The notes beneath the pieces are model-generated. The model saw only the letters and a list, made by a program, of their open reading frames with translations, did no database searches and was not told the origin of the DNA. Shown piece by piece: positions 1 through 56,437 of a stretch of 56,437 nt of DNA. Positions within the stretch are counted from its first letter, which is position 1. Each line of letters starts with the position of its first letter. Origin of the DNA: Aequorivita antarctica (GTDB taxonomy: Bacteria; Bacteroidota; Bacteroidia; Flavobacteriales; Flavobacteriaceae); contig NZ_VORT01000015.1 in assembly GCF_007997155.1 (NCBI RefSeq), positions 1-56,437 on the forward strand, written 5' to 3'. The position numbers and the translations under genes were made by a program.

Positions 1-486
1 GTCTATTGAAGTACTCGCGATACCACAGGCATCGGTGCTTCCGTTCTCGATATCGGCTACCGTGATGCTCGCCTCTCCGTTGGCATCCAATTGGATGGTG
101 AATGGGGCGGCACAGTTTGCAACTGGAGCAACATTATCCTCAACCGTTACTACAGTAGTACAGGTTGAACCGTTGCCATTTACATCGGTTACCGTAAGTG
201 TTACAGTATTGGGGCCCACATTACTACAATTAAAAGAAGTAACGTCTATTGAGGTGCTTGCGATACCACAGGCATCAGTGCTACCGTTTTCAATATTTGC
301 AACGGTAATACTTGCATCTCCATTGGCATCCAGTTGGATGGTGAATGGAGCGGCGCAATTGGCCACTGGCGCAATATTATCTTCTACAGTTACCGTAGCA
401 GTACATGTAGCGGTATTTCCGTTTACATCAGTAACCAAAAGAGTTACGTCATTATCACCTACGTTTGAACAGTTAAAGGATAAACT
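1..486 (-). repeat. Two tandem 243-bp repeats encoding 81-residue HYR-like units
   Basis: The stretch 1-243 and the stretch 244-486 are close copies, both starting GTCTATTGA on the plus strand. Each encodes one 81-residue unit (FTIQLDANG..SIT, DACGIASTSID, CSNVG.N.VTL). The high DNA identity points to recent duplication or repeat homogenisation. The array probably continues beyond the left edge, and weaker, older copies lie at about 490-1100. Confidence 0.85.
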
Positions 487-3003
487 GGCACTGTCTAATG
501 TAGAGCTCACTGTAACATATAGCCTTTTCTGAGTACCTCCACAGGGATCTCCAAAGACGGCGTTAGTTGCGGGAATAGAGAAAGAGTTATTGCCTAGGGC
601 ATAACTTTCTAGAATAGCTATAGAAGTAGGTTCGTGACAAGAGCCTATAGTATAATTACCATTGCTCCCGTTAGGAGTACCGTAGCTTGCAAAATCTACA
701 GAAGTTATCACACGGCCTGCTGGCAAGGTAATGTTAAGTGTTTGGTTCTCCCCTACCTCAGCAAAGGCTGTAATTGAGTCGGCAAACTGAAGGCTTGCAA
801 TGCCACAATTATCTATACTGCCACCGTCCACATTGGCTGGGGTTATAGTTGCGTCTCCATTTGCATCAAGCTGAACTGTTATGTTTTGGCAAACAACAAC
901 AGGAGCTAAAGTATCTTCAACGTTAACAAAAACATCAATTGTTGTTTCATTCCCCACAGCATCTGTTGCTGTTAATTGAATGGTATTACTGCCAATATTT
1001 GAACAGTCGAAAGTATCCATACTCAATGTTTGGGTTACAGCACTACAATTATCGATAGGCATTAATCCAAAATCTGCAGCTGCTATCGTTACGCTTCCTG
1101 AAGCATCAAGTTGTGCTGTGATTGTAGTATTTTCAATATTGGAAGAAGGAGAAAGATCTCCTCTTACCCACACACGATGAATCGTACTAAAGCTATTGTT
1201 TGTAAAATCATCAACTTCCCAACGATTTCCTAAACCTCTAATTCCCCAGTGTGCCTGTCCGCCTCTCCAAAAAGGGAAATTGGTCAAGGCAAAATCACCT
1301 TCATTTGAAAAGAAATCTGGAGCATTTTGCGGGATTGAAGCGTTGTGATTTGCACCTAAGGTATAGTTTGTAGGATTATTAATTCCTGAAAAACTACCAT
1401 TACCGGTTTTTACATAATCTAGTACTGAAGAAAAGTCTGTAGTGAAATCAATTATATTATTTATATCTCTTGAGGTTTGCGCAAAGAAACGCACTTCCTC
1501 AAAATCTAAATCGGCAGCCAATGCATTTCCGAAGTGGCCCCAAGTAGATGAAGCCGCTTCGCTAGATCCCAAAATAGACGCCCCTAAAAGAGGAAGATCT
1601 GTATTTCTAACCTGCAAATCTGAATTGTCTCCTGCTTGATGCACATAGTTAAGGATCATTAACCAGCCGCCACCATCGGTATCGTTGTCCAATACCCCTT
1701 GAAAAGTATTTCCGTTAAAACTAAAGTAATACGTTCCAGATGCAACACTTCCAACTATCTCTGGGAGTAGGGAAGTAAAAGGATTAGCTAAAGTTCCATA
1801 CCCGTAAATATCTGCAAATACAGGAGCTTCGGTATCATTTACAGTAACATCAAAACTACAGCTAGAAGTTCCATTACTATCCGTAACTTCAAAAGTATTG
1901 GTTGTGGTACCTACTGGGAAAGTTGAACCAGAAGGAAGACCTGCTGTTTGCTCAAAAGTTGCATCTATTTCTAAAATGTAACGATCATTGTGAACTTCTT
2001 GCACATCATTCCAAAGTCCTCCAGAATACATAATTACATAGTCTTCTCCACCAGAATCATTAGGTTCACCTGGCGCCCAATTGGTGTAAGTTGCTGGGGC
2101 ACCATTTTGCCATTCGTAACTCCCTTCGATGGAAACATCATTTAATCCTATATAAACGTTATAAGCAGGATTCGAAGCAAAAACTACATCATTTATATAA
2201 GTATTTTCTGCTGCATCATTGATAGTTGCAACATACCCACCTTTACTAAGGGCATCAGCAAAAGCTGCCGTAGCATTCATAGGGTTATTAGACATGTAAT
2301 AGGTATGTCCGTTATAGGTACCCAATTTTGTGAAGTCGCTAAACCCATTTAGCGGTGGAATTGTGGAAGAGCCGCTTGTAGCGGTTACCGTATAATTTAC
2401 TATCGCGCCACAGATACCTGGGTCGTTAGAAACGGTAATGTCTCCAGGGCAAGTGATAGATGGTGCCGGATCAACCAACCAAACGTAATTTGTATTTCCA
2501 AAAGTGCAGTTATCATTAACATAAGCTGATACCCCACTACCAGCTACAGCTGGATCACTATAACCAGGTGCTCCAAGATCAAGAAAATAATCTTCAGCTA
2601 CTTCTTGGCAATCAGCAACAGCATAAATTGTTGCCCATGCGGTATGGGTTATTGTTAAAGGGTCTGTGGTATTTGGGTTTGTAGAAATAGCGTAGTCTGA
2701 TGGACTACCTCCAAAGATTAGAGCAGCAGCTTCCACCGCACTAATTGCTGCTGGGTTACCACCCCAACTTGGGCCGTCACTGGTTTTAAAAGAGCCAACA
2801 TAGGTAGCTGCCAGTGGAGCTCTATTAGAAGACTGCGAATTAGTTATCGTCTGCCTGCTCAAGGCCTCTTGTATTTGAGCCTGTATTTCTAAGGAACCGT
2901 TTACATTATTGGGAAACTGAGCAGAAGTGTTCTGTGCAATCGCCGAAAATGTAAAGCCAAAAATAGCGCATATAATAATTACACGCTTAGTAATTTTTTT
3001 CAT
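1..3003 (-). CDS. Giant secreted multi-lectin adhesin, partial (C-terminus outside window)
   Basis: An uninterrupted minus-strand frame of 1001 codons starts with ATG at 3003 and leaves the window at its left edge. Residues 1-22 form a signal peptide (MKKITKRV..., cleaved after AIAQ). A HYR-like segment (SITCPGDITV) lies near residue 183. A C-type lectin domain covers about 221-347, with the calcium/sugar motifs EPN and WND visible. A fibrinogen-like domain follows at about 396-614 (key stretch DTDGGGW). A SUEL-type galactose/rhamnose lectin domain covers about 752-830 (FGDPCGGTQKRLYV). The rest is HYR-like beta-sandwich repeats beginning APV.NC. This build fits a T9SS-exported surface adhesin that binds glycans, but the C-terminal sorting domain is not visible. 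The domain calls are by motif recognition; the specific ligand is unknown. Confidence 0.9.
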   Translation of the reverse strand, partial: MKKITKRVIIICAIFGFTFSAIAQNTSAQFPNNVNGSLEIQAQIQEALSRQTITNSQSSNRAPLAATYVGSFKTSDGPSWGGNPAAISAVEAAALIFGGSPSDYAISTNPNTTDPLTITHTAWATIYAVADCQEVAEDYFLDLGAPGYSDPAVAGSGVSAYVNDNCTFGNTNYVWLVDPAPSITCPGDITVSNDPGICGAIVNYTVTATSGSSTIPPLNGFSDFTKLGTYNGHTYYMSNNPMNATAAFADALSKGGYVATINDAAENTYINDVVFASNPAYNVYIGLNDVSIEGSYEWQNGAPATYTNWAPGEPNDSGGEDYVIMYSGGLWNDVQEVHNDRYILEIDATFEQTAGLPSGSTFPVGTTTNTFEVTDSNGTSSCSFDVTVNDTEAPVFADIYGYGTLANPFTSLLPEIVGSVASGTYYFSFNGNTFQGVLDNDTDGGGWLMILNYVHQAGDNSDLQVRNTDLPLLGASILGSSEAASSTWGHFGNALAADLDFEEVRFFAQTSRDINNIIDFTTDFSSVLDYVKTGNGSFSGINNPTNYTLGANHNASIPQNAPDFFSNEGDFALTNFPFWRGGQAHWGIRGLGNRWEVDDFTNNSFSTIHRVWVRGDLSPSSNIENTTITAQLDASGSVTIAAADFGLMPIDNCSAVTQTLSMDTFDCSNIGSNTIQLTATDAVGNETTIDVFVNVEDTLAPVVVCQNITVQLDANGDATITPANVDGGSIDNCGIASLQFADSITAFAEVGENQTLNITLPAGRVITSVDFASYGTPNGSNGNYTIGSCHEPTSIAILESYALGNNSFSIPATNAVFGDPCGGTQKRLYVTVSSTLDSASLSFNCSNVGDNDVTLLVTDVNGNTATCTATVTVEDNIAPVANCAAPFTIQLDANGDASITVANIENGSTDACGIASTSIDVTSFNCSNVGPNTVTLTVTDVNGNGSTCTTVVTVEDNVAPVANCAAPFTIQLDANGEASITVADIENGSTDACGIASTSID

Positions 3004-3029
3004 CGATTTGGGGTTTTGGTTAAAGGCGG

Positions 3030-3037
3030 CAAAAGTA
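3030..3037 (-). promoter_or_regulatory. Flavobacterial -7 box of the adhesin gene
   Basis: Read on the minus strand this is TACTTTTG, an exact match to the Bacteroidota -7 consensus TAnnTTTG, 26 bases ahead of the adhesin ATG. No clear -33 TTG was picked out. Confidence 0.55.
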
Positions 3038-3279
3038 TAATATTATGTTAAAGGACATGTACGTAGTAGCACGTATGCGCTATTTATTTTTTTCTTATAA
3101 AACTTAAATAGCTAACCATCAGATTTAAGTACTTAAAACAAAAATGGATTGTAGTCATAATCGCACGAAATAAGACTAAAAATCAAAATTTAGAGGATGG
3201 GTAATTTACAATTTCAACAAACTAAATTGGATTATTTCCATTTAACAGGAAATAATCCAATTAATTAAATATCTTTCCC

Positions 3280-3287
3280 TACATTTG
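3280..3287 (+). promoter_or_regulatory. Flavobacterial -7 box of the DnaQ/GIY-YIG gene
   Basis: TACATTTG matches TAnnTTTG exactly and ends 18 bases before the ATG at 3306. Because it overlaps the alternative upstream start at 3285, it argues for the 3306 start. Confidence 0.65.
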
Positions 3288-3305
3288 TTTTCCCAGCAAA
3301 AAAAA

Positions 3306-4754
3306 ATGCATTCACAACTTTTCGCAATCATAGACGTAGAAACCACCGGGGGTGGTATTTCAGGTAATCGCATCACCGAAATTTGCATTGCCCTTTTAAA
3401 GGATGGCGAGGAAGTAGCTAAATATACCACCCTCGTAAACCCAGAGCGTGAGATTCCCCCATACATTACTGCGCTTACCGGGATTGACAATGAAATGGTA
3501 GCCGATGCCCCCCGCTTTTTTGAAGTAGCTGAAAAAATAGAAGAATTTACAAAGGACGCCATATTTGTGGCCCATAACGTAAGCTTTGACTACAATGTAA
3601 TCCGAGGCGAGTTTCGACTTTTGGGGCAACATTACAACCGTAAAAAACTTTGTACCGTAAGGCTTTCACGTAAGTTGATTCCTGGATTGTTGTCTTATAG
3701 CCTGGGAAGGCTTTGTGATACTATAAACATTCCTCATGGCAACCGCCACCGTGCAGAAGGGGATGTGGATGCGACCGTGATTCTATTTCAACGATTGCTT
3801 TCGTTAGATGAAGACTTCAGCACAATCAATTCCTTTTTGAATGCACGTTCTAAACAGGCCACGCTTCCGCCTCACCTTCCTGCAGAACAGATAAACGAAC
3901 TGCCCGAGGAACCCGGTATCTATCTTTTCAAAAACCAAAAGCACCAAGTAATTTATGCTGGCAAGGCGAAGAATATAAAGAAAAGGGTACTCTCCCATTT
4001 CTACGATAAAAAAACAAAGGAATACCACTTGGGACAGGAAACACATTTTATAGATTATGAACTTACCGGGAATGAATTGCTGGCCTTGTTAGTTGAATCA
4101 GAACACATACGGAAGCATTATCCAAAATTTAACCGCGCCCAGAAATGGCCAGCCACAACCTATCAAATCATCAGTTATACGAACCAGCGTGGCATTATCC
4201 AACTCGCTTTGGGAAAAACCAAGGCGTTGCACGATTCGGTGAGCACTTTTTACAATAAAACCGAAGCCATCGAAAAATTGGAAGCGCTATGCGAGGCTTT
4301 TAAACTGTGTCCGCGGTTTTGCACTTTGCAGAGCAATGTTGAAAAATGTTCGCACTACCGCATTAAAAACTGTGAAGGCATCTGCGAGGAAACTGAAACT
4401 GTTGAATCTTATAATTTAAAAGTAGAAGCGGCCATTCAAGCCTTAAAGGAAAACAAACCTACGTTTGCTATTCAGGGAAAAGGAAGAACGCAGGACGAAA
4501 TTGCTTTTGCCTTGGTTGTCGAAGGGCAATATAAAGGTTTTGGTTTTTTTGACCGCAGCGAAGCCATCTGCAATATTGAGGACTACGAGCCTTTTTTAAA
4601 ATTGCAGCCTGCCAGTTACCACACCCACGCTATTATACGCAGTCATCTTAAAAAGCACGGGGAGCGGAATTTGGTTTATTTTGAACCCCTCCGCCTCTCG
4701 GCATCTCCCCTTGAAAAAAGGCGAGAAGATATATTTTCGGATTGGAATATGTGA
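3306..4754 (+). CDS. DnaQ-like 3'-5' exonuclease fused to a GIY-YIG nuclease domain
   Basis: This 482-residue protein begins with a DEDDh exonuclease domain (about 1-170): D10-x-E12 in IIDVETTG, HNVSFDYN, and HRAEGDVD as the final His/Asp pair. A GIY-YIG domain follows from about residue 200 (GIYLF, IYAGKAKNIKKRV, then the glutamate of ALLVESE). A cysteine cluster (CPRFC, C, NCEGIC) lies further on, as in UvrC/Cho-type proteins. The family is annotated as exonuclease or polymerase III epsilon-like. A role in DNA repair or nuclease processing is inferred from the two domains, with no direct evidence here. The start at 3306 is chosen because a promoter box covers the earlier possible start. Confidence 0.9.
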   Translation: MHSQLFAIIDVETTGGGISGNRITEICIALLKDGEEVAKYTTLVNPEREIPPYITALTGIDNEMVADAPRFFEVAEKIEEFTKDAIFVAHNVSFDYNVIRGEFRLLGQHYNRKKLCTVRLSRKLIPGLLSYSLGRLCDTINIPHGNRHRAEGDVDATVILFQRLLSLDEDFSTINSFLNARSKQATLPPHLPAEQINELPEEPGIYLFKNQKHQVIYAGKAKNIKKRVLSHFYDKKTKEYHLGQETHFIDYELTGNELLALLVESEHIRKHYPKFNRAQKWPATTYQIISYTNQRGIIQLALGKTKALHDSVSTFYNKTEAIEKLEALCEAFKLCPRFCTLQSNVEKCSHYRIKNCEGICEETETVESYNLKVEAAIQALKENKPTFAIQGKGRTQDEIAFALVVEGQYKGFGFFDRSEAICNIEDYEPFLKLQPASYHTHAIIRSHLKKHGERNLVYFEPLRLSASPLEKRREDIFSDWNM

Positions 4755-4784
4755 TGAAGTTTGGATGCACATCCCCTTCCCAGT

Positions 4785-4802
4785 CTCCCCTTCGAAGGGG
4801 AG
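4785..4802. repeat. Perfect 18-bp palindrome in a convergent intergenic gap
   Basis: CTCCCCTTCGAAGGGGAG lies between two converging genes (stop codons at 4754 and 4860). It can form a strong hairpin and may stop transcription in both directions, but it lacks a T-tract. It also resembles the short GC-rich repeats scattered between genes in flavobacteria. Confidence 0.5.
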
Positions 4803-4859
4803 GGCGCGTTCGTTAAGACTTTTAGGGAATTTATTTTAGCGTGTAAAATCTAATAAGTG

Positions 4860-5513
4860 TTAGAGACCTTTTAGATTGGAAAACAATATCTCTTCGAAAC
4901 TTCTGATTACCCTATCCGCTTTACTATAATCCTGATTGACAGAATGTGGGCTTTTGAAGCCTACGCAATAAATATTTGCAGCTTTGGCTGCTGCGATTCC
5001 ATTAGTAGAATCTTCAATTACCATACAATAATCTGTATGCTCTCCTGCAAGTTCAGCAGCTTTTATAAAAATTTCGGGATGTGGTTTTGATGCCTTTAAA
5101 TCGGCGCCACTTATTTTAGCCTTAAAATATTTATCGAGATCGAACCGCTCAAAAATACGATTGATGTTTGGCATGGATGCAGAAGACGCCAAAATCAAGG
5201 TAAGTCCGTTGGCGTGATAATCTTTTATAAGTTCGTGAACGCCATCCAAAAGCGCGAGGTCGTTATCGTTTTCAAAAAGGTATTTAAAGTGTTTTCTTTT
5301 GGTTGAAACTAGATGTTCTGGGCTTTCTGAAAGACTGAAATGTTGGCAAAGCGTTCTGCAAATAGGCAAGGTTGCCTGCCCTGTAAAGGAATCATACATT
5401 GCTTCACTCACATTGATACTTACATCTTCAAACATTTTGAAGTAGGCTTTGCGGTGCAAGGGTTCGGTGTCCACGATTACCCCATCCATATCAAAAAGTA
5501 CGGCTTTTAGCAT
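4860..5513 (-). CDS. HAD-superfamily phosphatase, beta-phosphoglucomutase-like subfamily IA
   Basis: The 217-residue protein shows all HAD motifs: DMDGVIVDTEP (nucleophile D8 and acid/base D10), a motif II serine in LASSAS, the motif III lysine in KASKPHPEIF, and VIEDSTNGIAAAKAA. Family members are phosphoglucomutases or sugar/other phosphate monoester phosphatases in the cytosol, and the substrate cannot be read here. A longer frame opens at 5582, but a perfect -7 box at 5530-5537 places the transcript start just before the ATG at 5513, and the longer version would overlap the upstream gene. Confidence 0.88.
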   Translation of the reverse strand: MLKAVLFDMDGVIVDTEPLHRKAYFKMFEDVSINVSEAMYDSFTGQATLPICRTLCQHFSLSESPEHLVSTKRKHFKYLFENDNDLALLDGVHELIKDYHANGLTLILASSASMPNINRIFERFDLDKYFKAKISGADLKASKPHPEIFIKAAELAGEHTDYCMVIEDSTNGIAAAKAANIYCVGFKSPHSVNQDYSKADRVIRSFEEILFSNLKGL

Positions 5514-5529
5514 TTCTCTATTTTTTTTG

Positions 5530-5537
5530 CAAAGGTA
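5530..5537 (-). promoter_or_regulatory. Flavobacterial -7 box of the HAD phosphatase gene
   Basis: On the minus strand this reads TACCTTTG, an exact TAnnTTTG match 16 bases before the ATG at 5513. The implied leader is only about ten bases. The box lies beyond the stop codon of the upstream gene, so the HAD gene probably has its own transcript. Confidence 0.6.
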
Positions 5538-5563
5538 GGATAGATTATTAGATTGTTGGAATA

Positions 5564-6604
5564 TTAGATTTCTTTCCACCATTTTGAATAAAGCTGTTCA
5601 TCATCTTTCAGGTAAATAACTTCTCCAATTTGCGGAGTGAGTAAAGGAATTTTTGATTCGTTAGTCAATTCGGTAATTTTGTTTAAAGGTTCATCCCAGG
5701 CGTGCAATGCCAAAGCAAACTTACTGGAATGAACAGGAAAGAGACTTTTCGTCTGTAAATCCTGCGCAGCTTGTAAAACCTCTTCAGGTAACATGTGAAT
5801 GTAATGCCACGCCAAATTGTACTGTCCGTTTTCCAAAATAGCCAAATCGAATGGACCAAATTTTTCGCCGATTTCCTTAAAATGGGTGTCGTAACCACTA
5901 TCGCCGCCAAGGAACAGATTGTGGCTCTCCGTTTTTAAAATAAAGGAAAGCCATAGCGTGTTGTTTCTTTTAAAACCTCTTCCTGAAAAATGACGTGCTG
6001 AAGTAGTATTCAACAAGATACCATTGTCTAGATTCAAACTTTCGTTCCAGTCCAACTCTTGAATAATTTCTGAGGTATATCCCCAGGATTCAAAATGTTC
6101 GCCCACGCCCAAGCCTGTAATTACTTGTTTCACTTTCGGTTTTAACGCTTTAATGGTTTTATAATCCAAATGATCATAATGGTCGTGTGAAATTAGCAAA
6201 TAATCAATTTCGGGCAAGTCTTCAGCATCATAATCATTGCTGCCCTTGAAGGGTTTATTAGTCCGCGGAATGGGCGATGCGCTATCACTAAAAACCGGAT
6301 CTATCAAAAATCGTTTGCCATTCAGTTGCAGGTAATAAGAGGAATGTCCGAACCATAGCATTAAATCGGTTTGCAAAGGCAATTCTTTTAAATTGGTTTT
6401 TACAAAGGGAATGGATCGGGGCGGTTTTATGTCTTTCGGTTTTCTGAAAAAGAAATCGAACATTACTTTTCCGAAGTTATACCCTTCAGCCATTTGGGGG
6501 GTGTGGTTTATATTTTGAAAGGTACCGTTGTGGAAGTTGGGCGAATTTTGAATGCGCTGCAAACGTTTTCCCGATGGTTTTCTTCCCAATTGTGGGTATA
6601 TCAT
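5564..6604 (-). CDS. Metallo-beta-lactamase-fold hydrolase (NAPE-PLD/UlaG-like)
   Basis: This 346-residue protein has the zinc-binding signature SHDHYDHLD near residue 138 and later metal ligands in [15 protein letters not shown] and FPVHSSKF. Such features are typical of the COG2220 branch related to N-acyl-phosphatidylethanolamine phospholipase D and UlaG. Its substrate is unknown. The ATG at 6604 overlaps the stop of the upstream flavoprotein gene by four bases, so the two are probably translated from one mRNA. No signal peptide is seen, so a cytosolic location is likely. Confidence 0.88.
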
Positions 6605-7617
6605 TTAATGTCTTTATTAATCTGTGATAAAAGTTCAAAAGAACGCAAACGCGCTACTTGGTCATAAATATGAGCTACGGCAATAATTTCGTTTATCCGC
6701 GTTTCGGCCACAAATTTTGTTAGCTTTTCACGTACTGTTTCTTTACTGCCCACAAAAGTGTATTGCATCATTTGCGAAATATGCGCTTCTTCCATTGGAT
6801 TCCAAAGCTCCTCCATGCTTTTAACAGGTGGCTGAAGAGGCTGGCGTGTGTTCCGAATCACATTCAGCATAAAGAGTTTCATGCTCGTTGCCAAATATTC
6901 GGCTTCTTCGTCCGTATCTGCAATAACTACATTTACACAAGCCATGGCATAAGGCTCGTCCAATTGCTTTGATGGCTCAAAATGTGAATGGTACAAACGC
7001 AGGGCATCGTGCAAATGGGTTGGCGCAAAATGGCTGGCAAAGGCATAGGGTAAACCCAATGTACCTGCAAGTTGTGCGCTATACGTACTCGAGCCCAAAA
7101 GATACAATGGCACTTCGAGCCCTTCCCCTGGAATTGCCCTTACGGGACTGTGGGTATTGGTTTTTGAAAAATATTTTTCAAGTTCCTGTATATCCTCGGG
7201 GAAATCGTTTACGCTTTCCACACGTTCGCGTCGTAAAGCTCGTGCCGTTTGCTGGTCTGTTCCAGGGGCTCGACCAAGGCCTAAATCTATTCGGTTTGGA
7301 TAGAGCGTGGCGAGTGTTCCGAATTGTTCGGCCACTACCAAGGGGGCGTGATTGGGCAACATTACTCCGCCAGAACCTACGCGAATGGTTTTTGTTCCCT
7401 GTGCCACATAGCCAATAAGCAGTGGGGTAGCAGAACTAACAAGACTTTCGGCATTGTGATGCTCGGAAATCCAAAAGCGTTTGTATCCCAGTTTTTCCGC
7501 ATGTTGCGCCAAAGCAAGGCTATTTTCCATGGCAGTTTTATGTGTGCTTCCTTGAATTACTGGAACCAAATCTAAGACTGAAAAAGGGATGTTTTTTAAT
7601 ATTTCTTCTTTATTCAT
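6601..7617 (-). CDS. LLM-class flavin-dependent oxidoreductase
   Basis: The 338-residue protein is a luciferase-like monooxygenase family member of the MsnO8/YhbW type. Recognisable stretches are [11 protein letters not shown], the [12 protein letters not shown] segment and [21 protein letters not shown]. These enzymes use FMNH2, often supplied by a partner reductase, to oxidise small organic substrates, and the natural substrate is not predictable from sequence. It is translationally coupled to the downstream metallo-hydrolase gene by a 4-bp overlap. The next gene upstream is an Old Yellow Enzyme, making this a flavoprotein-rich group. Confidence 0.88.
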
Positions 7618-7640
7618 TTTAATATTTTGATAATCTTATT

Positions 7641-7671
7641 CGCCCTTGCTTCGACAAACTCAGCATGACAT
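7641..7671. repeat. Short flavobacterial intergenic repeat
   Basis: The sequence around CTTCGACAAACTCAGCATG is a member of a common Bacteroidota intergenic repeat family. Related but diverged copies are at 31992-32034 and 34525-34567 and inside the units at 27.9-28.0 kb. It fills most of the 59-bp gap between two flavoprotein genes. Confidence 0.55.
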
Positions 7672-7676
7672 TTTTA

Positions 7677-8744
7677 TTAAATTTTAGCTCTTTCGTATTG
7701 CAAGGGCCAATCGACATCTACGCCTAATTCGTGGGCTGCGTGTAATGGAAAATAAGGCTGTCTTAGGCTTTCGCGCGCATAGAGAATCAAGTCAGCTTTC
7801 CCTTCTTTTAGGATTTCTTCAGATTGTGCTGCAGTTGTAATTTGCCCTACGGCTCCCGTTAAAATGTGCGCTTCTTTTTTAATCTGTGCCGCAAATGGAA
7901 CCTGATAGCCGGGCTCGCTTGGAATGGTTGCATGTGGAACATTGCCGCCAGAGGAAGTATCAATTAAATCAACACCCAACTCTTTCAGTTTAACTGAAAG
8001 TTTTACGGAATCTTCAATTGTCCAGCCACCTTCGGTCCAATCTGTAGCAGAAATTCTCACAAAAAGTGGTTTTTCATCGGACCACTCTTTTCGGACAACT
8101 TTTGTTACTTCCAATAAAAAACGAATTCTATTTTCAAAACTTCCGCCGTATTCATCACTCCGTTTATTTGCCAATGGCGAATAGAATTGATGGAACAAAT
8201 AGCCATGGGCAGCGTGGATTTCAACTACATCATAACCTGCCTTTTCTGCACGACGCGTGGCTTCAGCATAATCGATTTTTACTTTTTCAATTCCTTCAGC
8301 ATCCAAAGCCACTGGAATTGGTTCACCTTCGCGAAAAGGCAATGCCGAAGCAGAAACAGTTTGCCATCCATTTTCAAGTTCGGGTGCAATTTTCCGAGCT
8401 CCGTCTTTTGGCAATTGATAACTTGCTTTTCTGCCAGCGTGGGCAAGTTGAATTCCTATTAAAGCATTTTGGGAATGGACAAAATCTACGATTTGTTTTG
8501 ACTTTTCGATGTGTTCATCTTTCCAAAGTCCCATATCGCCGTGAGTTATTCTCCCTTCTGGAGAAACGGCGGTCGCTTCCTGAATTATCAATGCCGAACC
8601 ACCAACAGCACGGCTTCCTAGGTGCACGAGATGAAAATCGTTCGCAAAGCCGTCTTCGCTGCTATACATGCACATAGGCGAAACGACCATTCGGTTTTTG
8701 AAGGTTTTGGTTTTTATTTTTAGAGGGGAAAAGAGTAAGTTCAT
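7677..8744 (-). CDS. namA: NADH:flavin oxidoreductase, YqjM/NamA-type Old Yellow Enzyme
   Basis: The 355-residue TIM-barrel enzyme shows the hallmarks of the YqjM subclass: NRMVVSPMCMYSSEDG near the N-terminus (with the flavin-tuning cysteine), IQLAHAGRKAS, EIHAAHGYLFHQFYSPL (His/His substrate pair), RSDEYGGSFENR and a C-terminal LILYARESLRQPYFP. These FMN enzymes reduce activated C=C bonds with NADPH. The physiological role is usually detoxification or undefined. No clear TAnnTTTG box was found upstream in the AT-rich stretch after 8745. Confidence 0.9.
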   Translation of the reverse strand: MNLLFSPLKIKTKTFKNRMVVSPMCMYSSEDGFANDFHLVHLGSRAVGGSALIIQEATAVSPEGRITHGDMGLWKDEHIEKSKQIVDFVHSQNALIGIQLAHAGRKASYQLPKDGARKIAPELENGWQTVSASALPFREGEPIPVALDAEGIEKVKIDYAEATRRAEKAGYDVVEIHAAHGYLFHQFYSPLANKRSDEYGGSFENRIRFLLEVTKVVRKEWSDEKPLFVRISATDWTEGGWTIEDSVKLSVKLKELGVDLIDTSSGGNVPHATIPSEPGYQVPFAAQIKKEAHILTGAVGQITTAAQSEEILKEGKADLILYARESLRQPYFPLHAAHELGVDVDWPLQYERAKI

Positions 8745-8868
8745 TATTTTTTTTATTGCTATTATTTATTATACGATAGTTATTATATGCTGCCTCTAAG
8801 GGACATTATTTTTGGTTAGTACCTTACCGATATTTTGTTCCGATGGGGCGATGCCGTGTGTATTTCTC

Positions 8869-9195
8869 TTAAACAAATTTTAAAAATCCATAAAATCTTC
8901 TTCTATTTATATAATCGAAATTGTTTTCATTTTGATATGCTTCCCGCTCAAAGGAAATATTTCTGTATGCTTTATGGCGATTTCCATAGTGAAGCCATCG
9001 ACCCAAAAACTCAACAGCATACCAGAGATAGAAAAAAGCAACCAACAATTCTACTTGTTGGCGAAGGTGAATTTTCTCGTGGTTCAAAAAAACTGCATCC
9101 TCTTTTAAAGAATGATGTTTCAAAACCACAAAGGGCCATAAGGTCATTCCGTTGAAATTTTTACGGAGAAGTTTTGGGCTTACGAGAAGAATCAA
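8869..9195 (-). CDS. Small HExxH protein, putative zinc peptidase-like
   Basis: This 108-residue frame begins with TTG at 9195, immediately after the aconitase stop codon (9200-9202). The in-frame codon just upstream is a stop, so the only later choice is ATG at 9147. It contains NHEKIHLRQQVELL, an HExxH-type zinc signature, then a hydrophobic helix (VAFFYLWYAVEFL) and a possible third ligand in NISFEREAY. I recall similar small uncharacterised proteins in flavobacteria. The function is unknown; a membrane-associated, peptidase-like fold is an inference. Close spacing suggests cotranscription with acnA. Confidence 0.72.
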   Translation of the reverse strand: MILLVSPKLLRKNFNGMTLWPFVVLKHHSLKEDAVFLNHEKIHLRQQVELLVAFFYLWYAVEFLGRWLHYGNRHKAYRNISFEREAYQNENNFDYINRRRFYGFLKFV

Positions 9196-9199
9196 ACGT

Positions 9200-11980
9200 T
9201 TATTGTTTCAAAAATTGACGCAACACATATTGAAGAATTCCTTCATTTTGGTAATATGCCACCTCTATGGGAGAATCCAGTCTTGCAATAACTTTAAATT
9301 CAATTTCCTTGCCATCTTCTTTTTTGGCAGTCACAGTTACTTTTTTTGAAGGAGTTAAATCGTTTTCAATTCCTGTGATGCTGAAAAACTCTTTCCCTGT
9401 AAGTCCGTGGAAATTAGCACTTTCACTTTCCAAATATTGCATTGGCAGAACGCCCATCATAATCAGGTTGCTTCTGTGAATACGCTCGTAGCTTTCTGCC
9501 AAAACGGCTTTAATGCCCAGCAGAATAGTTCCCTTGGCAGCCCAATCTCGGGAGGAGCCACTTCCGTATTCTTTGCCAGTAAGCACAATGAGTGGGGTTT
9601 TGTCTTTAATGTATTTTTCAGAGGCTTCAAAAACTGTCATTTCTTCCCCAGAAGGAAGATAAGTGGTGTAACCACCTTCTGTATTTGCCAATTGGTTTTT
9701 GATTCGCACATTGGCAAAAGTACCGCGCACCATAACCTCATCGTTCCCGCGTCGAGAACCGTAACTGTTGAAGTTTTTCTTTTCCACTCCTCGTGAAATC
9801 AAATATTTTCCGGCAGCGGAATCCTCGGAAAAAGCTCCGGCTGGCGAAATATGATCTGTAGTTATACTATCGCCCAAAACCAAAAGCGCACGCGCACCTT
9901 CTATGTTTTTCAACGGTTTCGGATCATCGGAAAGATTGTGAAAAAATGGAACTTCTTTTATATAGGTGGAATCGTCTTCCCATTGATACAATTTATCATC
10001 TGGCACTTCAAGATTTCTCCATATTTCGTTACCGTCAAATATTTCGTCATAATTCTTTTTGAAATCCTTTGGCGTCAATACGTTTTTCATCACCTCGTGA
10101 ATTTCATCATCTGTAGGCCAAATATCTTTTAAATAGACTGGCTTACCGTTGCGGTCGCAACTCAATGGTTCGGTGGTAAGATCAATATCTACCCTTCCGG
10201 CAATCGCAAAAGCCACCACCAACATTGGCGACATCAAAAAGTTCATTTTTACCTGTGGATGGATACGAGCCTCAAAGTTACGGTTCCCCGAAAGCACGGA
10301 AGTCACTATTAAATCGTGTTCGTCCACCGCTTTGGAAATCTCTGGTGGTAAAGGCCCAGAGTTGCCAATACAGGAAGTACATCCATAGCCCACTAAATGG
10401 AACTGAAGTGCCTCGAGATCTTTAAGCAGATCTGCTTTTTCAAGATAATCTGTAACTACTTTTGAACCTGGAGCCAAGGATGTTTTTACCCAAGGTTTTA
10501 CGTCGATGCCGTGTTCCCGAGCTTTTTTGGCTACCAGTCCCGCTCCAATCATCACGAATGGGTTAGAGGTATTTGTACAGGAGGTTATGGCGGCAATAGC
10601 TACCGCGCCATCGGAAAGCATATATTTTTCATTGCCGTGTGAAATCCAAACGGTTTTGAGACCATCTTTAATTTTAGTCTCAATTTCTACATCTGGGGAA
10701 GGTTCGACCGTCTGTTTTACAGGTTGGCTTCCACCCTCTTCTTTCCAACGAGTAATGGCCTCTTCCCTTTCGGAATGTTTTATGTATTTTCTACCGAAGG
10801 AAGTATGTTCCAATTCAATAAATTTATCTTTCAAATCAGTAAGAAGAATTTTATCCTGAGGGCGTTTGGGTCCTGCAACACTAGGTTTTACGGTAGAAAT
10901 ATCCAGTTCCAAAATATCTGTGTAGTTTATTTCGTCTTCATCTTGTCGCCATAGCAAGTTCGCTTTGCAGTAATCTTCAACCAGTTGGATCTGCTCTTCA
11001 CTCCGGTTACTGCTACGCATATATTCCAAAGTTTTGTGGTCTATTGGGAAATAGGTAATGGTGCAGCCAAACTCGGGCGACATATTACCAATAGTAGCTC
11101 TGTCTGGGACCGAAAGATGATCTACTCCTGGGCCGAAAACCTCAACAAATTTACCAACCACACCGTATTTGCGAAGCATATTGGCGATGGTAAGTACCAA
11201 GTCAGTTGCGGTGGAACCCACAGGAAGTTTTCCTGTTAGTTTTAGTCCGATCACTTCGGGACTTATGAAATAGATGGGTTGGCCCAGGATTGCGGCTTCG
11301 GCCTCTATACCCCCAACACCCCAAGCTACTACGCCAATTCCGTTTACCATTGGCGTGTGGCTATCTGTTCCTACGAGCGTGTCTGGAAAAGCCATTCCAT
11401 CCCTCGCAATTACGCCTTTGGAAAAGTATTCTAAGTTAACTTGATGACAAATGCCCATTCCGGGTGGCACCACGCTGAAATTATCAAACGATTTCTGCGC
11501 CCATTTCAAAAAAGTGTAACGTTCTCTGTTGCGTTTGTATTCTTCTTCCATGTTTTGTTGATAGGCATACTGTGCGGCAAAATAATCTACCTGTACGCTA
11601 TGGTCTATCACCAAATCTACTGGAATCAATGGATTTATTTTGGAAGCATCCCCTCCTTTTCGTGCCATTTCGGCTCTTAGGGAGGCTATGTCCACAACCG
11701 CTGGAACACCCGTAAAATCCTGCATCAAAACCCGGGCAGGTTTGAAAGCAATATCGTCATCGCTTTGTTTTGGGGTCCAATTTAGTATGGTTTCCAAATG
11801 GTCTTTTGTAACAGAAAAATCGTCGTAATTGCGAAGTGCGTTTTCGAGAAGAATTCGAATTGAAAAAGGCATCTTTTTTATGTTGTGTCCTTGCTTTTCC
11901 AGTTCGGGAAGGCTATAGTAAGTAAGTTTTTCTTTGGAAGTTTCGAGTGTTTTTTTGAGGTTGAAAATATCTTGTTGCAT
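9200..11980 (-). CDS. acnA: Aconitate hydratase
   Basis: At 926 residues this has the usual length for the AcnA/IRP1-type aconitase. It interconverts citrate and isocitrate in the TCA cycle using a [4Fe-4S] cluster. Cluster cysteines are visible in AAITSCTNTSNP and in GCTSCIGNSGPLP. Other conserved stretches are MQDFTGVPAVVD, VGTDSHTPMVNG and, in the C-terminal swivel domain, GSGSSRDWAAKG. The start is the ATG at 11980. The small HExxH gene follows within five bases. No perfect promoter box was seen. Confidence 0.97.
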   Translation of the reverse strand: MQQDIFNLKKTLETSKEKLTYYSLPELEKQGHNIKKMPFSIRILLENALRNYDDFSVTKDHLETILNWTPKQSDDDIAFKPARVLMQDFTGVPAVVDIASLRAEMARKGGDASKINPLIPVDLVIDHSVQVDYFAAQYAYQQNMEEEYKRNRERYTFLKWAQKSFDNFSVVPPGMGICHQVNLEYFSKGVIARDGMAFPDTLVGTDSHTPMVNGIGVVAWGVGGIEAEAAILGQPIYFISPEVIGLKLTGKLPVGSTATDLVLTIANMLRKYGVVGKFVEVFGPGVDHLSVPDRATIGNMSPEFGCTITYFPIDHKTLEYMRSSNRSEEQIQLVEDYCKANLLWRQDEDEINYTDILELDISTVKPSVAGPKRPQDKILLTDLKDKFIELEHTSFGRKYIKHSEREEAITRWKEEGGSQPVKQTVEPSPDVEIETKIKDGLKTVWISHGNEKYMLSDGAVAIAAITSCTNTSNPFVMIGAGLVAKKAREHGIDVKPWVKTSLAPGSKVVTDYLEKADLLKDLEALQFHLVGYGCTSCIGNSGPLPPEISKAVDEHDLIVTSVLSGNRNFEARIHPQVKMNFLMSPMLVVAFAIAGRVDIDLTTEPLSCDRNGKPVYLKDIWPTDDEIHEVMKNVLTPKDFKKNYDEIFDGNEIWRNLEVPDDKLYQWEDDSTYIKEVPFFHNLSDDPKPLKNIEGARALLVLGDSITTDHISPAGAFSEDSAAGKYLISRGVEKKNFNSYGSRRGNDEVMVRGTFANVRIKNQLANTEGGYTTYLPSGEEMTVFEASEKYIKDKTPLIVLTGKEYGSGSSRDWAAKGTILLGIKAVLAESYERIHRSNLIMMGVLPMQYLESESANFHGLTGKEFFSITGIENDLTPSKKVTVTAKKEDGKEIEFKVIARLDSPIEVAYYQNEGILQYVLRQFLKQ

Positions 11981-12171
11981 GACGATTTAAATTTGAACAT
12001 AAATTTACTCAATAATTATGGTGCTGAAGCACAACAACTTTGGTTTAACAGCCTGTTAACAGCTTTATGGAAATTATGCTATTTCCAAAATGTAGAAAAT
12101 GCAATGAAGGGTATTATAAATTCATTCAGAAAAGAGAACTTCCCAATTAAATATGGCTAATAGATACTTGT

Positions 12172-12525
12172 TTGCAATTTTTAATTAAATTAGCCGTCAT
12201 TAATAAAAAATCAACCGCATTGAAAAATGCAACTGTCTTTTTTCTACTCTTAGTTTTTGGCTTCAATCTTGGAGGTGCCTATATTATTTTGAGAATTCAA
12301 CAGCATCAAATAAGACGTGAAATAGTCCATCAAATAAAGCAAGGTATTTCTGAAAAGGATTTGACAAGTATTACCGTATCTTCTGAAAACGAAAATCAAC
12401 TTATTTGGAAGGATCACGAAGAATTCAGCTATAAAGGAACAATGTATGATATTGTTCGCATTGAGGTTTTGGATAACAACACAAAAGTTTATCACTGTAT
12501 CTCAGACCTCAAGAAACCAAATTGA
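12172..12525 (+). CDS. Small membrane-anchored protein upstream of the TonB receptor; start unclear, probably frameshifted
   Basis: This 117-residue frame has one membrane segment (ATVFFLLLVFGFNLGG), then IRREIVHQIKQGI, ENENQLIWKDHEEFSYKGTMYDIVRIE and YHCISD. It resembles uncharacterised flavobacterial proteins encoded before metal/haem TonB receptors. No ATG lies near the expected N-terminus: the candidates are TTG at 12172, ATT at 12199 (giving a natural INKKSTALKN start) and TTG at 12220. The frame stops at 12525 exactly where the next frame, which looks like its missing C-terminal half, begins. Decay or a one-base error is therefore plausible. Confidence 0.55.
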   Translation: MQFLIKLAVINKKSTALKNATVFFLLLVFGFNLGGAYIILRIQQHQIRREIVHQIKQGISEKDLTSITVSSENENQLIWKDHEEFSYKGTMYDIVRIEVLDNNTKVYHCISDLKKPN

Positions 12526-12746
12526 TTGCAAAATACAACAAGGAGTTTAAAAAGAAACGCAAGGATAGAAACCACCGGTCTAACCCAGCAAAGACCATAA
12601 AATATGTTCAGAAAATAAACCCACTTCCCCAGAAAGATGGGTTGGCTTTTTCTCAAAAAACAATTTGCCCCAATTTTGTTTATGAGAATAATTACGCATC
12701 ACTTTCGCTCGAAATATCGAGTCCTCCACCCAAGCAGGTTTTATAA
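12522..12746 (+). pseudogene. Probable detached C-terminal half of the preceding gene
   Basis: This 74-codon frame begins inside the stop region of the previous gene with no good start codon (TTG at 12522). It reads LIAKYNKEFKKKRKDR and ends SSPPPKQVL, the kind of proline-rich tail that closes this small-protein family as I recall it. Joining the two frames near 12516-12522 would give one protein of about 190 residues. The alternative is a separate overlapping gene, which I consider less likely. Confidence 0.45.
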
Positions 12747-12838
12747 TTTATTTTGAAGCAACGCTGCTTCCCTTAAGAATGCATTCGGAACCATTGCGTA
12801 CCGATTTGCATATTTCTCAATTATAAAACTTTTTAAAA

Positions 12839-15202
12839 ATGACAAAACTTTATCTGTCCCTCTTGGGACTGCTTATAACTGTATCTGTGTTTGGCCAGGA
12901 AAAACTTTCTGGAAAAACATATGATGCAGCAAACAATACTCCTTTGGTTGGAGCCAAAATAGAAATGAACGGAACGGAGATTTCCAGTACAGATTCAGAA
13001 GGAAATTTTTCTGTGCCTTGTTCTGGAAACCAAACCCTAACCGTAAGCTATATTGGTTACGAAACCTCTGTTGTTAAAGTCAAAAACTGTTCAGACCCCC
13101 TAAATATTTCATTAAGAACCTCCGTTAATGCATTAGATGAAGTGCAACTTAGCGGCACGCTGGACAACAATAAAAAAGTGCTTGAAAAACCACTTTCCGT
13201 AATCCATCTTGAAAAAAAAGAACTGAACCGTGGCACAGGGCTTTATTTACAGGACGCCATAAACGCAAACGTTCCCGGGGTAACCATGAACCGAAGGGCG
13301 GTTTCTTCAGGGCAACAGTTCAACATACGCGGTTATGGAAATGGTGTGGGCTTTAGAGGCGCTACTAACAACTTTGATGGGCAAGGCTACAAAGTATACT
13401 ACAACAACATTCCGCTTACCGATGCGGAAGGCATCACGATGCTTGATGATATTGATTTTGGTTCTGTCAGTAGTGTAGATGTTATTAAAGGGCCAGCAGG
13501 TTCACTATATGGTTTTGCCATTGCTGGAGTTGTGAATTTAACCACTATTCGTCCCGAAAAAGGGCAATCTTCCCTTAGCGAAAAAGTAACCGTTGGAAGC
13601 TATGGTTTGGCGCGTTTCACTACTCAATTGCAAATGGGTCTTGAAAAATCATCGGTTTTATTGAACTACGGCCATCAAATTTCTGATGGGTATTTAGACC
13701 ATAATGCTTCTCGAAAAGATTTCTTAAACGCTGTTTTGGATTTCCACCCAAGTGAAAAACAAACCGTAAGTACCTATTTCGGTTTTAGCAATAGTTACGA
13801 CGAACGCGGCGGCGAGCTTACCATTGGCCAATACGACACTTTGGATTACAGCGGAAATGCACGTTACATAAAAAACAACGCACACAGCGAAGTGATTAGC
13901 TTTCGTACAGGTTTAAGCCATAAATACGATTTTACCAAATGGCTATCAAACACAACAACAGTCTATGGTTCTGGATTAAACACAAACGCAAGTTCTGCTG
14001 GTGGTTGGACAGACAAAGACCCAATAAATTACGGAACACGAATTACTTTTGACCTTAATTTTGATTTAAGCGAAGATTTCAGTCTTTCGGGAGTTGCCGG
14101 ACTTGAATTTCAGGAGCAACGCTCGCAATCCATTAGCTATGGAATGATTGAAAATCCGAACGATCCAGAAGGTTATAATATCATTGGCGCTTTGCGGAGC
14201 AATCAATATTCAAAATCGAAAAACAATTCGATTTTTACAGAATGGATCTTGAAAATGCCTTATGATATTTCCTTTACTGCAGGTGTTGGAAAAAGTTCTA
14301 TGAACCTTGATTTGAAAGACCGGGCATTTGACCCTACAAGTGGTAAGCCGCAAGTAGTTTCAGCAAATTATGAAGATTTGTTTTCGCCACATTTTGCGGT
14401 GAACAAAATTTTTAACGATATGGTTTCTGTATATGCTTCCTACAGCAAAGGGTACAAAGCTCCAGTGAGTGGGAATGTGATTATTGGAGCGACAGGCGAA
14501 TTGAATACCGGTCTTGAACCAGAAGAAGGAAACCTGTTTGAAATTGGTTCAAAAGGAAACTTAATGAGCAACAAATTGCATTATGAATTGGCTCTGTTTC
14601 AAGCTAAATTCAAAAATAAATTCACGTCCGTAGCTGTGCCAGCGGGAGATGGCACTACCCTTTATTCCTATATAGCCAACGGCGGCGAATTGAACAATAA
14701 AGGCGTAGAAGCTTTGGTAAAATATACGGCTTATGAATCTGCAACTGGTTTCTTTGGCAATGTGAGTCCTTACTTAAATGTTGCGTATTCAGACTTTAAA
14801 TATGATAATTTTCAATATCAAAGAATCGTTGACGGCAATGCAGTAACAGAAGATTACAGCGGAAACGACGTGGCTGGGGTAGCTCCTTGGGTAATAAATG
14901 CAGGGATAGATTTCAATACAAACTTAGGCCTTTATGGTACGGTTAACTATGCATATCACGATCCTGTTCCTTTTACATCAGATGGCTTGAACGTAGCAGA
15001 CAGCTATAGTTTATTGAATGCAAAACTAGGTTATAGAATGAGTTTTGGCCACTTTGACCTTGATGCCTATGCAGGCGCAGATAACATCATTGGCGAGAAA
15101 TATTACATCATGCTTTTCTTGAACCAACTGGATGACGCCTACATTCCAGCGCCTTTGGATGCCGTTTTTTATGGCGGACTTAATTTGAAATACAACTTTT
15201 AA
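12839..15202 (+). CDS. TonB-dependent outer-membrane receptor, probably for haem or a related chelate
   Basis: The 787-residue protein has a signal peptide (to VSVFGQ), then a carboxypeptidase-regulatory-like beta-sandwich (about 22-105: GKTYDAANNTPLVGAKIE, SYIGYET). A plug domain follows (about 115-240: LQDAINANVPGVTMN, FNIRGYGNGVGFRG, DVIKGPAGSLYG), then a 22-strand barrel ending in an aromatic residue (LNLKYNF). It would import its ligand using TonB energy. The three genes downstream form an HmuTUV-like ABC transporter, which supports haem as the ligand, but vitamin B12 or a siderophore is not excluded. No Fur-type box was recognised upstream. Confidence 0.92.
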   Translation: MTKLYLSLLGLLITVSVFGQEKLSGKTYDAANNTPLVGAKIEMNGTEISSTDSEGNFSVPCSGNQTLTVSYIGYETSVVKVKNCSDPLNISLRTSVNALDEVQLSGTLDNNKKVLEKPLSVIHLEKKELNRGTGLYLQDAINANVPGVTMNRRAVSSGQQFNIRGYGNGVGFRGATNNFDGQGYKVYYNNIPLTDAEGITMLDDIDFGSVSSVDVIKGPAGSLYGFAIAGVVNLTTIRPEKGQSSLSEKVTVGSYGLARFTTQLQMGLEKSSVLLNYGHQISDGYLDHNASRKDFLNAVLDFHPSEKQTVSTYFGFSNSYDERGGELTIGQYDTLDYSGNARYIKNNAHSEVISFRTGLSHKYDFTKWLSNTTTVYGSGLNTNASSAGGWTDKDPINYGTRITFDLNFDLSEDFSLSGVAGLEFQEQRSQSISYGMIENPNDPEGYNIIGALRSNQYSKSKNNSIFTEWILKMPYDISFTAGVGKSSMNLDLKDRAFDPTSGKPQVVSANYEDLFSPHFAVNKIFNDMVSVYASYSKGYKAPVSGNVIIGATGELNTGLEPEEGNLFEIGSKGNLMSNKLHYELALFQAKFKNKFTSVAVPAGDGTTLYSYIANGGELNNKGVEALVKYTAYESATGFFGNVSPYLNVAYSDFKYDNFQYQRIVDGNAVTEDYSGNDVAGVAPWVINAGIDFNTNLGLYGTVNYAYHDPVPFTSDGLNVADSYSLLNAKLGYRMSFGHFDLDAYAGADNIIGEKYYIMLFLNQLDDAYIPAPLDAVFYGGLNLKYNF

Positions 15203-15235
15203 TAACGATTGTTTAGTGTTGAATTTGTTCAAAAG

Positions 15236-15265
15236 AGTACAGTTGAAAATATTTTCAGCTGTACT
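15236..15265. repeat. 30-bp near-perfect palindrome between receptor and hmuT-like genes
   Basis: AGTACAGTTGAAAAT and ATTTTCAGCTGTACT are reverse complements apart from one G.T pair, with no spacer. It lies 34 bases after the receptor stop and 33 before the next start. It lacks a T-run, so it may act as an mRNA stability or processing hairpin or as an operator within the operon. Confidence 0.7.
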
Positions 15266-15297
15266 TGCTTGGGCAATATTTTTAAAACATAAAAATT

Positions 15298-16167
15298 ATG
15301 CGAAGAACATTTATAATACTTTTGGCGGCTTTCAGTCTTTCCTCTTGCGGAAGGTTTGGTAATGAAGACAAAAAGAAAGACCACGAGGAGCGCATCGTAT
15401 GCATTTCAAAACAATACAGTGAGATAATTTATGCGCTTGGCGCGGAAGAGGATATAGTTGCGTTAGATGTTTCCAGCACCTATCCTCCCGAAATAAAAGA
15501 TTTGCCAACAATTGGCTATCATCGCGCCCTTGCGGTAGAACCAATTCTTTCAATGAAACCAACCTTAATTCTGGAAGACAATAACATTGGTCCCGAACAC
15601 GTGGTTACACAACTGAAAGATTTAAAAATACCGATGAAACAATTCGGGCAATATGAAAATACCATTTCAGGAACTGATTCTTTGATTCGCGAAATGGGCA
15701 GCTATTTTCACAAAGAAGAAAAAGCCGAAGAGCTCACCAAAAAACTGAATGCCGACATGAATTATGCAAAACAACAAGCCCTTTGGTATGAAAAGAAACC
15801 GAAGGTATTGGTAATTCATTTTGGGCAGGCAAACAATATTTATTTGGTAATGACCAAAAACAGCACTGCTGGAAAACTGATTGATTGGGCAGGTGGCGAA
15901 ATGGCCGTTGATGGCGAGCGCGGTATGACACAATTTTCTCCTGAAGTTGTTGCACAGAGCGACCCAGATGTAATTCTGCTGACCGATTTTGGATATGATC
16001 GTTTAGGCTCAACTGAAGAAGTGGGAACGCTTCCAGGAATCTCCAGCACCAGAGCTTTTAAAGAAGGAAAAGTGTTCCGTGTGGAAGAGCACGATATGGT
16101 TTATTTAGGACCAAGAACGGGTGAAAATATTATTGAACTGCAAAAATTGTTACACGGTAGTGAGTAG
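15298..16167 (+). CDS. hmuT: Haem ABC transporter substrate-binding lipoprotein (HmuT-like)
   Basis: This 289-residue protein has a lipoprotein signal with lipobox LSSC (C17), placing it in the periplasm and membrane-anchored. The class III binding-protein fold is evident from RIVCISKQYSEIIYALGAE, VALDVSSTYPPEIKDLPTIGYHRALAVEPILSMKPTLIL and the C-terminal DVILLTDFGYDRLGS. The STYPP...GY.R.L..E.ILS.KP pattern is what I associate with HmuT haem-binding proteins, rather than BtuF or FhuD. It should hand ligand from the TonB receptor to the permease encoded next. The gene symbol is by similarity only. Confidence 0.82.
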   Translation: MRRTFIILLAAFSLSSCGRFGNEDKKKDHEERIVCISKQYSEIIYALGAEEDIVALDVSSTYPPEIKDLPTIGYHRALAVEPILSMKPTLILEDNNIGPEHVVTQLKDLKIPMKQFGQYENTISGTDSLIREMGSYFHKEEKAEELTKKLNADMNYAKQQALWYEKKPKVLVIHFGQANNIYLVMTKNSTAGKLIDWAGGEMAVDGERGMTQFSPEVVAQSDPDVILLTDFGYDRLGSTEEVGTLPGISSTRAFKEGKVFRVEEHDMVYLGPRTGENIIELQKLLHGSE

Positions 16168-16194
16168 TGAGTAGTGAGTAGTGAGTAGTGAGTA
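16157..16194 (+). repeat. Heptamer tandem repeat (GTAGTGA, five copies) at the end of hmuT
   Basis: Five perfect copies of GTAGTGA plus a partial one start inside the last codons of hmuT and run past its stop at 16165-16167. Because a stop codon lies within the repeat, copy-number change by slippage would change only the spacing to hmuU, not the HmuT protein. Confidence 0.85.
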
Positions 16195-16248
16195 AAATTA
16201 CTATTTGTAACACTTCGCCTGCACTTTAAGTAGGTTGAATATTTAAAA

Positions 16249-17280
16249 TTGATGAAGAATAATAGGTATAAAGGAACATTTCCAATTTTACTACTTCTTT
16301 TAGTAGTAATTACTTTCTTCTCCATTAGGTATGGGGCGGTTTCTATTTCTATGGAAGAAATAATTTCTTCATTGAAAAAATTCTTTACCGCCCCCGATTC
16401 AATGAACCTCACCGAACGTATTTTTATGGAAATACGTTTGCCGCGGGCTATCCTCTGCATTTTTGTAGGTGCAAGTTTAGCAGTTGGCGGAACTTTATTA
16501 CAAGCACTTTTTCGAAATCCTATTGTTGAACCCGGACTCATCGGCACTTCCTGCGGGGCGGCTTTTGGAGCAGCTTTGTATTTCACTTTGGGCGCAACAT
16601 TTGGATTTAGTGTAGGCAAATGGACACTTCCATTGGCAGCTTGTTTAGGTGCAATGTTATCTACTGGAATGGTTTTCTTTCTTTCGCAATCTCGCAATAA
16701 CGGTAAAAGCTCCATTGTGGCACTATTACTTACAGGCATTGCAATAAACGCCTTGTTTTTAAGCGGTGTTGGCTTTTTAAGTTATATAGCCCGCGACCCA
16801 CAGGCACGGTCAATCGTTTTTTGGAATCTCGGAACTTTAAGTGGTGCAAACTGGACTTCCGTTTTAATAGTTGGAATTTCAACAGTGGGCACCATCTTAA
16901 TTTCCCTTCGCTACGCAAAACATTTAAACGCGCTAATGATTGGCGAAGAAGAAGCCCAATTTCTCGGCGTAAATATCAAAAGACTAAAGTGGAAAATATT
17001 GCTCATTAATGTGATTATGGTTGCAGTTGCAACGGCATTTGTAGGTGTGATCAGTTTTGTGGGATTGATTGTGCCACATCTTTTACGCATTATTAATGGA
17101 AGTGATAATCGTTTTCTAATTCGGAATAGCGCCTTACTCGGTGGAATACTTTTGTGTGTTGCAGATTTAATTTCAAGAATGGTATTGCGGCCGGCGGAAC
17201 TACCCATCGGTATTGTAACTTCGATAGTTGGGGTTCCTATTTTTATCTTTTTGCTGCAACGGAAAAATTATTTCTTTTGA
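16249..17280 (+). CDS. hmuU: Haem/iron-chelate ABC transporter permease, FecCD family (HmuU-like)
   Basis: At 343 residues with about ten predicted membrane helices this is a FecCD/BtuC-type permease. Typical family stretches are ERIFMEIRLPRAILCIFVGASLAVGGTLLQ (helix II region), RNPIVEPGLIGTSCGAAFG and the coupling-helix/C-terminal FVGLIVPHLLRIINGSDNR. It forms the inner-membrane channel with the ATPase encoded two bases downstream. The 81-bp gap from hmuT carries the heptamer repeat. Confidence 0.92.
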   Translation: MMKNNRYKGTFPILLLLLVVITFFSIRYGAVSISMEEIISSLKKFFTAPDSMNLTERIFMEIRLPRAILCIFVGASLAVGGTLLQALFRNPIVEPGLIGTSCGAAFGAALYFTLGATFGFSVGKWTLPLAACLGAMLSTGMVFFLSQSRNNGKSSIVALLLTGIAINALFLSGVGFLSYIARDPQARSIVFWNLGTLSGANWTSVLIVGISTVGTILISLRYAKHLNALMIGEEEAQFLGVNIKRLKWKILLINVIMVAVATAFVGVISFVGLIVPHLLRIINGSDNRFLIRNSALLGGILLCVADLISRMVLRPAELPIGIVTSIVGVPIFIFLLQRKNYFF

Positions 17281-17282
17281 AA

Positions 17283-18059
17283 ATGATAGAGACAAAGAAC
17301 ATAACCTATCGAATTGGAAACAAAACCATTCTCAAAGACATTTCCGTATGCTTTGAAGCTGGTAAAATAAACCTCATCCTTGGGCCAAATGGCGCTGGAA
17401 AGTCCACACTTGTAAAGGTTATTTGCAATCAATTAAAGCCACAGAAAGGAAGTGTTTTTTATGAAGGGATTGATATCCGAAATACTTCAGTAGGTGAACT
17501 GGCAAAAGTACGCGCCGTGCTATCACAAAACACCGAACTCGCTTTTCCATTAAAAGTAAAAGAAGTGGTAACGATGGGCCGCTACCCACATTTCTCTGTA
17601 AATCCAACCTCAAAAGACGACCAAGCAGTAAGGGAAGCGATGGAATTCTTTGATGTATCTGAAATGGCAGATCGAGATTACTTAACGTTAAGTGGCGGTG
17701 AAAAACAACGGGTTCACTTTGCGCGCGTGGTTTCACAAATTTGGTATCCTTCGGAAAATGGTTGCAGGTATTTGGTTTTGGACGAACCCCTCACCTTTTT
17801 GGATGTGCATTACCAATTTCAGTTTATGCACAAGCTGCGAGAACTTTTAAAACAAAAAGACCTAGTGATTGTTGGTGTGGTTCACGACCTCAACCTCGCG
17901 GCTATGTTTGCAGACCATTTAATCTTGCTGAACAATGGCGAACTTCTGGCGTCAGGAAGCAAAGAAGAAGTGCTTAATGCAGAAAACATGAAAACTGCGT
18001 ATCGGTTAGAGCCTGTAATTCATAATGATGAGCGGGGAATGTATTTGTTTTTTGAATAA
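17283..18059 (+). CDS. hmuV: Haem ABC transporter ATP-binding protein (HmuV-like)
   Basis: The 258-residue ATPase has Walker A GPNGAGKST (34-42), a Q-loop in AVLSQNTE, signature LSGGEKQR, Walker B YLVLDEP and H-loop VVHDLN. The insertion between the signature and Walker B (IWYPSENGCRYL) is characteristic of HmuV-type ATPases and supports a haem substrate. The start is the ATG at 17283, two bases after the permease stop, so translation is coupled. It is the last gene of the uptake operon. Confidence 0.92.
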   Translation: MIETKNITYRIGNKTILKDISVCFEAGKINLILGPNGAGKSTLVKVICNQLKPQKGSVFYEGIDIRNTSVGELAKVRAVLSQNTELAFPLKVKEVVTMGRYPHFSVNPTSKDDQAVREAMEFFDVSEMADRDYLTLSGGEKQRVHFARVVSQIWYPSENGCRYLVLDEPLTFLDVHYQFQFMHKLRELLKQKDLVIVGVVHDLNLAAMFADHLILLNNGELLASGSKEEVLNAENMKTAYRLEPVIHNDERGMYLFFE

Positions 18060-18119
18060 AAAAAGCCCCCGAGTCACAACATCCCAGAAGCTTTTTCCCT
18101 CACATTTATAAACCTAAAA

Positions 18120-19160
18120 CTATTTCTTCACTATCTTTTTAGTTGTAGTTCCATTTTCAGTTTCTAGCTGAAGTATATACATTCCTTTGGCAAGATTTTC
18201 AATATTTATCTCGTCATTTGCAAATACAGAACCTGTATCTCGTCCAAGCATATCAAATAACTTCACATTTTTAAGTAGAAGTCTTTGTGGGTTTTCAATA
18301 TTAATTTTGTTCGATGCGGGATTTGGATAAACCTTAAACGAATCTAAATTAACATCTGCCACTCCAAGAGTTTGATCTGCAATTACAAACAAACTATATT
18401 GTCTAGAACTCCCATCTCCAAGTAATGTTAAAGCTCCAGTAGTAACATTTACAGTATAAAATGCACTACGTATAAGTCCATTACTATTTGTTAAAACTGC
18501 ATACATTGTATTTGTGCTTTTATCTATAGAAAAACCTTGGCCTACAGGATAAAAACCATTTGGGTTCATATTTCCTACCACAGTGCCTACACCTGTATTT
18601 ATATCAATAGTGTACAGATTACCATTGTTAGCATCTGCTGCATACACAACACCATTATTGTCAATTTCCATTGCCACGCCGTTGCCAATTCCAGTACCAG
18701 TACCAATTTCTGTTAATTGACCTGTAGTAACATTTAAAGAATAGAACTGGGTTCCAGTGGAATTATTCGGGTCATGGCTTAAGGCATAGAAAGTATCATT
18801 TGTAACATTATAGCTCAATTGCGATAAAAATTCAGGAGCATGCACACCCGTGATGGTTGCGGCATAATTTACCGCTCCTGTAGAAAGATCCACAGTTCCC
18901 AAAATATAATCTGGATTTTGATACACTACGGTATAAAGTGTTCCTGAAGCATTAAAATCGCCCCCCAACATCGTGAATGCATTATTGGTGATTACATTCG
19001 GAATGGGGTAATAAGGCCCCGCAAGTGGAATAGTGCCAAATTGACCTGGGTTAGTAAAATACTCCATAACATAAACATCGGTCGCGGCATTTCCGAAATC
19101 CTGTGAATGGGCAGTGTTTGCAATAAAAAAGCAATAAAAAAGAAGAGTAATTTTTTTCAT
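18120..19160 (-). CDS. T9SS-exported beta-propeller-like protein with C-terminal sorting domain
   Basis: The 346-residue protein has a signal peptide (to ANTAHSQ). Repeated short blades follow (FYSLNVTTGQLTEIGTG, LYTIDINTGVGTVVG, FYTVNVTTGALTLLG), suggesting a beta-propeller. The last 75 residues are a type A T9SS sorting domain (FKVYPNPASNKINIENP, VKLFDMLGR, GMYILQLET, TKKIVKK). It should be secreted or cell-surface attached. No catalytic motif is visible and the function is unknown. It converges on the hmuV gene. Confidence 0.85.
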   Translation of the reverse strand: MKKITLLFYCFFIANTAHSQDFGNAATDVYVMEYFTNPGQFGTIPLAGPYYPIPNVITNNAFTMLGGDFNASGTLYTVVYQNPDYILGTVDLSTGAVNYAATITGVHAPEFLSQLSYNVTNDTFYALSHDPNNSTGTQFYSLNVTTGQLTEIGTGTGIGNGVAMEIDNNGVVYAADANNGNLYTIDINTGVGTVVGNMNPNGFYPVGQGFSIDKSTNTMYAVLTNSNGLIRSAFYTVNVTTGALTLLGDGSSRQYSLFVIADQTLGVADVNLDSFKVYPNPASNKINIENPQRLLLKNVKLFDMLGRDTGSVFANDEINIENLAKGMYILQLETENGTTTKKIVKK

Positions 19161-19269
19161 GTTTAAAATTTTTTAAAGGATTATACCCACATATCGAAGA
19201 AGTCTTAAAAAGGTCATCAAGGTTTGGAAAGAAATTTTGTAGTTTTAATAACTTCAATGAAACACAAGT

Positions 19270-19478
19270 ATGGATAAATTCACAAGCTTCTTAAAAAAAA
19301 TGGTACAATCAGCACTGTATTTATAATAGCAATCGTTTATGTTGGCATCAACTTCATTTTAAGAGAGGGAATGGGAATCATTGAAATTATAATTTCAATA
19401 TTGACCATTTCATTTATTGTTTGGGGCTTTAACCTTCAGTTCTGGAAAAGTAAAAGGAAAATTGACAGAGAAGAATGA
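19270..19478 (+). pseudogene. Small two-helix membrane protein split at an A8 tract
   Basis: ATG at 19270 starts MDKFTSFLKK, which after a run of eight A residues (19293-19300) goes into a short dead end. With one extra A the reading continues NGTISTVFIIAIVYVGINFILREG, MGIIEIIISILTISFIVWGF and KSKRKIDREE to the stop at 19476-19478, giving about 69 residues with two membrane helices. The long, sensible second half in the shifted frame supports a real gene. The break may be a sequencing error, a true mutation or transcriptional slippage on the A-run. Confidence 0.55.
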
Positions 19479-19497
19479 ATTTATAAATTAAAAAACA

Positions 19498-20055
19498 ATG
19501 CTTTCAACATTTAAATATTCACTCACGATCCTCTCCATCGCCCTATGGCTCGCTTGTAAAAATTCCACCGAGAATAAAACAATCTCTTCACAAAAAAACA
19601 ACCAAATAACGTGCACAGATATCACTTGCCAAGAAACCTACACCGGCCCTGAATTCACAAACGGTTCAGATGTAGCGCACCAATTCTCAAACAAAATGTC
19701 CGAGAAAGTTGGCGAGCAATTAAAGCAACTCTACAACGAAGAAAAATATTCAAAAGTAGATTTCCAAAACATCAAAATGAGTACAAAAGGTATGGGTTCT
19801 GGGATGGTTGAATATTCGCTTTACATTCCCTTTAAATCTGTGGAGGAACCTTGCAAAGCATATACCTCTTTTGACCACGTGGGCGGCTGGAACCACACCC
19901 CAGCACTGGCATCAAGAAAAGCCCAACTTACCACACTTCTTTTGGAAGGCGAAAGTCTTGAGATAAGCGAATTAAAAACAACCCCCGAAGGTTTGCAAGA
20001 ATATTGGATACAGTGGAAAAGCAAAGAACTACAATCTGATTGTATTCAAAAATAG
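19498..20055 (+). CDS. Uncharacterised lipoprotein
   Basis: This 185-residue protein has a lipoprotein signal (SIALWLACKN, lipobox cysteine 20). The rest is soluble, with a mixed alpha/beta composition and four cysteines (CTDITCQ, EPCKAY, SDCIQK) that could pair in the periplasm. I do not recognise a family. It lies 19 bases after the frameshifted membrane gene and 46 before another damaged gene, in a small group of unknown function. Confidence 0.75.
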   Translation: MLSTFKYSLTILSIALWLACKNSTENKTISSQKNNQITCTDITCQETYTGPEFTNGSDVAHQFSNKMSEKVGEQLKQLYNEEKYSKVDFQNIKMSTKGMGSGMVEYSLYIPFKSVEEPCKAYTSFDHVGGWNHTPALASRKAQLTTLLLEGESLEISELKTTPEGLQEYWIQWKSKELQSDCIQK

Positions 20056-20101
20056 ATTAAAACCATTTTCTTAGCTTTACACAATTACACCCTATTTTAA
20101 A

Positions 20102-20742
20102 GTGAAAAGAAAAAACTTAAACGGCATCCCCAACTCCATTAGCCAACAATATTTCAGCACTCTTTTTTATTATGGAAAAGGATATATGGCAGATTGGATA
20201 TGGAACGCTGCCACAGAAAAAGGTATAAACGAATTGACTATAGACATTATAAACTATAAAATCCACCCCAAAGAATTACAAATAAAACCCCTTGTCATTT
20301 TTCTTCCCAAACTAAAAGAAACGATAAAGAAAACATTGGAAATAGAAGGGTTCCTCCCGAATTTATAAAAGACGCAAAATTTTACATTAAATTATTTGAA
20401 GAAGAAAACCGCTTGCGCTGCACCTCCATACTCACAGATTCAGAAAACAAAAAATACATAGGAAAGGAATATACAGAATACCCCTATGACAATAATTTTA
20501 AAGTATTTAAATCCCGTTCAGAAAACGAAATGGACTGGGCGAATGAAGCCGACAATGCTCTAAACACCTCAGAATGGTTTGGAGCTATACTCAGGTATGG
20601 CTTCTATTTTGGCAAACGCAAGTTCAACACCTTTTACAACCAAAAACAACTTAAGAAAAATGCCCTAGTAGGCTATTTGTTTCAACTAATTTTGATTGTT
20701 CTTTTCTTTTATGCTCTCTATCAATATTCTCGTCATTATTAA
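20102..20742 (+). pseudogene. Uncharacterised protein interrupted by a one-base deletion
   Basis: The frame from GTG at 20102 reads MKRKNLNGIPNSISQQYFSTLFYYGKGYMADWIWNAA... and stops at 20366-20368. A second frame continues without a good start of its own to 20742. Adding one C in the CCC near 20356 joins them smoothly as EGFLPEFIKDAKFYIKLFEEENRL, a far more natural sequence than either end alone. The joined protein would have about 213 residues, with a C-terminal membrane helix (LVGYLFQLILIVLFFYALY). The function is unknown. Confidence 0.65.
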
Positions 20743-20791
20743 AAAGTATAACTTCACCCATAGAAAGGTGTTCTCAAAAAGAGGAAGGGTG

Positions 20792-21331
20792 TTACTTTAA
20801 AATATTTTTTTCCGCCAATTCCACCAGCTTGGCAAGCGTCCGGTAGTTACGTGTAGTAGCGGCAACCTTCAGTTTTTTCTCAAAGAAGTTGTTATTCAAC
20901 TTCGCATTGCCATATCCATTCCCAAAATAGATATAAACACATTCTGGGCTTAGTACAAATTCTTCATTCGGATAACTAATTTCGCTTACTGCTTTCATAA
21001 ATTCTTCTTTGGGTGGCGAGGCAAGCAGCATAAAGTATGCTTCAACTTTCTTTTCTTCCTTGAAAGGGCAATCCGTTAAAATTATAGCAATCTCGTTGAC
21101 GGTTTTCACAAGCACCGGTAACTCCCAGCCAAACCGATTTTCAATTTCTTTTGAGATTTTACCCGAAAGATCCTCACCTTCCTCAGCATCAAAAACCACA
21201 TTTCCACTTTGTATATAAGTAACCACATCTTGAAACCCCAAATCCTCAAAAAGAAGTTTAAGATCCGCCATTTTCAGTTTCTTATGTCCGCCAACGTTAA
21301 TGCCGCGAAGTAGAGCGATGTGGGTTTGCAT
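20792..21331 (-). CDS. DUF1697 family protein
   Basis: The 179-residue protein matches DUF1697 through its opening HIALLRGINVGGHKKLKMADLKLLFEDLGF, then VTYIQSGNVVF, and the C-terminal TTRNYRTLAKLVELA. The family is widespread and its function is unknown. It ends 49 bases after the stop of a plus-strand gene (convergent). The next minus-strand gene upstream, the ParE-like toxin, stops at 21333, so all three genes may share the toxin-antitoxin promoter. Confidence 0.9.
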   Translation of the reverse strand: MQTHIALLRGINVGGHKKLKMADLKLLFEDLGFQDVVTYIQSGNVVFDAEEGEDLSGKISKEIENRFGWELPVLVKTVNEIAIILTDCPFKEEKKVEAYFMLLASPPKEEFMKAVSEISYPNEEFVLSPECVYIYFGNGYGNAKLNNNFFEKKLKVAATTRNYRTLAKLVELAEKNILK

Positions 21332-21332
21332 T

Positions 21333-21602
21333 TTAATAGTTTTGGCTTTGGTGTAAAACTCTCCAAATTTTTATTTCATCATTCTTTATTTCGAAATGCA
21401 AAGTAAAATTGAAATGTTCTAAAGCAACAATACGCACAGAATCGTACCGAATCTGAAATGCTTCTGGCATCAATTTAATAACTTCTAATGTATTAAAGAT
21501 ATCATCTAAGAACAAATCTCCCTTTTGAGCAAGATCATATTGGCATTTCGCCGTATAAATATCACGCTTGGCATCCTCCGAAAAGAATGTTTTATCTGCC
21601 AT
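21333..21602 (-). CDS. ParE/RelE-superfamily toxin
   Basis: The 89-residue protein shows the compact RelE/ParE pattern: SEDAKRDIYTAKCQYDLAQKG, FLDDIFNTLEVIKLMPEAFQIRYDSVRIVAL, then FNFTLHFEIKNDEIKIWRVLH. These toxins inhibit gyrase (ParE) or cleave ribosome-bound mRNA (RelE); sequence alone does not decide between them. Its ATG overlaps the end of the antitoxin gene by 11 bases, the usual antitoxin-first order. Confidence 0.82.
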   Translation of the reverse strand: MADKTFFSEDAKRDIYTAKCQYDLAQKGDLFLDDIFNTLEVIKLMPEAFQIRYDSVRIVALEHFNFTLHFEIKNDEIKIWRVLHQSQNY

Positions 21603-21837
21603 AGCTCTTTTTTATTTCTTCAGAGCTATACCATTTTAGTTTCCCTTCTGCATCACGTTTCTTTAATACATCTATCATAGCCTTATATTCCTCACTTGGT
21701 TCAGCCAAACGTAAAGCGGTTTCTTCCAAAGACCATTCAATAAAATTTTTAAGAGAGCGTTTGTTCAACTTGGCTTGGCCTTCTAAAATAGCAATCGTTT
21801 TATCATCCAGCTCGATCAATTTTTTTGTCTTTCCCAT
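21592..21837 (-). CDS. Antitoxin of the ParE/RelE module
   Basis: This 81-residue protein starts at ATG 21837 (MGKTKKLIELDDKTIAILEGQAKL). Its N-terminal half looks like a short DNA-binding ribbon or helical domain, and the C-terminal half (EEYKAMIDVLKKRDAEGKLKWYSSEEIKKSYGR) resembles the toxin-wrapping tail of known antitoxins. A longer frame opens at 21933, but the promoter box at 21858-21865 lies inside that extension, so the shorter start is right. Autoregulation through the adjacent AT-rich palindromic sequence is likely. Confidence 0.82.
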   Translation of the reverse strand: MGKTKKLIELDDKTIAILEGQAKLNKRSLKNFIEWSLEETALRLAEPSEEYKAMIDVLKKRDAEGKLKWYSSEEIKKSYGR

Positions 21838-21857
21838 TATATATAGATTGTATATAT

Positions 21858-21865
21858 CAAATATA
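21858..21865 (-). promoter_or_regulatory. Promoter box and AT-rich operator of the toxin-antitoxin operon
   Basis: The minus strand reads TATATTTG, an exact TAnnTTTG match 20 bases before the antitoxin ATG. It sits among alternating TATATA runs (21838-21870), which could be the operator for the antitoxin. It is only about 32 bases inside the intergenic side of the BaiN-like gene. Confidence 0.6.
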
Positions 21866-21896
21866 TATAATGAGCCATTAAAAATCAATAAAACAG

Positions 21897-23114
21897 TTAC
21901 AAATTTTGCGAAACAATATACCCACCCGTCCACGCATTCTGGAAGTTAAAGCCGCCAGTAATGGCATCTATATTGAGTACTTCCCCAGCAAAAAATAAGT
22001 TTTGGCAGATTTTGCTTTCAAAGGTTTTGAAGTTTACTTCTTTTAAATCAACGCCTCCAGCCGTAACAAATTCTTCCTTAAAAGTACTTTTTCCGGTCAC
22101 TTCAAAAATACCCGCCGTCAATTGATTGGCTATATTTTGAAGATTTTCTCGTGTTGCATCGGCCCAAGTGAGCCGCTCATCAATTCCCGAAGCTTTTACA
22201 ATACTCTGCCAAAGTCGTTTCGGCAATTCAAACTGAGCATACTTAAAAATGGTCTGCTTCCCCTGCAATGCTTTCAAATCTTTTAAAGTGTCCAAAGCAT
22301 CTTCTTCAGAAAGCGTATTCAGCCAATTCACTTCAATGTTGAAATGGTATTTTAAAGGCTCCAAAACCCGTGCACCCCAAGCAGAAAGTTTTAAAATAGC
22401 GGGGCCGCTCATTCCCCAATGGGTAATCAATAACGGTCCGTTGCTTTCAAGCATTGCTTTCCCTTTTGCATCTAAAACTTTTACGGAAGCGTCAGTGCTT
22501 AACCCAGGTAAATCTAAAATCCGCCCGTCCTTGATATTAAATGTGAAAAGCGAAGGTACGGCTGGCACGACAGTATGTCCCAAACCTTCCAGCAATTGCC
22601 AAATTTTTGGGTTGCTACCCGTAGCAACCACAATTTTTGCAGTGGAGAAAGTATCAGTGGTTGTATTTATTATGAAGTGATCCGCATCTTTTTGAATTGT
22701 CTTTACAGACTGATTGAGAAGAACTTCTACCCCAAATCGTTTAACTTCGGAGAGAAAGCAATTAATAATTGTTTGCGAAGAATCCGAAACCGGAAACATT
22801 CTTCCATCTTCCTCAATTTTCATCGCTACACCTCTTTTTTCAAACCATTCAATGGTATCGCCCGTCATAAAAGTGTGGAAAGGCCCTAAAAGTTCTTTTT
22901 CGCCTCGCGGATAGTTTTGGGTCAATTCTTTTGGAAGAAATTCGGCGTGGGTCACATTGCAACGTCCGCCACCGGAAACTTTTACTTTGGTGAGTACTTC
23001 CTTTCCGCGTTCGAGTATAATTATTTTAAGGTCCGGATTCTTTTCCGCAGCGTTGATTGCCGTAAAAAATCCCGCAGCGCCGCCACCAATTATTATGACA
23101 TCGGCTTGTTTCAA
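21897..23114 (-). CDS. NAD(P)/FAD-dependent oxidoreductase, HI0933/BaiN family
   Basis: The 405-residue flavoprotein begins with a Rossmann FAD motif (IIIGGGAAGFFTA) and the family signature VSGGGRCNVTH near residue 48. Its C-terminal motif is AGEVLNIDAITGGFNFQNAWTGGY. Members are annotated as aminoacetone oxidase-like or BaiN-like; their natural substrates are mostly unknown. The ATG at 23114 overlaps the stop of the upstream decarboxylase gene by four bases, so the two are cotranslated. Confidence 0.9.
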   Translation of the reverse strand: MKQADVIIIGGGAAGFFTAINAAEKNPDLKIIILERGKEVLTKVKVSGGGRCNVTHAEFLPKELTQNYPRGEKELLGPFHTFMTGDTIEWFEKRGVAMKIEEDGRMFPVSDSSQTIINCFLSEVKRFGVEVLLNQSVKTIQKDADHFIINTTTDTFSTAKIVVATGSNPKIWQLLEGLGHTVVPAVPSLFTFNIKDGRILDLPGLSTDASVKVLDAKGKAMLESNGPLLITHWGMSGPAILKLSAWGARVLEPLKYHFNIEVNWLNTLSEEDALDTLKDLKALQGKQTIFKYAQFELPKRLWQSIVKASGIDERLTWADATRENLQNIANQLTAGIFEVTGKSTFKEEFVTAGGVDLKEVNFKTFESKICQNLFFAGEVLNIDAITGGFNFQNAWTGGYIVSQNL

Positions 23115-24550
23115 GCCAATACTTTTTCTTCCGCAAAACTTTTGCAGAGGGCTATTGTTTCTTTAACGTCATCAAGCGTGGTTCGTGGATTTATCAAACA
23201 CATTCTTAAAACCACTTGTTTGTTAAGCACGGTGGTTACAAGCAAAGCTTGTTTGGAATCGACGACATTTCGTGAAATTCTTTGGTTCAAGGCATCCAGT
23301 TCTTTTTCGGAAAGTTTGTTTCCAATGGGGTTATATCGAAAATTGATTACCGCCAAAGTAGCCGGGGAAATGATTTCCCAATTGGAGCTTTTCCGAAGAA
23401 AACTTTCTGTGGCTTCGGCCAATTTCACGTTATATGAAATAGCTTTTCGGAATTCGCCCATTCCAAATGTTTTTACAGACATATAAAACTTCAAAGCACG
23501 GAAACGTCGCGTAAGTTCAATACCGTGATCGTAAAAGTTTATTTCAGAAGTATTGCCTTCAATATCGCGCAGATATTCAGGTTTTTCAGTGAAAGTTCCT
23601 TTCAACCATTTGTGGTTTTTTATTAAAAGACAACCGATTTCATAAGGCTGAAAAAACCATTTGTGCGGATCAATAGTTAGTGAATCTGCTTTTTCAATTC
23701 CTTTTAAAAGTTGTTTTCCGTCTTCGGAAAGAATTGCAAATCCGCCGTAAGCACCGTCAATGTGAAACCAAATTTCTTCCTTTTTACAGATTTTCGCGAT
23801 ATCGGAAAGGGGATCAACCGTTCCCGTATTTGTTGTTCCGGCAGTTGCAATCAAACAAAACGGCTGTAAACCTTCCAACCGGTCTTTTGCAATAGCGTTC
23901 TTTAATTTATTGAGTGAAAATTTAAACTCGCCATCGGTTGGAATAATTCGAATCTGTTCTTTTCTGAAACCGAGAACGTGAATAGCTTTTATATTTGAAG
24001 AATGCGCTTGGTCTGAAAGATAGATCACAGCTTTGCTGAAGTCCTCTCCACATTTTACTGCACGTGCAGTTACCAAAGCAGTTAGATTCGCCATAGAACC
24101 GCCACTTGTAAAAATTCCACCGCCTTTTTTCTGTGGAAAACCGAACATTTTCAATAGCCAATTCATAGTAACTATTTCTATTTCAGCAGCAGCCGGAGAA
24201 GCCGCCCAACCACCAGAAAATATATTGAACCCAGAGGCCAAACTATCTGCCATTGCACTAATATAATTGCTGGGGCCGGGTACAAAAGAATACGATTTTG
24301 GATGGGAAACAATGTTGCTTTTGGTCATCACTTCATCCAAAACAAAATTCAAAACTTTTCGAGGGTCACTTGGTTTTTCGGGAGCATCTTCAAGAAACGA
24401 ATCTTCCATTTCTTCCCGCGATCCGGAAACTACCGGTAGTTTTTCATTCTGCGTGGCAAAGTGCTCAACAATAGCGTCAACCACTTCGTATCCGTAGGTT
24501 TTCATTTCCTCTTTGCTCAACTCCAATGTTGCCTTATTCTGAATTTTCAC
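23111..24550 (-). CDS. PLP-dependent group II amino-acid decarboxylase
   Basis: At 479 residues this is an aromatic-L-amino-acid/glutamate decarboxylase family enzyme. The catalytic lysine is in TIDPHKWFFQPYE; FTSGGSMANLTAL binds the PLP phosphate and WFHIDGAYGG carries the aspartate. It should decarboxylate an amino acid to an amine in the cytosol, but the substrate is undetermined. The start is GTG at 24550; an in-frame ATG exists at 24502. A perfect promoter box lies upstream. It is translationally coupled to the BaiN-like flavoprotein gene. Confidence 0.9.
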   Translation of the reverse strand: MKIQNKATLELSKEEMKTYGYEVVDAIVEHFATQNEKLPVVSGSREEMEDSFLEDAPEKPSDPRKVLNFVLDEVMTKSNIVSHPKSYSFVPGPSNYISAMADSLASGFNIFSGGWAASPAAAEIEIVTMNWLLKMFGFPQKKGGGIFTSGGSMANLTALVTARAVKCGEDFSKAVIYLSDQAHSSNIKAIHVLGFRKEQIRIIPTDGEFKFSLNKLKNAIAKDRLEGLQPFCLIATAGTTNTGTVDPLSDIAKICKKEEIWFHIDGAYGGFAILSEDGKQLLKGIEKADSLTIDPHKWFFQPYEIGCLLIKNHKWLKGTFTEKPEYLRDIEGNTSEINFYDHGIELTRRFRALKFYMSVKTFGMGEFRKAISYNVKLAEATESFLRKSSNWEIISPATLAVINFRYNPIGNKLSEKELDALNQRISRNVVDSKQALLVTTVLNKQVVLRMCLINPRTTLDDVKETIALCKSFAEEKVLA

Positions 24551-24579
24551 GTGTTTGTTTTTTGAATTTTTTGAAAGTG

Positions 24580-24587
24580 CAAAATTA
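24580..24587 (-). promoter_or_regulatory. Flavobacterial -7 box of the decarboxylase operon
   Basis: The minus strand reads TAATTTTG, matching TAnnTTTG, 29 bases before the GTG start of the decarboxylase gene. Confidence 0.5.
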
Positions 24588-24624
24588 CGGTTTTAACAAA
24601 GGACTTGCTGTCTTTCCTTCAATT

Positions 24625-24656
24625 AAAAATGCCTTGAACATTTTCAAGGCATTTTT
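24625..24656 (-). terminator. Rho-independent terminator of the beta-helix protein gene
   Basis: A hairpin AAAAATGCCTTGAA / TTCAAGGCATTTTT with a 4-base loop starts 32 bases after the stop codon at 24688. It ends in a T-run on the minus strand. Confidence 0.8.
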
Positions 24657-24687
24657 AAAAAGTTGTTTGATTGAACGGACAGTGTTA

Positions 24688-26157
24688 TTATTCAACGATC
24701 ATTTTCTTTGTAACAGTTTGCGCATCTTTACTGAAATTCACAAAATACAAACCCGAAGTAAGTTTTATTGGCAATGTGTTTTGTCCTTCCGAAATGATTT
24801 CTGAAGAAATTAAACTGCCCTGAATTCCATAAATTTCAACTTTTTCAAATGAAAATATGTTGTTGAAATTGATTTCATTTTTCACAGGGTTTGGGTAAAA
24901 ACTGAAGTTTTCAACTGTATTATCTGAAATGCCTAAGATGCTACATAGAAATGGATCAAAAGTCACTTCGCCCAAAGTTGGATCGTCCACACTATGAAAA
25001 ATAACGTCTTCAACTTGCTGCTGGGTACTCTGTTGCCCCTCAATCCAGCAGTTATTTTTAGCTGAAATTGTATTGGCCGTATTATTGTAAAGTGCATAAA
25101 CTTGTCCACCGTTTCCGTTTTCTGAAAATACATTTCCGCCAGGATTGCTTGTATCATCACCAAGATTTACTGAGGCCGAACCTTGCATCGTAATTCCCCA
25201 AAGGTTTCTGCGTATTTCGTTTCCGGAAACAACAACAGCATTACTTGCCGTTGAACTGTTTAGGTTGATACCACTTCCACCAAGGTTAGGATCACCCTGA
25301 ATATTATTATCTTCAATGATATTATTCGTAATTTCTGCCGAATCGTTTATACCAAGCATTGTAATTCCGTAGCGGTTGCCGCGAATGGTATTATTATCTA
25401 TTATCACATTCACATTACCGCCCACAAAATTGGCAATGGCAATACCACCGGCCTGATCCAAAGAAGGATCCCCTATAATGGTATTTTGAATAATTTGTAA
25501 TGGCTCATTAGCCAAGGTTGTGCCCAAATTTATTTGGGGACGGTTGCTATTGGATTGGTTATTCCCCTCAATTGTATTATTAAAAATATATGCCGACACT
25601 GCAGAATTTGCAGCAGAGCCAATGGCAGGATTTTCGTTTAACGTAATTGTATTATTCGTAATTTGAGGTAAACCACGCGAAAGTTGAATAACCGCACTAG
25701 TAGTAGCACCAGAAACATTATTAGTTATAGTACAATTATCAATTGAAAAAGTTTCGGTCAACACCCGAAGTCCGCCACCGTATTCAATGGTTGCATTATT
25801 GATGTCAATTTCTGAAAACTCTTCAAAACGGAAGCCTTCATATGGTGTGTTCACATCTAATGCCGTAATTGTTACCGCGTTGGAATCTACCGTAAATGCT
25901 CCAAAAACAGTAATCAATTTAGCAGCATCAATGGAAAGTGTTATATCTGAATCAATAACAACCGCATCATTTTCCGCAATGGTTAAATTACCCAAAAGCG
26001 TATAATCACTTCCAGATATAGTAATGGTTGTTGGGCTTGCCGCTGCAATATCGGCCAGCGTCCAAGTTACACCTGTGTTTGGGGTGGTGTAATCCTGCGC
26101 AATAGCAAGTGCGCAAGTTAAAAGAGTTAAAAAAGTAGTAAGGATAATTTTTTTCAT
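24688..26157 (-). CDS. T9SS-exported right-handed parallel beta-helix protein
   Basis: This 489-residue protein has a signal peptide (to CALAIAQ). A long array of asparagine-rich beta-helix turns follows (residues about 90-360; ITNNTITLNEN, IFNNTIEGNNQSN, IIDNNTIRGNRYGITM, ITNNIIEDNN). A type A sorting domain lies at the C-terminus (FSFYPNPVKNEINFNN, GLYFVNFSKD, TKKMIVE). Such parallel beta-helix proteins often bind or cleave polysaccharides, but no catalytic residues can be assigned. It should be secreted and anchored by T9SS. It has its own terminator. Confidence 0.87.
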   Translation of the reverse strand: MKKIILTTFLTLLTCALAIAQDYTTPNTGVTWTLADIAAASPTTITISGSDYTLLGNLTIAENDAVVIDSDITLSIDAAKLITVFGAFTVDSNAVTITALDVNTPYEGFRFEEFSEIDINNATIEYGGGLRVLTETFSIDNCTITNNVSGATTSAVIQLSRGLPQITNNTITLNENPAIGSAANSAVSAYIFNNTIEGNNQSNSNRPQINLGTTLANEPLQIIQNTIIGDPSLDQAGGIAIANFVGGNVNVIIDNNTIRGNRYGITMLGINDSAEITNNIIEDNNIQGDPNLGGSGINLNSSTASNAVVVSGNEIRRNLWGITMQGSASVNLGDDTSNPGGNVFSENGNGGQVYALYNNTANTISAKNNCWIEGQQSTQQQVEDVIFHSVDDPTLGEVTFDPFLCSILGISDNTVENFSFYPNPVKNEINFNNIFSFEKVEIYGIQGSLISSEIISEGQNTLPIKLTSGLYFVNFSKDAQTVTKKMIVE

Positions 26158-26247
26158 TTGTATGTTTTTTTTTGAAGCCGTAAAAATAGGAATATGTGTT
26201 TAGTCAAAAAAGCTATTTTAGTTGTTTTAAATTTTTTCCAAAAGAAG

Positions 26248-26255
26248 TAACTTTG
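26248..26255 (+). promoter_or_regulatory. -7 box giving a near-leaderless transcript of the EEP gene
   Basis: TAACTTTG matches TAnnTTTG and ends only four bases before the ATG at 26260, so the transcript should start at or beside the start codon. A TTG at 26222-26224 is a possible -33 element. Confidence 0.6.
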
Positions 26256-26259
26256 AAAT

Positions 26260-27294
26260 ATGGTTCTATACATCCTGATAATCTTCTTTATCATCAGCCC
26301 CTTTTTCCCAGCCACTGGAAATCCGCACTGGTTTTTCAGAACTGCAGATTTTGTAAGGATTCAGTCATTGTTAATACAATTAATTTTATTGGGGATTTTT
26401 CTATATTTCGAAGAAAACTACACTGTTTTTAGCTGGATACTCCTCATAGCTTTGGTTGCATCGATTTTGTATCAGATTTATAAAGTGTTCCCATATAGTT
26501 CCCTTTTTCCGCGAAGAAGATCGCATGCTGTTAGTGATGGGCAAGTTTCCATTTTGGCAGGAAACGTTTTGCAGACCAATTCCTGCTTTCCAGATTTTTT
26601 GAATGAAATAAAACGTTTCGACCCAGATTTGGTGCTTGCGATGGAATCAAACAAAGACTGGGAAAACTGTCTTTCAGAAATTGAAGAAACCTATCCATAC
26701 ACAGTAAAAATTCCTTTGGAAAACTTTTATGGGATGCATGTTTATTCTAAAATAGAATTGCTAAACGTAGAAGTTAAGTATCAAATTGAAGACGATAAGC
26801 CCTCCATCTTTTTCGATTTTCCCATTGAAGGAGCCCCTCCTATCTTTTTCTGTTGCCTTCATCCCGCACCGCCCAGTCCCACTGAGAATGAAACTTCCAA
26901 AGAACGCGATGCAGAGTTGATGCTGACTGGAAAAAGAATCCGGAAGCTAGACAAACCCACGGTAGTTTGTGGTGATATGAACGATGTGGTATGGAGCAGA
27001 ACCACGCGACTCTTCAAAAAAATGACGGGAATGATTGATCCGCGTGTGGGTCGTGGGTTCTTTTCCACCTATAATGCCAAATACTTTTTCCTTCGGTTTC
27101 CATTGGATCATCTTTTCCACACCCGGGATTTATATGTAGAAAAAATGGTTCGTTCCAAGAATTTTGGCAGTGACCATTTTGCGATGTACTATGAAATCCA
27201 TCACAAAAAACAAGTCTCAACTCCCCGCAACCCAAAATTAAACGGGGATGATAAAGAAGAGATTGAGAATTTAATTGAAAAAGGTGAAGGCTAG
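26260..27294 (+). CDS. Membrane-anchored endonuclease/exonuclease/phosphatase-family protein
   Basis: The 344-residue protein starts with about three membrane helices (1-80: VLYILIIFFIISPF, SLLIQLILLGIFLYF, WILLIALVASILY). An EEP (DNase I-like) domain follows: AGNVLQTN, the metal-binding glutamate in VLAMESNKDW, HPAPP, the catalytic VVCGDMNDVVWSR and the terminal SDHFAM. Related EEP proteins hydrolyse phosphodiesters or phospholipids, and the substrate is unknown. The catalytic domain could face either side of the membrane. Confidence 0.85.
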   Translation: MVLYILIIFFIISPFFPATGNPHWFFRTADFVRIQSLLIQLILLGIFLYFEENYTVFSWILLIALVASILYQIYKVFPYSSLFPRRRSHAVSDGQVSILAGNVLQTNSCFPDFLNEIKRFDPDLVLAMESNKDWENCLSEIEETYPYTVKIPLENFYGMHVYSKIELLNVEVKYQIEDDKPSIFFDFPIEGAPPIFFCCLHPAPPSPTENETSKERDAELMLTGKRIRKLDKPTVVCGDMNDVVWSRTTRLFKKMTGMIDPRVGRGFFSTYNAKYFFLRFPLDHLFHTRDLYVEKMVRSKNFGSDHFAMYYEIHHKKQVSTPRNPKLNGDDKEEIENLIEKGEG

Positions 27295-27381
27295 GTTTAA
27301 AAATTTCTTGTAAGTTTTAAATTACAAAAATATATTGATTATTTTATTAACTTTCTGATTACTAATCAATAAACCCAATTT

Positions 27382-27810
27382 ATGTTTTCAAAAACCAATC
27401 TTTTAAGTACGTTGGCCGCAGCAGTGTGGGCCTATTTTGGTGGTTATCTCCTATGGGGATTGCTAACCGTAGATTTTTTTAATGAACACTTAGGTTCTGC
27501 AACTGGGGTGATGAGGAATCCTCCGGATATGGTGCATCTTATTATAGGATGTATTATTGTTGCTTTTGCTTTTTCAACTATTTATGGAAAATGGGCTACG
27601 CCAGCCTATGGCACCGGAAGCGGATTCGCCTTTGGATTTTGGATTGCCATCCTAATAGGTTTGGGCGAAGGACTTGTAAATTTTGCAACATCTAATGTGA
27701 TAGACATTACTGGAACTTTGGCAAATGCAGTGATAACAATTGTATTCTATGGTATTATGGGCCTCGTTGCAGGGTTTGTTTATAAAAGAACGACGTCGCA
27801 GCCTGCATGA
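27382..27810 (+). CDS. Uncharacterised four-helix membrane protein
   Basis: The 142-residue protein has four hydrophobic segments (AAAVWAYFGGYLLWGLL, MVHLIIGCIIVAFAFS, GFAFGFWIAILIGLGEGLV, LANAVITIVFYGIMGLVAG) joined by short loops, and ends in a basic tail. No family is recognised. A near-consensus -7 box (TAACTTTC) lies about 30 bases upstream. It is followed by the repeat region before tRNA-Leu. Confidence 0.7.
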   Translation: MFSKTNLLSTLAAAVWAYFGGYLLWGLLTVDFFNEHLGSATGVMRNPPDMVHLIIGCIIVAFAFSTIYGKWATPAYGTGSGFAFGFWIAILIGLGEGLVNFATSNVIDITGTLANAVITIVFYGIMGLVAGFVYKRTTSQPA

Positions 27811-27868
27811 GTTTTCACACCAAGGCATCGCGGGACGAACCCCCACACTTGAATTATAAAAAACAAAA

Positions 27869-28043
27869 AAAGTTTCAGTTTTCACTGAAGCTTTTAACTT
27901 GTACAGGCCCTTCGGCTGCGCTCAGGGTAAACTCCGAGACTCAAATTTGTGAAAACAAAAAAGCTTCCCTATTATGGGAAGCTTTTAACTTGTACAGGCC
28001 CTTCGGCTGCGCTCAGGGTAAACTCCGAGACTCACTCTTATAA
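27869..28043. repeat. Two tandem hairpin-plus-repeat units resembling the tRNA-Leu 3' flank
   Basis: Two units (about 27869-27943 and 27959-28035) each have a terminator-like stem-loop with a different stem (AGTTTCAG/CTGAAGCT; AAAAGCTTCCC/GGGAAGCTTTT). Each is followed by the same 54-odd bases starting TTTTAACTTGTACAGGC and ending CCGAGACTCA. The tRNA-Leu gene just beyond has the same order on this strand: a stem-loop, then ACTTTTGTACAGGC, then GGAGAGACTCG. The units therefore look like copies of the tRNA 3' end and terminator, each carrying an inserted intergenic repeat (GGCTGCGCTCAGG). Confidence 0.7.
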
Positions 28044-28046
28044 AAT

Positions 28047-28075
28047 AAAAAAGCCGACTCGTTAAAGTCGGCTTT
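28047..28075 (-). terminator. Terminator of tRNA-Leu
   Basis: AAAGCCGACT and AGTCGGCTTT form a stem with a 6-base loop, followed on the minus strand by a T-run, ten bases after the tRNA 3' end. Confidence 0.8.
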
Positions 28076-28084
28076 CTACTTTTG

Positions 28085-28166
28085 TACAGGCGGAGAGACT
28101 CGAACTCTCACACCTCACGGCACTAGATCCTAAGTCTAGCGTGTCTACCAATTCCACCACGCCTGC
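28085..28166 (-). tRNA. tRNA-Leu (anticodon UAG)
   Basis: The minus strand folds into a complete class II tRNA: acceptor GCAGGCG/CGCCTGT, D-arm with AATTGGTAGA, anticodon arm CTAGA-CTTAGGA-TCTAG with anticodon TAG, a long variable arm (TGCCGTGAGGTGTGA), T-arm GAGAG-TTCGAGT-CTCTC and discriminator A. The CCA end is not encoded. Confidence 0.95.
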
Positions 28167-28259
28167 ATCAAAATCCTTTACAACACTTAGGACATATTGT
28201 AAAAGGAGTGCAAATATAAATAATACTTCTAAATGATTGTCAATTAATATTGAAATTTT

Positions 28260-28952
28260 TTATAAGTCTTTTTCTAACCGAGAAATCATCTCTCTTGATG
28301 TTTCTGTATCCATCAATTTCAAATGTTCAATCATTTGCAATTTGGTTTCCCGTGAAAATTCGGGGGGCTTGTTTTCAGCTTCAAAGTTATATCCACATTC
28401 AGCAAACAAATTATCGGACCAATCATTGCGCAGACAATCCATCACCAAATGAATTCGATCGGTTTGTCCTGCATTTCTAACGCTATGCGGCAAGTTGAAA
28501 TTCCCGTACCAACATTCACTAGGCAACATTTTCACTTCTTCGGAATTGATAAAAAAATGAACGTTTTCATTTGTTGTAATTGGAATATGAATTCTGAAAA
28601 TACCATCTTCATAACCTAAATTATAATCGGTGTGTTCTTTAATAACACTACCTGGTTTTAAGTTTAAAAGTCGGATTGATTCTTTTTCACATTCAAAAGA
28701 GTCAACAATCTCTCTAAAATAAACGCATTTTTCAAGCAGTTCTGTGTCTTTATATTTTTTTTCACCTTGCGGAAGCGCAAAAATATTATCCATTTCACCG
28801 TTTTGCGAACGCAATGCAATCGAAGTCCATTCTCCTGAATAATCATTTTTATTGAAGTGGGAAGTAAAATTGTAATTTTTACAAATTCCCAAATCGTTCA
28901 AAAGTTTTTCTTCCGAAAAGTGAAAAGGTAATTTCAAAAAGGCGGTTTTCAT
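28260..28952 (-). CDS. Aspartyl/asparaginyl beta-hydroxylase-like 2-oxoglutarate dioxygenase
   Basis: The 230-residue protein shows the double-stranded beta-helix Fe(II) motif: HTD in VIKEHTDYNLGYE, RIHIPI, and the distal HSVRNAGQTDRIHLVMDC with histidine and the 2-oxoglutarate-binding arginine. The family resembles aspartyl/asparaginyl beta-hydroxylases; the bacterial substrates are largely unknown. The frame opens further upstream (29036), but the ATG at 28952 begins a natural sequence (MKTAFLKLPFHFSEEK) and leaves room for the promoter of the divergent peptidase gene. Confidence 0.82.
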   Translation of the reverse strand: MKTAFLKLPFHFSEEKLLNDLGICKNYNFTSHFNKNDYSGEWTSIALRSQNGEMDNIFALPQGEKKYKDTELLEKCVYFREIVDSFECEKESIRLLNLKPGSVIKEHTDYNLGYEDGIFRIHIPITTNENVHFFINSEEVKMLPSECWYGNFNLPHSVRNAGQTDRIHLVMDCLRNDWSDNLFAECGYNFEAENKPPEFSRETKLQMIEHLKLMDTETSREMISRLEKDL

Positions 28953-29023
28953 AAAATGAAAGCATTGGTTTGCCTCCCAAATTACACCATTTTTAGTACT
29001 TTTAGAAAAAATTGATTTATAAT

Positions 29024-30412
29024 ATGAAAAGCGCAAAACCTTATATTGAAAAAAACAAAGATCGATTTATAGATGAATTGATCGAACTGCTAAAAATACC
29101 TTCCATTAGCGCCGATTCAGCCTATAAAAAAGATGTTCTAAAAACTGCTGATGCTGTGAAAGACCAACTTAAAAAAGCGGGCTGCGATAAAGTAGAAATC
29201 TGCGAAACACCAGGTTATCCTATCGTTTATGGCGAAAAGTTGATTGATAAAAATTTACCAACTATTTTGGTTTATGGTCATTACGACGTGCAACCGCCAG
29301 ATCCGTTAAATTTGTGGGTAAATCCACCTTTTGAGCCTACGATCAAAAAAACAAAAACACATCCCGAAGGTGCCATTTTTGCTCGTGGAAGTTGTGATGA
29401 TAAAGGCCAAATGTATATGCACGTAAAGGCTTTGGAATATATGACCGAAACCGACCAACTACCTTGCAACGTAAAATTTATGATTGAAGGCGAAGAAGAA
29501 GTGGGAAGTAGTAGTCTAGAATGGTTTGTATCCAAAAACCGCGAAAAACTAGCCAACGATGTTATTTTAATCAGTGACACTGGAATGATAGCCCCCGACA
29601 CACCCTCAATAACTACGGGCTTACGTGGTTTAAGTTATGTGGAAGTAGAGGTTACTGGCCCTAACCGCGATCTGCACAGTGGATTGTACGGAGGTGCCGT
29701 GGCAAACCCGATAAACGTTTTAACTAAGATGATTGCGTCTCTTCACGATGAAGATAATCATATTACTATTCCAGGATTTTATGACGATGTAGAAAACCTT
29801 TCAAAAGAAGAACGCGCAAAAATGGCGGAGGCACCTTTCAACCTTGAAAATTATGAAAAGTCAATAGGTATTAATTCCGTTTACGGCGAAAAAGGCTACT
29901 CAACCAATGAACGTAATTCCATTAGACCAACTTTGGACGTAAACGGAATTTGGGGCGGATACATTGGCGAAGGTGCCAAAACTGTGATTGCCAGTAGCGC
30001 TTTTGCAAAAATAAGTATGCGTTTGGTGCCAAACCAAGATTGGAAAAAGATTACGGAGCTTTTCAAAAATCACTTCGAAAGTATTGCTCCAAAAGGCGTT
30101 ACTGTAAAAGTAACACCTCATCATGGTGGACAAGCCTATGTAACTCCAATTGACAGCTTGGGCTACAAAGCCGCTGAAAAAGCATACGAAGAAACCTTCG
30201 GAAAAACACCAATCCCACAGCGAAGTGGTGGAAGTATTCCGATTGTAGCGCTATTTGAAAAAGAATTAAAAAGCAAAACTATTTTGATGGGTTTCGGATT
30301 GGACAGCGATGCCATCCACTCCCCCAATGAACATTTTGGAATATGGAACTATTTAAAAGGAATTGAAACCATTCCGCAGTTTTATCATTTCTTTACAGAA
30401 ATGAGTAAATAG
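29024..30412 (+). CDS. M20-family dipeptidase
   Basis: The 462-residue zinc peptidase has YGHYDVQPPDP (first metal histidine and catalytic aspartate), ARGSCDDKGQ (bridging aspartate), EGEEEVGSSS (general-base and metal glutamates) and the lid-domain GPNRDLHSGLYGGAVANP with the conserved histidine. It should cleave dipeptides or N-acyl amino acids in the cytosol, since no signal peptide is present. The ATG at 29024 is preferred to an earlier TTG at 29012. The LytTR gene begins 21 bases after its stop. Confidence 0.92.
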   Translation: MKSAKPYIEKNKDRFIDELIELLKIPSISADSAYKKDVLKTADAVKDQLKKAGCDKVEICETPGYPIVYGEKLIDKNLPTILVYGHYDVQPPDPLNLWVNPPFEPTIKKTKTHPEGAIFARGSCDDKGQMYMHVKALEYMTETDQLPCNVKFMIEGEEEVGSSSLEWFVSKNREKLANDVILISDTGMIAPDTPSITTGLRGLSYVEVEVTGPNRDLHSGLYGGAVANPINVLTKMIASLHDEDNHITIPGFYDDVENLSKEERAKMAEAPFNLENYEKSIGINSVYGEKGYSTNERNSIRPTLDVNGIWGGYIGEGAKTVIASSAFAKISMRLVPNQDWKKITELFKNHFESIAPKGVTVKVTPHHGGQAYVTPIDSLGYKAAEKAYEETFGKTPIPQRSGGSIPIVALFEKELKSKTILMGFGLDSDAIHSPNEHFGIWNYLKGIETIPQFYHFFTEMSK

Positions 30413-30433
30413 TATATTTTAAGGCTGAGAAAT

Positions 30434-31321
30434 ATGAGCTCCACAAAACTGGCCCACTTTCTTTCTCAGCCTTATCCTTTTTATTATCGGGGAAAGACTT
30501 TAGCTGTTATCTCCTTCCTTATTTTTGCCGTTACCTTTCTCTTCAATTATCTTTTTCAACCTTTTCAGGTAACACTTTCGGAGCACCGTATGGGCTATGA
30601 ATGGATTTGTGTGGTTCACGCCTTAATCCCTTCCCTTTTATTTTTATTTCTCTTCTCATTGATCCAACGAATCAATTCTATTGATGAAAAATGGCAAGTA
30701 AAAGAAGAAGTTTTAGTAATTCTAGGCTACTTAATTCTCGTGGGGATTTTCAATTTCCTTGTGCGCGACTTAATTTATAACAATCCAGATAATTGGTCTG
30801 TGCACCATTTTTGGGTGGAGTTGAAAAACACGCTCCTAGCTGGCATTTTGTTCATGTTTATTTTTATTCCTTTCAATTTTAAACGTCTTCACGATCGTTA
30901 CCAAGAAAAGTCAGTACGATTAATTCCTCTTCATCCTTTATTTAAATCTTCGGAAAATGAAAATACAATTCCTATAATTACGCAATTGAAAGTTGATGAT
31001 TTTGAATTGGAAATTAATCACTTCCTCTTTGCCAAATCTGAAAAAAATTATGTAGAAATCTATCTAGAACGCGAAAATAAAATTCAGAAATTGGTAAAAC
31101 GAATCACCATGTCTGAACTGGAAAACCAATTGAAAGCAGTTTATTTTGTGGCTAAAACCCACCGTTCGTATTTATTGAATTTAAAAAAGATTGAAAACAT
31201 CTCCGGAAATGCCCAAGGATATCAATTAAAACTAAAAAATTTTGAAAGCGTTATTCCGGTTTCGCGCAATAAAATTTCTTTTTTTGAAGAAAAAATGAAG
31301 GTTTTGAACCCTCATTCTTGA
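30434..31321 (+). CDS. Membrane-bound LytTR-family transcriptional regulator
   Basis: This 295-residue protein has four N-terminal membrane helices (about 20-160). A LytTR DNA-binding domain covers about 195-290: FLFAKSEKNYVEIYLERE, KRITMSELENQL, FVAKTHRSYLLNLKKIENI, VIPVSRNKISFF. There is no receiver domain, so it is a one-component regulator in which the membrane part may sense a signal. Its targets are unknown. It probably shares a transcript with the M20 peptidase gene. Confidence 0.88.
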   Translation: MSSTKLAHFLSQPYPFYYRGKTLAVISFLIFAVTFLFNYLFQPFQVTLSEHRMGYEWICVVHALIPSLLFLFLFSLIQRINSIDEKWQVKEEVLVILGYLILVGIFNFLVRDLIYNNPDNWSVHHFWVELKNTLLAGILFMFIFIPFNFKRLHDRYQEKSVRLIPLHPLFKSSENENTIPIITQLKVDDFELEINHFLFAKSEKNYVEIYLERENKIQKLVKRITMSELENQLKAVYFVAKTHRSYLLNLKKIENISGNAQGYQLKLKNFESVIPVSRNKISFFEEKMKVLNPHS

Positions 31322-31380
31322 TGCTTGTCCCTAAAGCTTGCTATTCATCCCAAGCCTTCTATAATCTCAACTTTCAGCCC

Positions 31381-31388
31381 TAAGTTTG
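31381..31388 (+). promoter_or_regulatory. -7 box of the isoprenylcysteine methyltransferase-like gene
   Basis: TAAGTTTG matches TAnnTTTG and ends 21 bases before ATG 31410. It overlaps an earlier possible start (31386), which argues for the later ATG. Confidence 0.55.
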
Positions 31389-31409
31389 CTGAAAATTAAA
31401 CTGAATTTT

Positions 31410-31985
31410 ATGGAACAAGCTAAAATAGCATTGCACCTTGCCTGGGCAGTTTTTCTTATTGTTTGGACAATAGGAGCATTTCAAACTAAAAAAGCAAGCC
31501 AACAAGAACCGCTTTTAAAACGCTTATTATGGTATTGGCTTCCACTAATTGTTGCAGGTTTACTTTTAGGCCCTACCGAATGGTTTATGGGTATGTGGAT
31601 CCGAGAAAATTTTGTGGAGCATACCGACTTAGTAGGGATTATTGGCGCAAGTATAGCTTGGCTGGGAACGTTGCTCGCGTGTTGGTCGCGTTATCTACTC
31701 GGAAAAAACTGGAGTGTTTCCGTACAGTTGAAAAAGGACCATGAACTCATAAAAAAAGGGCCTTATAAAATTATTCGACATCCAATATACACTGCAATTT
31801 TACTGTTGTTTTTGGGTAATGTAATTATTGTGGGCGATTATCGCGGCATATTGGCCATAATCATTGTATTTCTTTCCCTTTGGCGAAAATTGAAATTGGA
31901 AGAGCAGTGGCTTACATTACATTTTGGAGAAACCTACAGAAATTACAAGGAAAAAACTAAAGCGCTGCTTCCTTGGGTTTTATAA
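31410..31985 (+). CDS. Isoprenylcysteine carboxyl methyltransferase-like membrane protein
   Basis: The 191-residue protein has about four to five membrane helices. Its ICMT/PEMT C-terminal signature reads LIKKGPYKIIRHPIYTAILL, followed by RKLKLEEQWLTLHFGETYRNYKEKT. This signature binds S-adenosylmethionine at the membrane surface. In bacteria such proteins methylate lipids or unknown small molecules, and no prenylated protein substrate is implied. The start at 31410 follows from the promoter box. Confidence 0.85.
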   Translation: MEQAKIALHLAWAVFLIVWTIGAFQTKKASQQEPLLKRLLWYWLPLIVAGLLLGPTEWFMGMWIRENFVEHTDLVGIIGASIAWLGTLLACWSRYLLGKNWSVSVQLKKDHELIKKGPYKIIRHPIYTAILLLFLGNVIIVGDYRGILAIIIVFLSLWRKLKLEEQWLTLHFGETYRNYKEKTKALLPWVL

Positions 31986-31991
31986 ATTTCA

Positions 31992-32034
31992 AGTAGTTCT
32001 CGACTGCCCTCAGTTTGGCACTCTCGAACTGACA
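31992..32034. repeat. Intergenic repeat copy (TTCTCGACTGCCCTCAG type)
   Basis: This 40-odd-base stretch between convergent genes matches the copy at 34525-34567 (both begin AGTTCTCGACTG and contain a CTCAG core). It belongs to the same scattered flavobacterial repeat family as 7641-7671. Confidence 0.55.
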
Positions 32035-32610
32035 TTATATTTTCTTTACAAAATCAGTAATTAGTACAATCTGTTGGCCATCAACTTTGCCTTCAATATA
32101 TTTTTCGTTTTCGTGATCGAGGGAAATTCTGCGCACGGCTGTTCCCTGTTTGGCAACCATACTGCTGCCTTTCACTTTTAAATCCTTTATAAGAACTACG
32201 GAATCTCCTGCTTCCAAAATAACACCGTTACTATCGCGATGAATAACAGCTTCTGCTTGACTTTCTGCAACACCAGCCTTTGCCCATTCTTTAGTTTCAT
32301 CTTCCAGATACATCATATCCAGTAAGTCCTGTGGCCAGCCTTCGGCTTTCAAACGGTTCAACATGCGCCATGCCATAACCTGAACTGCGGGTATTGTACT
32401 CCACATACTATCATTAAGGCATCGCCAATGGTTAGGGATAACTTTTTCAGGATCTTCAATTTGTTCATTACAGGTATTGCAAATTAAAATGCTTATCTCA
32501 GCAACATCTCTTGGAGAGTCTGGCAGTTCGTAAACACTAAGATTTTCTTCAGAACCGCAAAGTTCACATGTATTACCACTCCGTTCTTGTAGACTTTTTT
32601 CTGAATTCAT
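32035..32610 (-). CDS. PhnA-domain (YjdM-like) zinc-ribbon protein
   Basis: This 191-residue protein has an N-terminal zinc ribbon (CELCGSEENL and CNTCNEQ) and a C-terminal PhnA/YjdM-like SH3-type domain (DSNGVILEAGDSVVLIKDLKVKGSS, KQGTAVRRISL, YIEGKVDGQQIVLITDFVKK). The family was named for alkylphosphonate uptake, but that role is not supported by the context here and the true function is unclear. Confidence 0.85.
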   Translation of the reverse strand: MNSEKSLQERSGNTCELCGSEENLSVYELPDSPRDVAEISILICNTCNEQIEDPEKVIPNHWRCLNDSMWSTIPAVQVMAWRMLNRLKAEGWPQDLLDMMYLEDETKEWAKAGVAESQAEAVIHRDSNGVILEAGDSVVLIKDLKVKGSSMVAKQGTAVRRISLDHENEKYIEGKVDGQQIVLITDFVKKI

Positions 32611-32726
32611 TTTTAAAATTTTTACTCTGTCGCCAAGGTTTTGGAGAATGAGGACGCAAAGATAACCGATTCAATTAAAAAGGTCCTTTGGAATTAGAAA
32701 TTTTATCCCTTTAGCTTTTTTAGCCC

Positions 32727-32770
32727 TCTACATTTGTAGAATTAAAATATTTACTCTACGTTTGTAGAGT
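32727..32770 (+). promoter_or_regulatory. Double BlaI-type operator overlapping the blaI promoter
   Basis: Two palindromes, TCTACATTTGTAGA (32727-32740) and ACTCTACGTTTGTAGAGT (32753-32770), fit the TACA-n-TGTA operator recognised by BlaI/MecI repressors. The second contains a -7 box (TACGTTTG, 32757-32764). The first contains a TTG (32734-32736) exactly 20 bases upstream, a suitable -33 element. Repressor binding would block both promoter elements at once. Confidence 0.85.
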
Positions 32771-32789
32771 TAATTCTAATTTCACGCCA

Positions 32790-33155
32790 ATGACCCTTTC
32801 AAACTCCGAAGAACAATTAATGCAACTTCTCTGGAAACAGGAACGCGCCTTTATGAAAGATTTGATAGAAGCATATCCAGAGCCAAGGCCTGCAACTACT
32901 ACCGTAGCAACGCTTTTAAAAAGAATGCAGGACAAGAATTTTATAGATTACAAACAACTTGGGCGTTCGCGTGAATATTTTCCATTGGTAAAAAAGAAAG
33001 ATTACTTTTCAAAACACGTAAATGGGTTGATTAAAAATTTCTTCAATAACAGTCCTTCGCAGTTTGCTTCATTTTTTACCGAAGAAACCAATCTTTCCAA
33101 AAAAGAATTGGAAACACTGAAAACATTAATAGATTTAGAAATTAAAAAGAAGTGA
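32790..33155 (+). CDS. BlaI/MecI-family repressor
   Basis: The 121-residue winged-helix protein matches the BlaI/MecI family: LSNSEEQLMQLLWKQ, the recognition region PRPATTTVATLLKRMQDKNFIDYKQLGRSREYFPLVKKKDY, and a C-terminal dimerisation part. It should repress its own operon through the two operators upstream until cleaved by the M56 protease encoded next. The two genes overlap or abut. Confidence 0.92.
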   Translation: MTLSNSEEQLMQLLWKQERAFMKDLIEAYPEPRPATTTVATLLKRMQDKNFIDYKQLGRSREYFPLVKKKDYFSKHVNGLIKNFFNNSPSQFASFFTEETNLSKKELETLKTLIDLEIKKK

Positions 33156-33157
33156 TT

Positions 33158-34510
33158 ATGGAAATGTACATTTTAAAATCCGCTGCCTGTCTCGCTCTGT
33201 TCTTCGCATTTTACAAACTGTTTTTGGAAAACACTTCCATACACACTTTTAAGCGTTTTTATTTATTTGGGAGCTTATTGGCATCCTTCTTAATTCCGTT
33301 AATAACGTTTACCACTTACGTAGAAACTTCGGTATTTATTGCATCTTATACAGAAGGAACGCCACAACTGATTTTTAGTGAAGCAGAAGAAACCATCAAT
33401 TACTGGCCCTATGTTTTATGGACGGTTTACGGTTTGGGAGTTTTGTTTTTCAGTTTGAAATTTTTCAGGAATCTTTTCGGTTTAATTCAACAAATACAAA
33501 AGAACCAAAAATACCGAAACAGCAGTTTTATAAATGTTCTTTTATTGGAAACTGTAATTCCACATACTTTTTTCAATTATATATTTCTGAATAAGACACA
33601 ATTTGAAAACCAAGAAATTCCTGCGGAAGTTATGCTTCACGAAGAGGCTCATGCACTCCAGAGGCACAGTTTGGATGTAATTTTTATTGAAATTTTACAG
33701 ATCTTGTTTTGGTTCAACCCCTTTGTTTATTTTCTAAAAAGAAGTGTTAAACTAAACCATGAATTTCTAGCAGACCGCGCTGTTTTGAACGCTGGTGCAG
33801 AAACTTCAGCCTATCAAAAAATATTATTGGCATTCTCATCAAATGCTGTTACGCCTTCACTGGCACATTCACTCAATTATTCATCCATCAAAAAACGATT
33901 CACAGTTATGAAAAAACACACCTCAAAAAGAGCCATCTGGCTTCGAAGTCTTTTGTTACTACCATTATTATCCCTGTTGATTTATGGGTTTAGCACGAAA
34001 GAAATTGTAAAAAAGGAAATTCAATCAGAGATTGTTCAACAAAAAGCCACCAAAGCCGAAATTGCCGAATACAATAAACTGGCAAAAAAATACAACGCAG
34101 TGGACATTGAAAAACGAATCATTAAAAAGGATGATTTGGAACGGCTGGAAATCATTTATAAAAAAATGACCGATGAGCAAAAGGCAAATGCCGAACCTTT
34201 TCCAGAGTGCATTCCACCGCCACCGTCAGCTCCAAAAGTGAAGAAAGGCGAGAAAAGCGACATTCCGCCGCCGCCAGCTCCTAAAGCACCTTCAGCAGAA
34301 AATGGAAATTTATATACGCCAGCTCAAGCTCCGCCACCACCAAATCCAGACCCGGTAGAATATATAAAGGAATTAGGGAAACGTGGAGCCACTTTTTATA
34401 TAGGCCCCCATAAATACAGTACAGATGAGGCGATTGAATTGGTGCGGAAAAGTAAAGAAGCTACCATTGATGTAAGCAAATACCCAGATGTACATTTGGG
34501 TGGTTGTTAA
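33158..34510 (+). CDS. BlaR1-like M56 metallopeptidase with proline-rich C-terminus
   Basis: The 450-residue membrane protein has three N-terminal helices and the M56 zinc motif H161-EEAH (MLHEEAHALQRHSLD), with a further glutamate in NHEFLADRAV. A fourth helix (SLLLLPLLSLLIYGF) comes near residue 270. Instead of a penicillin-binding sensor domain the periplasmic tail is charged and proline-rich (IPPPPSAPK, IPPPPAPK, APPPPNPDPVEYI), so beta-lactam sensing is not supported. It should sense a signal and cleave the cognate repressor. A GTG start at 33152 overlapping blaI is possible; ATG 33158 is chosen. Confidence 0.87.
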   Translation: MEMYILKSAACLALFFAFYKLFLENTSIHTFKRFYLFGSLLASFLIPLITFTTYVETSVFIASYTEGTPQLIFSEAEETINYWPYVLWTVYGLGVLFFSLKFFRNLFGLIQQIQKNQKYRNSSFINVLLLETVIPHTFFNYIFLNKTQFENQEIPAEVMLHEEAHALQRHSLDVIFIEILQILFWFNPFVYFLKRSVKLNHEFLADRAVLNAGAETSAYQKILLAFSSNAVTPSLAHSLNYSSIKKRFTVMKKHTSKRAIWLRSLLLLPLLSLLIYGFSTKEIVKKEIQSEIVQQKATKAEIAEYNKLAKKYNAVDIEKRIIKKDDLERLEIIYKKMTDEQKANAEPFPECIPPPPSAPKVKKGEKSDIPPPPAPKAPSAENGNLYTPAQAPPPPNPDPVEYIKELGKRGATFYIGPHKYSTDEAIELVRKSKEATIDVSKYPDVHLGGC

Positions 34511-34524
34511 CTTTAAGTGCTTAG

Positions 34525-34567
34525 TTCTCGACTGCACTTCGACTGCGCTCAGTGTGCCACGCTCAAA
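34525..34567. repeat. Intergenic repeat copy (GACTGCGCTCAG type)
   Basis: AGTTCTCGACTGCACTTCG followed by ACTGCGCTCAGTGTGCCACG is a copy of the family also seen at 31992-32034 and 7641-7671. Confidence 0.55.
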
Positions 34568-34572
34568 CGGAC

Positions 34573-34620
34573 AAAGAAAAAATGCTTCCAAACTTTAAAG
34601 TTTAGAAGCATTTTTTCTTT
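34573..34620. terminator. Bidirectional terminator between the M56 and M1 peptidase genes
   Basis: A long near-perfect palindrome centred at 34596/34597 (AAAAAATGCTTCCAAACTTT / AAAGTTTAGAAGCATTTTTT) ends in T-runs on both strands. It serves the two convergent genes on either side. Confidence 0.85.
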
Positions 34621-34631
34621 GTTAGAATTTT

Positions 34632-36569
34632 TTAAAGCTTATTCCAGGTATCGTTTAAAACATTTACGTCTGGCAACATTTTGTTGGGATCCAAAACTAC
34701 ACGCTGCACTTGTTTTGTGGTTTTTAAAAGATGTTCCCAGCTATTGCCACGCTGCCAAATTTCAACGGGAAGCGAAATGTTTTCGTTTGTATTGTCTGTA
34801 TAAATAATTTGAAGGTGCACCGGCATTGGGATTTGACCATCGTTTTCAACCGTAATCAGATAATTACCTTGGTATGGTTTCACTTCAGTAATACCCAAAT
34901 CTATGTTTCCGTTGCCATAAAACCAACCTTTCCAAAACCAAGCGAGATCTTCCCCAGCTACATTTTCAATATGATTGAAAAAGTCGTTCGGTTGCGGATG
35001 TTTGTAGGCCCAAGTGTGGATGTAACTTTTAAAGGCGTTGTCAAAACGTTCAGCTCCAAGAATGTATTCGCGGAGCAAATAAAGTCCCGCTGCGGGCTTA
35101 TAATATGCAGTGTAAGCCAAATTTCTGGAATTAGCAACATCGGGATATGTATCAATACCTTCTCTATTTTCATTGGTAAGATATTGTATTAAATTCCGTG
35201 GAGAATCTTGGTTGGAAGTAAATTCGCCATTATTGAAATCTTTTGTACTGTAATGATTTATAAAGGTGTTGAAACCTTCGTCCATCCAAGGGTAGCGGCG
35301 TTCGTTGCTGCCAACGATCATCGGGAACCAGTTGTGTCCAAATTCGTGGTCGGTAACGTCCCAAAGATCCGCTGCTCCTCTATTTTTATATTCGCAAAAA
35401 CTAACGCCTGGATATTCCATACCGCCAACGCTAGCAGCTACATTTATAGCATTTGGATAAGGAAATGAAAAATAGGTTTTTGAATAAAATTCTATCGAAG
35501 CTTTTGTAAATTCCGTGGAACGGGACCAAGCGGTTTTTCCATCACTTTCTTTCGGATAAACCGATTGAGCCAATGCCATTTTTCCTTCCGGAAGGTTAAT
35601 TTTCGCGGCATCCCAGATAAACGCTTTTGAAGCAGCCCAAGCTACATCGCGAGTGTTTTCCATTTTAAAATGCCAAGTAACCATTCCACTGGTTTTGACG
35701 TGAGCGGTAGGTTTACCAACCTCATCGGGTTTTATGATATATACCGTTTCATCACTCTTTTCGGCTTGCGCCCAACGTTCCAGCTGTGTTTTGGTCAATA
35801 CTTCGTTGGGGTTTACTAGTTTTCCGGAACAAATCACGGTTTGGTCTGCTGAAGCAGTTATTTTCACATCGTAGTTTCCATATTCGCAATAGAACTCTCC
35901 TGCTCCTAAATAAGGATCGGTGTTCCAGCCTACCACATCATCAAAAACTGCTACACGTGGATACCATTGCGCAATGGCGTAAATGGTTCCATCTTTTACA
36001 TCCAGTCTACCCATGCGGTCCATACCTTCAACCGGAACTTTAAATTTAAAATTCATTTTTATATCAACCTCCCCACCTTTCGCAGCCAAAGGCTTATCCA
36101 GCCAAAGCTGCATCCGGGTATCTGTGATTAAATATTTTGTAGAAGTACCGGTCTTTGTTTTTGCTGAAACATCTGCCAATTCAAAACCACCTTCTGTATC
36201 ACCATTATAACGGTTACCTTGCACAGGCGTTGTTAAAGTTCCACGAGAGTTTTCAGTAAAACGATCTTGTTCCAAATACAGCCATATAAAATCCAGAGTT
36301 TCGGGACTGTTATTTGTGTAGTGAATGGTTACATTTCCAGAAACGGTGTGGTTTTTATCGTCCAAGGTTGCTTCCAAATTGTAATCGGCGGAATTCTGCC
36401 AATATTCCGGGCCGGGTTTTCCCGATGCTGTACGGTAAACATCTCCCTGTCTGTAAGTAAAATTATCGAAAAGATGTTGGTTGTCTGGGATTACTTCCTG
36501 TGCGTTAATTAGGGCGGAGAAAGTAAAAAGGAGCATTGAGAAAAGTAAGCTGCTTTTAGAATATGTCAT
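34632..36569 (-). CDS. Secreted M1-family metallopeptidase
   Basis: This 645-residue protein has a signal peptide (to ALINAQ), an N-terminal beta-domain and the catalytic zinc site VTDHEFGHNWFP...RRYPWMDEGFN (HExxH plus a glutamate 18 residues on). The exopeptidase-type motif is visible as VGGMEYPG. No T9SS sorting domain is present at the C-terminus, so a periplasmic or outer-membrane location is likely. It should act as an aminopeptidase on imported or cell-wall peptides. A near-consensus -7 box (TACCTTCG) lies at 36596-36603. Confidence 0.92.
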   Translation of the reverse strand: MTYSKSSLLFSMLLFTFSALINAQEVIPDNQHLFDNFTYRQGDVYRTASGKPGPEYWQNSADYNLEATLDDKNHTVSGNVTIHYTNNSPETLDFIWLYLEQDRFTENSRGTLTTPVQGNRYNGDTEGGFELADVSAKTKTGTSTKYLITDTRMQLWLDKPLAAKGGEVDIKMNFKFKVPVEGMDRMGRLDVKDGTIYAIAQWYPRVAVFDDVVGWNTDPYLGAGEFYCEYGNYDVKITASADQTVICSGKLVNPNEVLTKTQLERWAQAEKSDETVYIIKPDEVGKPTAHVKTSGMVTWHFKMENTRDVAWAASKAFIWDAAKINLPEGKMALAQSVYPKESDGKTAWSRSTEFTKASIEFYSKTYFSFPYPNAINVAASVGGMEYPGVSFCEYKNRGAADLWDVTDHEFGHNWFPMIVGSNERRYPWMDEGFNTFINHYSTKDFNNGEFTSNQDSPRNLIQYLTNENREGIDTYPDVANSRNLAYTAYYKPAAGLYLLREYILGAERFDNAFKSYIHTWAYKHPQPNDFFNHIENVAGEDLAWFWKGWFYGNGNIDLGITEVKPYQGNYLITVENDGQIPMPVHLQIIYTDNTNENISLPVEIWQRGNSWEHLLKTTKQVQRVVLDPNKMLPDVNVLNDTWNKL

Positions 36570-36700
36570 TTTATTTAATAATTAAGAAGAGAATGCGAAG
36601 GTAATAATTCAGATGTAAAAATCTTGTTAAAAAGCTTAGGTTTGCTTTACGTTAAGGGAAGTGATTGAAAAATCTATTTCATTTTTTTAGGATTCCATAA

Positions 36701-39085
36701 TTAGCTTTTAGGCTTATCGGTCTTTTTTTCAAAAAAACGTTTGTACCAAGATCTTGAGATAACACTTTCGCTATAACCATAACCGTAACCATAATTATAA
36801 CCGTTCAGCTTGTCAATCTTTACATCGTTTATTACGAATGCCATATTTTTTAGCCTATGGTTTTTATTTAACCCTTTAATAAATTCGAATAAGCGTTTAT
36901 CGGTAAACTCTGCTCTTACAACAAATAAAGTGGAATCTGCATATTCGGATATTAAAAGAGTATCGGTTACCAATAATGTAGGAGCGCAATCCACAATGAT
37001 ATAATCAAACTCTTTTTTTACGGCATTTATAAAATCTTCAAAAGCTGGACTCGATAAAAGTTCTGGAGCATTTGGAGGAATGGCACCAGCAAAACACACC
37101 TTATGGAAATCATTTAAGCCAAAACCTTTATGAATGCAGTCTTTCCAGTCTATTTTTGGATCGTGCAAATAATTTGAAAGACCCACATTATTTTTGTCAA
37201 TATTAAAATAGGTGTGTAATTGTGGGTTTCTTAAATCGGCGCCAACCAATAGAACTTTCTTTTTTATACTCGCATAGGCCAATGACAGATTTAGGGCAAT
37301 CATGGTTTTTCCTTCTTCCTTTACGGAAGAGGTTACATAAATAACCTTGCCATCTTTTACTTTTTTGCCTAAAAGATAATTAACATTGGTGCTCAGAATC
37401 CTAAAAGATTCAGCAAGAATAGAACGATCGTTGGCTTGCGTAAAACTTTTGATATTTTCAAAATATGGAATTTCTGCCGCTATGGGAATATCTGCATGTA
37501 ATTTCTCAACATCCGCCCGTTCATGGATCTTGGTGTCCATGGTAAATTTCATATAAAGAACTCCAACAGGAACCAAAAGCCCCATAAGCAGCGAAATAGC
37601 ATAAACTACTTTTTTCTTTGGAGATACTGGTTTGCTATCGCTCAATCCGTAATCAACAACTTTAACCGAAGGGGCCGTTACCGCATAGTTAATTGCGGCC
37701 TCCTCTCTTTTTTGTAGAAGTAGAAGATATAGGCTTTCTTTTATACTTTGTTGCCTTTCTATGGAACGCAATATATTTTGTTTTTCTGGAATTCTGGAAA
37801 ATTGGGCACCCGCCCGATTTTTTTGTTGGCTAAGTTGCGCAAGTGAAACGTTTTGTTGCTGTTGGTAAACGTTTACAGTATTTATAATATTCTGCTTTGT
37901 GCGACTCAACTGGCTAGACAATTCCTGTAATGTTGGATTGTTCTCACCTGCGCTGGCTGCCAATTTTTGACGTTCTAGTGCTATTTTGTTATAACTAGAC
38001 ACCAAAGAATTGATTCCGTTGCTCTCCAAGCCTATATCTGCTGGCAATAATCCATTGTCGCCCTGATCTGAAAGTGACTCACTCAATAATTTTGAAAGTT
38101 CAATTTGCGTTTCCAGTTTGTTTACTTCATCTTCGGCAATAGACTTTTTCTGTATGCTCATTCCAGCATCCGCCTCGATATAGGAAAGGTTGTTATTTCT
38201 CTGAAAAGATTCCTTTTTACCTTCTATTGTGCTCAGTTCGCCAGAAAGGTTTACAATTCTTTCATCCGTAAAATCAACCGTGCGTTTTGAAACCAATTGC
38301 CTATCCAAAACACCATCCTCATTAAAAGTTTCTATTATTTTGTTTAAAATGCGTTCATTCCTATCAGGGTTTTCCCCTTGGAGCGAGAGGGTGAGGATTT
38401 CACTTGTTTTGTTGGTAGCTTCCACCTTCATCTCTTCAATTAGGTACATTACCACTTCTTTAACAGGGCTTATAACTACTTCATAGGTGGCATCACTATA
38501 ATCTTCCAGATTGATGTTGTTCAAAAGCGTTACACTTAGGGGGAAATATTTTGTGGGAATACTCGCCTGACTTGGTAAAACGGTTAGTTTATGATCTTGC
38601 TTATCGACAAACGAAAGCCCAGAAGCATTTACAGATACGGTATAGGAAAGGGGATCAATCAAACTATCTTTCGGAAATTCTTTGGTGACAATAAATGGCG
38701 CGTCCCAAATTTCGGTGGTTTTAAGTTTCCCCACTACTGCATAAGTAACATCTAAATCCATTTCGTTGACAACATGGCTCAAGATTCGGTAAGACTCCAA
38801 AACTTCTATTTCATTATCCATATTAATCTTGGAGTTTCCGTTCAAGATTGACATGGGGTCCATGGAAATGTTCAGTTGTTTGGAATCGTCCAATACTTTT
38901 ATTTTGGCCACCGATTCAAAAATTACGGGCGCATAGCGAAGGTAAAAAAACCCTATCACGAGGCTGATTAAAATAGCTACCAGGAACCATGGCCAATACC
39001 GCAAATATTTGGACAAGGCTTTCTTGATATCAAATTGTTCTTCTTCTTCTCGAATATCCAGTGAATATGGAGGTGATCCTTTCAT
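36701..39085 (-). CDS. wzc: Wzc-type polysaccharide co-polymerase and tyrosine autokinase
   Basis: The 794-residue protein has a Wzz domain with two membrane helices (about 32-52 and 495-515) flanking a long coiled-coil periplasmic part. A cytoplasmic BY-kinase domain follows (about 560-780): Walker A SSVKEEGKTM, Walker A' LLVGADLRNP and Walker B YIIVDCAPTLLVTD. The tail is tyrosine-rich (YNYGYGYGYSESVISRSWY), the usual autophosphorylation cluster. Walker A' has glycine where most family members have the first catalytic aspartate. It ends the capsule operon and starts three bases after wza. Confidence 0.93.
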   Translation of the reverse strand: MKGSPPYSLDIREEEEQFDIKKALSKYLRYWPWFLVAILISLVIGFFYLRYAPVIFESVAKIKVLDDSKQLNISMDPMSILNGNSKINMDNEIEVLESYRILSHVVNEMDLDVTYAVVGKLKTTEIWDAPFIVTKEFPKDSLIDPLSYTVSVNASGLSFVDKQDHKLTVLPSQASIPTKYFPLSVTLLNNINLEDYSDATYEVVISPVKEVVMYLIEEMKVEATNKTSEILTLSLQGENPDRNERILNKIIETFNEDGVLDRQLVSKRTVDFTDERIVNLSGELSTIEGKKESFQRNNNLSYIEADAGMSIQKKSIAEDEVNKLETQIELSKLLSESLSDQGDNGLLPADIGLESNGINSLVSSYNKIALERQKLAASAGENNPTLQELSSQLSRTKQNIINTVNVYQQQQNVSLAQLSQQKNRAGAQFSRIPEKQNILRSIERQQSIKESLYLLLLQKREEAAINYAVTAPSVKVVDYGLSDSKPVSPKKKVVYAISLLMGLLVPVGVLYMKFTMDTKIHERADVEKLHADIPIAAEIPYFENIKSFTQANDRSILAESFRILSTNVNYLLGKKVKDGKVIYVTSSVKEEGKTMIALNLSLAYASIKKKVLLVGADLRNPQLHTYFNIDKNNVGLSNYLHDPKIDWKDCIHKGFGLNDFHKVCFAGAIPPNAPELLSSPAFEDFINAVKKEFDYIIVDCAPTLLVTDTLLISEYADSTLFVVRAEFTDKRLFEFIKGLNKNHRLKNMAFVINDVKIDKLNGYNYGYGYGYSESVISRSWYKRFFEKKTDKPKS

Positions 39086-39088
39086 TTT

Positions 39089-39856
39089 TTATTTTACTAT
39101 TAATACAACTGCCGTAAGCGCAATAGACACAATGGTTAATACTATACCTGCATCACCAATAATACCAGCACTTTTTACTTTGGCATTGTTAGGGTTTACC
39201 ACAATAAAATCATTGGGTTTTATATAATAATGGGGGGTGTTGAACCACTCTGCACTAGTTAAATCAATATGCACCACTTTACGAATACCGTTTTCCTCGG
39301 TTATTAAAAGAATGTCGTCTCTCTGTCCATTTATGGTTAAGTCTCCTGCATATCCCAACGCTTGGGGAAGGGTAATGTTTTGCTCAGTAAAGGTATAGGT
39401 CCCTGGGGTTTTTACTTCTCCCAAGATGGTAACTTTGGCATTCAACAGTCGAACGCTCACTGTGGGTTCCTTAAGGTGTCCGCCATCCTTCAAAAGCTTT
39501 TCTATGCCCTTTTCTACTTCTGCCGTTGTATTTCCACTAACTGTAATTTTACCCAAAACGGGGAAAACAATAGTCCCTTCCTTTGAAACCAAATAGCCTT
39601 GAAGTTTGATAATATCCAAACTGGGACTTGATGTGGAAGAGACAGTCTGAACGTTATATGGAATGGTTGTCTCTGGCACTAAAGCACTTACAGTAATGCT
39701 TAAAATATCGTTGGGTTGAATTTTTGACGATTCATATTCTATGTTTTGATAAGCATAGAGGTCTGCGTCCTGTAGGTACAAAATTTCCTTTTTGCTAACA
39801 CACGATTGTAATACCAATGTTAATAGTATTAGTATTATTTTGATTTTATTTTTCAT
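39089..39856 (-). CDS. wza: Wza-type polysaccharide export lipoprotein
   Basis: The 255-residue protein has a lipoprotein signal (LVLQSC, cysteine 19), a Poly_export/SLBB core (KIQPNDILSITVSAL, GYLVSKEGTIVFPVLGKI, KVTILGEVKTPGTYTF, LTLPQALGYAGDL) and a hydrophobic C-terminal helix (AGIVLTIVSIALTAVVLIV). It should form the outer-membrane export pore and dock onto Wzc. The wzc gene follows three bases later. Upstream, a 132-bp gap (39857-39988) may hold an internal promoter. Confidence 0.92.
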   Translation of the reverse strand: MKNKIKIILILLTLVLQSCVSKKEILYLQDADLYAYQNIEYESSKIQPNDILSITVSALVPETTIPYNVQTVSSTSSPSLDIIKLQGYLVSKEGTIVFPVLGKITVSGNTTAEVEKGIEKLLKDGGHLKEPTVSVRLLNAKVTILGEVKTPGTYTFTEQNITLPQALGYAGDLTINGQRDDILLITEENGIRKVVHIDLTSAEWFNTPHYYIKPNDFIVVNPNNAKVKSAGIIGDAGIVLTIVSIALTAVVLIVK

Positions 39857-39988
39857 TTTATCTCTATGAAATTTACAACGGTTAGTTTGCTGTTTACTAC
39901 ATTAGTAATACAACGAATTTACTTAATATATTTGAAATAGAAATTAGGAATGTGTTTTCAAAATTATATTTAATTAATCCATTTTTTT

Positions 39989-40837
39989 CTATAATTCTAT
40001 CTTTTTTACTGAGTTCCAGTCTATTTTTTTTTCAGCGGTTTCAATATCTATAAACTCAAAATCTGTAAGCCATTGCTCAAGTTTCTTTTTTGAAGATTTT
40101 AAGCCTACATAACTTTTTAATTTTCGCGGAATAGACAGTTCCTTTATTACGGGTTGGCCAGGATCTAGGTCCCGGGGATGGATATAGCTCATGACATAGG
40201 GATGCTTGGCGGTCCATTTCTTTAATAATGGATAGGGTGCCAAACGAAAATAGCCACCTCCTGAATAAATAAATGTCTGGCCTAATACGGTATGTGTGTT
40301 TATGGGGAATTCCCGCAATTGAATCCCGTTGTACCGCAAGATGGATGGTTCCGCAATACCATAAGTAGGCATGCCGCCATGTGCTCTTCCCGTGGGAAAT
40401 ACGGAAGAATCGGTTTCAATTCCCAATTCAAAAAGAACCTCAAAGGCCCATTTGTTTTTTTCGGTAATGGAAAAACCGGGAGCACGGAATATGCGCACTT
40501 TTTTTCCTGAAATATCTTCCAAGGTTTTTATGGAACGGCCCACATCTTCTTTGAATTCTTCTCTTTTTTGTTCAAAAACCAATTGGTGTAAATGTGTATG
40601 ACTGCCTATTTCGTAACCTCGGTTCACAATTTCCTTGACCACCTCAGGATATTGCTCCGCTATCCACCCCACAACAAAAAAAGAGGCTTTCACATCCGTT
40701 TTATCCAATATTTCAAAAATGGTTTCCATATTTTCATGAATCCTTGATTCATAATTGGACCATTCCTTTTCCGTTTTAGTGGAAGCATTGTCCAGAATAT
40801 GAAACCACTCCTCTATGTCGAACGTTAAAATATTCAT
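39989..40837 (-). CDS. Polysaccharide deacetylase of the exopolysaccharide locus
   Basis: This 282-residue NodB-fold enzyme shows the metal-binding TFDIEEWFHI, KASFFVVGWIAEQYP, GYEIGSHTHLHQL (metal histidines), FRAPGFSIT, and the C-terminal SYIHPRDLDPGQP typical of the subgroup found in XrtA-type exopolysaccharide clusters. It probably removes N-acetyl groups from the nascent polymer or a precursor. Its ATG overlaps the stop of the ATP-grasp gene by four bases. Confidence 0.9.
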   Translation of the reverse strand: MNILTFDIEEWFHILDNASTKTEKEWSNYESRIHENMETIFEILDKTDVKASFFVVGWIAEQYPEVVKEIVNRGYEIGSHTHLHQLVFEQKREEFKEDVGRSIKTLEDISGKKVRIFRAPGFSITEKNKWAFEVLFELGIETDSSVFPTGRAHGGMPTYGIAEPSILRYNGIQLREFPINTHTVLGQTFIYSGGGYFRLAPYPLLKKWTAKHPYVMSYIHPRDLDPGQPVIKELSIPRKLKSYVGLKSSKKKLEQWLTDFEFIDIETAEKKIDWNSVKKIEL

Positions 40838-42000
40838 TGATTCATCCCTTTTTTTTGTTCTCTAAATTTTGGATTAAACTGTTTTGCCAAGCCTGAATAG
40901 GTTCCCATTATAAAAGGCATGGGATCCGTAAATTCACCATCCTGCAAAAAATGTTCTGCTGAAAAGAACCGTTTTGTCCATTGCTTAAACGCTGAGAACT
41001 TACCTTTGTTAGAAAGAAGCCAGAGCAAATCCATGCTAAAATAGCGTAAATACTTACCGGGTTTATAAGTATAGATTTCAAGGGGATTATTAAGCGAAAG
41101 TGCCACAATAGATCGCGGAAAATCCACCCCTGAAATTACAGAAGCTTTAATGCAAGCAGGCACTCGCGGGTTTATTTCCATAATTTGGATATTCCCGTTT
41201 CGTGGGTCTTCAATCAAATCGAAATCTGCAAAGCCTTCCCACCCTATTATCTGCAATACCTTTGCACAAATTTCTACCAGTTCCTCTTTTTCAATGGTAC
41301 GATTAAAGCAACTGCTGCCCCCATTTATTGGGTAATATCTATGTTTTTCGATTACGGTACTATTAATCACTTTTTTATCATTCATTAAAATCTGGACCTT
41401 ATACTGAATCCCACCTTGGGGAATAAATTCCTGAAGGTGGCAGTTCCCAAACTCATCGTAGATAGCTCCGTAATGTTCCCAAAGTTCCTCAAAACTGTTT
41501 ACTTTTTTGAAACCCCTCGCCCCTGTTGTTTCATTGGGTTTTATAAGTGCTGGAAAATTAAAACCTGACGGTTCAAACCCCTTTTTTAAAGTTGAAATGT
41601 CCAAGCTTTTTGGATGTGGTAAATTATTTTCGGCGCAGATCTGCATCAATTGGTTTTTATCATATCCCTTCATAAAAATAGGATAGTCCGGAATTGAAAA
41701 TTTCACTTTTTCCTGTAGTACCGTTTTATGTTCGCTTAAATATTTTGCAGAATAATCGTTCATAGGCACGACCACATCCAAACCTTCCTTCTCTAGGTAA
41801 TCCAAAAAAAAGTCATGGAATTTCGCCGTTTCCTTTTGGGTAGACGGACAAATAATTTTGGTATGTGCATAGCGTGTATGGTAGCCGTAGGACAATTTTG
41901 TATCACAAAACAGCACTACTTCATATCCCGCCTTTTTAAGTTGTTTGGCAAAGATTACTGCCTGTATTGTCTGCCCATCCAACAATCCTACTTTTATCAT
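40834..42000 (-). CDS. ATP-grasp enzyme of the capsule cluster
   Basis: The 388-residue protein begins with a pre-ATP-grasp Rossmann-like domain (MIKVGLLDGQTIQAVIFAKQL). An ATP-grasp fold follows: FPALIKPNETTGARGFKKV (glycine-rich loop), LQEFIPQGG, and the metal-binding IQIMEINPRVPAC. Relatives ligate an amino acid or carboxylate to an amine, or form carbamoyl-like bonds. In this cluster it may add an amino acid or similar group to a sugar, which is inference. It is coupled to the downstream deacetylase gene. Confidence 0.85.
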   Translation of the reverse strand: MIKVGLLDGQTIQAVIFAKQLKKAGYEVVLFCDTKLSYGYHTRYAHTKIICPSTQKETAKFHDFFLDYLEKEGLDVVVPMNDYSAKYLSEHKTVLQEKVKFSIPDYPIFMKGYDKNQLMQICAENNLPHPKSLDISTLKKGFEPSGFNFPALIKPNETTGARGFKKVNSFEELWEHYGAIYDEFGNCHLQEFIPQGGIQYKVQILMNDKKVINSTVIEKHRYYPINGGSSCFNRTIEKEELVEICAKVLQIIGWEGFADFDLIEDPRNGNIQIMEINPRVPACIKASVISGVDFPRSIVALSLNNPLEIYTYKPGKYLRYFSMDLLWLLSNKGKFSAFKQWTKRFFSAEHFLQDGEFTDPMPFIMGTYSGLAKQFNPKFREQKKGMNQ

Positions 42001-42126
42001 TTTTTCTTGTTTTAATATGTTTCCAAAATTTTACGTGGTGACAGCCTTATTGAAAAATGACCACCATATGGACGCAAAGAAAAATATTTTTATTCAATGT
42101 AATTTCAGGGATTAGGGTTTAGAAAG

Positions 42127-42879
42127 TTAGTGCTTTTTAGGTTGAAAATAAGATTTGGCCAGAGGAATTAAAATACTGAACAAGGTTTTCATGGATTTAT
42201 AGGTAATGCGTTCCGGTTGTTTAGAAAGTCTATAAACCCATTCAAAACCATTTTTGTGCATCCAAGCAGGAGCCCTTTTTACGGTTCCCGCAAAATATTC
42301 AAAGGCCAAGCCAACACCAACTGAAATCGTATTTTCAAGATGCGGTTGTAACAGTGCCATAATGCGTTCCTGTTTGGGAGCTCCAAGTCCACACCAAAAA
42401 AAAGTGGGTGCCAAGGCATTGACTCCCTTTGCTAAACCTTCAATGTCAAACTCCTCCAAAGGTTGAAATGGAGGCGAAACCAAAGCTTTTATATCCAGAC
42501 CTGGGTATTTTGCCAATAGGTTTTTTTTAAGGGAGTCTAAGGAGTTTTGTGAACTTCCATAGAAATAATGTGAATATCCTTTTTCTTTGGAAACGCTGAA
42601 TATTGCATCCATTAAATCCTTGCCTGAAGTTTTCCCTACCTCATCAACCCCTTGGTTGTGCGCTATCCAAACCAAAGGCATTCCATCAGGAACAGTAAGC
42701 AACGAACCATTTTGAATTGCACAGTATTCCTCTTCATGGTTTGAAATATAAACTGTGCGTGAATTGGTTACACACACATATCCATACTTTTTATTGGTAA
42801 TCGCATTAATTAAAAAATCAAAAGCCGTGGTCAGGTTTACTTTTGAAATTCCTATTTTGTCAATGTAATAACGTTGCAT
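42127..42879 (-). CDS. WecG/TagA/CpsF-family glycosyltransferase
   Basis: The 250-residue protein has the family hallmarks: TNSRTVYISNHEEEY, LTVPDGMPLVW, FWCGLGAPKQE, and VGLAFEYFAGTVKRAPAWM followed by GFEWVYRLSKQPER. These enzymes transfer an N-acetylmannosamine(uronate)-type sugar to a lipid-linked first sugar. It probably adds the second sugar after the MraY-like initiating enzyme. Five bases separate it from the upstream glycosyltransferase gene. Confidence 0.92.
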   Translation of the reverse strand: MQRYYIDKIGISKVNLTTAFDFLINAITNKKYGYVCVTNSRTVYISNHEEEYCAIQNGSLLTVPDGMPLVWIAHNQGVDEVGKTSGKDLMDAIFSVSKEKGYSHYFYGSSQNSLDSLKKNLLAKYPGLDIKALVSPPFQPLEEFDIEGLAKGVNALAPTFFWCGLGAPKQERIMALLQPHLENTISVGVGLAFEYFAGTVKRAPAWMHKNGFEWVYRLSKQPERITYKSMKTLFSILIPLAKSYFQPKKH

Positions 42880-42884
42880 CTACT

Positions 42885-43982
42885 CTATTTTATTAATTCA
42901 TTTAATATTGTTGTAAAGCAATTTTCAAAAGCTTCCAAGGTGAAATTTTCCTCATATCTTTTTCTTCCCTCCCGCCCCATTTTTAAACGTAATACTGGAT
43001 CAACAATGAGCATTTCCAATTTTTCGGCGAAGGCTTGGGCGTCGTCTTTCTCCACCAAAAAACCTGTTTTTCCTTCCAAAATTATATCCGGAATTCCGCC
43101 TTCTAAAGTAGAAACTACGGGTAATGAAAATTGCATAGCTTCAAGGTTTACCAGTCCAAACGTTTCATTTAAAGTGGGAAATGCGAAAATATCCGCCTCG
43201 GAAAAGGCCCACTCTTTTTCCGCTCCGTACTTTTTTCCAGCGTAATGGATTTTTTCAGATAAGCCAAGTTCCGTTACTTTTTTCTGAAACATTTCAGAAG
43301 TAATATCACTTTCGCCACCAATAAAAGTGCAATGAAAAGGAAGTTGCTTTTCCTTTAAAATTTTACAGGCTTCCAACAACACAAATACACCTTTGGCTTT
43401 CATTAAATTTGACAAAAAGAGAATCTGGACTTCCTGTGAATCTTCTTTTTCTCTAGCTATAATTGTGCTTGAAAATTCTGGAATTCCGTTCGGGCAGAAA
43501 TGCACGCGCGATTGAGGAACGTATTTTTGTATTTCGGGATATAAATATTTTGACAGCAAAATAACGTCAGTATTTTTAAAAAGCATTTTGCACAGCATCA
43601 CATCCAGCCATTTTTCCTGCCTTTCCACCATACTTCTGTTATGAAGGTGGTACACAATTTTTCGCCCAAAAAGTTTCGCTAACACTGCAATAAAGGCGTC
43701 TTTATAAAAAGCCTTTCCTTTTGCAGTTAACGCTATGTAAACTAAATCAGGTTTAAAAACCATCAATTGCTTTAATGTTTGAAAAACAATTTTCAAATAC
43801 AGCCCAATTTTCTGTAAAGGGTTTTTACCTATTTCATCCAAGGATTTTGATGTTCCCAAATTGATATATTCGGAAGTGATGCTGGTGTTAATAATCGAAC
43901 TATCCATTATGTATTTACCAACCATGGAAGAGCCGTGGACCGGTGGCGGAAGATGAAGAATAAACAGGACTTTTTTCTTCAT
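42885..43982 (-). CDS. Family 4-type glycosyltransferase
   Basis: The 365-residue GT-B enzyme has the N-terminal HLPPPVHGSS, the nucleotide-binding VQILFLSNLMKAKGVFVLLEA and the EX7E-type FPTLNETFGLVNLEAM. It should transfer a nucleotide-activated sugar to the growing repeat unit. Donor and acceptor are not predictable. The start ATG overlaps the stop of the next glycosyltransferase gene by four bases. Confidence 0.9.
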   Translation of the reverse strand: MKKKVLFILHLPPPVHGSSMVGKYIMDSSIINTSITSEYINLGTSKSLDEIGKNPLQKIGLYLKIVFQTLKQLMVFKPDLVYIALTAKGKAFYKDAFIAVLAKLFGRKIVYHLHNRSMVERQEKWLDVMLCKMLFKNTDVILLSKYLYPEIQKYVPQSRVHFCPNGIPEFSSTIIAREKEDSQEVQILFLSNLMKAKGVFVLLEACKILKEKQLPFHCTFIGGESDITSEMFQKKVTELGLSEKIHYAGKKYGAEKEWAFSEADIFAFPTLNETFGLVNLEAMQFSLPVVSTLEGGIPDIILEGKTGFLVEKDDAQAFAEKLEMLIVDPVLRLKMGREGRKRYEENFTLEAFENCFTTILNELIK

Positions 43983-45094
43983 AGCTGTTTTATTAATGCG
44001 CCTATTTTTTCATCAAAAGAGAAAGGCATTTTGTTGGCGCGAAGGGTTTTTATATCAGAATCCAACGGTTTCGAAATATCAATCGCAGCTTGAAGTTTTT
44101 CTATAAAATCCGTTTCATTTTTTGGGTCGAAGAGTTGGCCGTTTTTGCTATTGATTAAACTCGAAGCTCCAGCCGCAGTGGAACATAAGGTGTAACAACC
44201 ACCGAGTAAAGCTTCGTTTACCACTGCTCCGTACCGCTCATAGGTACTGGGAAAGACAAATGTTTGAGAGAAAGTATACCAATTGTTAAGCGCTTTCCCT
44301 TCCTTTCTTCCAGTGAAAATAACTTTGTCTGAAATATTCAGTTCTTCCGAAAGTGTTTCCAATTCTTCCCGAAGATCTCCGTCCCCAACAAGTACCAATT
44401 TGCAATCATTATTTTCGACTTTTGAAAAACAATTCAAAAGAAAAGGAAGGTTTTTAACCTCTACCAAACGCCCAACAAAAAGGATGATTTTTTTTCCTTT
44501 CAAATTATATTTTTCAATGTTTGCTTTGGCTTCCTTTAAACTGTCCAAATATCTTCCGCGTAAAACGGAATCTTCATGAATAATAGGTAATTCAAGGGTT
44601 TTTGTTTTTTCCGAAACGTTTTCCTTGTACCAACTGCAAACTGCTTCACTTGTAAAAAGAACGCCGTTGCTATTTTTTGAAATTATATTTCGCAGCAATT
44701 TCCGCGCACCTTTTCGTTCTATGGAATTGTCAATACTGTCGTCACTTATGGTGTAAAGTCGAATGTTTTTTTTAAACAGTTTTACATATGCAAAAACCAA
44801 ACAGGTAAGCGGACTGTATTCACTGCACAAAATAATGTCTGGCTTGTGTTTTTTTATTGCTGAAATAGCACCTGTGCGAAATGATTTTCCTCTAAACTCA
44901 AATCCTTTCTGTAGATAATTGGATGAAAATTCACTATTGCTTTTTAAATCGTCCTGATCAAATTTTTGATCGCTTACATTCATCAAGTTAAAATAAAAAT
45001 GAGCGTCGAAAGCTCGGTGCAATTCATTAAAAAAGTCAACCCGATAAGGCGCCAAGGCGGGATGAAACATTAAAATGGTTTGCTTCGGTTTCAT
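43979..45094 (-). CDS. Glycosyltransferase (GT-B fold)
   Basis: This 371-residue protein has FHPALAPYRVDFFNELH at the N-terminus, ILFVGRLVEVKNLPFLL in the second domain and FVFPSTYERYGAVVNEALLGG as the EX7E-like donor-binding motif. It is a family 4-like enzyme of the capsule cluster with unknown sugar specificity. It begins two bases after the stop of the ChbG-like gene. Confidence 0.88.
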   Translation of the reverse strand: MKPKQTILMFHPALAPYRVDFFNELHRAFDAHFYFNLMNVSDQKFDQDDLKSNSEFSSNYLQKGFEFRGKSFRTGAISAIKKHKPDIILCSEYSPLTCLVFAYVKLFKKNIRLYTISDDSIDNSIERKGARKLLRNIISKNSNGVLFTSEAVCSWYKENVSEKTKTLELPIIHEDSVLRGRYLDSLKEAKANIEKYNLKGKKIILFVGRLVEVKNLPFLLNCFSKVENNDCKLVLVGDGDLREELETLSEELNISDKVIFTGRKEGKALNNWYTFSQTFVFPSTYERYGAVVNEALLGGCYTLCSTAAGASSLINSKNGQLFDPKNETDFIEKLQAAIDISKPLDSDIKTLRANKMPFSFDEKIGALIKQL

Positions 45095-45096
45095 TT

Positions 45097-45849
45097 TTAT
45101 ATCAAATCTGCGTAATTGATTAAATGGTTTTGGGCTTTTTCAACAATTTCAGGACTCGTTAAAAAGTCGATTTCCCCATTTTCCTTTAGGGGATGAACCA
45201 CTAATTCGATTGTTTTTTTATTGGAATTTAGAATAGATTGAAACTTAGTCTGCATCTCATTTTCATCACATCCAATAAGGCTGGAGTATCCATCCACGGT
45301 ATCATACTTGTTCAATAAATAAAATTGATGGTAAAGCCTATAAATATTTTTTGGAAATGGATTGTTTGCCGCGTAAAGTATTTTCTGTGGGCGGATGTAT
45401 GGTATTTTATATTTTTTGCCCACTTCAATCACCGCTTTCAAAATAGGAAAATAAAGGTGAAGGTGATGGTGATGGTCCAAATGTGTGATAGTTATTCCTT
45501 CGTTTTTAACCTTTTCAATCTGTAGGGAATATTCTGAAACTAACTCTTCAAAATTAAAATCACCATTCCTTATTTTCTTTACTGCGACTACATCTTCATA
45601 AAATTCGCCAGTTTGGGGGTCTAGCAAAGTAGCATACTTCTTTCCAATATTATTGGGCCCGTCAATAGCCAAATGCACTCCGATCCCGAGCTTTGGGTTT
45701 TCTTTCGCCAGTTGTATAGCAGCCTCAAATTTTTGTCCGCCCGAAAGAATGGTCGCGCTGGTAACAATCCCTTTTTGGTGGCATTTTACAATATTTTCGT
45801 TCACCTCTTCCGAAAAACCAAAATCGTCTGCATTGACTATAAGTTTCAT
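45097..45849 (-). CDS. YdjC/ChbG-type carbohydrate deacetylase
   Basis: The 250-residue protein has the metal-binding ADDFG near the N-terminus (aspartates 8 and 9), LGIGVHLAIDGP, and ITHLDHHHHLHLY. Family members remove N-acetyl groups from chito-oligosaccharides. It is the second deacetylase fold in this cluster after the NodB-type one, suggesting the polymer or its precursors contain deacetylated amino sugars. It begins six bases after the stop of the GT2 gene. Confidence 0.88.
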   Translation of the reverse strand: MKLIVNADDFGFSEEVNENIVKCHQKGIVTSATILSGGQKFEAAIQLAKENPKLGIGVHLAIDGPNNIGKKYATLLDPQTGEFYEDVVAVKKIRNGDFNFEELVSEYSLQIEKVKNEGITITHLDHHHHLHLYFPILKAVIEVGKKYKIPYIRPQKILYAANNPFPKNIYRLYHQFYLLNKYDTVDGYSSLIGCDENEMQTKFQSILNSNKKTIELVVHPLKENGEIDFLTSPEIVEKAQNHLINYADLI

Positions 45850-45855
45850 AAAACG

Positions 45856-46713
45856 TTATTTGTTTTTTAAATCCCACAAACTTGGAAACAGCGTTTTTGC
45901 CCAAAGTTTCAAAAACATTTTTGGAACCTGCTTTGGAAAATGGCTTCTTCCGTAATACATATATTCTTTGTAAGCCAAACCTGTCGGACTTTTTAGGTAT
46001 TTGATTCTGTTTTTGAGTTTTTTTGAATTGCTCCAATTATTTCCATGGTCATCTTTACAATAGCCACATATACCCGCAGTGATATAAATAGGAAAACCGG
46101 CTTTAAAAGCCCGCAGTGAAAAATCGTAATCTGCGAATGCGTGGCTGAAATTTTCATCGAAAAAACCAATTTCGTCTATCACTTCTTTTTCCACATATAG
46201 TATGTTTGCATTGGTAAGATGACACGGCTGTGGTATTTCTGAAGGCTGCACTAATGCATACGCGGGAAAATCAATTCCTTTGGTAAGTACATTGCCGCCG
46301 TATGAAATTTTACCGGATCTTTTTTCCTTGGTGGAGCCAGAGTACAAACCTCCTTTTTTGTGTTTTTTTAGACAATATTCTTGGGTCTCAATAATTTTTG
46401 AGAGAAAGTCTCTGGTTAATTCCACATCATCATTAAGAAGTAAATACCCATCATAATCACTATGTTTTCTTGCTTCATTGAAAGCGAGCCGCATTCCGCC
46501 CGCCCAAAATAAATTGCCATTCCCTAAAACAATATTTATTTCTGGATAAATATCGGTTACAGCTTTGCTCGTGCCATCTGTGCAGCCGTCATCGACCAGA
46601 AAGAATTCCATTTTCAGGTTTTCCGGTAAATTAGCCTTAAACAGCGTTTGAAGACACTGCAAAGTTTTTTCTTTCCTATTGTGGCAGGTTATCAGTACGG
46701 CGATTGTTTTCAT
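45856..46713 (-). CDS. Family 2 glycosyltransferase (rhamnosyltransferase-like)
   Basis: The 285-residue GT-A enzyme has MKTIAVLITCHNRKEKTLQCL, FFLVDDGCTDGT (nucleotide binding), GNGNLFWAGGM and LLLNDDVEL (the DxD position), as in GT2 rhamnosyl/galactofuranosyl transferases. Adjacent ATGs at 46713 and 46716 are equally possible starts. Either overlaps the end of the polymerase gene by about 40 bases, implying coupled translation. Confidence 0.87.
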   Translation of the reverse strand: MKTIAVLITCHNRKEKTLQCLQTLFKANLPENLKMEFFLVDDGCTDGTSKAVTDIYPEINIVLGNGNLFWAGGMRLAFNEARKHSDYDGYLLLNDDVELTRDFLSKIIETQEYCLKKHKKGGLYSGSTKEKRSGKISYGGNVLTKGIDFPAYALVQPSEIPQPCHLTNANILYVEKEVIDEIGFFDENFSHAFADYDFSLRAFKAGFPIYITAGICGYCKDDHGNNWSNSKKLKNRIKYLKSPTGLAYKEYMYYGRSHFPKQVPKMFLKLWAKTLFPSLWDLKNK

Positions 46714-47878
46714 CATAAATAAATACAAAGGGTAAACATAGAAATAAAGGATAATTCAACAAGGGCTCTCCCTGTAGTAAAAAAATGATACAAATAACAA
46801 ATATAGCAGGGTGGTTTTTATTGTACCGAACAATATAAAACAGATAAAACAAAAAGCTTAAAATTCCCATAGATGCAAGAAAATCACTGAAACCGTTGCC
46901 ATGCCCCAACACCTCTTTTTGGAGCGCAGGATGATCTGCAAACCTAGTTGAAACATCATAACCGTTTCCTACCAAAGGGTGTTTTCCGATATAATGGAGA
47001 TCAAACAGAAGCGCACTCATACGGTCTGGGGCAAATTCCCCTTCATCCCTTTTAGATGCAGCAGCTACTTGGTCGTTCATCTTTTCCTTCATAAAGTCAG
47101 TGTTCTCATAAGTTATATAAGCAATGAGCCCGAAGGTTATTAAAATGGGCAATACAAAGGCCCCATATTTTTTTTTATATTCTATATAGATTGTTGCTAT
47201 TCCAATTATAAAAAGCACAATATATCCGGTTGTACTATATGTTGTTATCAAAGCAATCAGAATGATAATAACCTTCCATTTGTGATGTTTTAGCAGCGTT
47301 CTTATATTCCCTATGTAGAATAGGAACGCTAAGCAAATATAGCAGGCAAAGGCGCCCGGCTCCCAAAACATACCTGAATTTCTGTGTCCAGGTCCATTTT
47401 GATGATATAAAATTATATTTCTTCCGGAGTTATCGAAATATGGATCAGTGGGTGGGGTATAGTATAACGGGGGAATATTTTGGCCCAACGAATTCCATGC
47501 AAATCCAAAGAGGCTTACTAAGCTAACAATAAATATTATTTGGAAGAAAGCGTATTTAAAGTTGTGCCCTACATACCTAATTATAATGTAACCCAACGTA
47601 ATTCTTGCCATAAAAGCAATGGTACTTGGGAACGAAACATAACCCAAAACCAATTTCTGAAATAGGAATATAAGTGCGTAAAAAGCAAAAAATCTATAAT
47701 AAATAATTCCTTTATTGATATTGAAATAGGTGTGATGTTTCGCTACAAGGAGAAGAACGAAAGCAATAAAAATATACTTTGAAGAATCGCCGGATAAACT
47801 GAATAAAGCATTTCCACTCATTGCCACAAACAAAAAAGTGTAGAGATAAACCGTTATTTTTTTTTTGGGTAGCGTCAT
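46676..47878 (-). CDS. wzy: O-antigen/capsule polymerase (Wzy-like)
   Basis: This 400-residue protein has about ten membrane helices. A large periplasmic loop contains GPGHRNSGMFWEPGAFA, and a C-terminal region carries PLVGNGYD and GHGNGFSDFLASMGIL, the pattern of O-antigen ligase/polymerase (Wzy_C) proteins. In a Wzx/Wzy pathway it polymerises repeat units on the outer face of the inner membrane. Sequence divergence is expected for Wzy, so the call rests on topology, motifs and position between the flippase and glycosyltransferase genes. Confidence 0.82.
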   Translation of the reverse strand: MTLPKKKITVYLYTFLFVAMSGNALFSLSGDSSKYIFIAFVLLLVAKHHTYFNINKGIIYYRFFAFYALIFLFQKLVLGYVSFPSTIAFMARITLGYIIIRYVGHNFKYAFFQIIFIVSLVSLFGFAWNSLGQNIPPLYYTPPTDPYFDNSGRNIILYHQNGPGHRNSGMFWEPGAFACYICLAFLFYIGNIRTLLKHHKWKVIIILIALITTYSTTGYIVLFIIGIATIYIEYKKKYGAFVLPILITFGLIAYITYENTDFMKEKMNDQVAAASKRDEGEFAPDRMSALLFDLHYIGKHPLVGNGYDVSTRFADHPALQKEVLGHGNGFSDFLASMGILSFLFYLFYIVRYNKNHPAIFVICIIFLLQGEPLLNYPLFLCLPFVFIYDENNRRTDNLPQ

Positions 47879-47905
47879 ACTAGTCTTTCATAATTCCAAT
47901 ATTTT

Positions 47906-49270
47906 CTATTTATCCCAGATTCCCGTGGCAGTATTGTTGATTAACTTTATGTATTGCACAGGAAAGAGTATTAGGTTAGGCAAGATGCAAATAATTGTTG
48001 CTATTATAACTCCTTCAACTCCTAAAGCAGTGTATTTAACCAAAACTATTGAAAGCGGAATGTTTATTATGGCTCCAATAGCAAAGGAATACATATGCAG
48101 TTTTATTTTTCCAATACCATTAATAAAATAATTAAACGGTGCATAGAGTACTGTCACGATAAAATATACGGCCATGCAGATGGTTAAGGCAGTGGGTATA
48201 ATTACCAAATTTCCAATCCACACTTTATATACATAAGGAGCTATCAAAACCATAATTACAATTAAAATTACTGCTATGATTGCAAATTTTATAAGATTTT
48301 TCATTGCATTTTTAATCCAATCAAATTCTTTTTTTACATACGCCACGGTAATGCTAGACCAATACGGTACCAAAACCATAGTAAAGACCATCGAGGAAAT
48401 ACCCATGTACTTATAAGCAATGTTGTAAGGCACCACTTCTTCTGGACTGAATAGCTGAGTTATAATTAAGTTATCTGTGGAAAACATTATTATAACCGAA
48501 ATCTGGATTATAAAAAAGTTTATACCCAATCCAAATATATCTTTGAAATATTCTTTTTTAACGTAAGCCCATTGCGGTTTAAACTGCTTGTATTTGGTTG
48601 AAAACGCATACAGATTTAATCCAAGCAGAATCAAGACTGGAAACAAGGAAAATATTGCCCCAAAAAACAACAGCGAACTTTCGGCAGTTTTAGTTAAAAG
48701 CCAAATTAAAAATAACGAACCCACTGCAATTATAAAACTTACCTTCCCTTGCATGGAATGGTGCTGATCTGCAGTATAAACAGATGTGATAAGCGTAAAG
48801 ATGAGTCGCAGGCCGAAACAGCCAAAAACAATGGGCATTAATAATTCCAGCTGATCTTTTAATGCATTTGAAGTATTAAAAACTTTGGTCCAATCAATAT
48901 TATAACTTGCGATTAAGGAAAGCGCCAAAAAAACCAGACAGATCGCACCTATTGTATAATAAGCAGTGCTTACATACCCTTTTGCCAATTCGGTATCTTC
49001 ATTGGCTTTTGCTTCCGCAAATTTATTTCGCAAGCCATGCCCTAATCCTATATCAAAAAAAGTAAACCAAGCAATGAAAGAACTTAAAGTAAGCCAAATT
49101 CCATAGTTTTCGTTATCCAAAAATTTTATCGTCAAGGGCACTAATAAAAAATTTGCAATAATACTTCCTCCTTTGTAAACAAAAGACCAAAAAACATGTT
49201 TTGATATGTTTTTTGATCGATTGCTTTGAATACCAAGATTAGCTTGTATTTTACTTATTAATTCTCTCAA
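47906..49270 (-). CDS. wzx: Polysaccharide flippase (Wzx-like)
   Basis: The 454-residue protein has 12-14 predicted membrane helices and a typical N-terminus for the polysaccharide transporter family (KHVFWSFVYKGGSIIANFLLVPLTIKFLDNENYGIWLTLSSF). It should move lipid-linked repeat units across the inner membrane. It starts 47 bases after the fcl stop and precedes wzy. Confidence 0.9.
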   Translation of the reverse strand: MRELISKIQANLGIQSNRSKNISKHVFWSFVYKGGSIIANFLLVPLTIKFLDNENYGIWLTLSSFIAWFTFFDIGLGHGLRNKFAEAKANEDTELAKGYVSTAYYTIGAICLVFLALSLIASYNIDWTKVFNTSNALKDQLELLMPIVFGCFGLRLIFTLITSVYTADQHHSMQGKVSFIIAVGSLFLIWLLTKTAESSLLFFGAIFSLFPVLILLGLNLYAFSTKYKQFKPQWAYVKKEYFKDIFGLGINFFIIQISVIIMFSTDNLIITQLFSPEEVVPYNIAYKYMGISSMVFTMVLVPYWSSITVAYVKKEFDWIKNAMKNLIKFAIIAVILIVIMVLIAPYVYKVWIGNLVIIPTALTICMAVYFIVTVLYAPFNYFINGIGKIKLHMYSFAIGAIINIPLSIVLVKYTALGVEGVIIATIICILPNLILFPVQYIKLINNTATGIWDK

Positions 49271-49317
49271 TTATTTCATATAAATTTGATTGTAATCCAC
49301 AGATTCCTTTTTCCAAT

Positions 49318-50268
49318 TTATAGCTTTACTTGCTTAAAGTTTTCTTGATTATTTAAAAACCATTTATACGTAGTTTCAATGCCATGGGACAATTCTATGG
49401 AATCTTTCCAGCCAAGCGCATTCAACTTACCGCTGTCCATTAATTTACGCGGTGTACCATCAGGTTTTGAACTATCCCAAACTATTTCACCTTTATGGCC
49501 AACTGTTTTTTGTATAATTTCTGCCAACTGTTTTATGGTAACATCAGTTCCTGTACCTACATTGTACAAATGTTCAGGCAATGTATTTTTGACTGAAAAA
49601 ATAACCGCTTTTGCAAGATCGTCTACATGCAAAAACTCGCGCATGGGCTTACCACTACCCCATAATAGCACATCTGTGTGATTATTCTTTTTGGCTTCGT
49701 GAAACTTACGGATCATTGCCGGAAGCACATGCGAAGTTTCCAAATCGAAATTATCGAAAGGTCCATAAAGATTGGTTGGCATTAAACTCACAAAGTCCTT
49801 CCCGAATTGTTTCCGAATAGCTTCACAGGCTTTTACGCCGGCAATTTTGGCAATCGCATACCATTCGTTGGTGGGCTCCAATGGCCCCGTTAATAAATAT
49901 TCTTCCTTTAAAGGTTGGGGAGCTAGTTTTGGATATATACAAGAACTGCCCAGAAATATAAATTTTTGTACTTCGTTGCGGTGTGCTGCGTCTATAAGAT
50001 TATTTTGTATTTGAAGGTTCTCCATCAAAAATGGATACGGAAAGTTGTTGTTAGCCAAAATACCACCAACCCTGGCAGCCGCATCAATAACCACTTGGGG
50101 CTGTTCGTTTTGAAAAAATGAGTTTACCGATTCCTGATTTTTTAGATCGAGCTCTTTACTGCTTTTTCCAATAAGATTACTAAAGCCCTCCGCCAATAGC
50201 GCACGCCATACGGCAGCACCTACCATGCCACGATGTCCAGCTACATATATTTTTAAATCCTTCTGCAT
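49318..50268 (-). CDS. fcl: GDP-L-fucose synthase
   Basis: At 316 residues this is an extended SDR with GHRGMVGAAVWR (NADP motif), AARVGGILANN, GSSCIYPK, NEWYAIAKIAG (catalytic Tyr/Lys) and GSGKPMREFLHVDDLA. It epimerises and reduces GDP-4-keto-6-deoxymannose to GDP-L-fucose. It begins one base after the gmd stop, its pathway partner, so the capsule very likely contains fucose or a derivative. Confidence 0.95.
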   Translation of the reverse strand: MQKDLKIYVAGHRGMVGAAVWRALLAEGFSNLIGKSSKELDLKNQESVNSFFQNEQPQVVIDAAARVGGILANNNFPYPFLMENLQIQNNLIDAAHRNEVQKFIFLGSSCIYPKLAPQPLKEEYLLTGPLEPTNEWYAIAKIAGVKACEAIRKQFGKDFVSLMPTNLYGPFDNFDLETSHVLPAMIRKFHEAKKNNHTDVLLWGSGKPMREFLHVDDLAKAVIFSVKNTLPEHLYNVGTGTDVTIKQLAEIIQKTVGHKGEIVWDSSKPDGTPRKLMDSGKLNALGWKDSIELSHGIETTYKWFLNNQENFKQVKL

Positions 50269-50269
50269 G

Positions 50270-51388
50270 CTATTCGAAATAATTAAGAGTGGTAAAGCCT
50301 CCTTGCTTTAAGAATTGATCTTTTTTCATCAACATTAAATCGCTTTCCATCATTTCTTTAATTAGCATAGGTAGATCATAAGTGGCTTCCCATCCTAATT
50401 TTGTTTTGGCTTTTGTGGGATCGCCAATTAGCAAATCCACTTCTGTGGGCCTAAAGTATTTAGGATCCACTTGAAGCACTTGTTTTCCTATAGGCAATTG
50501 ATAATCTGGATGCTTACATTCTTTAATAAAGGCTTTTTCATTTTCGCCTTCTCCTTTAAATTCCAATTCAATTTCAATTTCGGAAAAAGCCATACGTACA
50601 AAATCCCGAACCGCAGTAGTCTTTCCGGTTGCGATTACCCAATCTTCAGGTTCGTCTGTTTGAAGTATCATCCACATCATTTTTACGTAATCCTTGGCAT
50701 GGCCCCAATCCCGCTGTGCGTCAAGATTTCCTAAGTAGAGTATATCCTGTAATCCTAAGGCAATTCTGGAGACAGCCCTGGTAATTTTACGGGTTACAAA
50801 CGTTTCTCCGCGAATTGGAGACTCATGATTGAATAATATTCCGTTGCAGGCAAACATTCCATAGGCTTCACGATAGTTAACCGTAATCCAATATGCATAC
50901 ATTTTTGCAACGGCATATGGACTACGAGGATAGAAAGGAGTGGTTTCAGACTGTGGCACCTCTTGTACCTTTCCATATAATTCGGAAGTGGAGGCCTGAT
51001 AGATACGTGTTTTCTTCTCCAGCCCAAGCAATCTTACTGCGTCCAAAATTCGTAAGGTACCAATGCCATCTGCATTTGCTGTATATTCAGGTACCTCAAA
51101 AGAAACCTGAACGTGGCTCATGGCAGCCAGATTGTATATTTCGTCTGGTTGAATTGATTGAATAAGGCGTATTAGGTTTGTACTGTCCGTCATATCGCCA
51201 TAATGCAAAATGAAATTACGGTGCTTTATATGTGGATCTTGGTATAAATGATCCACCCTATCTGTATTCAACAATGATGATCGTCGTTTTAAGCCGTGAA
51301 CAATATATCCCTTTTTCAATAGAAGTTCACTTAAATAAGCCCCATCCTGTCCTGTTACTCCAGTAATAAATGCTACTTTATCTTTCAA
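50270..51388 (-). CDS. gmd: GDP-mannose 4,6-dehydratase
   Basis: This 372-residue enzyme has [61 protein letters not shown] (Tyr/Lys pair) and [14 protein letters not shown]. It converts GDP-mannose to GDP-4-keto-6-deoxymannose, the substrate of Fcl encoded next. A 139-bp gap (51389-51527) separates it from the initiating transferase gene, and an internal promoter is possible there. Confidence 0.96.
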
Positions 51389-51527
51389 AATGTTTTCTTA
51401 AGAATTAATGCATAAATGTAGAGACTAAATTTTACTTATAAAAATAGCCCAATGTAATCTTACAATTAAATTTAGGGAGTGAATTGTGTGGTCCAAAAAG
51501 AAGTTTGGCCCATAATTGTTTTAAATA

Positions 51528-52652
51528 TTATGCTTTGCTTAGCTTAGGTACGTGCAATTTTATCCTGCCTTGTTCGCGCGCCAATAAGCATGGCAGCAGA
51601 CCCAATGCGGGTATTAATACAGCAATTATTAAAAATTGTATGTTAATGTTAAAATTTCTAATTAAGAAAGCAACCACAATAACAAATAAATTTGCTAAGC
51701 CTACCATTAGAGTGCCTTGTTTGTGGGATAGCCCCAAATCCATTAAACGGTGATGTATATGGTTTCTGTCTGCACTAAACGGACTGCGTTTCTGTCTAAT
51801 TCTAATTATAAAAACACGAAGGGTATCCAAAATTGGAAATGATAAAATTGCCAATATTAAAACAGGTTTGTTTGGTATAGTGAACCAAATAGATTCGGAT
51901 GTGTTCATCCCCAAAAAGCTAATACTTTGATAGGTTAATAAAAACCCTATGAACAAAGAGCCAGAATCTCCCATAAATAATTTATTCTCTTCAGAAAAAT
52001 TAAACCTCAGAAATGCCAATAAGGCGCCTACCAATATAAAAGATATCAACATTAAAATGTGGTCTCCTTGAAACATAAAGAAAAAACCAAATACGGTGCT
52101 TGCTATAATTGCGATAGTACCAGCCAAACCGTCTATCCCATCTATAAGATTGAAGGCATTAATTATAAAAACAAAAACGAGTAATGAAATCACTACTGAG
52201 ATTATATAGGGAAGCTCCCAAATTCCAAACAGTCCATCCAAGTTATGTATTCTCACATCAGTAAGTAAAATAACAAGCGCTGAGGCCATAGCCTGTCCTA
52301 TAAATTTTTTCCTAGGTGAAATTCCTATTAAGTCATCTTTTACACCTAAAAAAAACATTATAGTAATAGCAGCCAATAGCAGCAAGAGCTGTTCTATATG
52401 AAATTGCTCAAAACTTTTTAAACCTCCCAATATCATTATTGATAGGGAAAATGCAATAAAGATTCCCACGCCTCCAAGGTTAGGGGTTTTTTTGGTATGC
52501 ATACTCCGGGTCTCAGGAACTGCCATAAGATCCTTTTCATTTGCCAAGCAAATAATTGCAGGAAACATTTTAATAGCTAAAATGAATGAAATTATCACTG
52601 CGAAAATCCCCAATAAATAAATGTCGGAAAACAAATAAGATAAATAATCCAT
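51528..52652 (-). CDS. MraY/WecA-family undecaprenyl-phosphate sugar-1-phosphate transferase
   Basis: The 374-residue membrane protein has about eleven helices and the family's cytosolic motifs: KKTPNLGGVGIF, DDLIGISPRKKFIGQ, NAFNLIDGIDGLAGT, GDSGSLFIGF and RNHIHHRLMDLGLSHKQ. It should attach the first sugar phosphate, probably an N-acetylhexosamine, to undecaprenyl phosphate. It is the first gene of the capsule cluster in the direction of transcription. Confidence 0.92.
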   Translation of the reverse strand: MDYLSYLFSDIYLLGIFAVIISFILAIKMFPAIICLANEKDLMAVPETRSMHTKKTPNLGGVGIFIAFSLSIMILGGLKSFEQFHIEQLLLLLAAITIMFFLGVKDDLIGISPRKKFIGQAMASALVILLTDVRIHNLDGLFGIWELPYIISVVISLLVFVFIINAFNLIDGIDGLAGTIAIIASTVFGFFFMFQGDHILMLISFILVGALLAFLRFNFSEENKLFMGDSGSLFIGFLLTYQSISFLGMNTSESIWFTIPNKPVLILAILSFPILDTLRVFIIRIRQKRSPFSADRNHIHHRLMDLGLSHKQGTLMVGLANLFVIVVAFLIRNFNINIQFLIIAVLIPALGLLPCLLAREQGRIKLHVPKLSKA

Positions 52653-53143
52653 AAGATTAAGTTTTTAAAACCATTATGAATTAGAAGATAAATTGAATTA
52701 CTAGTGGGTTTGTTGTTTTTAAATTTAATCTGTAGGGATACAATTAAAATCTTTCATTGCTAGGGGCAAGCAATGTTTTTATTTTAGGGGATAAATAAAA
52801 AATGAACTATCTTGAGGAGAAGCTATCTTTCGCCATTATTAAACAATAATAACAACTAATTGACACCCCAAAGATAGAAAAAAGACAGAAAAGTGGTTTC
52901 TTTAAAAATAAAATAAATGCACTATTAGCCAAACGGTTAGAGTTTATCGGTTAAATACACTTTTTTTTCTTTTTTTTTTAAACCTCTGTAAGAATTTTCA
53001 TGTTTTTTTAAAAAAAACACTCCCATTGCCAAGCAAATTCTAAAAAAATCAACCCAAAAAAGGACACTTTTTAAATTATCTTGAAGGCTATTGCACAAGA
53101 AAAAATTAAGACCTTGTGTTTAAAGAATAATTTAGCCTTAATA
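52653..53143. other. Gene-free AT-rich stretch upstream of the capsule cluster
   Basis: No credible gene is present. It must hold the promoter of the minus-strand capsule operon, but I found no exact TAnnTTTG with suitable spacing. A poly-T/C tract (about 52960-52980) and the duplicated GGTTA motifs near 52938-52956 are the only marked features. No JUMPstart element was seen. Confidence 0.5.
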
Positions 53144-53174
53144 AAAAAGGTCGACTTTTTAAGTCGACCTTTTT
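53144..53174 (-). terminator. Terminator behind the tRNA 3' fragment
   Basis: AAAAAGGTCGACTT and AAGTCGACCTTTTT form a perfect 14-bp stem with a 3-base loop, 13 bases after the tRNA-like 3' end. It is A/T-flanked on both sides, so it can work in both directions. Confidence 0.8.
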
Positions 53175-53187
53175 GGAGAAAATCTAG

Positions 53188-53234
53188 TAGCGGGAATTGG
53201 ACTCGAACCAATGTCCGCCAAGGCGGTTATGAGC
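53188..53234 (-). pseudogene. Truncated tRNA (Met-like, CAU anticodon loop) 3' half: island attachment scar
   Basis: On the minus strand the sequence gives an anticodon-loop-like CTCATAA, then a T-arm ATTGG-TTCGAGT-CCAAT and acceptor end TCCCGCT with discriminator A, as in flavobacterial tRNA-Met. The expected 5' half (beginning AGCGGGA) is absent from the next 100 bases. The stretch between anticodon loop and T-arm (CCGCCTTGGCGGAC) is longer than normal. A terminator follows. This is what remains when an element integrates into a tRNA anticodon region, or when a tRNA duplicate decays. Confidence 0.6.
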
Positions 53235-53563
53235 TCTCAATCAATTCACTTTTTATGAATTTACGAGGGCTTCGGAACCTATATATTATGGGTTGTGTTC
53301 AAAAACGTGTTCAGTTTCGTGTTCACTCGATTAATACTTATTTGAACTGCAATATAGAAAATATTTGCCAGCTGCAACGGCCCCATTGCAGTCTAAATCA
53401 CAAATATCAAAAGGTTATAAATAATGTTGCGGCAATAATCCAAACTATCTCAAATTACTTTGAAAAAAGGGTTACACCTACAATACGCGCGAACGAAAAA
53501 ATTGCACCAGTATAAGAGCCATATTTGCAAATAGAGAATTTTATAATTTAGGTTTTTAGTATT
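53235..53563. other. Gene-free stretch inside the island boundary
   Basis: No convincing gene is seen on either strand. A short direct reiteration of GTGTTCA (GTGTTCAAAAACGTGTTCAG...GTGTTCAC, about 53294-53328) is the only marked feature and could be a protein-binding site. Confidence 0.4.
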
Positions 53564-53917
53564 TTATCTTTTCCTTACAATCAAAATTTCATCATCCGAA
53601 AATTCCATCCAGGCAATGTCGTAGAGGTAATGGAACATCTTATTATGTGAATTGATATGAAAATGGGTATGGTATTTAAACCTAAACCTTTTCTTTTCGA
53701 GTACATTTCTGTACACCTTAACCTGGGCTTTATTTTCACCTAGCAATTCTGAAAGGATGGAATAGTTGCGTTTTAGATAGCTGTTAATTTCAATTGCTGC
53801 CTTTTTCGCCTCATAGCGAAGGTGTTTGTGGTAATGGTTTTTACAGTCTGTGGAACAGAATATTTTATCGGCCCTTCCTTTAAGGGGGCTGGAACATATT
53901 TTGCACTTTCGTTCCAT
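53564..53917 (-). CDS. Small zinc-ribbon protein divergent from the recombinase
   Basis: The 117-residue protein opens with a treble-clef or zinc-ribbon unit, CKICSSPLKGRADKIFCSTDC, then a basic helical part (KNHYHKHLRYEAKKAA), and ends with FRFKYHTHFHINSH and MFHYLYDIAWMEFSDDEILIVRK. I do not recognise a named family, though similar small zinc proteins occur in flavobacteria. It is transcribed away from the recombinase gene across a 122-bp gap with inverted repeats. It could be a DNA-binding regulator or accessory factor; this is inference from position and charge. Confidence 0.72.
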   Translation of the reverse strand: MERKCKICSSPLKGRADKIFCSTDCKNHYHKHLRYEAKKAAIEINSYLKRNYSILSELLGENKAQVKVYRNVLEKKRFRFKYHTHFHINSHNKMFHYLYDIAWMEFSDDEILIVRKR

Positions 53918-53947
53918 GATTTATGCTTTTGTAACTGTAAAGATAGG

Positions 53948-53998
53948 TTATCCGTTCTTAACGGTTATACCTGCTTATTGTCGTTTGTCAACGGATAA
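53948..53998. promoter_or_regulatory. AACGGnTAw repeats between the zinc-ribbon and recombinase genes
   Basis: TTATCCGTT (53948-53956) and AACGGTTAT (53960-53968) form an inverted repeat with a 3-base spacer. A further AACGGATAA copy lies at 53990-53998, the exact reverse complement of the first. The arrangement suggests an operator for a dimeric regulator or binding arms for the recombinase itself. Confidence 0.55.
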
Positions 53999-54014
53999 TG
54001 GGTTTTTCTTTGAT

Positions 54015-54022
54015 TAATTTTG
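54015..54022 (+). promoter_or_regulatory. -7 box of the recombinase gene
   Basis: TAATTTTG matches TAnnTTTG and ends 17 bases before the ATG at 54040. It lies just downstream of the AACGGATAA repeat, so a protein bound there would affect the promoter. Confidence 0.55.
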
Positions 54023-54039
54023 GGTAAACCATAAGCGTC

Positions 54040-55170
54040 ATGCCGGAAAACCTTGTTATAATACTATTTCGTCCCGTTGCCAATGCGGGCCGTATTAAAT
54101 TTCGTATTCCCTACCAAATGAAAGCGGAACGGGAGGCGTTCAAAAAGTTGGGTGGGGCCTTTTACCACTACAATCAGAGATTATGGAGCCTACCCAATAC
54201 CCCTGCTAATATGGCACAGGCAGATGCGCTTTTTGGAAAAAAAATGATTGTAGAGGAAACCGTACTTCCTTCCGTAATACCACAATTTAAGGTTTCTGAA
54301 AAAATGCAGGAGGAATTGGATCGCAACCACCAAAAGATGCACTTAAAGGGATTTAGTGAAGCTACCATACGCAATTACCAGAGTAACCTAACGCAGTTCT
54401 TTAAATATTTTGAGGGCGCGGAGTATCGGGAAATCACTAAGGAGCAAATTGAGGGGTTTGTGTATTATTTAATCAGTAAATACAAGATTAGTGAGCAAAA
54501 GCAGAACCAGCTCATAAATGCCATTAAGTGCTATTATGAGCATAGCTTGGGTATGCCACGGGAATATTATAATATAACGCGCCCCACCAAGAGCAAAGAC
54601 CTGCCCAACATACTGAGTGAGGGTGAGGTTAGGGCAATCATCAATTTTCCAACGAATACAAAGCACCGTGCCATACTCCATACCATATACGGGGCAGGCT
54701 TGCGGGTAGGTGAGTTAATAAGGCTGAGGGTAAAAGATATACGCAGTGCCGACGGTTATATTTTTATAAAAGATGCCAAAGGCAAGAAGGACCGCCATAC
54801 TGTTTTGAGCCCCTTTCTATTAGAACTATTGCGATCTTATTTTAAGGAATACAAACCGAGCTATTGGCTTTTCGAGGGCCAAGATGGCGGACAGTATACT
54901 GCCCAGAGCGTGCAGCGCATATACCGCCAGGCCGTTAAGGGAACCAACAGCAATCCATGGAGTACGCCTCATACCTTGCGGCACAGTTTTGCTACCCACC
55001 TGATGGAACACGGGGTAAACATACGTTATATACAGAGTGCCCTTGGCCATGCAAGCACCAAGACCACGGAAATTTACACCAGAGTAATAGGGATTAGCAA
55101 CAAAACATTGAAGAGCCCATTGGATAGCTTGTATGAAACGGCTATATTTGAAAAAGACAAACAAAAATGA
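54040..55170 (+). CDS. Integron-integrase-like tyrosine recombinase with extra N-terminal domain
   Basis: The 376-residue protein has three parts. Residues 1-75 form an extra domain (GRIKFRIPYQMKAEREAFKKLGG, HYNQRLWSLPNT) that resembles the HARP single-strand/fork-binding motif. About 88-175 is a SAM-like core-binding domain (MHLKGFSEATIRNYQSNLTQFF). About 190-365 is the catalytic domain with all active-site residues: R in GAGLRVGELIRL, K in DAKGKKDRH, HTLRHSFATHLM, ALGHAST and the nucleophile in EIYTRV. It ends KTLKSPLDSLYE; SPLD is also found near the end of class integron integrases. The IntI-specific insertion before the HxxR box is not evident. It lies in the same direction as, and directly before, a cassette array. 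Confidence 0.9.
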   Translation: MPENLVIILFRPVANAGRIKFRIPYQMKAEREAFKKLGGAFYHYNQRLWSLPNTPANMAQADALFGKKMIVEETVLPSVIPQFKVSEKMQEELDRNHQKMHLKGFSEATIRNYQSNLTQFFKYFEGAEYREITKEQIEGFVYYLISKYKISEQKQNQLINAIKCYYEHSLGMPREYYNITRPTKSKDLPNILSEGEVRAIINFPTNTKHRAILHTIYGAGLRVGELIRLRVKDIRSADGYIFIKDAKGKKDRHTVLSPFLLELLRSYFKEYKPSYWLFEGQDGGQYTAQSVQRIYRQAVKGTNSNPWSTPHTLRHSFATHLMEHGVNIRYIQSALGHASTKTTEIYTRVIGISNKTLKSPLDSLYETAIFEKDKQK

Positions 55171-55228
55171 CATGGGGTACATGTGCGATATATACGTCAC
55201 TCCTATGTTGTATATATACATGTTGTGC
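55171..55228 (+). other. Candidate primary insertion site (attI-like) after the recombinase stop
   Basis: Starting right after the recombinase stop, this 58-bp stretch has no left palindromic arm but ends in the same GTTGTG core found at the right end of cassette site 1. It also contains an earlier GTTG 15 bases upstream (55207-55210 and 55222-55225) and a 12-bp palindrome TGTATATATACA (55209-55220) between them. It marks the junction with cassette 1. The equivalence to attI is inferred from position. Confidence 0.55.
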
Positions 55229-55757
55229 TTCATGCAAGAAAAACCGAAAAATGAGATTTTGGATTAAAAGAATATTAATATTAAGTATTGTTTGCTTGTC
55301 TTTTTCTTGTGGAAAACAAGAGAAATTTGAGAGCGGAAAATGGAAACAAGGCGGAGGGGAAAATTTGTTGACGGAAATAAGATTGAATATGACCGAAGAC
55401 TTAATTAATAGTAAAATTCTCATTGGAAAGAATCAAACAGAAATTTACGAATTATTAGGGAATCCTGAACCAGTCAACACCTATTCAGAATCCGATACAA
55501 AATTTTATCCTGTAATGGAAAAGTATAAATGGAATGTTGACCCCGATGAATTAATATATCTTGAAGTAAATTTTAGTAAGGAGGGTTTAGCTGAAAATAT
55601 AAAAGTTTATAAGACAAAATAAAGCACGAAAGCACAACACAGTATATAAGCTATGGCTTGGTCAGTCCTCACTTGGAAAATCCTGCGGATTTTCCAAAGC
55701 CAGTTTTTATTTGGAGAGGTTCGTGCTAAATCACGCCACAGCTCATATACATAAACG
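55223..55757 (+). mobile_element. Cassette 1 of an integron-like array (about 535 bp)
   Basis: The unit runs from the TT of the first GTTGTG core to the G of the core ending site 1, taking cleavage between G and TT as in integrons (inference). Its first bases, GTTGTGCTT (55222-55230), are the exact reverse complement of AAGCACAAC (55630-55638), the outer left arm of its own terminal site. It holds one gene (a lipoprotein) in array orientation, followed 10 bases later by the site, and no promoter of its own is visible in the 28 bases before the gene. Confidence 0.72.
55251..55622 (+). CDS. Cassette-borne small lipoprotein
   Basis: The 123-residue protein starts at ATG 55251 with a lipoprotein signal (ILILSIVCLSFSCGK, lipobox cysteine 20). 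The frame continues upstream to 55167, but that part crosses the cassette boundary and cannot belong to the gene. The mature part has IGKNQTEIYELLGNPEPV, reminiscent of the helix-turn seen in BamE/SmpA-like lipoproteins, and ends in beta-strand-like YLEVNFSKEGLAENIKVYK. Function is unknown. The start is only 28 bases inside the cassette, typical of cassette genes that rely on outside transcription. Confidence 0.75.
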   Translation: MRFWIKRILILSIVCLSFSCGKQEKFESGKWKQGGGENLLTEIRLNMTEDLINSKILIGKNQTEIYELLGNPEPVNTYSESDTKFYPVMEKYKWNVDPDELIYLEVNFSKEGLAENIKVYKTK

Positions 55758-55763
55758 TTGTGG
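55630..55763 (+). repeat. Cassette recombination site 1 (attC-like imperfect palindrome)
   Basis: The outer arms are AAGCACAAC (55630-55638) and GTTGTGG (55757-55763). The inner arms are GTATATAAGCTATGGC (55642-55657) and GCCACAGCTCATATAC (55735-55750), complementary at 14 of 16 positions. Between them is a perfect central hairpin, TTGGAAAATCC-tgc-GGATTTTCCAA (55673-55697). The layout (two pairs of arms around a variable centre, CAAC...GTTG ends) parallels integron attC sites, but the box sequences differ. Confidence 0.75.
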
Positions 55764-56312
55764 GGCAGTTGATCTAAAAAAAAGCAGAACGCATAAGGAT
55801 CCATAAAAAGGGTTCGGACTTTTCCGCCAGGACGAAAACACGGTTTTTGGGCGGGAAACCGCAAAATCCCCACAAAGGCAATCGTTTATTTGCAGAGGAT
55901 AGTAGAATGATTCTTTGGATGAAGATTTTTTTGGCAGTCGTATATTTTCGAAATCAAAGCTTGGGATTTTGCGGTTCCGATGGAGGCCATTTCCTTTTTG
56001 CGGGCGATAGTTGAGCCAATCAGTACGCTCAATCGAAGTAGGTGTATATTTACTAACAATCAAAAACCGTGTTTTCGGCAAGCCTCGAAGGCCAGTTCAT
56101 ATCAGCAAAGTTTCCGGAAAAAGGGAAAACCGCCCCACAACACGGGCTATAAGCAATGCTGGGTATGTGTTTAATTCAAAAGCAGTTGTATATTTACAAA
56201 GTCACCAAAACTTCATTTTGGCGAATAGAATAATAAGTAAAAAATAAAGTTTTGGCTTAGTGCGAGCTTCGAAAATCAGTTCATTTTTGGCGCACTGCTC
56301 ATAGCCCAACCG
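55758..56312 (+). mobile_element. Cassette 2 of the array (about 555 bp), without a clear gene
   Basis: The unit begins GTTGTGGGGC (55757-55766, including the preceding G). This is the exact reverse complement of GCCCCACAAC (56132-56141), the outer left arm of its own terminal site. Short frames exist on both strands (the longest about 112 codons on the minus strand), but none has convincing protein character. Instead it contains long nested inverted repeats. It may carry a structured RNA, a decayed gene or a fused remnant of an older site. Confidence 0.68.
55833..56077. repeat. Nested perfect inverted repeats inside cassette 2
   Basis: The outer pair is CGAAAACACGGTTTTTG (55833-55849) with CAAAAACCGTGTTTTCG (56061-56077), 17 bp perfect. 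The inner pair is AACCGCAAAATCCC (55857-55870) with GGGATTTTGCGGTT (55963-55976), 14 bp perfect. They are nested in order, so the strand can fold into one long two-helix arm. Confidence 0.85.
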
Positions 56313-56321
56313 TTGCCACCC
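56132..56321 (+). repeat. Cassette recombination site 2 (attC-like imperfect palindrome)
   Basis: The inner arms are GGGCTATAAGCAATGC (56144-56159) and GCACTGCTCATAGCCC (56292-56307), again complementary at 14 of 16 positions. The outer left arm is GCCCCACAAC (56132-56141). The right core is GTTGCCACCC (56312-56321), which does not match the left arm beyond GTTG, as expected if those bases belong to the next cassette. The centre is longer than in site 1 (total about 190 bp) and contains a CCAAAA/TTTTGG hairpin (56204-56220). Confidence 0.75.
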
Positions 56322-56437
56322 ATTTGAGAAAAATCCCGCAAACATTGAAAAACCCAAAGGACACGACGGAAAAATGAAATTGTGAACGGAATTAAAAATG
56401 CGGAATTAACACGCTGAACCGAATGCCAAACCAAATG
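56313..56437 (+). mobile_element. Start of cassette 3 (cut by the window edge)
   Basis: The sequence after the G of site 2 begins TTGCCACCC. No gene start can be assigned in the remaining 125 bases: ATG codons at 56374 and later lead to immediate stops. If the rule seen in cassettes 1 and 2 holds, this cassette's own site should begin with GGGTGGCAAC. Confidence 0.5.

What the first reader, a model, noticed from the sequence alone, without database searches (positions are those of the whole stretch)
54040..56437. Integron-like gene-capture system: recombinase followed by an array of cassettes with attC-like sites
Seen: a complete tyrosine recombinase is followed directly by at least two units of about 540 bp. 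Each ends in a long imperfect palindrome with CAAC...GTTG ends and paired inner arms. Known: classical integrons pair an IntI recombinase with attC-bearing cassettes. Inferred: this is a Bacteroidota gene-cassette system with its own box sequences, distinct N-terminal recombinase domain and different gene order. The array extends beyond the window.
Basis: partly seen in the sequence, partly recalled or inferred. Interest (0 to 1): 0.95.

Follow-up and report, generated by a model that had tools for sequence, protein, structure and literature searches.

The report
Overlooked integron-like gene capture in Bacteroidota
This bacterial genome carries a recombinase gene followed by gene cassettes whose ends are complementary as those of integrons are, and the same arrangement recurs across the phylum Bacteroidota with a recombinase that lacks the extra region defining integron integrases, so it is likely a separate, overlooked system for capturing and shuffling genes.

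Summary
The window is a whole contig that ends inside an array: recombinase (54040-55170), an attI-like site (GTT at 55222), two complete cassettes (535 and 555 bp) and the start of a third. A covariance model of the sites hits 140 of 296 Bacteroidota genomes and 0 of 18 other genomes, 7 of which carry a true IntI. A complete genome of the same genus has 70 sites in 69 kb, all in one orientation, beside a recombinase. Each cassette's start is complementary to its own end in 191 of 201 cases (106 of 112 distinct), against a shuffled mean of 13. An attI-like site lies 43-95 nt behind the recombinase in 24 of 25 loci. Sites co-occur with this recombinase family (82 of its 95 genomes), not with IntI (35 of 85). 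The recombinase lacks the roughly 42-residue IntI region, and the sites carry conserved A×C mismatches in place of the classical extrahelical base. Verdict: an integron-like system with its own integrase lineage and site code. Recombination itself is inferred, not shown.

The parts
54040..55170 (+). Tyrosine recombinase of an XerA/IntI-like clade: extra N-terminal domain (about residues 1-80), SAM-like domain, catalytic domain (R222, K250, H311, R314, H337, Y346; catalytic roles recalled from the family), no IntI insertion
55177..55224 (+). attI-like site: GTACATGTGCGATATATACGTCACTCC...GTATATATACAT|GTT, crossover expected at or next to 55222
   Evidence: Placed by complementarity 43-95 nt behind the recombinase in 24 of 25 loci; exact limits inferred
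55223..55757 (+). Cassette 1 (535 bp); ends complementary (GTTGTGCTT / AAGCACAAC)
55251..55622 (+). ORF of cassette 1: 123-aa lipoprotein-like product (lipobox recalled); only a weak BamE match in Pfam, below cut-off; start codon uncertain
55636..55759 (+). attC-like site 1, 124 nt (stem TATATAAGCTATGGC / GCCACAGCTCATATA with two A×C positions)
   Evidence: 103.4 bits
55758..56312 (+). Cassette 2 (555 bp), probably non-coding, ends complementary (GTTGTGGGGC / GCCCCACAAC), with long nested hairpins
56139..56314 (+). attC-like site 2, 176 nt
   Evidence: 53.7 bits
56313..56437 (+). Start of cassette 3, cut by the contig end

Best explanation
The window holds a recombinase gene, an attI-like site and an array of gene cassettes ending in attC-like hairpin sites, which together likely form an integron-like gene-capture system run by a recombinase lineage outside the integron integrases (IntI). 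Shown by sequence: the order recombinase, attI-like site, cassette, attC, cassette, attC; one orientation; complementary ends within each cassette; single cassettes shared between genomes with the match ending close to the cassette ends; co-occurrence of sites with this recombinase family. Inferred: the recombinase cuts next to the GTT, frees cassettes as circles in which the two complementary ends come together as the outer stem of a folded hairpin, and inserts them at attI just behind its own gene or at attI-like secondary sites. Also inferred: the folded bottom strand is the substrate. The conserved A×C mismatches of the top strand become G-T wobble pairs on the bottom strand, which would mark the strand the way extrahelical bases do in classical attC sites, and would explain why a recombinase without the IntI-specific helix can serve them.
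For: Cassette-end complementarity: 191 of 201 cassettes (106 of 112 distinct end pairs) match at 5 or more of 6 variable positions, shuffled mean 13, maximum 24; in 20 stretches of 16 further genomes 96 of 123, shuffled mean 7.5, maximum 19. This was not used to find the sites. Among kept sites no locus was mixed in orientation: 35 of 35 and 19 of 19 loci with two or more sites. attI-like site within 95 nt of the recombinase end in 24 of 25 loci. Sites and recombinase family co-occur: 82 genomes with both, odds ratio 15.6, p = 1.7e-21; by genus 54 of 65, odds ratio 7.4. Sites do not track IntI: odds ratio 0.71. No IntI over cut-off in 39 genomes, this one and its relatives. Three cassettes shared at 88-98% with boundaries close to the cassette ends. 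Stem covariation in 13 of 14 pairs, score 0.626 against 0.134 shuffled. Bottom strand more stable in 243 of 257. Longest ORF on the array strand in 273 of 310 distinct cassettes with an ORF of 60 aa or more; 22 more have none.
Against: No recombination was observed; nothing here shows excision circles or strand choice. Of the 33 Bacteroidota loci with a related recombinase, 19 show R1 sites downstream; 12 of the other 14 end within 2.3 kb, but L115 and L118 have 10 kb without any R1 site. 58 of 140 genomes with sites lack a family match at E <= 1e-60, and 13 of 60 with five or more sites lack both the family and IntI. Genome G235 also has 298-aa relatives (about 221 bits) inside or behind site clusters, not at their head. 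Many sites are scattered, and only 7 of 23 scattered sites tested gave a clear cassette start. The first detector penalised A/G and C/T arm mismatches less, and stem pairing was itself a search criterion, so the covariation and A×C counts lean that way; a re-alignment with equal mismatch costs still gave 379 A×C of 498 mismatches. Only 4 of 348 cassettes' pairings across genomes were close enough to count, and the fourth does not match end to end.
Confidence: 0.86

Rival explanations
1. A classical integron whose IntI and attC are merely divergent: same enzyme family, same site code.
For: Same logic (attI, array, R'/R'' pairing); TIGR02249 is the second-best NCBIfam match (190.8 bits); the family and IntI lie together apart from the XerC/D-type rows (98/96).
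Against: TIGR02249 cut-off (265) not reached; matches break at profile positions 182-239. Lys to HxxRH distance is 63-65 residues against 105-106 in IntI. IntI is its own clade, 100/99. R' fits GTTRRRY in 11 of 112 distinct cases. R1 finds nothing in 18 genomes, 7 with a true IntI, and does not track IntI inside Bacteroidota.
Confidence: 0.1
2. The hairpins are repeats (terminators, REP-like or MITE-like) that collect behind the recombinase by chance; the recombinase serves an unrelated element.
For: Some sites are scattered in the genome; the hairpins are strong and lie between genes.
Against: Complementarity runs across the gene between two different sites, not within a site (5.79 of 6 within a cassette against 2.61 within one attC). 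Fixed orientation, attI-like site, co-occurrence with the recombinase by genus, homology bounded by cassette ends.
Confidence: 0.03
3. The system captures cassettes but by ordinary double-strand recombination, like Xer on dif, and the hairpin is a by-product of two inverted binding boxes.
For: The catalytic part resembles XerA (5hxy, E 3.9e-18) and lacks the IntI region that holds the helix docking extrahelical bases (PMC7790495, passages).
Against: Long stems are kept by compensatory change; the asymmetry nearly always favours folding of one strand (243 of 257); the attI-like sites do not fit the attC model (none was an R1 match).
Confidence: 0.15

Closest known systems
Chromosomal integrons with IntI, attI and attC
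   Same: Recombinase, attI, one-way array of short cassettes, sites folding as R''-spacer-L'' ... L'-spacer-R', cassette ends complementary; single cassettes outside arrays (for classical integrons recalled)
   Different: Recombinase outside the IntI clade and without the IntI region; gene points towards the array in the long form; R' mostly not GTTRRRY; conserved A×C mismatches instead of an unopposed base in L''
CALIN, clusters of attC lacking IntI (IntegronFinder 2.0, PMC9024848, passages seen)
   Same: Arrays of attC-like sites in genomes without IntI
   Different: Here a non-IntI recombinase sits at the head of the array; [quoted passage not shown]
XerA-type recombinases (NF040815; 5hxy, 4a8e)
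   Same: Closest catalytic core by profile and fold
   Different: Extra N-terminal domain; linked to cassette arrays rather than to a single dif-like site (the latter recalled)
IS elements and group II introns known from attC sites of classical integrons (recalled)
   Same: Here too an IS sits in attC-like sites, and an IS110 and a group II intron lie in a plasmid array
   Different: The IS in this genome is of the DDE_Tnp_1_6/DUF772 type (read from the copy in L179)

Membership tests
Classical integron (IntI system) | Integrase with the IntI-specific additional region (I2) | tested here: not met
   Lys-motif to HxxRH 63-65 residues in all 25 of 26 family rows where both motifs were found, 105-106 in the 5 of 8 IntI rows where found, 65-66 in two XerA-like rows; profile match broken at 182-239
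Classical integron (IntI system) | TIGR02249 over its curated cut-off (265 bits) | tested here: not met
   190.8 bits; IntI1 control 508.6
Classical integron (IntI system) | Recombinase inside the monophyletic IntI clade | tested here: not met
   IntI clade 100/99 excludes it; wider backbone unresolved, long branches flagged
Classical integron (IntI system) | R' box GTTRRRY (consensus recalled) | tested here: not met
   11 of 112 distinct cassette starts fit; GTT itself is kept
Classical integron (IntI system) | Unopposed (extrahelical) base in L'' | tested here: not met
   0 unopposed L'' bases in 204 distinct sites, 21 unopposed L' bases; A×C mismatch instead (gap cost above mismatch cost). 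A×C at one position in 43 of 43 aligned sites
Classical integron (IntI system) | attI beside the integrase gene, array running away from it | tested here: met
   24 of 25 loci
Classical integron (IntI system) | Complementary ends within each cassette, ORFs mostly in one direction | tested here: met
Classical integron (IntI system) | Recombination of the folded bottom strand of attC | not testable with these tools
   Only folding energies
XerA equivalog NF040815 | Score over cut-off (220 bits) | tested here: not met
   Window 197.2; two relatives pass, L196 237.4 and L210 221.5
XerC/XerD chromosome-dimer resolvases | Score over cut-off; place with Xer rows in the tree | tested here: not met
   XerD 170.9 of 329.6, XerC 162.7 of 335.15; separate from the Xer-type rows
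N-terminal domain as HARP / XPB damage-recognition type | Significant fold or profile match | tested here: inconclusive

The most novel reading that the evidence does not exclude
A second, phylum-wide class of integrons exists, its sites found in nearly half of the Bacteroidota species sampled, in which a recombinase lineage distinct from IntI handles folded single-stranded cassette sites and reads strand identity from conserved A×C / G-T positions in both boxes instead of extrahelical bases docked by the I2 helix. It would mean that the I2 helix was not the only route to single-strand cassette recombination.
Probability: 0.62. Interest if true: 0.95.

Novelty: new variant of a known kind. Interest (0 to 1): 0.92.

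Why it matters
Integrons are defined by IntI, and a survey of complete genomes found almost none in Bacteroidetes (PMC9024848, passages). A site model built here hits 140 of 296 sampled Bacteroidota genomes, so a route of gene flow in a large phylum may have gone uncounted, and attC-type arrays without IntI gain a candidate enzyme. The eLife study PMC7790495 (passages) holds that integron integrases gained single-strand recombination through the I2 helix and says that direct proof of causality is not available; a natural enzyme without that region beside hairpin arrays makes the question testable. It may also offer a compact recombinase and site code for genetics in Bacteroidota.

Tried and rejected
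Short consensus pattern: 104 hits in the genome against 115 for its reversed control, so it is no test; replaced by structure-based detection and R1. Rfam at gathering thresholds: only a tRNA elsewhere in the window, so the sites match no described RNA family at that threshold. tRNA or tmRNA at 52900-53700: ARAGORN found none. Fold of the N-terminal domain: no clear match; XPB/HARP is kept only as a lead. Classical IntI as hidden driver: rejected, although IntI is common in other Bacteroidota families (84 of 296 over cut-off). Scattered sites as pure repeats: partly rejected. Literature: ten searches listed no report of this system among the papers shown; I saw listings for all, and passages of PMC9024848, PMC8618304, PMC9668308, PMC2727003, PMC2426708 and PMC7790495. 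The library lacks most subscription papers and all preprints, so this is no proof of absence. Rows dropped before counts: 11 of 271 R1 matches (partial or odd length, among them the only two on the opposite strand, in L111 and L117); 1 of 165, 11 of 212 and, 13 of 136 cassettes without GTT at both ends, 22 of 260 sites without AAC...GTT at the ends, cassettes matching at fewer than 5 of 6.
Full report
What is there. The window is the whole of contig C6 (56,437 bp) of a 3.84-Mb genome whose nearest named recombinase relatives are Aequorivita and Gelidibacter (70-76% identity). At its right end stand a tyrosine recombinase (54040-55170), an attI-like site, cassette 1 (55223-55757), cassette 2 (55758-56312) and the start of cassette 3. 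That the contig ends inside the array fits a repeat-rich region: many relatives also break soon after the recombinase (12 of 33 Bacteroidota loci without R1 sites end within 2.3 kb of it).

The sites. A scan for AAC...GTT flanked by pairing arms, run on loci of related recombinases, gave sites in two length classes, about 124 and about 185 nt: 56 in 136 kb downstream against 4 in 303 kb upstream (33 loci). Forty-three sites of the short class align with a 14-bp L''/L' stem. Thirteen of 14 pairs show changes on both sides, 94.5% of cells pair against 66.8% when shuffled, and the covariation score is 0.626 against 0.134. Pairing was a search criterion, so these figures lean that way. Inside the stem one position is A opposite C in 43 of 43 sites, and a second in 31 of 43. 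With equal mismatch costs, 379 of 498 mismatches in 204 distinct sites are A×C.

Cassette logic. The bases after GTT at the start of a cassette are complementary to those before AAC at its end. Of 212 stretches between neighbouring sites, 201 had GTT at both ends; 177 match at all six variable positions and 191 at five or more; shuffling gives a mean of 13 and a maximum of 24. Repeated cassettes inflate this, but distinct end pairs say the same: 106 of 112. The two boxes of one and the same site match only 2.6 of 6. Position 11 of this outer stem is again a fixed mismatch, A×C in 98 of 112 distinct pairs, and position 12 mostly pairs again. Twenty stretches from 16 other genomes, chosen from the phylum scan for their sites, repeat this: 96 of 123, shuffled mean 7.5, maximum 19. 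Complementarity of the ends did not enter site detection. It is what integron cassettes show, whose site is completed by their own start when they form a circle. No locus with two or more kept sites was mixed in orientation: 35 of 35 and 19 of 19.

attI. In 25 loci with a recombinase and a first site, the start of the first cassette was placed by complementarity: 10 of 10 bases (three of them the GTT searched for) in 18, 9 in 6, 8 in 1. In 24 of 25 it lies 43-95 nt behind the end of the recombinase match or ORF (371 in L192), after an arm of the type TATAAACAT|GTT. One further locus, L107, had no R1 site. The 25 first cassettes all differ in length or start.

Spread. R1 hits 30 of 39 genomes of the relatives set, among them all 24 of the genus including this genome (counts per genome are lower bounds because candidates were capped), and 140 of 296 Bacteroidota genomes in 84 of 140 genera. 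It hits none of 18 genomes whose records are not titled Bacteroidota (one is an unplaced bacterium), 7 of which have a true IntI; the tool warns that an empty answer without a positive genome shows little by itself. In the complete genome G015, 70 full-length sites fill 69.4 kb in one orientation next to a family recombinase. A Chryseobacterium plasmid carries a relative (38%) with five sites behind it.

Which enzyme. Among the 296 genomes, sites and the recombinase family (alignment A5, E <= 1e-60; 95 genomes) occur together in 82; odds ratio 15.6, p = 1.7e-21. By genus it is 54 of 65, odds ratio 7.4, p = 1.4e-7. Sites and IntI (85 genomes with a match, 84 over cut-off) show no link: 35 together, odds ratio 0.71. 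Genomes are related, so the p-values are not those of independent samples. From lists that the tools truncated I placed by hand a family recombinase within 10 kb of a site in at least 22 genomes. The long form with the N-terminal domain points towards the array in 16 of 16 of these; the short form without it (open frames of 280-335 aa) points away, as in classical integrons (recalled), in 6 of 6. Not counted there: 298-aa copies in G235 (about 221 bits) that lie inside or behind clusters. Fifty-eight genomes with sites have no family match at that cut, and 13 of 60 genomes with five or more sites have neither family nor IntI.

The recombinase compared. It scores 190.8 bits on the integron-integrase profile (cut-off 265) and below cut-off for XerC, XerD and XerA. 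Profile matches skip positions 182-239, and the catalytic Lys to HxxRH distance is 63-65 residues in the 25 of 26 family rows measured, against 105-106 in the 5 of 8 IntI rows measured. In a 41-protein tree IntI forms its own clade (100/99). The family and IntI lie together apart from the XerC/D-type rows (98/96), with unresolved order inside and long branches flagged. The predicted structure (mean pLDDT 80, pTM 0.52) is closest to XerA and to the integron integrase 2a3v. The N-terminal domain is a small alpha-beta fold without a clear match.

Mobility. Among 348 cassettes, four pairs were shared between genomes over 80% of their length: 98.7, 96.0, 88.6 and 88.6% identity, the last between different families. 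In the first three, homology runs from 11-23 bp before the cassette start to within 3 bp of its end; the fourth is not end-to-end. Scattered sites: of 23 tested, seven had a cassette start matching at 6-7 of 7 bases with at most 4 of 200 shuffles as good; four more were interrupted by the IS and could not be read. Five of the seven starts follow flanks such as GTATATAAACAT or TAGATATAACAC, close to the attI arm (flanks judged by eye). So part of the scatter looks like single cassettes inserted at secondary attI-like sites.

Strand. Folding 257 distinct sites as they would stand in a circular cassette, with DNA parameters, the bottom strand is more stable in 243, median 3.7 kcal/mol. This follows from A×C on the top strand being G-T on the bottom. 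In classical attC sites strand choice is set mainly by extrahelical bases (PMC2727003, passages), docked by the I2 helix that IntI has (PMC7790495, passages); this enzyme lacks that region. My reading, inferred only, is that the mismatch positions take over that role.

Known or new. [quoted passage not shown] PMC9024848, passages). A review lists Bacteroidota among integron-bearing phyla (PMC8618304, passage), and IntI genes are indeed there, but none over cut-off in the 39 genomes of the relatives set. Ten literature searches listed no description of the present system. I file it as a new variant of a known kind: it works like an integron, but fails the tested features that define IntI and classical attC.

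Noticed in passing
Window genome C2, C4, C12, C13, C17, C18, C21, C23; L179 5295-6860 and 10498-12063: An IS with a DDE_Tnp_1_6/DUF772 transposase sits inside attC-like sites. All 8 right ends found in this genome abut an R1 site just after AAC (the search pattern included the flank ANNG, so copies elsewhere could be missed), and the 4 right and 5 left ends in fetched stretches do the same without that condition; apparent 4-bp duplications ACCG, AATG, ATTG.
   Followed up: partly
L210 14257-15258 and 16723-18039: On the Chryseobacterium plasmid an IS110-family transposase and a group II intron reverse transcriptase lie within the array.
   Followed up: no
window 55758-56312: Cassette 2 is apparently non-coding, carries nested inverted repeats (17 and 14 bp arms), folds far better than shuffles as RNA (z = -4.5) and has relatives in L099 (77%) and, by eye, on C17.
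   Followed up: partly
L010 267-1421 (C43, minus strand): A second family recombinase (36% identical) at the very start of contig C43 of the same genome; its downstream side is cut off.
   Followed up: partly
window 53564-53917, minus strand: Small protein with a treble-clef-like N-terminus (weak Prok-RING_1, below cut-off) upstream of and divergent from the recombinase.
   Followed up: no
G318, G199, G235: G318 and G199 have arrays but no family or IntI match at the cuts used; G235 has 298-aa recombinase copies inside or behind site clusters.
   Followed up: no
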